22,614 nucleotides of DNA from positions 1 to 22,614 of IMG/VR virus record IMGVR_UViG_3300043419_000110. One strand, 5' to 3'. This DNA is from a virus. Positions 1-22,614 of this stretch are shown here, piece by piece (position 1 is the first letter of the stretch; each line of letters starts with the position of its first letter). Made by a program: the position numbers and the translations under genes. Under the pieces are notes generated by a model. That model was not told where the DNA came from. It saw nothing but the letters and a program-made list of their open reading frames with translations, and made no database searches.

Positions 1-22
1 AGAAGGAGTTAGAACTCCTTCT
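1..22 (-). terminator. Hairpin over a stop codon at the window edge
   Basis: A near-perfect inverted repeat (AGAAGGAGT, loop TAGA, ACTCCTTCT) overlaps the stop codon of the gene that ends at 9. On the minus strand it would form a 9-bp RNA stem at the end of that gene, so it may be a terminator or mRNA-stabilising stem. What follows it lies outside the window, so a T-tract cannot be checked. Confidence 0.4.
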
Positions 23-224
23 CAATAGCCTCAATAGTTTCGCAAGGATAATGTTCGCTACAAATTCCACACAAATCAGGATATGGTCCACCACAGCAGC
101 CTGGGTCATAACACGAGTTGTCAGAAATTGGTTTATGCAATTCCACTACTGCACGAAGGGTTTGAATCAAAGTTTGATAACTAGCCTCATCTTCTATCTT
201 TGTCAGCAATTCATCGTGGTTCAT
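9..224 (-). CDS. Small Cys-rich protein of actinophage type
   Basis: This is a 71-residue protein of unknown function. I start it at MNHDELL rather than the longer upstream Met, because the longer form would lie inside the preceding membrane-protein gene and AGAAGAG sits at ribosome-binding distance. The N-terminal half is helical and contains LRAVVELHKP. The C-terminal half is Cys-rich (CYDPGCCGG, then LCGICSEHYPCETIEAIEKE), which suggests a bound metal. As I recall, actinophages carry many small proteins ending in a YPC-x-T-x-x-AI-x-x-E pattern. It overlaps the upstream gene by 14 nt, so it is probably translationally coupled. Confidence 0.8.
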   Translation of the reverse strand: MNHDELLTKIEDEASYQTLIQTLRAVVELHKPISDNSCYDPGCCGGPYPDLCGICSEHYPCETIEAIEKEF

Positions 225-378
225 CAAAAAACTCTTCTCTAATTGATACTCCAATAAGATATGAAGCAAAAGCTAATCCAAATCCCATAAAGAGTATAAC
301 AAATATTGTTGTATGAAATACTCCAAGGTAAAGAAATAAACCTAGTGGTACTGCTCCTGTTATAAAATCTTTAATCAT
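211..378 (-). CDS. Small integral membrane protein, 55 aa
   Basis: This unrecognised ORF begins MIKDFITGAVPLG and ends IREEFFDEPR. Almost the whole chain from residue 5 to 46 is hydrophobic (for example FVILFMGFGLAFASYLIG), consistent with one or two membrane helices followed by a charged tail. Its ATG overlaps the stop of the upstream gene (ATGA) and its end overlaps the next start, which supports it as a real link in the operon. Function is unknown. Confidence 0.75.
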   Translation of the reverse strand: MIKDFITGAVPLGLFLYLGVFHTTIFVILFMGFGLAFASYLIGVSIREEFFDEPR

Positions 379-737
379 GCTAAAATCTCCATAATCTCTT
401 TTCTAATTCCCAGCCAATCTTCTTCATGGAAGTACCAGCGATTAGCTTCTTGATTAAATACATAATCATAAACCTCTTGCTTAATGCCCCAAACAATACC
501 GCTTGTAATTGATTCTTTTAATTGATTAAACTCTTCATCACTTTCGCAACCCTCTAAAGCATCACAGCCAGAGCATGATCCATATCCAATAACAGTAAAT
601 GCATACCTATCGTCATTTTTTAACAGGTATACATAATCCCCCTGATATGAACCTAGGGTCCAATCTTTAAGAATTTCTCCTTGAGTAGCAACTATTTCAT
701 CATAAGACATAGGTGCTTCATAGTATTCGTATGTCAT
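375..737 (-). CDS. Conserved phage protein of unknown function
   Basis: This 120-residue soluble, acidic protein has no signal peptide. A central segment, VIGYGSCSGCDALEGCESDEE (residues about 49-69), carries three cysteines in a C-x-x-C plus C arrangement. The chain is rich in Tyr and Trp, with a DW..GSYQGDYVYLLKNDDRYAF stretch that looks like a beta-rich core. I recall proteins with a similar GYGSCSGCD motif in other actinophages, but no activity is assigned. It is preceded by TAAATG and followed by ATGA, so it is co-translated with its neighbours. Confidence 0.8.
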   Translation of the reverse strand: MTYEYYEAPMSYDEIVATQGEILKDWTLGSYQGDYVYLLKNDDRYAFTVIGYGSCSGCDALEGCESDEEFNQLKESITSGIVWGIKQEVYDYVFNQEANRWYFHEEDWLGIRKEIMEILA

Positions 738-815
738 TTATTCCCACTCAATGTTATTGATACTTAGCCAATCTAAGTAATTAGAGATCTTCAAATTCAG
801 TTTCAAATGGATCAT
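738..815 (-). CDS. Possible 25-aa overlapping microprotein
   Basis: An ORF starting MIHLKLNLKIS and ending INNIEWE fills an otherwise empty gap. It overlaps the 3' end of the membrane-protein gene at 781-918 in another frame, and its TAA abuts the next ATG (TAAATG). The region also forms a small hairpin (ACTTAG, loop ATTGG, CTAAGT). No convincing Shine-Dalgarno is seen, so it may be only spacer. Confidence 0.3.
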   Translation of the reverse strand: MIHLKLNLKISNYLDWLSINNIEWE

Positions 816-918
816 CAAAATCAAACCTATCTAGTACGCCAAATGTTTTATAGGAGATAAAGCTTACTGCACCAATAATTAAAATAATTGAAAGTAGGAT
901 TCCAGACTTTTTATTCAT
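781..918 (-). CDS. Single-pass membrane protein, 45 aa
   Basis: The protein starts MNKKSG, has one hydrophobic segment (ILLSIILIIGAVSFIS, residues 7-22), then an acidic cytoplasmic-type tail (DRFDFDDPFETEFEDL). AAGG lies just before the ATG. The start overlaps the upstream gene by 8 nt. It could be a small anchor protein or a signal-anchor peptide; the K-x-x-hydrophobic start would also fit a secreted peptide, but there is no clear cleavage site. Function is unknown. Confidence 0.7.
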   Translation of the reverse strand: MNKKSGILLSIILIIGAVSFISYKTFGVLDRFDFDDPFETEFEDL

Positions 919-1153
919 CCTTAACGCTCCATGGCTCAACTACGGCAAGCTCTTCTGGGGCAATTCCAACAGATTCTGCCAATGCTCTCTCAGCATTAGC
1001 CCTTTGCTCAGGAGTTAATGAATCTGCAGCAGATGCCATCTGCTTCCTTACATACTTGTCCAAGTAGTGACCAGATGAGTTCTTTTTGGCAATTCTTTTA
1101 AGGTTCTTCTTCTGTCTCTTAGCCCCTTTTGGGGACGGATTACTCTTCTTCAT
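911..1153 (-). CDS. Basic protein of unknown function, 80 aa
   Basis: I start this gene at MKKSNPSPKGAKRQ, where GAGGAA lies 6 nt upstream and the overlap with the preceding gene is a normal 14 nt. The longer upstream ORF would run deep into that gene. The N-terminal 40 residues are very Lys/Arg-rich, suggesting nucleic-acid contact. The second half is acidic and helical (SLTPEQRANAERALAESVGI, then APEELAVVEPWSVKDE). It resembles small phage structural or DNA-binding proteins only in composition, and I do not recognise the family. Confidence 0.7.
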   Translation of the reverse strand: MKKSNPSPKGAKRQKKNLKRIAKKNSSGHYLDKYVRKQMASAADSLTPEQRANAERALAESVGIAPEELAVVEPWSVKDE

Positions 1154-1382
1154 TTTCTTCCTCATCTTCTTCAAATAGGTTCCAGTATCGGCGTTCCCAT
1201 GTTTCCGCTTTCTGTTCAGCATCAATCCACATTTGCTTCATTGCATCACGAGATTCATATGCTTTATCAATTAGATCTTGCATATAATCTGTTTGTTTAG
1301 TTATATCTGTATTAATTCCTCTAGCTTTACCAATGCCCATACCAAACAAAAAACAACCTAAGTTGAATAGAATATCAAACAT
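1140..1382 (-). CDS. Membrane-anchored coiled-coil protein, 80 aa
   Basis: The first 16 residues (MFDILFNLGCFLFGMG) are hydrophobic, followed by a charged helix (about 30-68) with a heptad-like pattern and a run of glutamates at the end. It is the first gene behind the strong promoter at 1407-1435 and has a good ribosome binding site (AGAGGCGGA), so it heads the operon running to 9. Such anchored helical proteins occur widely in actinophages without assigned function. Confidence 0.75.
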   Translation of the reverse strand: MFDILFNLGCFLFGMGIGKARGINTDITKQTDYMQDLIDKAYESRDAMKQMWIDAEQKAETWERRYWNLFEEDEEENEEE

Positions 1383-1406
1383 TTCCGCCTCTTTCTCTAT
1401 ATATTA

Positions 1407-1435
1407 ATTATACATTAGTCAGCCTAGGCTGTCAA
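1407..1435 (-). promoter_or_regulatory. Consensus sigma-70 promoter with palindromic operator
   Basis: TTGACA (1430-1435) and TATAAT (1407-1412) are separated by exactly 17 nt. The spacer and the edge of the -35 box hold a perfect 12-bp palindrome, CAGCCTAGGCTG (1420-1431). A dimeric repressor bound there would block polymerase. Predicted transcription starts about 1400, giving a short leader with a ribosome binding site for the gene at 1140-1382. Confidence 0.85.
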
Positions 1436-1440
1436 GGATA

Positions 1441-2400
1441 TTAGAGAATATCGTGGAACTCTTTCCACTTAGCTGTCACCTTATCCCAGCTATATGCGTT
1501 ATTAATATATTCAATTTGCTCTCTAGGATCCCATTTACCAGAAAGTATTTGGCCTATTCCTTCAGATAGGATCTTTGCATATTCTTTTGCATAATCATCT
1601 CCCTGGAAAATTCCGTCCTTGATGAACTTATTATCAATATCATCTAGATATAGACCATGTCCATTCACAACTTCAGGCAATGATCCAACATTACTATATA
1701 CTGGCAAAAGACCAGCACTCATTGCTTCAGCAATTGCAATACAGAATGTCTCAAGAAAGATTGGAGGGTATGCGTGTAGGTGAGATTCCTCTAGATGACG
1801 ATACATTGTTTTTCTAGGTGTTCTTCCGTAAAATGTAATTCTATCATCATGCATAAACTCATTATCTAAATACATTTCTGGATAAAAGTCGTTAAATATA
1901 TCAAGCTGAAAATCCTGCTCAATATACTGCAATGAATTTAGCAAGATCATCATGCCTCTGTTAGGACCAGAAGTATGTGTTATTCTTACCTTTTTAACAT
2001 CCTTAAACTTATCTGGATTATACTTTAGTGGTTCGATACCGTTTGGAATAACGTAAAGCTTTTCCTTTGGGAAACCAGTTTCTTTATGAAACTTATCCTT
2101 AGCATATTCAGATGGAACGATAACATATTTAATCTTGTCTGAGATCTCCCCACCGCTCCAGAAGAACTCTGTAACCTCTGGACCAAACTGGCTAGGCAAG
2201 CAGTGTGCCCAAAATATAATCTCTCCGTCAAACTTTTTTACGCTTTCATTATCTAAATTCTTGCCAGGCAAGATCATGCATAGATATTTCTCAAAGTTAG
2301 GTGAGTCAGGCAAAACCTTTTCGTGGAATGTTCTTGCTTGATATTCAGTTCCGCCGATTGTATGGTGATGAAAATTAAAAATTGGTATATGTTGTTCCAT
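1441..2400 (-). CDS. GT4-family glycosyltransferase
   Basis: This 319-residue enzyme would transfer a sugar from an activated donor, probably a nucleotide sugar. The GT-B fold is indicated by an N-terminal acceptor domain containing a GGTEY loop (16-20), a linker VIPNGIEPLKYNPDKF (117-132) and a C-terminal donor domain with the E-x7-E signature (E217 and E225 in FLETFCIAIAEAMSAG) followed by PVYSNVGSLPEVV. No signal peptide or membrane segment is visible, so it is cytoplasmic. It stands alone behind its own promoter and a terminator-like hairpin. Likely roles are glycosylation of virion proteins, of modified DNA bases or of host surface polymer; context does not decide. Length is somewhat short for the family, but both domains appear present. 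Confidence 0.9.
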   Translation of the reverse strand: MEQHIPIFNFHHHTIGGTEYQARTFHEKVLPDSPNFEKYLCMILPGKNLDNESVKKFDGEIIFWAHCLPSQFGPEVTEFFWSGGEISDKIKYVIVPSEYAKDKFHKETGFPKEKLYVIPNGIEPLKYNPDKFKDVKKVRITHTSGPNRGMMILLNSLQYIEQDFQLDIFNDFYPEMYLDNEFMHDDRITFYGRTPRKTMYRHLEESHLHAYPPIFLETFCIAIAEAMSAGLLPVYSNVGSLPEVVNGHGLYLDDIDNKFIKDGIFQGDDYAKEYAKILSEGIGQILSGKWDPREQIEYINNAYSWDKVTAKWKEFHDIL

Positions 2401-2406
2401 TATCTC

Positions 2407-2435
2407 ATTATACTAAATTTAAAATAGGCAGTCAA
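2407..2435 (-). promoter_or_regulatory. Leaderless promoter of the glycosyltransferase
   Basis: TTGACT (2430-2435), 17-nt spacer, TATAAT (2407-2412). ATTTAG lies directly upstream of the -10. Only 6 nt separate the -10 from the ATG at 2400, so the transcript should start at or next to the start codon and there is no Shine-Dalgarno. Confidence 0.8.
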
Positions 2436-2485
2436 TAGTTAAAGGCCTAATGTTTCTGTTTTATTTACTTATTTGGCATAAAGAT

Positions 2486-2519
2486 CCCCACCAGCCCTAA
2501 TTTGTAGGGCATAGTGGGG
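2486..2519 (-). terminator. Two-step hairpin, likely terminator
   Basis: CCCCAC (2486-2491) pairs with GTGGGG (2514-2519), and inside it GCCCTA (2494-2499) pairs with TAGGGC (2505-2510). The hairpin lies a few nucleotides after the stop of the gene ending at 2528 and before the next promoter. The following sequence, ATCTTTA, is a poor T-tract, as is common in actinobacterial terminators. The stretch 2436-2485 beyond it holds nothing I can identify. Confidence 0.6.
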
Positions 2520-2527
2520 AATGCTTA

Positions 2528-2743
2528 TTATACCTTCTTTGGCTTGCTCTTCTTAGGAGCTATTACAGTTTCTCTACGAATACCGTGTTTATTTGTATCA
2601 ATCTTTGTTGCTGGTCTTGGACCATTAATTCCAGATCTAAACTTACCTTGTGAAGGGTTCTTTCTTCTTGCTTCTTGCGAAGTTACTGCGCCAGATGGTT
2701 GATTATTTGGCGGGGTATCCATACCTGTACCGTTATCACTCAC
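2528..2743 (-). CDS. Basic disordered protein, about 71 aa
   Basis: The chain is rich in Pro, Gly, Asn, Lys and Arg (NNQPSGAVTSQEARRKNPSQ; ending APKKSKPKKV), with little hydrophobic core, so it is probably disordered and may contact nucleic acid or be a virion decoration. I use a GTG start that overlaps the previous stop (GTGAGTGA). An internal ATG at 2722 (MDTPPNNQ) is the alternative. It is the last gene of the operon that starts near 3010, and the terminator hairpin follows. Confidence 0.65.
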   Translation of the reverse strand: MSDNGTGMDTPPNNQPSGAVTSQEARRKNPSQGKFRSGINGPRPATKIDTNKHGIRRETVIAPKKSKPKKV

Positions 2744-2894
2744 CTGAAATAAATCTTTCTCTTTGTTCTGGAGTTGCGGTCATGTTTAGTGTAAGACCCG
2801 CTTCTCCATCAGTTGAAACATTAAGAATTCCACCTGGAATATCTGTAAGACCAGTCTGGCTTCCTACTGCTTCACATCCACATTCGTAGCACAT
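2736..2894 (-). CDS. Small Cys-containing phage protein, 52 aa
   Basis: The protein begins MCYECGCEAVGSQTG, with three cysteines in C-x2-C-x-C spacing, and ends NMTATPEQRERFISGE. The middle has a GGILNVSTDGEAGLTL beta-like stretch. The TAATAATG junction ties it to the upstream gene. A role in metal binding or as a short virion component is possible; function is unknown. Confidence 0.7.
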   Translation of the reverse strand: MCYECGCEAVGSQTGLTDIPGGILNVSTDGEAGLTLNMTATPEQRERFISGE

Positions 2895-2896
2895 TA

Positions 2897-3010
2897 TTAC
2901 TTACCGCCGTTGCCAAGTCCTGCGCCATCTTGCGATGACTTGTCTGCTGCAGGGAACGCTGGCTTTGGTGCCTCTGTGTAATCTGCTGCTGGAACGTTAT
3001 TTGTTGTCAT
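2897..3010 (-). CDS. Short Ala/Gly-rich peptide, 37 aa
   Basis: This ORF (MTTNNVPAADYTEAPKPAFP, then AADKSSQDGAGLGNGGK) has a strong ribosome binding site, AGGAG, 6-7 nt before its ATG. It lies between a predicted extended -10 promoter and the Cys protein, which starts immediately after its stop. Composition suggests a disordered chain. No family recognised. Confidence 0.65.
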   Translation of the reverse strand: MTTNNVPAADYTEAPKPAFPAADKSSQDGAGLGNGGK

Positions 3011-3072
3011 TTTATTCTCCTATAGGGTTTAAATTAGGTAGCTCTAGAAATCCACCTATAGATATTATAGCA
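3011..3072 (-). promoter_or_regulatory. Extended -10 promoter and two-state leader
   Basis: TGCTATAAT on the minus strand (3064-3072) is an extended -10 element without a recognisable -35. The leader has two mutually exclusive stems: CTATAGG (3055-3061) with CCTATAG (3020-3026), which touches the AGGAG ribosome binding site; and TAGGT (3054-3058) with ACCTA (3035-3039), which would leave it free. This could tune translation of the operon 3010-2528. Confidence 0.45.
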
Positions 3073-3076
3073 TTTA

Positions 3077-3199
3077 TTAGCTTCTATACCTTTTGTGCCA
3101 ACAATCCTCACAAACAGCTACATATTTAGTCTCTGTTGTGGTGAGGCGGGTTGCATTATTAGTACAACCCGCCATTTCACATACTTCTTCTGAATTCAT
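3077..3199 (-). CDS. Small zinc-binding protein, 40 aa
   Basis: The ORF MNSEEVCEMAGCTNN...VCEDCWHKRYRS has C-x4-C and C-x2-C pairs 17 residues apart, with a basic end, so a single zinc ribbon is likely. Its ATG overlaps the upstream stop (TAATG). The coding DNA between the Cys pairs contains a perfect 9-bp inverted repeat (3145-3153 and 3165-3173). Similar minimal zinc ribbons are abundant in actinophages, but none has a proven role that I can name. Confidence 0.75.
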   Translation of the reverse strand: MNSEEVCEMAGCTNNATRLTTTETKYVAVCEDCWHKRYRS

Positions 3200-3408
3200 T
3201 ACTTCTTTTTAGTAGTCTTCTTAGGAGCTGTCTTCTTAGGGGCAGTCTTCTTAACTGGCGCAGTCTTCTTAACTGGAGCCTTCTTCTTAGGAGCTGCCTT
3301 CTTTGCTGTCTTATTCACTGTTTCCACCTTCTTTGGCTCTTCCAAGATCAGGCTTGTGTACTGTAGCTCTGATGGGAATAGCCAGTTTTTAATTTTCTTT
3401 AACATCAT
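3199..3408 (-). CDS. Histone H1-like Lys/Ala/Pro-rich protein
   Basis: This 69-residue protein has an N-terminal segment (MMLKKIKNWLFPSELQYTSL) followed by a tail of K-K-A/T-P-x repeats (APVKKTAPVKKTAPKKTAPK), like the C-terminal tails of histone H1 and of bacterial Lys-rich nucleoid proteins. It probably binds DNA or RNA without sequence preference. I start at the ATG that overlaps the preceding TGA (ATGATG), not at the ATG 17 codons earlier, because that region encodes a better small ORF in another frame. Confidence 0.75.
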   Translation of the reverse strand: MMLKKIKNWLFPSELQYTSLILEEPKKVETVNKTAKKAAPKKKAPVKKTAPVKKTAPKKTAPKKTTKKK

Positions 3409-3533
3409 TTTTTGTCTATCTTTCTGATTATATAATCTATTACTTGTTGTGGCTTCCAATTGTCTGGGAGCTCAAGATTACCTATCTCTTTTACTATGTC
3501 TCGTCTGACTTTTTCTTGTATGTAATCTTCCAC
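3405..3533 (-). CDS. Small helical protein with GTG start, 42 aa
   Basis: Starting from GTG, this ORF reads VEDYIQEKVRRDIVKEIGNL and then ELPDNWKPQQVIDYIIRKIDKK: two amphipathic helices with a proline-containing turn. It has no ribosome binding site, but the -10 box lies exactly 6 nt upstream, as at the other leaderless genes here, which supports this start. It overlaps the next gene by ATGA. A short HTH-like or protein-binding role is possible, but not shown. Confidence 0.65.
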   Translation of the reverse strand: MEDYIQEKVRRDIVKEIGNLELPDNWKPQQVIDYIIRKIDKK

Positions 3534-3539
3534 TATATT

Positions 3540-3568
3540 ATTCTATCATTTATATGTTAAAGGGGCAA
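3540..3568 (-). promoter_or_regulatory. Leaderless promoter with -35 in a terminator hairpin
   Basis: TTGCCC (3563-3568), 17-nt spacer, TAGAAT (3540-3545) with TGA just upstream (extended -10). The gap to the GTG at 3533 is 6 nt. The -35 lies inside the hairpin that ends the previous gene. Confidence 0.65.
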
Positions 3569-3590
3569 GGCCTTAGCCCTGCCCCTTTAA
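3557..3590 (-). terminator. Terminator of the surface-protein gene
   Basis: A perfect 10-bp stem, TTAAAGGGGC (3557-3566) with GCCCCTTTAA (3581-3590), forms 9 nt after the stop of the gene ending at 3600. The symmetric arms could work on both strands, but no plus-strand gene needs it. Confidence 0.8.
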
Positions 3591-3599
3591 TTAGAAGAT

Positions 3600-4652
3600 T
3601 TACTTCTTTAGTGCTACCTTAGCCTTTGGAAACTTCTTGTTCCATGCTGTTGCTAGCTTATTGTATTCGACCTTGTATGCTGCTGCTGCAACATCTGATG
3701 CTGCCTTCGCTGAGATCGCTGCTGCTGCTGCATCTGCAGTCGCCTTAGCTGTTGCTGCATTTGCTGCTGCTAGAGCAGTTGCTGCTGTTGCTGAATCATT
3801 TGCACGACCAGCCTTTTCTGCTGCAAGCTGTGCTGTAACTGCTGCGAGTTCTGCAGTCTTTGCAGCAAGCTCTGACGCTAGGTCACGGACTGCTGCTGTC
3901 TTTACAACTACTCCAAGCGGAGCAACGAGGCCTGTTACCGCAGAAGCAACTGTTGCAGTTGCTACGAGTGTAACGTTACCAGAAGCAGGAAGTGTTACAT
4001 CCTGTGTCTTTGTTCCTAGTGTTGCTGTAGCTGTTTCTGTTGTAAGTGAGTATGTTGTTGATGCAGATGGAGTAATGTACTGAAGGCTGATTGATGCTCC
4101 GCCCTTAGCGTTTCCAAATACGTCAAATCCTGATACCTTTGCTGTATATGTTGTACCAGCAGCACCTGTAGCAGGTGCTTCAAGAGCAATCACGTTGAGG
4201 GCTCCTGCTGTACCGTTAAAGTAATATGTTGTTACATTTCCACCAATTGTTACTGCGACAGTACCTGCAGCAGTTGTAGTTGTGAAAACATATAGATCAG
4301 CAGTAGTACCTGTACCAGTGCTGATTGATGCTGATGTTGAGCCAGCTGATGCTGTTACTGGTGCTGAAACTGTAGAAAGCGCTGCAACGAGCTTTCCATT
4401 AGTTGCGACTGCAGAAACTACTGTTCCTGTATCTAGACCTGTAATAGCAATCTTAAGCGCATCTGCTGAATCTACAGAGTTATCTGCAGGGACTGGCAAT
4501 GCGATTGAAGTTGCTGCTGTTGTACCAGCAGTTGCAGGGGCTGAACCGCCAACTGTAAGAGTTGTAGTAGCAGCACTTGCAGGTGTTGCGACAAGTGTAC
4601 CCATAGCTACGGCTGCAACCATTGCTAGGGTGATCTTCTTAAATGATTTCAT
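3600..4652 (-). CDS. Secreted Ala/Thr-rich surface protein
   Basis: This 350-residue protein has a clear Sec signal peptide (MKSFKKITLAMVAAVAMGTL, ending in ATPASA; mature start about residue 29). Residues 30-250 are Thr/Ala/Val-rich repeats of beta type, including SGFDVFGNAKGGASISLQYI, as in Ig-like surface domains. Residues 255-325 form an Ala-rich coiled coil (ELAAKTAELAAVTAQLAAEK), and the end is YNKLATAWNKKFPKAKVALK. The layout and ending resemble abundant cell-surface proteins of freshwater actinobacteria as I remember them, so host origin or mimicry is likely. It could equally be a virion fibre. The DNA is visibly richer in GCT/GCA codons than its neighbours. The ribosome binding site is AAGGAG and a terminator follows. 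Confidence 0.85.
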   Translation of the reverse strand: MKSFKKITLAMVAAVAMGTLVATPASAATTTLTVGGSAPATAGTTAATSIALPVPADNSVDSADALKIAITGLDTGTVVSAVATNGKLVAALSTVSAPVTASAGSTSASISTGTGTTADLYVFTTTTAAGTVAVTIGGNVTTYYFNGTAGALNVIALEAPATGAAGTTYTAKVSGFDVFGNAKGGASISLQYITPSASTTYSLTTETATATLGTKTQDVTLPASGNVTLVATATVASAVTGLVAPLGVVVKTAAVRDLASELAAKTAELAAVTAQLAAEKAGRANDSATAATALAAANAATAKATADAAAAAISAKAASDVAAAAYKVEYNKLATAWNKKFPKAKVALKK

Positions 4653-4724
4653 TTAATTTATTCTCCTTAATTTCTCCACCTCTTGCTGAGCGTGGAATTC
4701 TATTTTGTGTACGAGTTCCGCCAT
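4653..4724 (-). CDS. Possible 23-aa helical microprotein
   Basis: An ORF MAELVHKIEFHAQQEVEKLR (then RIN) overlaps the end of the preceding gene and its TAA abuts the surface-protein ATG (TAAATG). It contains the ribosome binding site of that gene. The peptide would be one amphipathic helix. There is no Shine-Dalgarno, so translation would need coupling; it may be spurious. Confidence 0.3.
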   Translation of the reverse strand: MAELVHKIEFHAQQEVEKLRRIN

Positions 4725-4933
4725 TGTGACGGAGAGTGATTATCTTCTACTTCTTTCTTCATATCAATGTCTTCGTACATTCGAACAATATGAATACAGG
4801 GATCTTGGCCTTCGCCAAACTCTACATCTTCTTGCTCAGACATTGGTAGTCCGTCATGTGTATAGCATACTGGAGGACCGCACCATCCTTTTTCAATTCC
4901 AAATGCCATCCATTCATCGTATGTTAAAGCCAT
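4700..4933 (-). CDS. Conserved actinophage protein, 77 aa
   Basis: The chain MALTYDEWMAFGIEKGWCGP, then PVCYTHDGLPMSEQEDVEF, GQDPCIHIVRMYED and NHSPSQWRNSYTK has a recognisable pattern (EWM.FGIE.GWCGPPVC.THDG.P) that I remember from actinophage proteins of unknown function. Three cysteines and several histidines could bind a metal. It overlaps the thioredoxin gene by 10 nt and is probably translated with it. Confidence 0.8.
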   Translation of the reverse strand: MALTYDEWMAFGIEKGWCGPPVCYTHDGLPMSEQEDVEFGEGQDPCIHIVRMYEDIDMKKEVEDNHSPSQWRNSYTK

Positions 4934-5226
4934 TCTTCAAACTCCTTTACGAGTTTGTGTTTTGGTTGAGCGCCAACCGTTGTCTTAACAGGCACACCAT
5001 TCTTAAAAATAACCATTGCTGGTATTGATTGAATACTATACTTTTCTGCTAATTCTGGGAAATCATCAATGTTTAGTTTACCTACAGGAAGAGAGTATTC
5101 TTGCTCTATTTCATCAAGAATTGGTGAAACTTTTTTACAAGGTCCACACCACTCCGCCCAAAAATCTACTAAAATCGTTTCGTTATTAGACAAAGCCTCA
5201 TCTATGTTATCTCTTGTGATAATCAC
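4924..5226 (-). CDS. Thioredoxin
   Basis: This small cytoplasmic disulfide reductase has the canonical active site WCGPC at residues 26-30 after DFWAE, a conserved cis-proline (SIPAMVIFKNG) and a C-terminal helix, for 100 residues in total, normal for the family. I place the start at the GTG of VIITRDN, which has GGAGGAAAT upstream and overlaps the previous stop as GTGA. The longer ATG reading would lie within the preceding gene. Phage thioredoxins may serve ribonucleotide reductase or redox control during infection; no reductase is in this window, so the electron donor must come from the host or from elsewhere in the genome. Confidence 0.95.
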   Translation of the reverse strand: MIITRDNIDEALSNNETILVDFWAEWCGPCKKVSPILDEIEQEYSLPVGKLNIDDFPELAEKYSIQSIPAMVIFKNGVPVKTTVGAQPKHKLVKEFEEWL

Positions 5227-5693
5227 ATTTCCTCCACATGAGTAGGCCAGTAATAGCTGCATGATTCACAGCAAGTATACCCTAACTCACGATAATCTGC
5301 AAAGTCAGAGTAGAAATAGTACTTCTCTGCGTCCTTTTCATAAAGTCTACCCTTATGAGTGTAGTGTAGCTTGTTATCTCCGAGCCACCAAGGTGATTCT
5401 GATTCAAGCATTATGAAATTTTCCTGATAAATCTCATCGAATTTCTCTCTAGTACTGTTCTTGTACCCACGGAGAATGATTTCTTTGATGATTGCTTCAT
5501 TATACATGAATAGCCAATCCTCATGACCATCCCACATTTTGACTGCTGGATGATTTTTCCATGCACCTGAACTATAAAGTCCAGCTAAAGACTTTAGGAT
5601 CTGTAAGTTTTCTACGCTTTGTTTGATTAGACGCTTTCTATCTAAATGCTTTGCTGTCTCCTCAAAATCCGCCTCTGGTAAGAATGTTTGCAT
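5223..5693 (-). CDS. MSMEG_6728-type protein (DNA glycosylase-like)
   Basis: This 156-residue protein matches the pattern of a family sometimes annotated as pyrimidine-dimer DNA glycosylase: MQTFLPEADF..TAKHLDRKRL..Q.VENLQIL (1-33), WKNHPAVKMWDGHEDWLFMYN (45-65), and PWWLGDNKLHYTHKGRLYEKD (101-121). The C-terminus adds CCESC. An activity on damaged DNA is plausible from relatives but unproven. The start is set at MQTFLP because a promoter -10 lies exactly 7 nt before it; an earlier in-frame ATG falls in the terminator and promoter. It is first in the operon with thioredoxin. Confidence 0.85.
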   Translation of the reverse strand: MQTFLPEADFEETAKHLDRKRLIKQSVENLQILKSLAGLYSSGAWKNHPAVKMWDGHEDWLFMYNEAIIKEIILRGYKNSTREKFDEIYQENFIMLESESPWWLGDNKLHYTHKGRLYEKDAEKYYFYSDFADYRELGYTCCESCSYYWPTHVEEM

Positions 5694-5700
5694 AGTGTCT

Positions 5701-5729
5701 ATTCTACTAAATAATGTGGGGCAGGTCAA
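5701..5729 (-). promoter_or_regulatory. Leaderless promoter of the MSMEG_6728-type gene
   Basis: TTGACC (5724-5729), 17-nt spacer, TAGAAT (5701-5706), with ATTTAG immediately upstream of the -10. The gap to the ATG at 5693 is 7 nt. The -35 falls in the loop and stem edge of the preceding terminator hairpin. Confidence 0.8.
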
Positions 5730-5741
5730 CCCCTGCCCCAC
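5716..5741 (-). terminator. Terminator overlapping a promoter
   Basis: A perfect 10-bp GC-rich stem, GTGGGGCAGG (5716-5725) with CCTGCCCCAC (5732-5741) and a 6-nt loop, starts 5 nt after the stop at 5747. It is followed by ATTATTT, which is partly T-rich. It shares bases with the -35 of the next promoter. Confidence 0.8.
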
Positions 5742-5746
5742 TGTAA

Positions 5747-5971
5747 TTATTCTGGCTTATTCTGCAGTTCTTCTGCTGCCTCATTAAACTTATTCATAAA
5801 CATCTGAATAGTAAAGTAAGAGGTTTCCAAAGCATTCTTATTTAAATTAGCTAATGCTTCTTCTGTTCGCTGATCTTCTGGAAGATTGTTAGCCCAGCGT
5901 TGAAATAATGCTACTCCAACGTCAGACATAATTTCTTCAAGCACTGTCATTTTCTTTCCAATATTATCCAT
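5747..5971 (-). CDS. Small helical protein, 74 aa
   Basis: An all-helical, soluble protein (VLEEIMSDVGVALFQRWANN, then LPEDQRTEEALANLNKNALE and TSYFTIQMFMNKFNEAAEEL) of unknown function. GGGAG lies 6-7 nt before the first ATG, favouring that start over an internal Met. It overlaps the end of the subtilisin gene by 8 nt and is followed by a strong terminator, so the two form a bicistronic unit. A partner or inhibitor of the protease is conceivable, but only from position. Confidence 0.75.
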   Translation of the reverse strand: MDNIGKKMTVLEEIMSDVGVALFQRWANNLPEDQRTEEALANLNKNALETSYFTIQMFMNKFNEAAEELQNKPE

Positions 5972-6893
5972 TGATAGCTCCCGTAAAATTAATTACTCGA
6001 TTCGTTTTTATCTTAGCGTTATAGTTAGATGTACTAGTGTTAACTAGTAAATCATAAATCTGACTATATGTAAGAGTTGGCTTTAGTGATGAGAGAAGTA
6101 CCCAACCTGAAGCAGTTTGAGATGATGAAATGGAAGTTCCAACATGATTCTTTGCAGTTCCATTTAAAGTTAGATCAAGGAATCCTGGTGACAAGAAATC
6201 AGTTAGATTGTTGTCGTGATTTGTAAATCCAGCAACGTAACCATTTTTATCGGTTGCACCTACTGCAATAGCAGAAGGAATGCATGCAGGCCAGTCAATT
6301 CTTGCTGCATCCCAGTTGTTTCCAGTTGGGAAAAATACTGGCACATTAATAGCAACTGACTTATTTACTGCTTCATCTACTGCAGGAATCTTAGGGCAAT
6401 AGTCTGTTCCTGGGCGCAAGTTGTGGTGTCCCTGAGACATGTTAATCGCCTTAATATTATATTTATCTTTATTCTGAACTACCCAGTTAATAGCGTTAGC
6501 AATAACGTTTGTAGGGGTATTGGCTCGTGTACCATTTGCATTGTAGGCAATGATACGAATAAACACAATCTTAATGTTTGGATTAGCTTTAATTGCTGCT
6601 GCTGTCATAACTGATCCGTGCTCAAAACCATTTGAGTACATGAAGTTAGCTGGAATAGAAGCTGCTCCTGGACCCTCCATAAACTCTTGACCGTTTGCAC
6701 AATTCTTTACTGTTAGAATACAGACTTCATGTACAATCTTCCCGCTAAAAAGAGGATCATTGGGATTGATAGCAGTATCAATAACTGCTAGAGTAGGCGT
6801 TGAATCGACTGTGCGATTCTTGATGCTTGCTTGTGCAGTTGCAGGAACTGCTAGTAGTACGGCAATTAGAGCCGAAGTAATTTTTTTGTTCAT
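5964..6893 (-). CDS. Secreted subtilisin-like (S8) serine protease
   Basis: This 309-residue protein has a signal peptide (MNKKITSALIAVLLAVPATA, cut near QAS) and a compact S8 domain with the full catalytic set: D39 in VIDTAIN, H92 in EHGSVM, the oxyanion Asn in PTGNN (about 192) and S254 in GTSISSS. There is no long pro-peptide and no visible membrane anchor or sorting motif, so it should be exported and released or remain at the wall. Cysteines 58, 65, 166 and 204 may form disulfides. It sits behind its own leaderless promoter. Possible roles are breaking down host surface proteins during release or entry, or processing virion proteins. Secretion argues against a capsid-maturation role. Exported subtilisins are unusual in phages. 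Confidence 0.9.
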   Translation of the reverse strand: MNKKITSALIAVLLAVPATAQASIKNRTVDSTPTLAVIDTAINPNDPLFSGKIVHEVCILTVKNCANGQEFMEGPGAASIPANFMYSNGFEHGSVMTAAAIKANPNIKIVFIRIIAYNANGTRANTPTNVIANAINWVVQNKDKYNIKAINMSQGHHNLRPGTDYCPKIPAVDEAVNKSVAINVPVFFPTGNNWDAARIDWPACIPSAIAVGATDKNGYVAGFTNHDNNLTDFLSPGFLDLTLNGTAKNHVGTSISSSQTASGWVLLSSLKPTLTYSQIYDLLVNTSTSNYNAKIKTNRVINFTGAING

Positions 6894-6899
6894 ATCCTA

Positions 6900-6928
6900 A
6901 TAATACTAAATACTAGGGGTTGTGTCAA
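6900..6928 (-). promoter_or_regulatory. Leaderless promoter of the subtilisin gene
   Basis: TTGACA (6923-6928), 17-nt spacer, TATTAT (6900-6905) with ATTTAG immediately upstream. The gap to the ATG at 6893 is 6 nt. Confidence 0.85.
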
Positions 6929-6932
6929 TAGC

Positions 6933-7103
6933 TTACTTATCTTTATTTAATTTAGCGTTGTACCACTTGCCAGCGTCCATATCTGGACCCGTGACCTTGC
7001 TTTCTTCTAGCAAAAGGCTAACAGCCTTATTCAAATACTCTATCTGGAACTGCATTCTAAGCATTTCCATCTCAAGCAATCTTATTCTATCTGACTTTCT
7101 CAT
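6933..7103 (-). CDS. Small coiled-coil protein, 56 aa
   Basis: The ORF MRKSDRIRLLEMEMLRMQFQ, then IEYLNKAVSLLLEESKVTGP and DMDAGKWYNAKLNKDK, has a clear Leu/Met heptad pattern over residues 9-34, suggesting a dimeric coiled coil. It starts with an ATGA overlap on the upstream stop and ends just before the promoter of the subtilisin gene. Unknown function; no membrane segment. Confidence 0.75.
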   Translation of the reverse strand: MRKSDRIRLLEMEMLRMQFQIEYLNKAVSLLLEESKVTGPDMDAGKWYNAKLNKDK

Positions 7104-7423
7104 TCCTGATTCTCTCTATCTAATGGAGTTGGAGCTGTTGCCAAACTACCGCATTCGACACACTGCATCTCTAGGAAATAGGTAGCAATTTCGTAATCAT
7201 CAAAAACTGCTCTCACATAAAAAATCCTTGATCCGCATACACATTCATGTGTTGGTGTGCCACGAAGATCCATTGCATTTAACTGCTGTTCGTGTTCTTT
7301 GCGAGCTTCCTCAACATCTGCTTTATCAAACAAAAGGAGGTCATACTTGCTAAAGAAATCTCTTGCAATACCTATACCAATAAGGCCAAGTAGGGCTGCT
7401 GCTAGACGGTTAACCCATTTCAT
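7100..7423 (-). CDS. Membrane-anchored zinc-ribbon protein
   Basis: The first 24 residues hold one hydrophobic anchor (AAALLGLIGIGIARDFF). Residues 36-50 are helical and acidic, and the C-terminal part has two C-x2-C knuckles (ECVCGS and QCVECGS) 31 residues apart, which together make a zinc ribbon. It is the first gene behind a leaderless promoter, followed by the coiled-coil protein. The protein would present a zinc domain at the membrane, but no process can be named. Confidence 0.8.
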   Translation of the reverse strand: MKWVNRLAAALLGLIGIGIARDFFSKYDLLLFDKADVEEARKEHEQQLNAMDLRGTPTHECVCGSRIFYVRAVFDDYEIATYFLEMQCVECGSLATAPTPLDRENQE

Positions 7424-7429
7424 AAATCT

Positions 7430-7458
7430 ATTATACTCTATACTTGAATGTATGTAAA
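7430..7458 (-). promoter_or_regulatory. Leaderless promoter inside the end of the Ntn gene
   Basis: TTTACA (7453-7458), 17-nt spacer, TATAAT (7430-7435). The gap to the ATG at 7423 is 6 nt. The -35 and spacer overlap the last codons of the upstream gene. Confidence 0.75.
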
Positions 7459-7995
7459 GGGAGGGGCAACAGCCATATTAAACTCTGCTGCTGCTTCAAG
7501 AGCAGCTTTAATTCTAAGCCTTGGGTTCTTTTGATTCTTTGTTGCATATAAAGCTCCAAGAGCTATCTGTCCGCCGCTTCCTTCTGCCATGTAGTTGACT
7601 ACATTTTCTCCAACATGGAAGTCTTCATCTATAGTAAAGATTCTGCCTTCAAGTCCAACTATAAATATTCCGCCTGAATCCTCATCGGAGTTTGATCCAA
7701 TTGTTCCGTAACCATTATCTTTAAATGCAGACTTAACTGAATCAATAAACTTAGTTCTCATGAACTTATCTAGCCCAGAGTTTGTTTTTGTTGGTGTGTA
7801 TTTTGGTGGAGTCCAACTGTACTGTAGAATTTGCCCCATGCGAAATGAATCAGTGAATGCAATGCCGTACTGACCAACCTTAAAACATTTCGGTTCTTTT
7901 CTGGATATAATCCAGCCAGTTTTATCATCGGATGCGGCATGATCAGAACCCATGTAAACGGTTCCATTTTGAGCAATAGCTACTATACAGGTCAT
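7438..7995 (-). CDS. Proteasome-beta/HslV-like Ntn hydrolase
   Basis: This 185-residue protein has the N-terminal nucleophile layout MTCIVAI..GTVYMGSDHAAS. After Met removal Thr1 is exposed, with Asp17 (GSD) and a Lys near 35 (EPKCFKVGQYGIAF) in the positions of the proteasome/HslV catalytic triad, then a GSGGQIALGALYA signature helix around residue 140. No pro-peptide is needed. It would act as a peptidase or amidase in a self-assembled ring, either alone or with host ATPases; no unfoldase is encoded in the window. Phage relatives of unknown role exist. It has a private leaderless promoter. Confidence 0.85.
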   Translation of the reverse strand: MTCIVAIAQNGTVYMGSDHAASDDKTGWIISRKEPKCFKVGQYGIAFTDSFRMGQILQYSWTPPKYTPTKTNSGLDKFMRTKFIDSVKSAFKDNGYGTIGSNSDEDSGGIFIVGLEGRIFTIDEDFHVGENVVNYMAEGSGGQIALGALYATKNQKNPRLRIKAALEAAAEFNMAVAPPFTYIQV

Positions 7996-8002
7996 ATAAC
8001 CT

Positions 8003-8031
8003 AGTATACTAAATTTAAAATTCTCTGTCCA
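8003..8031 (-). promoter_or_regulatory. Leaderless promoter of the Ntn hydrolase
   Basis: TGGACA (8026-8031), 17-nt spacer, TATACT (8003-8008), with ATTTAG immediately upstream of the -10. The stretch TTTTAAATTTAGTATA is shared with the glycosyltransferase promoter. The gap to the ATG at 7995 is 7 nt. Confidence 0.8.
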
Positions 8032-8344
8032 GTGGGCTTAAATCTTCTATTTGATGGTCTATAAAGGTTAATTTAATTAAAGTTTCCTCAAGCTCAGACT
8101 TAACTGATATCAGCTCCTGAATGGCATTATAATATTTATCTTTCCATTCAGTCAATTCACGCTCAACTTGGTATAGCTGTATTTTTAAATCTTTTAAATC
8201 TAATTTAAGGTGATCCTGCTCACGCTCATGCTGGCGGATTCTCTCCTTTTTATTATCCATGAATGAGGCAATAATAGCCGTTCCCATTCCTGACAAGATT
8301 GCAGCGGAAATAGCTATTATAATAGAGGTATAATTTACGTTCAT
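8015..8344 (-). CDS. Membrane-anchored coiled-coil protein, 109 aa
   Basis: One N-terminal membrane helix (IIIAISAAILSGMGTAIIAS, residues 8-27) is followed by a long coiled coil from about 35 to 92 (for example LKDLKIQLYQVERELTEWKD) and a short tail. The architecture resembles small phage membrane proteins such as o-spanin or holin accessory factors, but the lysis genes lie about 2.7 kb away, so that link is weak. A TATAAT 9 nt before the ATG suggests its own, possibly leaderless, transcript. Confidence 0.75.
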   Translation of the reverse strand: MNVNYTSIIIAISAAILSGMGTAIIASFMDNKKERIRQHEREQDHLKLDLKDLKIQLYQVERELTEWKDKYYNAIQELISVKSELEETLIKLTFIDHQIEDLSPLDREF

Positions 8345-8353
8345 TATAGACTA

Positions 8354-8359
8354 ATTATA
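8354..8359 (-). promoter_or_regulatory. Candidate -10 box
   Basis: TATAAT on the minus strand lies 9 nt before the ATG at 8344. The nearest -35 candidate at 17 nt is only TTAATT, so this promoter is weaker than the others or needs an activator. Confidence 0.4.
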
Positions 8360-8373
8360 CCTTGATATTGATA

Positions 8374-8610
8374 CTAAATTAATAATTCAGATGCTGAGAT
8401 TTCATTGCCAACATAGCGTCTTTTAAGAATAATTTCCTTAACATGCTCTGGCCCATGTGATCTTCCCGCCAAAATAACTACCCAGCGTGGCTCAAGCTTA
8501 GATGAGTGGCATGTCTCGCACATTAAAAGATTTATTGGAAGTAAACTAGACTTCTTAACATCTAATTTATTCTTAGACTTGTTACAGCTGTAACATAAAA
8601 TTTTTTCCAT
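8374..8610 (-). CDS. Zinc-ribbon protein, 78 aa
   Basis: Two Cys pairs, LCYSCNK (5-11) and MCETCHS (30-36), frame a short loop and form a zinc ribbon. The C-terminal half, PRWVVILAGRSHGPEHVKEI followed by ILKRRYVGNEISASELLI, is conserved-looking and basic. Such proteins are frequent in actinophages next to WhiB. It begins immediately after the previous stop. A nucleic-acid or protein-binding role is likely; target unknown. Confidence 0.8.
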   Translation of the reverse strand: MEKILCYSCNKSKNKLDVKKSSLLPINLLMCETCHSSKLEPRWVVILAGRSHGPEHVKEIILKRRYVGNEISASELLI

Positions 8611-8808
8611 TTAATTTGATCCCTCAATGTGCCTAAACACAATTTCGTCGATTATGGTAAACTCTTCATTTTCCATAAGTTCGTTATGCTCTATACCATC
8701 TTTGGTATATCTAACGATTGATGCCCAAGCACCAAGCTTTTCTACAACTCCGCCGCATTGTTCTGAATGAATAAAAACAATGTACGTAGTGTCATAGTAC
8801 TCTTTCAC
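8611..8808 (-). CDS. Hypothetical protein with GTG start, 65 aa
   Basis: The ORF begins at GTG (KEYYDTTYIVFIHSEQCGGV), overlapping the end of the upstream gene by 17 nt; no ATG is available near the start. It is rich in beta-type residues (EKLGAWASIVRYTKDGIEHN) and acidic at the end. No family recognised. Its place in the WhiB operon suggests co-expression during the same phase. Confidence 0.65.
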   Translation of the reverse strand: MKEYYDTTYIVFIHSEQCGGVVEKLGAWASIVRYTKDGIEHNELMENEEFTIIDEIVFRHIEGSN

Positions 8809-9118
8809 TAGGTCGACCCTCCAACTCGCATCTTACTCCATATGATTCGATCAATTTCTTGACCTTTCCAACATAATCGATGACCATCTCTTTTTTGACG
8901 CCATCAAACTGTAAAAAATTATCTTCATATAATCTTAATGCTAGGAAGTCTGGATACATTACTACATCCATAAGAAGCATAGATGGCTTCTTCAACTCGT
9001 GAATTCTTTTCTTCATCTCTTCAGTATAAAAAACTGGCTTATTTGGCTCACCAGTCCACTGATTAATACCGTACTTAAAATGCTCTTTTAACTTATCGTT
9101 GCCCTTATCAATAAACAT
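8792..9118 (-). CDS. Hypothetical operon protein, 108 aa
   Basis: A soluble mixed helix/strand protein (KLKEHFKYGINQWTGEPNKP, then MKKRIHELKKPSMLLMDVVM and YPDFLALRLYEDNFLQFDGV). It begins 10 nt before the end of WhiB and continues into the next gene. I recall similar sequences downstream of WhiB in actinophages without a function. No catalytic motif is visible. Confidence 0.75.
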   Translation of the reverse strand: MFIDKGNDKLKEHFKYGINQWTGEPNKPVFYTEEMKKRIHELKKPSMLLMDVVMYPDFLALRLYEDNFLQFDGVKKEMVIDYVGKVKKLIESYGVRCELEGRPSERVL

Positions 9119-9419
9119 TTTTAGCCTTCAATTTCTTCCAGATCTCTGGAGTTTTGTGTAGATTTTTAGTTTTGTCTATTGAACCAGAGCTTAAATATAC
9201 TCCGCCCCAAACACCGTACTCATTTCCTTCAACGCCTGCTTGGTAGCACATGCTAATAACTGGGCAAGACATACATGCCTCGTCAATGTTCTTAGCTATA
9301 TTGGAATCTGCTTCATACTTATCATAGAATAGATTTGTATCCATTCCTCTGCATAATCCGAGATGATACCAATCTAAGTCATCTAGATCTACGCCTAGGT
9401 TATTTAAAATGTCTGACAT
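9108..9419 (-). CDS. WhiB-family iron-sulfur regulator
   Basis: This 103-residue protein has the four 4Fe-4S cysteines of WhiB proteins: C23 (LGLCRG), C49, C52 and C58 (EACMSCPVISMC), followed by the turn GVWGG (69-73) that contacts the sigma-factor region, and a basic C-terminal DNA-binding segment (KTKNLHKTPEIWKKLKAKN). WhiB proteins are found only in actinobacteria and their phages, which identifies the host phylum. It would act with the host primary sigma factor as a redox-sensitive regulator. It is second in the operon behind the promoter at 9667-9696. Confidence 0.95.
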   Translation of the reverse strand: MSDILNNLGVDLDDLDWYHLGLCRGMDTNLFYDKYEADSNIAKNIDEACMSCPVISMCYQAGVEGNEYGVWGGVYLSSGSIDKTKNLHKTPEIWKKLKAKNVY

Positions 9420-9627
9420 ATTTTTTAGGCAGTTTCCATATTCCCTTATTGTTAACGACTATTCTCTCAGCCGTTCCCCAAGCATCCGCCATAAACATGC
9501 CATTTATATTTGTAAATCCGTTGGAATCTTTTTTCCAAATTACCAAGTCGTAATTATCCCAAAATGGTTTAACGCTCTTGGCCTTCTTAATAAAGACTTC
9601 GACACCTAGTTCTGTTAAATGTAACAT
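9400..9627 (-). CDS. Hypothetical protein heading the WhiB operon, 75 aa
   Basis: A small soluble protein (MLHLTELGVEVFIKKAKSVK, then PFWDNYDLVIWKKDSNGF and NINGMFMADAWGTAERIVVN) with a beta-rich pattern. AGGAAAT precedes its ATG, and it overlaps WhiB by 20 nt, so the two are coupled. A possible 8-codon upstream ORF ends on its start (TAATG). No family recognised. Confidence 0.75.
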   Translation of the reverse strand: MLHLTELGVEVFIKKAKSVKPFWDNYDLVIWKKDSNGFTNINGMFMADAWGTAERIVVNNKGIWKLPKKYVRHFK

Positions 9628-9644
9628 TATTTCCTAAACATAAA

Positions 9645-9696
9645 CCGCAGCATCCCACTAGTATATATTATACAGTAAAATCTGCGGCTATGTCAA
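9645..9696 (-). promoter_or_regulatory. Promoter of the WhiB operon with flanking dyad
   Basis: TTGACA (9691-9696), 18-nt spacer, TATAAT (9667-9672). Two inverted half-sites, CCGCAG on the upper strand at 9645-9650 and CTGCGG at 9682-9687, lie symmetrically about the -10 box. They could be an operator or form a stem in longer transcripts. The leader of about 30 nt holds an AGGAAA ribosome binding site and the 8-codon ORF MLRFMFRK (9627-9653). Confidence 0.8.
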
Positions 9697-9699
9697 TAC

Positions 9700-10572
9700 T
9701 TATTTAAGAAAAGTTCCACTCCATATGGACTTTTTAATTTTAGGCTCTTCTTGATCTTCTACATCATAAGCCTTTTCAACTGGTACGCAATTTGGAACCA
9801 TTCTTCCGTTCTTTTCTTTCATACCCCTTTGGGTATATCCAGACCAGCAGGCCTTTTCCATATTATCCCATTTGTCTTCGTCTTCATTATCTGATTCATA
9901 TGACTTACTCATACACTCTTCACACTTATCGCATGAGATATTCTCAGCCTTACAGGTCTCGCAACCACAATCTTCGTAGGCCTTTGCAACAGCCATGTCT
10001 TCCATTTCAGCAGAATCTTCTGATTCTTCTTCGCCAGACTCTTCTTCTGGCATTTCAATAATAGACTCAATTGCTTCTGTTAGGTGCTCAATAATTGATG
10101 CCATCTGTTCTCTAGTTACTTCTGGTCTTAATGCCTTTTCGATATTCTCGTCATCATTAATTTCTACGACTGTATCAATTGGATTTACTGCATCATCAAG
10201 CATATCCTTAATTTCTTCAATTACTTCCTGTGCTTCTAAAGACTTCTTCATTTTCTTTTCCCTTTCAACGATCTTACGTGACCAAGAGAATCCTGCGTCT
10301 CCGCCCCAAGCTAGCCACATAATTTTTCCATTTGAAGGGTTCTCGGCATTATCCCAATCCTTACCCTTTTTATCTACTTCATGGCGAGAGAAGAATGAAT
10401 ACATGCGCTTAACTGTTGAAAGACTAAGTGTCTCTCCTCTAGCTAATTGTCCTGCACGGGTCCAACCAACTGCTGTACCAGCACCTTTTGCCTTACCATC
10501 TTCCTTGAGCCTGATAGCACGACGTGCTGCAGACTGCATACCAGATGTTGGCTTGTATCCTTCTTTTGCCAT
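9700..10572 (-). CDS. Phage protein with head-region type motifs, 290 aa
   Basis: The N-terminal domain (1-105: SGMQSAARRAIRLKEDGKAK, VGWTRAGQLARGETLSLSTV, then WLAWGGDAGFSWSRKIV) matches a basic, helical module that I know from phage proteins encoded near capsid-maturation genes. The middle (115-195) is acidic and helical. Residues 202-220 are Cys-rich (DCGCETCKAENISCDKCEEC), probably zinc-binding. Residues 243-265 (CWSGYTQRGMKEKNGRMVPN, then CVPVEKA) repeat a motif common in XkdF-like or prohead proteins. The combination suggests a virion or head-assembly role, possibly scaffolding, but no protease triad is visible. It follows the 47-aa gene by 1 nt. Confidence 0.7.
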   Translation of the reverse strand: MAKEGYKPTSGMQSAARRAIRLKEDGKAKGAGTAVGWTRAGQLARGETLSLSTVKRMYSFFSRHEVDKKGKDWDNAENPSNGKIMWLAWGGDAGFSWSRKIVEREKKMKKSLEAQEVIEEIKDMLDDAVNPIDTVVEINDDENIEKALRPEVTREQMASIIEHLTEAIESIIEMPEEESGEEESEDSAEMEDMAVAKAYEDCGCETCKAENISCDKCEECMSKSYESDNEDEDKWDNMEKACWSGYTQRGMKEKNGRMVPNCVPVEKAYDVEDQEEPKIKKSIWSGTFLK

Positions 10573-10573
10573 T

Positions 10574-10717
10574 TTATTTCTCCTTGACGCTTATAACTTT
10601 AACGTTTTTTACTTCATCATCTACGCCAAAAATATCAGTGATATAGTCTTTGGCATCATCTTCGCTAAAAGCTTCAACTTCAGTATCTACCTCAAGCCTG
10701 ATCTTATAGACGTTCAT
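10574..10717 (-). CDS. Small acidic protein, 47 aa
   Basis: The ORF MNVYKIRLEVDTEVEAFSED, then DAKDYITDIFGVDDEVKNVK and VISVKEK, looks like one beta-alpha-beta unit. It begins 2 nt after the endolysin stop and ends with AAGGAG, which serves as the ribosome binding site for the next gene. Its pattern (strand, charged helix entered at SEDDAKDYI, strand VKVISVKE) is common in small phage proteins. Function unknown. Confidence 0.75.
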   Translation of the reverse strand: MNVYKIRLEVDTEVEAFSEDDAKDYITDIFGVDDEVKNVKVISVKEK

Positions 10718-10719
10718 AA

Positions 10720-11295
10720 TTACTTAATTTCTTGACCGCAAGCTGAGCAAGTTTTCTTTTCAACATTAGCTTTAGGTGTTGCTGACTTAGCAGCACCCTT
10801 AAACTTTGGACGACCAAAGCCTACGATAGAAATCATTTCCCCCTGCTTATTCTTTCTAAATGCACGAAGCTTCTTTGAAACTTGTCCGCCATTTCTTTGG
10901 CTTCCCTTTTTATCTGGGCTAGTGTTTCCTTCGATACACCAGACAGTTCCATCTTCGTTATCTTTAATAACAATTCCGACGTGACTAATTCTATCGACGC
11001 CATCTGATGGGAAATCAAAATAAGCAATATCTCCTGGTTCTGGATCTGCCAGATCTCCATCAATCCATGAGCCAGCTTTCTTAAATGCTTGTGCTCCACC
11101 TGGAGTATAAACTGTATTAGGAACTTTTACGCCAGCTTCATTAGCACACCACATAACAAAAGATCCGCACCATGGCTGAAAGTTTGCTTTAGTGAATGCA
11201 CCATACTTAGTTTCATTATCTTTAGGGCCTTCAATTGTTCCTAGTTCTGCTGTAGCAACTTCAATTAAACGTGCTGCTGTACCTTGATCTGCCAT
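10720..11295 (-). CDS. CHAP-domain endolysin
   Basis: This 191-residue cell-wall hydrolase has one CHAP (NlpC/P60-like) amidase or endopeptidase domain: Cys43 in PWCGSFVMW, His105 in SHVGIV, and the third polar residue around E122/N124 in CIEGNTSP. It cleaves peptidoglycan peptides or the amide bond. There is no signal peptide, so release needs a holin. The tail (165-191) is Ala/Lys-rich and ends with CSACGQ, a C-x2-C pair that may bind zinc or anchor the protein. Directly upstream are the holin-like genes, making a lysis cassette. An alternative role as a virion-associated lysin cannot be excluded. Confidence 0.9.
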   Translation of the reverse strand: MADQGTAARLIEVATAELGTIEGPKDNETKYGAFTKANFQPWCGSFVMWCANEAGVKVPNTVYTPGGAQAFKKAGSWIDGDLADPEPGDIAYFDFPSDGVDRISHVGIVIKDNEDGTVWCIEGNTSPDKKGSQRNGGQVSKKLRAFRKNKQGEMISIVGFGRPKFKGAAKSATPKANVEKKTCSACGQEIK

Positions 11296-11297
11296 AA

Positions 11298-11711
11298 TTA
11301 GTCTTCCTTATCCCAATCAGCGTCAACTGGCTGCTGTTCTGGCATTTGTCCATCTGGCTTTGCTGCCAAACGTGCTGCAACAGCATCAATTTCTGCTTCA
11401 AGCTTCTTATCAGCCTGAGTATTCTTAGCATCCATCTCTTTATTTTCAAGTTGTGCCGCCATAATATCTTTAGCGCCTGAATTTCCAATAAGAATTCCTG
11501 CTAGAGTTCCTGTAATAAATGTTGCGATACTACCTAAAACATTAAAAAACATTTTATCATTCTCTGATTGTGCTCCAATAGGCTGCGTTACAAATAGCAA
11601 CCCATAGATAATTCCAGTTGCTGTTAGAAACAAAATGCTTCCAAGAGTTATTCCTAGAATAAATTTAAGACGAGCATCTAGGTCTGCTGGTGTTAGTCTT
11701 TGCTTAACCAT
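11298..11711 (-). CDS. Holin-like membrane protein with coiled tail
   Basis: Two membrane helices (about 16-42, ILGITLGSILFLTATGIIYG; and 56-78, VLGSIATFITGTLAGILIGN) flank a polar loop containing QPIGAQSENDK, a motif I recall in phage holin-like proteins. Residues 84-137 form a charged helical tail that would lie in the cytoplasm. It sits 2 nt upstream of the endolysin, the normal place for a holin, though the protein is longer than a class II holin. It could also be an antiholin or an unrelated virion membrane protein. Confidence 0.75.
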   Translation of the reverse strand: MVKQRLTPADLDARLKFILGITLGSILFLTATGIIYGLLFVTQPIGAQSENDKMFFNVLGSIATFITGTLAGILIGNSGAKDIMAAQLENKEMDAKNTQADKKLEAEIDAVAARLAAKPDGQMPEQQPVDADWDKED

Positions 11712-11928
11712 TTGTTGTTGTTCCCTGTTCTGGTGTTGTAGGTGTAATATCTATTACATCTTTTGTGCAAGTCTGTGAAGCCTCACAGATTGGAGGATTA
11801 CATTCTTTAAGCTCCCAATTATCGGGATCTTGGCATTCATAGCGGTATCTATTTAAAGAGTCTGCTCCGCATGCACTCAATGATACCATTAATAGCCCAG
11901 ATAGGGCAATAGCGATTAATTTCCTCAT
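11704..11928 (-). CDS. Small Cys-rich lipoprotein
   Basis: The signal sequence MRKLIAIALSGLLMVSLSAC has a lipobox (LSAC, Cys20), so the mature protein of 55 residues would be lipid-anchored at the outer face of the membrane. Five further cysteines follow (YECQDPDNWELKECNPP, then ICEASQTCTKD), a pattern I recall from small phage proteins, including those of marine myoviruses. With the holins and lysin it may act in lysis or in superinfection exclusion. An overlapping -10 box may give it extra transcripts. Confidence 0.85.
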   Translation of the reverse strand: MRKLIAIALSGLLMVSLSACGADSLNRYRYECQDPDNWELKECNPPICEASQTCTKDVIDITPTTPEQGTTTNG

Positions 11929-11934
11929 AGGACT

Positions 11935-11940
11935 ATTATA
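11935..11940 (-). promoter_or_regulatory. Candidate leaderless -10 box
   Basis: TATAAT lies 6 nt before the lipoprotein ATG, the same spacing as other leaderless starts here. No -35 resembling TTGACA is seen at 16-18 nt. It falls between the upstream stop and this gene. Confidence 0.45.
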
Positions 11941-11942
11941 CC

Positions 11943-12167
11943 CTATTCGTCTTTATCTTTATTAGCCTTCGCTCCAAAATAGCCGCCAATAATTCCTATA
12001 AGGCCTCCAAGGGCTGTCTGAACAAGGGTCATTACCTCAGCAGAAACCTCTACTGGCTCTCCAGTTACCTGAGTTTCCATGGCTGCTGTGACATAGTCTC
12101 CAATAATTGCAGTAATAATAGCTGTTCCAACTAATATCGATAGCACATAAATTACTTTATCTTTCAT
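11943..12167 (-). CDS. Holin-like two-helix membrane protein, 74 aa
   Basis: A first hydrophobic helix (residues 5-24, VIYVLSILVGTAIITAIIGD), a polar acidic loop (VTGEPVEVSAE), a second helix (46-66, LVQTALGGLIGIIGGYFGAK) and a short charged tail (ANKDKDE) form the layout of a class II holin. The ribosome binding site AGGAGG is strong. It lies between another two-helix protein and the lipoprotein. Which of the three membrane proteins makes the lethal hole cannot be told from sequence. Confidence 0.8.
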   Translation of the reverse strand: MKDKVIYVLSILVGTAIITAIIGDYVTAAMETQVTGEPVEVSAEVMTLVQTALGGLIGIIGGYFGAKANKDKDE

Positions 12168-12168
12168 T

Positions 12169-12348
12169 TTATTCCTCCTTATTTCTAGCAGGGCTTGTAA
12201 TTATCCAAAGCGCTGTAGTTCCTATAATTCCATACCCTACAATAGTTTTAGCGCTTCCATCAAGAACTACCCAGGCTATAAACATACCAAGAAGGGTCCA
12301 AGCCTGATCGATCAGATCCTTGATTATATTTTTAATTATTCTTACCAT
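12169..12348 (-). CDS. Two-helix membrane protein, 59 aa
   Basis: The ORF MVRIIKNIIKDLIDQAWTLL, then GMFIAWVVLDGSAKTIVGYG and IIGTTALWIITSPARNKEE, has an amphipathic start and two hydrophobic spans (about 17-30 and 35-51). Its ATG overlaps the end of the large PA14 gene (ATGGTAA), and its stop comes just before the next ATG. Likely a holin or antiholin partner of the following gene. Confidence 0.75.
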   Translation of the reverse strand: MVRIIKNIIKDLIDQAWTLLGMFIAWVVLDGSAKTIVGYGIIGTTALWIITSPARNKEE

Positions 12349-15164
12349 CTTCTACCTCCTCTTGAACCTGGTGAATTTGCTCCTGAGCCTCCACCAGAAC
12401 TTCCTCCTCCGCCTCCCGTGCCACCTCCTGCAGCTCCTCCTGCAGCAACTGCCGCTGCGTTAATTGCTGCACCTGCTGCAACAACTGTAGCAACAACCAT
12501 GTCTGTTGCCTCTTCTCTTTCTGCATCAGTCATATCTGCACCTATGCTACCCAATGCTGCTAATGCTGCTCCTGGATCAGTTAAAGCTGCTTCTAATAAA
12601 GCTGATGGATTCTGCACCAACTCAACTTGTGCAGCAACTTCAGCAGTAATAACTAAAGCATTTCCGCTTTCATCAGTACGAACTTCAACAGGCGTTGACG
12701 GGGGCAAATCAGAATATGAAACTCCAGAAGCTTTAATTGCCGCTGCCGAAATAGATTGACCAGGTGCTAAATTCCCTATTAGCTTTTCTACAACAACTTC
12801 CTTCTGCTCTTCGGTTAGCTTTCCTTCTTCAGCAGCTTTCTTTAATTCTTGCTCCTCTGCTTTTGCTGCTTCTGACTCAGCTTTTTTAGCTTCTGCTTCT
12901 GCTTTAGCGTCTTCCTCTGCTTGCTTTGCTGCTTCTGCCTCAGCTTTTTTAGCTTCTGCTTCTGCATTTGCATTTTCTTCCGCTTGTCTTGCAGCTTCAG
13001 CTTCTGCTTCTAGTTTTTCTGCTTCTGCTTTAGCAGCCGCTTCTTCTGCTGCTAACTTTTCAGACTCTGCCTTTGCAGCTGCTTCTTCAGCAGCTTTTGC
13101 TTCTTCTGCTGCTTTTGCTGCAGCTTCCTCTGCGGCGATTCTTTCTTCTTCTGCCTTTGCAGCTGCTTCTTCAGCAGCTTTTGCTTCTTCTGCTGCTTTT
13201 GCTGCAGCTTCCTCTGCTAGTTTAGCTTCTGATTCAGCCTTAGCTTTTGCTGCTTCAGCGGCTGCAGCCCTTTGTGCTGCAGCTTCTGCTGCTGCCTCCG
13301 CAGCTTGTTGTGCAGCCAATGCTGCCGCTGCCGCTGCAGCTTGTGCTGCTGCTTGTTGCTCTGCATAATAATTAACTGTAACCTGTGCTGCATTTGTCAT
13401 TGCTGTTACTGCTTGATTCACTTTTGTTGTTGCTACATTAGCTAATGTATCTGCTGTCTGTATGGCTATTGATAAATTTTGATTTGCAGTGGCAAGGTTC
13501 TGCTGCTCTGTTGATAGAGTCTGATTAGCAGTCGTTAAAGTTGTTTGAGCAGATGTTAGGCTTGTCTCTGCGACTACCTTTTCTGCTGTTACGGTTGCTA
13601 GTAATGTTGTGTTAGTAGCAAGGTCCGCAGTGGCTGCTTGTAATGCTGCTACTTGTTGTGGCGTGGCAGATGATGTTGAGAATTCTGAGGCAGGAATTAC
13701 TTCCCATGTTGATCCATTATATCTACGTAATGATACGGCTGCTCCTCCACCATTTTCGTAATACCACATTTCAAATGTTTTTCCAACGCCAGCAGTAGTT
13801 GCAATATCTGCTGTAGACCCACCACCACCTTTATCAAACCAGTCATTGATTACAGTTTGACCATCTAGCTTTAGTAGAACCCCGTCATCAGCAGGCGCTG
13901 TAATGTATTGCGTTCCAGTAGTCTGTGGAGTCCAAATACCATCCCATTTAACTTGAAAGCCTTCTGTAATTGTTGTAGTTGCTTGCTTAGTTGCAGATAC
14001 ATTGTCTACTCCATAGTAGTCCCAGTTTGCTGGTATATTTATAGATGCAATCTTTTTGCCTTCTGGTGCAGTAATAACTTCTTGATGGACATAGCTAGGA
14101 TATGTTGAGTTAACATTATCCTGAATATTAAAAGTACTTGTAGTTCCATCTGTATATGTAACTACGGCATCATGGTCACCGTTTTTAGCAAACACTTGGA
14201 AGCTTGCAGCAACTGTATTTGCTGGCATAGTAATAAGAGTATCTGCGGTTGATCCTCTAAGTGTTAGCGAAGGATCTTGTCCAGGACCAGGAAATCCAAT
14301 AGACCCAATGTATACCTGATTGTTATTTGTAGTTGAGACTGGGGTTCCATTTACTGTAATACCTATCTCAGTATTTAGTCTATTATTAGCAAATGTTTCA
14401 GTTACAGTTGTTGTCCCGCCATTTACTGTTGGACCTCCGCTTCCCCATTGTTCGCTAATCCCATTTGTATCTTTTCCAGTATAAACAACTGTTCCTTCTC
14501 CAAGTGCGGGGGAAGCACCATTGTCTGCGCTGTCAATAATTGTTATATTTAGTCCAGGAGATGTGTTTGCATTTACTACTGCTGTGGCAGACTCTACTAT
14601 ATCTGTCTTTATTTCTACTACCGCTGTCTGTGATTCAACTGTTGCTGTTGCTATGGCTAAGTTAGTAGTTGCTGTAGCTACTAATGATGTTGCTGATTCA
14701 ACTGCTATGGTAGCCGCTGCTACTACTGCTGTTTGGGACTCAACTACTACCTGTATTTCTGTTGCAACATTGATTGCTGTTTCTGCTGACTGAATTGCTG
14801 TATTTGCCTCTTGAACTTTAACTGTTGCTTCAGAAAGAGCTGTGGCTATAGGTTCCTGCGTAGTGGCAATTGTTGTAGCAGCCTGACTATCTGTATTTGG
14901 AACATTAGCTTGAATTGTTGCAACAATGGCGCTTGATTGAGTTTGAGCAGCCTGCTGCAATGTTGTTTCTGCTGTTTCTACCTTGGCCACAACCGTCTCA
15001 ACTGTAACAGTAGTGGTTGTGATGGTAGTTTCTGATGTGGTATTAGGATCTGCTGGTGTTACCTGAATAGTAACTTCATCTGCATAAGCATTGCTTGGAC
15101 CGAAAAGGAAAAGCCAGCCCATTATAAATAAGCTGGTTAGGAAATACTGTAACTTTCTAGTCAA
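12342..15164 (-). CDS. PA14/coiled-coil surface or fibre protein, 940 aa
   Basis: A very large secreted-type protein. Residues 1-29 are a signal peptide or anchor. Residues 45-200 are Thr/Val/Ala-rich helices. Residues 205-395 form a beta-sandwich region (for example NNQVYIGSIGFPGPGQDPSL). Residues 398-496 are a PA14-like domain (VKWDGIWTPQTTGTQYITAP; ADDGVLLKLDGQTVINDWFD), which binds carbohydrate in many adhesins. Residues 500-780 are a long Ala/Glu coiled coil like TolA. Residues 785-880 are a small domain (ALGSIGADMTDAEREEA), then a hydrophobic segment (887-912) and a Gly/Ser tail ending RGGRRW. TTG is the start, with GGGAG 7 nt before it. It may bind a surface glycan as a tail fibre or act as a displayed adhesin on the infected cell. 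The ending resembles host surface proteins as I recall them. Confidence 0.85.
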   Translation of the reverse strand: MTRKLQYFLTSLFIMGWLFLFGPSNAYADEVTIQVTPADPNTTSETTITTTTVTVETVVAKVETAETTLQQAAQTQSSAIVATIQANVPNTDSQAATTIATTQEPIATALSEATVKVQEANTAIQSAETAINVATEIQVVVESQTAVVAAATIAVESATSLVATATTNLAIATATVESQTAVVEIKTDIVESATAVVNANTSPGLNITIIDSADNGASPALGEGTVVYTGKDTNGISEQWGSGGPTVNGGTTTVTETFANNRLNTEIGITVNGTPVSTTNNNQVYIGSIGFPGPGQDPSLTLRGSTADTLITMPANTVAASFQVFAKNGDHDAVVTYTDGTTSTFNIQDNVNSTYPSYVHQEVITAPEGKKIASINIPANWDYYGVDNVSATKQATTTITEGFQVKWDGIWTPQTTGTQYITAPADDGVLLKLDGQTVINDWFDKGGGGSTADIATTAGVGKTFEMWYYENGGGAAVSLRRYNGSTWEVIPASEFSTSSATPQQVAALQAATADLATNTTLLATVTAEKVVAETSLTSAQTTLTTANQTLSTEQQNLATANQNLSIAIQTADTLANVATTKVNQAVTAMTNAAQVTVNYYAEQQAAAQAAAAAAALAAQQAAEAAAEAAAQRAAAAEAAKAKAESEAKLAEEAAAKAAEEAKAAEEAAAKAEEERIAAEEAAAKAAEEAKAAEEAAAKAESEKLAAEEAAAKAEAEKLEAEAEAARQAEENANAEAEAKKAEAEAAKQAEEDAKAEAEAKKAESEAAKAEEQELKKAAEEGKLTEEQKEVVVEKLIGNLAPGQSISAAAIKASGVSYSDLPPSTPVEVRTDESGNALVITAEVAAQVELVQNPSALLEAALTDPGAALAALGSIGADMTDAEREEATDMVVATVVAAGAAINAAAVAAGGAAGGGTGGGGGSSGGGSGANSPGSRGGRRW
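13066..13217 (-). repeat. 84-nt tandem repeat in the coiled coil
   Basis: Two copies of a 68-nt sequence, identical by eye, begin at 13066 and 13150 (period 84 nt, or 28 residues, four heptads). They encode residues of about 649-704. Near-identity at the DNA level points to recent duplication or gene conversion, so coil length may vary between relatives. Confidence 0.8.
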
Positions 15165-15206
15165 TTAGGGTCTCCCAAGTAATGCAATATATTTGCTTAC
15201 ATAGGA

Positions 15207-15215
15207 ATTATAACA
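15207..15215 (-). promoter_or_regulatory. Extended -10 promoter of the PA14 gene
   Basis: TGTTATAAT on the minus strand is a TGn-extended -10. No good -35 is present. Transcription would start near 15200, giving a leader of about 35 nt before the TTG start at 15164. Confidence 0.55.
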
Positions 15216-15244
15216 GATAAGTATTGTTAAATTAAATCAGTTAA

Positions 15245-15430
15245 CTACCTTGCGTTATCTGTTTTATAGAAACCATTGCCCTTAAACTGTATACCAAAGG
15301 TGCCGTAATGCCTCTGTAGCTTTTCCCCACACTTATTGCATAGATAGCTTGGTTCAACAGAGTTTATTGATCTTTCTTTTGTGACAATGTCTTCTGGAGA
15401 ACACTCACACTTATACTCGTAATATGGCAT
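15245..15430 (-). CDS. FmdB-type zinc-ribbon protein
   Basis: The 61-residue protein begins MPYYEYKCECSPED, as FmdB-family zinc ribbons do (MPxYEYxC), with a second pair in YLCNKCGEKLQRHYGTFGIQ and an ending FKGNGFYKTDNAR that also matches the family. The first pair here is C-x-C instead of the usual C-x2-C. It is transcribed with the nuclease upstream (TAATG overlap). Family members are often annotated as regulators, without proof. It could help the nuclease or bind nucleic acid. Confidence 0.85.
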   Translation of the reverse strand: MPYYEYKCECSPEDIVTKERSINSVEPSYLCNKCGEKLQRHYGTFGIQFKGNGFYKTDNAR

Positions 15431-15837
15431 TACTTACCGCTCTTTTTTCTCTTCTCTGCCAAGATTGTAAAGTCTTTAATCTTGGTTTCGCCCATGTAGC
15501 CCCAGGCGTATCCATCTTCAATCATAATTTCATTTACTGACTTAGAGTTACCGTCTAGGTAAACCCATCCAAGTATTCTTCCGTACTTCTCTGAACTATC
15601 TGGAAGCTCTGTTTTAATTACAATATCTTTAACGTCTTTAAATTTAGACTTCAGATATTCTTTTGATTCAAGCCCCAGACTTTTCTCAAACTTATCAGTA
15701 GTTCTTGACTCTGGAGTATCAATGCCAGCCAGTCTTAGTCTCTGAGAATATGAGATGCTAAATCCTAGATCAATGTCAACATCGATAGTGTCACCGTCTA
15801 CTATCTTTGTAACCTGCTTAACTCGATACTCGTACAT
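15430..15837 (-). CDS. Staphylococcal-type nuclease (SNase)
   Basis: This 135-residue protein has the OB-fold nuclease pattern: VDGDTIDVDIDLG (13-25), RLRLAGIDTPES (33-44) and EKYGRILGWVY (84-93). The residues matching SNase R35, D40, E43 and R87 are all present, so it is probably an active Ca-dependent nuclease on DNA or RNA. No signal peptide is seen, so it should be cytoplasmic, unlike the secreted staphylococcal enzyme. It is behind its own -10 box and a structured leader with a hideable ribosome binding site, suggesting tight control. Possible jobs are host DNA degradation or nucleotide salvage. Confidence 0.9.
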   Translation of the reverse strand: MYEYRVKQVTKIVDGDTIDVDIDLGFSISYSQRLRLAGIDTPESRTTDKFEKSLGLESKEYLKSKFKDVKDIVIKTELPDSSEKYGRILGWVYLDGNSKSVNEIMIEDGYAWGYMGETKIKDFTILAEKRKKSGK

Positions 15838-15944
15838 AATACTCCTTAAATGTTTAGGAGCAGTTTTTAGACTTGCTCAGGTCTGTCCTACGGGTAGCGC
15901 CCGTATAAAGTCTGCGACTCCCCAGTGACGGGGTGCAGGCTTCT
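15838..15944 (-). ncRNA. Structured, riboswitch-like leader
   Basis: On the minus strand the RNA can fold as CTGC/GCAG (15935-15938 with 15912-15915) around a CCCC/GGGG hairpin (15930-15933 with 15920-15923); AGACTT/AAGTCT (15908-15913 with 15869-15874) enclosing ACGGG/CCCGT (15900-15904 with 15890-15894); and GAGCA/TGCTC (15874-15878 with 15858-15862). A competing helix CTCCT/AGGAG (15856-15860 with 15842-15846) covers the Shine-Dalgarno of the SNase gene and uses the same bases as the last stem. Not all stems can form together. I could not match it to a known riboswitch class. Confidence 0.55.
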
Positions 15945-15950
15945 ATTATA
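15945..15950 (-). promoter_or_regulatory. -10 box for the structured leader
   Basis: TATAAT preceded by AAATAG, a variant of the ATTTAG element. No clear -35 at 17 nt. The transcript would begin about 15938, at the foot of the first helix. Confidence 0.5.
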
Positions 15951-15954
15951 CTAT

Positions 15955-16374
15955 TTATTTGATTTTGATCGTCTTTGGCTTTTTATCTTCAGGTACAATT
16001 TTTTCAACTGTAACGGACAAAAGACCATTTTTTAGCTCAGCACCAGTGACTTCCATATATTCACCAAGCGCAAATGTGCGGGTAAATTTACGGGCAGCAA
16101 TTCCTTTATGAATTGCTTCACCAGAATCCTCTGTAGACACCTCTCCCTTAATTACTAGAGTTCCATTATCTAGAGTAACATCCACGTCCTTCTTGTCAAA
16201 ACCAGCCAGGGCTAGGTCTACACGAAATACGTCCTCCTCTATCTTTACGATATTGTAGGGCGGGTATGATTGATGTGATGCTGTTGTGTGTACTGTATTT
16301 AGGCGATCAAACATATCGTTGAAGCCAATAAAAAATGGATCCTTAAAAAGATCCAATGTAAAATGTGTTACCAT
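15955..16374 (-). CDS. HSP20 small heat-shock protein
   Basis: This 139-residue ATP-independent chaperone has an N-terminal arm (LDLFKDPFFIGFNDMFDRLN), the alpha-crystallin domain beginning YPPYNIVKIEEDVFRVDLAL (about 37-56), a DVDVTLDNGTLVIKGE strand pair, and the signature ELKNGLLSVTVEKIVPE near the end, followed by the KTIKIK motif of C-terminal IxI type. It keeps unfolded proteins soluble and may help virion assembly or cope with stress of infection. The ribosome binding site is AAGGAGG. HSP20 genes are known in marine and freshwater phages. A dyad overlies its transcription start. Confidence 0.95.
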   Translation of the reverse strand: MVTHFTLDLFKDPFFIGFNDMFDRLNTVHTTASHQSYPPYNIVKIEEDVFRVDLALAGFDKKDVDVTLDNGTLVIKGEVSTEDSGEAIHKGIAARKFTRTFALGEYMEVTGAELKNGLLSVTVEKIVPEDKKPKTIKIK

Positions 16375-16402
16375 TTTATTCCTCCTTTAAGCGAATAAAT
16401 TA

Positions 16403-16433
16403 ATATGTGGGCCCCTTATGGCGACCCACATAT
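16403..16433 (-). repeat. Inverted repeat over the HSP20 transcription start
   Basis: A perfect 9-bp repeat, ATATGTGGG (16403-16411) and CCCACATAT (16425-16433) with 13 nt between, begins at the -10 box and spans the expected start. It may be an operator; only part would be transcribed. Confidence 0.7.
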
Positions 16434-16462
16434 ATTATATCAAAAAGTTGATATACAGGCAA
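16434..16462 (-). promoter_or_regulatory. Promoter of HSP20
   Basis: TTGCCT (16457-16462), 17-nt spacer, TATAAT (16434-16439), with TGA directly upstream (extended -10). It starts at the stop codon of the preceding gene and gives a leader of about 50 nt. Confidence 0.8.
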
Positions 16463-16645
16463 TTAGAATATCTTTGTATTCTTTTCGTTCATCTTTTCCG
16501 CTTCTGCTTCTGAAGCGTATAGAGCTCTAAGCTGAGCAACCGCTGCAGATTCACCTGCATGGCACCCTACAAGCTCACCAGTATCTTGCTTTACAACAGC
16601 GTATCCAGTACATCCTGCTGCATTTCTTTTAATTTCCCAAGGCAT
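16463..16645 (-). CDS. Small conserved phage protein, 60 aa
   Basis: MPWEIKRNAAGCTGYAVVKQ, then DTGELVGCHAGESAAVAQLR and ALYASEAEAEKMNEKNTKIF follow a pattern (PW.I.....YAV....G...G.H....A..Q..ALYA.E) seen in phage proteins near the portal and protease genes, where it is often a domain of a longer chain. Here it stands alone. AGGAGG precedes the ATG. It might bind or mark virion proteins; function unproven. Confidence 0.8.
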   Translation of the reverse strand: MPWEIKRNAAGCTGYAVVKQDTGELVGCHAGESAAVAQLRALYASEAEAEKMNEKNTKIF

Positions 16646-16654
16646 ATTATCCTC

Positions 16655-16972
16655 CTAGTCGTTTGGAACTTCAGGCAGATCCATCTCGATCAGCCCCATT
16701 TCTTTTGCTAACTTCTTTCCTTCTTCAGTTAAATGTAATGTAGCTTCTAAATTCTCATCATATTCAACCTGAAGCAGATCTAATTCGTATAACTTCATCA
16801 ATGAATTATCTACATATTCATGGTGAGCCTCCCATAATTCTGGAGCTATATCTTTAGCCTTTTCATTTATTGCAAATATCATTTCGCCAGATTCGTCCAT
16901 ACCTTCTAATGTTACTGCGCCTATCTCAAGGTAGTATTCTAAATCTCTATGTGGTACTTCTTCTTCGTCCAT
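16655..16972 (-). CDS. Small acidic protein, winged-helix-like
   Basis: I start this 105-residue protein at MDEEEVPHRD, which has AAAGGAG at 6-7 nt. A longer reading would start inside the tRNA gene. The chain has LEYYLEIGAVTLEGMDESGE, then MIFAINEKAKDIAPELWEAH and LLQVEYDENLEATLHLTEEG, a helix-helix-beta hairpin order resembling a winged helix. It recalls actinophage proteins near the terminase, of unknown role. It follows the tRNA by 21 nt. Confidence 0.8.
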   Translation of the reverse strand: MDEEEVPHRDLEYYLEIGAVTLEGMDESGEMIFAINEKAKDIAPELWEAHHEYVDNSLMKLYELDLLQVEYDENLEATLHLTEEGKKLAKEMGLIEMDLPEVPND

Positions 16973-16993
16973 GCTATCTCCTTTATTTACTAG

Positions 16994-17068
16994 TCCGCCA
17001 GGTTGGATTTGAACCAACGATTCATACCTTATAAGAGTATTTCCAAAACCAGGCTAGGATACTGGCGG
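16994..17068 (-). tRNA. tRNA-Ile (anticodon UAU)
   Basis: A 75-nt cloverleaf fits: acceptor CCGCCAG/CTGGCGG (7 bp), a 3-bp D stem (TCC/GGA) with a GG-containing loop, anticodon stem ATACT/GGTAT with loop CTTATAA, variable GAATC, T stem GTTGG/CCAAC with loop TTCAAAT, discriminator A. CCA is not encoded. The anticodon reads UAU, for codon AUA. Oddities: the first pair is C-G, and U replaces A at position 21. Its first 15 nt are also the last codons and stop of the endonuclease VII gene. Confidence 0.88.
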
Positions 17069-17458
17069 TCTTTTAATGTAATCAACTGCATTATTTAAAA
17101 GTTTTAAATCATCCTCAAGTAATCCTATTGCTGTATTACAATTACTACATAATACACCCCTAATGCATTTTCCGCAAGACCAGGCTCCCTTACAACAATT
17201 ATGATCGTGGTCTATGTGAACAGCATGCTTATTTCTGCATATCCAACAATTTCCTTTATATCTTTTAAGCATAAAATCGTACTGCTCTTTAGTAATATTA
17301 TGCCTTTTAAATCTTCTTGGATCATAGCCTAAAGATTTAATATCTCTATCTCTTTTTTGTCTTCTATACTTATTTGCTGCAAGTCTGCACTTATCGCAGG
17401 GAACCTCTTTGTTTTTGCCATGCGTTTGATATCCAGAATATGTACCACATTTAACCAT
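17054..17458 (-). CDS. Recombination endonuclease VII-like nuclease
   Basis: This 134-residue HNH-type nuclease has the family signature: zinc Cys pair CWIC (71-74), catalytic HIDHDH (81-86) and second pair LCSNCNTAIGLLEDD (103-117), with extra cysteines (CCKGAWSCGKC) between. An N-terminal Cys pair (VPCDKC) adds a second zinc site. Relatives in T4 resolve branched DNA before packaging, which fits its place next to the terminase genes; free-standing homing HNH nucleases share this form and are an alternative. Its start has a promoter -10 6 nt upstream and no ribosome binding site. Its end overlaps the tRNA. Confidence 0.9.
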   Translation of the reverse strand: MVKCGTYSGYQTHGKNKEVPCDKCRLAANKYRRQKRDRDIKSLGYDPRRFKRHNITKEQYDFMLKRYKGNCWICRNKHAVHIDHDHNCCKGAWSCGKCIRGVLCSNCNTAIGLLEDDLKLLNNAVDYIKRPPVS

Positions 17459-17464
17459 AAATAC

Positions 17465-17493
17465 ATTATATCATAATTTATTTATCATAACAA
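17465..17493 (-). promoter_or_regulatory. Leaderless promoter of endonuclease VII
   Basis: TTGTTA (17488-17493), 17-nt spacer, TATAAT (17465-17470), with TGA upstream (extended -10). The gap to the ATG is 6 nt. It occupies the whole space between two genes. Confidence 0.75.
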
Positions 17494-17745
17494 CTATTGT
17501 AGCGTTCCGTCCTCATTTTTGTCAATAGTTGTTTCGACTAGCTGCTGTACATATTCAGAAAAATGCTTTCTAATGTTTCCAGTTGGTCTTGCACCTAAAG
17601 AGATCCATATTCTTTTATACTCGATAACATTTGAAAAAGTAGTAGGACATAGGGATACGCCATTATATTCTTTCAATGTAGTTGGCAGTGGAACATGCTT
17701 ACCACAGCACTTACATTCTTTAGCCAGCTCTTGATATATACTCAT
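17494..17745 (-). CDS. Zinc-type protein next to the terminase, 83 aa
   Basis: MSIYQELAKECKCCGKHVPL, then PTTLKEYNGVSLCPTTFSNV and YKRIWISLGARPTGNIRKHF, SEYVQQLVETTIDKNEDG. CKCCGKH plus the later C (SLCPTT) can bind zinc. The GNIRKHFSEYVQQLVE segment is helical. I recall this pattern beside TerL in actinophages, without function. It overlaps the terminase stop (ATGA), so both are made together. Confidence 0.8.
   Translation of the reverse strand: MSIYQELAKECKCCGKHVPLPTTLKEYNGVSLCPTTFSNVIEYKRIWISLGARPTGNIRKHFSEYVQQLVETTIDKNEDGTLQ
17496..17525 (-). promoter_or_regulatory. Possible second promoter upstream
   Basis: TTGACA (17520-17525), 18-nt spacer, TACAAT (17496-17501), in the 3' end of the preceding gene. 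It would give a leadered transcript, in contrast to the leaderless one. Confidence 0.45.
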
Positions 17746-19532
17746 ATTATTTCCATTCCGTCTAGTGCTTCTGATAATTGTTGTGGCATACGTGGAGCCC
17801 TTATCATATTTGTTACTACTGTGTCATCCTTTTGTTCTCTATCCCACTTAAGAGAATCATAGGTATGAATCTTAATTTCTTCATTATTTGATCGTCTTGT
17901 TAGACTAATCGAATTATAAATAGCTCCGCATACTGCGTCAGCAAGGTCCTTAGAGCCCTTTCTTGGGTGGTCAACCTTATCTCTCATTATCTTTAATTGA
18001 AGTAATTCATCAATAAGCAATGGGATATGTGGACCAGTTAATCTTTCTTCAGTAATGATCATAGCCATATCGTCGTAATGCTTCTTTGCAACAGATAGAG
18101 TTTCTGTATTAATTCCGTATTGCTTTAGCTGCTGCATCATATCGTGTGAGTTCCAGCGGTCAAATGTGCACAGCCTAATATTAAATCCTACTGTTCTTAA
18201 TGACAAGATGTAGTCCTTTACCTCTGTAAAGTCTACAGACTTATCTTTTGTAGGAGTCCAGTATCTAACAGCATCAACTTCTACAATTGGAGCAGGTTGC
18301 GAATATGTATCAGTTACTTTTATATTTACCCACTTCTGAACATGTGCAATTGCAACAGCACAATGGTCATGCTTCTGGGCTAAGTCTACGTGAATAAAAT
18401 ATTCTTTATCTGGGTCTGGTGCAAACCAGTTCTGGAATCTACCAAAGTCGTCCAGGGCTATTGCCATATTATTAAATGCCTTCTCAACCTTTTCACGGGA
18501 CTTAAAGAATGCGTCAATCATTTCTGGTGGCATACATGCAAATCGACCTAGTGCATCTGGCATATTTTTGTAAAAGTCTACCTTAAAATCTTCAATCTTT
18601 TTAGTTGGATTTACTTCCCATGTTGGACGCTTTAGCGCATATGTTTTTGGATACAGGTAAGACTTGATATGGTCTTCTTCCCATGCAACAGTTACCTCAT
18701 TGCCTTCCGTTCCGTCTGGAAGATCATCGTCCATCTTCATGGTCTTTGTTCTAATAATTGTTTCTTTCTCGCCAATTACTGACTCATAAAACTTTTGAAT
18801 TGGATCATTTTTAAATCGTGGGAACGATAGCAGAATAACTTTACCGTAGTCAGGAAAACGAGACATAACAGATGCACGATACATATCATATATAGCGTCA
18901 GCTGTTTTTGCTTGATCATGACCAGTTGTATTTTCTACGGCAAAGCCAGAAATTTCGTCAAGGATTACGGCTATAACGTTATATCCCTCCCAGGCTTCAC
19001 GCTCTGAGTGGCCAGAATAAACATTGACATTCTTATCAAATTTGATCTCTGAGGCTTTAGGGTCATACTTGCCAATAAACCACGGAGACCTTTCAATTCT
19101 AGTCTTAAACCCCTTAAAGAAAACGTTGTTTGCCTGCTGTGCGTTAATAGCAATGTTTAGGATATCGATTGTGTCACCAGGAGGCTTTCCATAATAGGTT
19201 GCAGGATCTTTAAGGCATAGCAATAGGTATACCATTCTAGCTACAGAAATTGTTGATGAGTAGTCTTTACCAGACCCTTTTCCTAGCTGTGCAATAACTT
19301 CATTGCATGTTTGCTTAAATACTCTTTCGCCTTCTTCTTCGCCAAGTAGTTTGATCAGAGTGGACTCTTTATAGATTTGAGAAGACTTTTCGATTAAAGT
19401 ATACTGATGATCTGAAAGTGGTGGTAGTCCAAGATAATCTGGGCTAGTAACGAATGTACGTAAATCTACTGGACGCTCTTCAAATTCTTCGCCATCCAAT
19501 ATATCTATTAAATCATTAAAATTAAGATCCAC
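17742..19532 (-). CDS. terL: Terminase large subunit
   Basis: This 596-residue DNA-packaging motor has an ATPase half with Walker A GKGSGKD (84-90) and Walker B VIAVILDE (186-193, with the catalytic Glu), and a nuclease half of RNase H fold with acidic residues D383 (FIHVDLAQ), D458 (CTFDRWN) and D529/D532 (KDLADAV). It pumps DNA into the prohead and cuts concatemers, with the small subunit recognising the start site. The gene overlaps the small-subunit gene by 11 nt and is complete. Portal and capsid genes are not visible in the next 17 kb downstream, so the order differs from the usual terminase-portal order. Confidence 0.95.
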   Translation of the reverse strand: MDLNFNDLIDILDGEEFEERPVDLRTFVTSPDYLGLPPLSDHQYTLIEKSSQIYKESTLIKLLGEEEGERVFKQTCNEVIAQLGKGSGKDYSSTISVARMVYLLLCLKDPATYYGKPPGDTIDILNIAINAQQANNVFFKGFKTRIERSPWFIGKYDPKASEIKFDKNVNVYSGHSEREAWEGYNVIAVILDEISGFAVENTTGHDQAKTADAIYDMYRASVMSRFPDYGKVILLSFPRFKNDPIQKFYESVIGEKETIIRTKTMKMDDDLPDGTEGNEVTVAWEEDHIKSYLYPKTYALKRPTWEVNPTKKIEDFKVDFYKNMPDALGRFACMPPEMIDAFFKSREKVEKAFNNMAIALDDFGRFQNWFAPDPDKEYFIHVDLAQKHDHCAVAIAHVQKWVNIKVTDTYSQPAPIVEVDAVRYWTPTKDKSVDFTEVKDYILSLRTVGFNIRLCTFDRWNSHDMMQQLKQYGINTETLSVAKKHYDDMAMIITEERLTGPHIPLLIDELLQLKIMRDKVDHPRKGSKDLADAVCGAIYNSISLTRRSNNEEIKIHTYDSLKWDREQKDDTVVTNMIRAPRMPQQLSEALDGMEII

Positions 19533-20064
19533 TAGCTTCCTCTGAGTCTAGTACTACTGGTTCAACGATTCCAGTAATTTGAGAAAGCCTTTTAGCAACG
19601 TCCATCTTACATTTTGGACAACCTGCTGTAACTTCTTTTAATATCTTAACCAGGATATCTTGCTTGCGTTCTGTCTCAGCCAATTGTGTTGCAAGCTCTG
19701 CATTATCTAGTAGGCCTACTTCTTGGAGCATGCCGATTCTTTTACCTTCAATGTCTGCAATAAGCTTTAGGGCTGTTGCCTTTACATTTAATTGTCCAGC
19801 CTGATCTGCGTCCTCTACAGTTTTCCATGCTTCTTTAATCAACATGGCATAGTGTTGGTCAGCTCCAGAGATAGCCTCTTTAGCCCTCTCACGGGCCGCT
19901 GTGTCGTTGTGGACTACATTCTTCCACTCACCTATCAACTCAACCACTTCTGCCCTCTTAAAGCCCGTCAGGGTGGCAATCTGGGTAGGGTTATTACCCT
20001 TAAGTAGTTCTTCGACTACTTTGTTCATGCGGTCAAAATGATCAGCTAATTCTATATCAGACAT
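19522..20064 (-). CDS. terS: Terminase small subunit
   Basis: This 180-residue protein has an N-terminal helix-turn-helix (EELLKGNNPTQIATLTGFKR, about 18-37), then long helices (for example HYAMLIKEAWKTVEDADQAG and KLIADIEGKRIGMLQEVGLL) and a C-terminal Cys pair (GCPKCKMD). The order HTH, oligomerising helices and tail fits the DNA-recognition subunit of terminase, supported by its position directly before the large subunit. The start is set by a -10 box 7 nt upstream, with no ribosome binding site. It could be regulated by a repressor on the palindrome in that promoter. Confidence 0.85.
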   Translation of the reverse strand: MSDIELADHFDRMNKVVEELLKGNNPTQIATLTGFKRAEVVELIGEWKNVVHNDTAARERAKEAISGADQHYAMLIKEAWKTVEDADQAGQLNVKATALKLIADIEGKRIGMLQEVGLLDNAELATQLAETERKQDILVKILKEVTAGCPKCKMDVAKRLSQITGIVEPVVLDSEEASGS

Positions 20065-20071
20065 GTAATAC

Positions 20072-20100
20072 AGTATACTCTTAGTCGACTAAAAAATCAA
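20072..20100 (-). promoter_or_regulatory. Leaderless terminase promoter with palindromic operator
   Basis: TTGATT (20095-20100), 17-nt spacer, TATACT (20072-20077). The spacer holds a perfect 12-bp palindrome TTAGTCGACTAA (20081-20092). The gap to the ATG at 20064 is 7 nt. Confidence 0.75.
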
Positions 20101-20420
20101 CTTGATTTAGCAATTTTATACAGGACTAAATAACCAATTAAATCATCAATATCGTTATCTCCTGCATACCCCTGATTATTCATTACTCTATTTAGTTTAT
20201 CATCAATACGAACCTTTAATTGTTCTGTTGGTTCCGCCGATGAAAATATACGTGCAGGATTTAGGGCAGAGTCTCCGTATGATATATTTTTTTCAATTAA
20301 TAGGTGTGCAATCTCATGACAGGCTGACCAAATCTTAGCACCTGATGGAGCACCGATTGACTTTAAATATAGGTCATTACAATTAAAGTTTTCTACATCT
20401 TCAAATACTGGTTTTAACAT
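20097..20420 (-). CDS. Protein with YGDSALNP motif, MazG/DUF1599-like
   Basis: This 107-residue all-helical protein has a KNISYGDSALNPARIFSSAE segment (48-67) and then VRIDDKLNRVMNN..GDNDIDDLIGYLVLYKIAK, a pattern I recall from phage proteins grouped with nucleotide-modification or MazG-like domains. The acidic and Lys residues could bind a nucleotide and metal, but no reaction is established. Its start overlaps the methyltransferase end by 1 nt. Both could act on nucleotides or modified bases, but that is inference. Confidence 0.75.
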   Translation of the reverse strand: MLKPVFEDVENFNCNDLYLKSIGAPSGAKIWSACHEIAHLLIEKNISYGDSALNPARIFSSAEPTEQLKVRIDDKLNRVMNNQGYAGDNDIDDLIGYLVLYKIAKSS

Positions 20421-20983
20421 TATTCCGCCTTTTTGTTTAATGTTGCAATAAGGTGATCATCAATAGGATTATTAGGATCTTTTGAATACTCTATGTTATC
20501 AATTATAAAATATTTTTCCACAATTGGCAATACCTCCGAAGCCGAATGGTCAATCCAAGTTCTGCTGTGAAGGACTAGCCTGTCTGTTATTTTAGACAAA
20601 TCTTTTAAATACGAATCTAATTCAGAATCCTCTATGTGTTGAAAGACAAGGCTTGCTAGAACTAAATCAAATCTAAAGCTTTTTACAAGATTCCAGTCAG
20701 ATGTATATAATATATTATTTAATTTGTTTTCATCTGGAACTAATGAGATCATGCTTGGCAAATCAAAGCCCACAATCTTACGATAATCTTTGGCTAAAGC
20801 TACGGTATTTCTTCCTACACCACAACCAAAGTCTAATGCGTACTGGTTATTACCTCCTGAGCTTTTAGTTAAAGACATGACTTCATCATAGACGGGCATA
20901 TCCTTAAATTCTCCAGTATATCCAGTTAGAATTAAATCCCCTGCTGTTTCTTTATTAGCATTTAGCCATATATCTTTACTCAT
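20420..20983 (-). CDS. Class I SAM-dependent methyltransferase
   Basis: This 187-residue enzyme has the SAM-binding motif I YALDFGCGVGRNTVALA (48-64), motif II acidic residue in IVGFDLPSM (70-78) and a later LVLASLVFQHIEDSEL stretch (motif IV-like). No target-recognition domain or DPPY/PC motif is visible, so it is probably not a standard DNA methylase; a small molecule, sugar, RNA or protein substrate is more likely. Methyltransferases of this form often sit near phage glycosyltransferases, but the one here is 18 kb away. The start overlaps the HTH gene (ATGA). Confidence 0.85.
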   Translation of the reverse strand: MSKDIWLNANKETAGDLILTGYTGEFKDMPVYDEVMSLTKSSGGNNQYALDFGCGVGRNTVALAKDYRKIVGFDLPSMISLVPDENKLNNILYTSDWNLVKSFRFDLVLASLVFQHIEDSELDSYLKDLSKITDRLVLHSRTWIDHSASEVLPIVEKYFIIDNIEYSKDPNNPIDDHLIATLNKKAE

Positions 20984-21126
20984 CTTTTTTTAATCAATCC
21001 AAACTGCTCAAGGTATCTCTGTATTGTCATAGCAGATACCCCACACTCTTTACCAATTTCAGTAACTGTTTTCTTTTGAACTACGTATCGCCTATGCAAC
21101 CACTCTTTACTTTGATATAATTTCAT
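20980..21126 (-). CDS. HTH microprotein, 48 aa
   Basis: The ORF MKLYQSKEWLHRRYVVQKKT, then VTEIGKECGVSAMTIQRYLE and QFGLIKKR, is a single helix-turn-helix unit (turn at ECGVSAMT), of the type found at the start of transposase or resolvase repressors and in phage proteins. It is probably a DNA-binding regulator, perhaps of the operon. It starts with an ATGA overlap on RuvC and ends in an ATGA overlap with the methyltransferase. Confidence 0.8.
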   Translation of the reverse strand: MKLYQSKEWLHRRYVVQKKTVTEIGKECGVSAMTIQRYLEQFGLIKKR

Positions 21127-21689
21127 CGTTCTGTCAACACCGTATTTGAATAATGAGCAATGCCGAATGCATCTGCTACGTCAAAATCATCTAGCTCAAG
21201 ATTATACTTCTTATTAAAGTAGTCCACTGTTCTTTGCTTTCTTATATTTCTCATTTTATTTTTATACCATGAATCTGCATACCCTGGAAATGCTATCTTC
21301 AAAGCATCCTTCTCCGCCTTGGTTGGATTCTTATTACCAATATATGCCTGCCATGAGGTAGGGGCTATTGTGATAACTTGTGCTCCAGTAGACATAAGTT
21401 CTGCAATTACAACACCGTATACATACGATAGTTTAATTACAGCATCTGGAGACCTAACTAGGACCGCACCCTCAACTGCTATGTAGTCGGACTTCAGCTC
21501 TTCTAGCATGGCATGCATTTTCACCTTTGCATCATGAATTTTTTCGTAAATAGTAGAACCAGTAAACTCTATCTTTCCCCACTTAATAGGCTGATTATTT
21601 TCCATAAGGCAAAATGCAACTGAGTTTGTTGAGGCATCTATGCCCAAAACCCTAGAAGCTTTCGTCTTTACAAGTTCAGCTAATCTCAT
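21123..21689 (-). CDS. RuvC-like Holliday junction resolvase
   Basis: This 188-residue protein has the RNase H-fold acidic residues of RuvC-type resolvases: D18 in LGIDAST, E73 in IAVEGAV, and D170/D173 in FDVADAFGIAHY. It would cut branched recombination or replication intermediates so DNA can be packaged. An 'APTSWQAYIG' turn (109-118) is family-like. It belongs to the operon with the Cas4-like exonuclease and zinc protein, pointing to one recombination module. A separate endonuclease VII gene lies near the terminase. Confidence 0.9.
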   Translation of the reverse strand: MRLAELVKTKASRVLGIDASTNSVAFCLMENNQPIKWGKIEFTGSTIYEKIHDAKVKMHAMLEELKSDYIAVEGAVLVRSPDAVIKLSYVYGVVIAELMSTGAQVITIAPTSWQAYIGNKNPTKAEKDALKIAFPGYADSWYKNKMRNIRKQRTVDYFNKKYNLELDDFDVADAFGIAHYSNTVLTER

Positions 21690-21954
21690 CGATCATCCCA
21701 ATTATCTTATTACGATGCTCAAGATTAATCTTTTTCTGGCAACCAGAGCATACATCAGATTCATTATATCTACTCAGAATGCCCTTGCATCTCTTACATT
21801 CTCTTTTAGCGCCCTGGCGAATAGCCTTCTTCTCATAGTATTTTTCCATGATACGCCTGTTTGTAGCAAGTCGGCAGCATTCATCTGTGCAGTATTTTTG
21901 ATTGTGTGTCTTTGCCTCAAACTCTTTAGCGCATTCTGAATTAGCACATATCAT
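21676..21954 (-). CDS. Two-zinc-finger protein, 92 aa
   Basis: Cysteine groups MICANSECAKEFEAKTHNQK (then YCTDECC) and ECKRCKG..DVCSGCQKK make two zinc sites flanking a basic helical segment (RRIMEKYYEKKAIRQGAKR). The phrase KTHNQKYC.DECCR.ATNRRIMEKYY is shared by many actinophage proteins as I recall. It probably binds nucleic acid in the same module as the flanking RuvC and Cas4-like proteins, which overlap it by 14 and 4 nt. Confidence 0.8.
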   Translation of the reverse strand: MICANSECAKEFEAKTHNQKYCTDECCRLATNRRIMEKYYEKKAIRQGAKRECKRCKGILSRYNESDVCSGCQKKINLEHRNKIIGMIDEIS

Positions 21955-22614
21955 AGCTTTGGCACCTCAAACAATTCTATCTGAACTGTGCCAGTAGGCG
22001 CCTCTTTATCCCAGCAAGCTTTTTTAATTGGGCAGTATGTACATGGCATCTTAGACTTTGTTACTCCCGCTGGTTTCATTGGGAGGTCTCCATCCTTAAA
22101 GTTATCCCATACCTCACAAAGCCAAGTAAATGTGTCATCGATAATCTTCTTGTTCTTTTCATTCATTGAAACAGGAATTAAGAGTATCTCTTGAGTATTT
22201 TTATTTTCGTATAGAAAAAATCCTTCTTTGGCATTCTTTAACTTCATGTATGTCAGTAGCTGAAGCATATGGTTAGGAGATGATTTCATCTCAGCCTGTC
22301 GGCTATCCCATACTTCCTGCTTAGCAGTTTTAATTTCTCCAATTACAGTTTCGCCATCATACTCCATGATCAAGTCAATGAATCCACGAATAGGCGGATA
22401 CTCATTGATAATCTCTTCTTCTTCAGCTTTCCATTCTGGCATAGTCTTAATTAGATTCTGAAGTCTTTCATGAGCCTGTGTTCCCTGCGCCATATTTGCA
22501 ACTGCAACTGCATCATTATCATCAATAAAAACTGCACCAGAAAATGCCATATACCAATACCGTGGACAATTTCCATGCCCATATCCTAATGAGCTTGGGC
22601 TAAATGACTTCTTA
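21951..22614 (-). CDS. Cas4-like PD-(D/E)XK exonuclease, 5' end cut off
   Basis: The reading frame stays open to the window edge: before MAFSGAV it reads GYGHGNCPRYWY, so the gene starts outside. That upstream Cys with C-T-Y-C-P-I-K-K-A-C near the end gives four cysteines for an iron-sulfur cluster, as in Cas4 and AddB/RecB-type exonucleases. The nuclease core is GFIDLIMEYDGETVIGEIKT (D and E-x-K) followed by a QLLTYMKL helix. The likely role is resection of DNA ends for recombination. No cas genes or repeats occur here, so this is a phage recombination enzyme rather than CRISPR adaptation. Confidence 0.9.
   Translation of the reverse strand, partial: KKSFSPSSLGYGHGNCPRYWYMAFSGAVFIDDNDAVAVANMAQGTQAHERLQNLIKTMPEWKAEEEEIINEYPPIRGFIDLIMEYDGETVIGEIKTAKQEVWDSRQAEMKSSPNHMLQLLTYMKLKNAKEGFFLYENKNTQEILLIPVSMNEKNKKIIDDTFTWLCEVWDNFKDGDLPMKPAGVTKSKMPCTYCPIKKACWDKEAPTGTVQIELFEVPKL

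Follow-up and report, generated by a model that had tools for sequence, protein, structure and literature searches.

A compact H-type RNA pseudoknot in a phage nuclease leader and between phage genes

Does the structured leader of a phage nuclease gene act as a switch that answers to a ligand, or does it carry an RNA element of another kind? The question is raised by a window of 22,614 nucleotides (the whole stretch of viral DNA analysed, IMG/VR record IMGVR_UViG_3300043419_000110), in which a gene for an SNase-type nuclease is preceded by a leader that the initial annotation had read as a riboswitch-like element with its own -10 box. According to that reading, the segment TGCTCCT could pair either with GAGCA upstream or with the ribosome-binding site downstream, and a nucleotide or a metal was suggested as the signal. 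The analysis reported here shows that the core of this leader belongs to a large, undescribed group of compact H-type RNA pseudoknots of phages, and their positions and surroundings bear on what such an element might do.

The leader of the nuclease gene

The features of the locus, in the direction of transcription, are the following.

15955-16374, minus strand: Hsp20 gene, upstream of the leader (Pfam HSP20 PF00011, 1.8e-18)
15838-15954, minus strand: leader, separating the Hsp20 gene from the SNase gene
15945-15950, minus strand: TATAAT, predicted -10 box of the leader's own promoter, in a GTATAAT block invariant in 19 homologous leaders
15912-15938, minus strand: hairpin 1, CTGCACCCCGTCACTGGGGAGTCGCAG, close to the transcript's 5' end and conserved in relatives
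15889-15905, minus strand: variable hairpin TACGGGCGCTACCCGTA, from the predicted fold
15858-15884, minus strand: core H-type pseudoknot AGAC-CT-GAGCA-A-GTCT-AA-AAAC-TGCTC, 27 nt, supported by covariation and adjoining the nuclease gene
15881-15884, minus strand: 5' strand of stem 1, AGAC, pairing with GTCT at 15869-15872
15874-15878, minus strand: 5' strand of stem 2, GAGCA, pairing with TGCTC at 15858-15862
15863-15866, minus strand: AAAC, the conserved part of loop 3, directly 5' of stem 2'
15846-15857, minus strand: stretch without G, CTAAACATTTAA, 3' of the pseudoknot, with its last bases doubling as the AA of the Shine-Dalgarno sequence AAGGAG
15842-15847, minus strand: Shine-Dalgarno sequence AAGGAG of the nuclease gene, from the sequence and aligned in homologous leaders
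15840-15862, minus strand: alternative hairpin TGCTCCT/AGGAGTA, possible in the window, which would hide the ribosome site
15430-15837, minus strand: SNase-type nuclease gene of 135 aa, downstream of the leader (Pfam SNase PF00565, 1.7e-15)

The structured leader itself proved real. Folding of the single sequence gives four paired elements with a z of -2.15 (6 of 200 shuffles were as good), which is weak evidence alone, and comparison of 80 viral loci fetched for their nuclease homologues showed the same composite leader in most of the closer ones. It opens with GTATAAT and a hairpin CTGCACCCC-GTCACT-GGGGAGTCGCAG; next comes a variable part of at least one hairpin or small pseudoknot, and after it the core pseudoknot, GACCTGAGCA-N-GTC-NN-AAACTGCTC, the G-free stretch and the Shine-Dalgarno sequence. 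At two loci (L051 and L052), the pseudoknot occurs alone and the rest of the composite leader is absent. The -10 box was likewise borne out by the invariant block around it; a sigma-70 scan of the leader region listed no site at this TATAAT, so that the promoter would be of an extended or phage type. Hairpin 1 is paired in 99% of cells across the 19 leaders, and its almost invariant sequence leaves little covariation to test. The position of TACGGGCGCTACCCGTA is taken in relatives by different hairpins or by another small pseudoknot, which is why the columns of the leader alignment fail to align there.

Covariation of the stems among homologues had been set beforehand as a check on the structure, and it is present in the pseudoknot. 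When the 19 leaders were aligned by gene homology, three of the four pairs of stem 1 showed compensatory changes, and both stems were 98-100% paired. The two alternatives proposed for TGCTCCT fared differently. Pairing of GAGCA with TGCTC forms stem 2 of the pseudoknot and covaries across hundreds of loci, whereas the 6-bp pairing that would mask the Shine-Dalgarno sequence is complete in no more than 8 of the 32 SNase leaders; in 15 of them a mismatching A stands where a base should pair with the G of that sequence. Since the masking hairpin (-7.8 kcal/mol in the window, with -2.5 for the stem-1 hairpin alone) is so poorly kept, the proposed on/off switch loses its main support.

Two further observations concern the leader and its surroundings. 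Among the leaders of the nuclease-homologue loci (L001-L080), the composite leader occurs as a cassette, with the same promoter, hairpins and pseudoknot preceding unrelated genes in related phages (SNase, a small zinc-ribbon-like protein, a P-loop kinase-like protein and another protein of 260 aa), and its middle hairpins are interchangeable (GTCGGGGGAGACAGCGAC..AACTG; GGGCTAATAGTTACGCCTTAG). ARAGORN found no tRNA or tmRNA in the leader, and the idea of a tRNA-like or tmRNA piece there was rejected on that ground. Elsewhere in the window, a tRNA-Ile with anticodon TAT lies between phage genes (16993-17068, minus strand), and its 3' part runs into the region where the next ORF call (16655-17017) starts.

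Architecture and distribution of the pseudoknot

The consensus of the element is S1(4 bp, any sequence)-CY-RRNYA-N-S1'-NNAAAC-URNYY, with a stem 2 of 5 bp and an L2 of 1 nt. Both stems covary decisively. Among 70 natural copies, whose rows were chosen for pairing, 97.6% of cells are paired, compared with 73.5% after shuffling and 27-43% after sliding; the covariation value is 0.679 against 0.221, eight of the nine pairs changed on both sides, and compensatory changes occur at all four pairs of stem 1. Tests that did not require the stem under test agree with this set and so support the pseudoknot. With stem 1 required and stem 2 free, stem 2 pairs 5/5 in 193 of 216 copies, and even for loops other than GAGCA it does so in 38 of 61, in 13 sequence combinations. 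With stem 2 required and stem 1 free, pairs 1-4 of stem 1 form in 247, 246, 243 and 192 of 247 copies, and all four Watson-Crick types are seen at pairs 2-4. The same can be read from IMG/VR as a whole, where GGGCA/TGCCC is found at 120 or more loci and its A-C mismatched counterpart GAGCA/TGCCC at 8, while GGACA/TGTCC is found at 120 or more and the mismatched GAGCA/TGTCC at none.

The loops are as strict as the stems are free. For loci fetched by scans with stem-2 variants, seed copies left out, the pattern CT..AAAC was met in 79 copies against 4 in a parallel-strand control. Among the copies from these loci, L1 is CU in 67 and CC in 11, and loop 3 is NN-AAAC in 63 of 79; L2 measures 1 nt in 67 copies and any other length in at most 3, and the tail before stem 2' is AAAC in 67, with at most 2 for each of the 15 other tetranucleotides.

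The pseudoknot core occurs at 120 or more loci in IMG/VR and at 59 loci in 84,980 prokaryote genomes, about 5 of the latter being expected by chance (an estimate from base composition alone) and 3 lying inside ORFs. The prokaryote loci come from lactobacilli, Clostridia, Patescibacteria, Chloroflexota, Bacteroidota, cyanobacteria, Alphaproteobacteria, an archaeal MAG and others. Cultured carriers include Arthrobacter phage Amigo, phages of S. aureus, Bacillus megaterium, Rhizobium, Lentibacter/Roseobacter and Lactobacillus, and crAss-like phages; taken as a whole, the range extends over actinophages and marine and crAss-like phages, over phages of S. aureus, Lactobacillus, Bacillus and Rhizobium, and over many bacterial phyla. 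A BLAST search of 5,426 complete E. coli genomes did not find the element. Weak phage BLAST matches in Erwinia, Alteromonas and some others were set aside as chance or degenerate, stem 1 or the whole pattern failing in them. Small Acinetobacter plasmids also have a copy (L270:2001-2028), which lies some 0.9 kb upstream of repM.

The view that the leader matches no known class was supported. Rfam 15 covariance models gave no match to the motif at the gathering threshold in the window and the motif-bearing loci, nor at relaxed E values in the window (E up to 10) or in ten loci (E up to 5), and a known Rfam class was therefore rejected for the pseudoknot. The open-access papers searched contain no description of it, though an earlier one elsewhere is possible, and phage pseudoknots go unmentioned in two recent surveys of structured RNAs in bacteria. 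An RNA structure that recurs at hundreds of phage loci or more, in unrelated phages and over many host phyla, appears to have gone unrecorded in RNA catalogues; the probable reason is that both stems are free to vary and that pseudoknots play no part in covariance models.

The motif has also entered CRISPR arrays. Six spacers carry it, five in a single Ignavibacteria genome with a type III-A system (4 of 97 spacers in a first stretch of the array and 1 of 42 in the next) and one in a Poribacteria array (1 of 119); the arrays lie in L247 (array 36-6745) and L284, and in L256. Relative to the repeat, all six motif spacers point the same way. If ATTGA(G/A)AC, the end of the repeat, is the crRNA 5' handle, as is established for type III repeats, the crRNAs would be antisense to the motif RNA, and this orientation would imply that the RNA is made in the sense direction and met often. 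Its presence in spacers suggests that hosts encounter and target the pseudoknot. Acquisition of these spacers by a reverse transcriptase was considered and rejected, since the system is type III-A and the nine proteins scanned include no reverse transcriptase.

Genomic positions and a possible role at transcript ends

Gene positions were taken from simple ORF calls (100-aa ORFs for strand counts) at loci fetched by motif or by nuclease. The element is strand-specific, 349 of 445 copies being sense to both flanking genes and 9 antisense to both; convergent and divergent arrangements, also counted on 100-aa ORFs, number 39 and 48, which is no useful difference. Its 5' edge shows a sharp peak 5-6 nt after the upstream stop codon and practically never comes closer than 4 nt. 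In two separate sets of loci this spacing is the modal one, for 35 of 100 upstream protein families in the first and 33 of 127 in the second, while distances to the next start codon are broad. Copies are also found at places apart from ribosome-binding sites, which tells against a riboswitch: after stop codons, before U-tracts and promoters, beside a tRNA and inside a permuted tmRNA.

The gene contexts are varied. The pseudoknot lies between head morphogenesis and scaffold or capsid genes in S. aureus phage 80, phig1e and lactobacillus prophages, between the portal gene and the capsid region in the Bacillus Page group, between ribonucleotide reductase and PhoH in SIO1 and L088, and between SSB and a tRNA in Amigo, where the copy abuts the tRNA. 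Genes for DUF932 (phrog_1221) are often bracketed, with one copy before and one right after the gene (L109, L132, L138, L147, L169), and a few copies stand before convergent genes (L110, L209). The crAss-like phage cr7_1 encodes a permuted tmRNA (Rfam RF04321; L286:20659-20894), and its copy of the pseudoknot sits between the two pieces of the tmRNA precursor, just before the coding piece.

What follows the element is equally characteristic. Across 572 copies, G falls to 4-10% over the 8 nt after stem 2' and T stands at about 40% up to +9, with normal composition from about +12, so this tract of roughly 9 nt, G-poor and U-rich, looks like one of RNA:DNA-hybrid length. Runs of T5 within 22 nt downstream are present in 92 of the 572 (about 16%), as against 3-18 in control windows, and TATAAT within 40 nt in 43, as against roughly 5-20 in most other windows. 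With a T5 run in so few of the copies, the majority would terminate weakly.

A tandem arrangement was found in one phage group, to which the evidence for exchange with hairpins is limited. Three contigs of related phages (L422, L389 and L417) carry tandem one-gene units in the order gene, stop codon, element, T5 or longer run, and promoter, the last being a -35-like TTGTCG followed by TATAAT. The element slot is filled by the pseudoknot in 9 of 13, 8 of 12 and 8 of 9 units of the three contigs (25 of 34), and by a stable intrinsic-terminator hairpin in the remaining 9; at one apparently orthologous slot, identified by the same promoter sequence, L422 has a pseudoknot (1066) where L389 has a hairpin (642). 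At L422:300-6400, and in L389 and L417, the units form a run of numerous small genes, all of them preceded by a TTGTCG..TATAAT promoter of their own and by a terminator or pseudoknot. As the pseudoknot here is swapped for an intrinsic terminator hairpin just before a promoter, the simplest reading is that it does the terminator's job. Outside these contigs it occurs within operons, and in the SNase group it occurs in the 5' leader.

We give roughly even credence to the reading that the pseudoknot is a transcript-end element of the terminator type. The pseudoknot would form in the nascent RNA close behind RNA polymerase, which could then pause or release on the weak RNA:DNA hybrid that follows, about 9 nt long, G-poor and U-rich; the folded structure would be left as a protected 3' end right behind the stop codon. 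This would amount to an intrinsic terminator built on a pseudoknot instead of a hairpin, and in many places probably a leaky one. What the data show is the pseudoknot itself, by covariation, with its strand-specificity, its positions, the tract behind it and its exchange with terminator hairpins in one phage group; termination, its efficiency and the protection of RNA ends are inferred, and the same applies to any regulation in the nuclease leader. There, the module between promoter and ribosome site would serve as an attenuating or pausing, RNA-protecting block of a composite leader; since the pseudoknot comes after the promoter and before the Shine-Dalgarno sequence, with a tail that is G-free but T-poor, attenuation of the nuclease gene is possible.

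Several points count against a terminator. The copies directly upstream of scaffold and capsid genes (S. aureus phage 80, phig1e and Bacillus Page-type phages) would be an odd place to stop transcription, and the SNase leaders have the pseudoknot between promoter and gene. The copies abutting a tRNA and inside the permuted tmRNA precursor, together with the absence from E. coli, must be counted on the same side. The strict loops (CY, 1 nt and NNAAAC) suggest some further demand, because a plain hairpin would do for termination.

Another means by which the element could act is as an exoribonuclease roadblock, stalling RNase J from the 5' side or PNPase and RNase R from the 3' side and so stabilising the adjoining piece of mRNA. 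It would punctuate polycistronic phage mRNA without terminating it, much as plant-virus xrRNAs do. We judge this unlikely, and keep it as a rival since it explains the 5' leaders and capsid-gene positions better than a terminator does. It would work alike in 5' leaders, between genes and at 3' ends, and suits both the bracketing of single genes such as that for DUF932 and an architecture resembling that of intergenic xrRNAs and the coremin motif. Full-length RNase J is encoded in 41 of 50 motif-bearing genomes, and the lack of copies in E. coli fits as well. However, motif-bearing genomes of Bacteroidota, Beggiatoa, Omnitrophota and Calditrichota gave no full-length RNase J match, and a good copy is present in a Stenotrophomonas phage; RNase J as the sole or general target was rejected because hosts lacking it also carry the motif. 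The roadblock also leaves the U-rich tail and the exchange with terminator hairpins unaccounted for. Both it and a terminator predict a folded pseudoknot at an RNA end, and they differ in whether polymerase is affected.

A third way the element might act is at the border of translation, where a pseudoknot at the mRNA entry of the terminating ribosome would block sliding or reinitiation, or mark the gene end for a protein, whether bound to the ribosome or not. The distance of 5-6 nt from the stop codon matches that of recoding pseudoknots, which have a similar spacing. Yet no reading-frame extension past the stop is conserved (extensions are mostly short and of scattered lengths) and TAA is the commonest stop, which puts readthrough or frameshifting out of the question, and the copies in 5' leaders and in the tmRNA precursor do not follow stop codons. 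A border role is accordingly quite improbable. Still less probable is that the element divides polycistronic phage RNA into units as a self-cleaving ribozyme or a processing site: the protein-independent spread over many phyla, the punctuation of gene units and the strictly conserved loop bases CY and AAAC would fit, but very few unpaired bases are conserved, no Rfam ribozyme family matches and the U-rich tail is not predicted.

The riboswitch from which the question started is the least credible of all. In it, a ligand or metal would shift TGCTCCT between the upstream loop and the ribosome site and so turn the nuclease on or off. Both pairings are possible in the window and the leader is conserved, but the masking pairing is incomplete in most leaders, no aptamer-like conserved core is seen and no Rfam family matches. 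A ligand tied to the nuclease is further argued against by the occurrence of one and the same 27-nt pseudoknot with functionally unrelated genes (SNase, ribonucleotide reductase, scaffold/capsid and primase).

Beyond the terminator-type reading, a broader proposal can be made with less than even confidence: that a minimal pseudoknot, defined by loop geometry and not by stem sequence, is a near-universal punctuation of phage transcripts, in use in phages as different as actinophages and crAss-like phages and in MAGs of many phyla, an archaeon among them, controlling ends through RNA polymerase or blocking decay, and so well conserved that type III CRISPR arrays repeatedly carry spacers against it. 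Should the pseudoknot end or protect transcripts, phage transcription units could be read by a simple rule, expression control would gain a compact part, and the replacement of a terminator hairpin by a pseudoknot would have a testable case.

Comparison with known systems

The preQ1-I and SAM-II types of riboswitch have an H-type pseudoknot in a 5' leader near the ribosome site, as does the window, but the phage element lacks an Rfam sequence match, its stem 2 excludes the Shine-Dalgarno sequence and its associated genes are unrelated. Type III toxin-antitoxin RNAs (ToxI-like) are short pseudoknots linked with phages; unlike them, the phage element is without tandem processed repeats, and among the copies looked at, none had a noticeable toxin gene next to it. 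Frameshifting pseudoknots of the luteovirus type (BWYV) have an L1 of 2 nt starting with C, an L2 of 1 nt and an A-rich L3 of 6-7 nt, and in these loop sizes the phage element resembles them. It differs in lying outside coding sequence, in having no slippery site and in following stop codons past which no extension is conserved.

The likeness to intrinsic (Rho-independent) terminators is one of arrangement: a structured RNA precedes a weak, U-rich hybrid roughly 9 nt long, just after stop codons and, in one phage group, in the same slot before the next promoter. Its structure is an H-type pseudoknot with strict loops and not a G+C-rich hairpin, its U-tract is weak in most copies, and it is found in 5' leaders as well.

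Among published systems, the intergenic xrRNAs of plant viruses come closest. Those of the xrRNA-D class are small and pseudoknotted, some of them upstream of protein-coding RNAs, and coremin (GUCCGAAGACGUUAAACUAC) is a short hairpin followed by AAAC (PMC6299227, PMC10520033). The phage pseudoknot is likewise small and located in viral intergenic regions, and it shares the AAAC of coremin, although its sequence and stems differ and xrRNAs belong to eukaryotic RNA viruses and to Xrn1. The phage element has a pseudoknot supported by covariation, one of the features by which xrRNAs are judged; resistance to exoribonucleases would be a candidate property of it.
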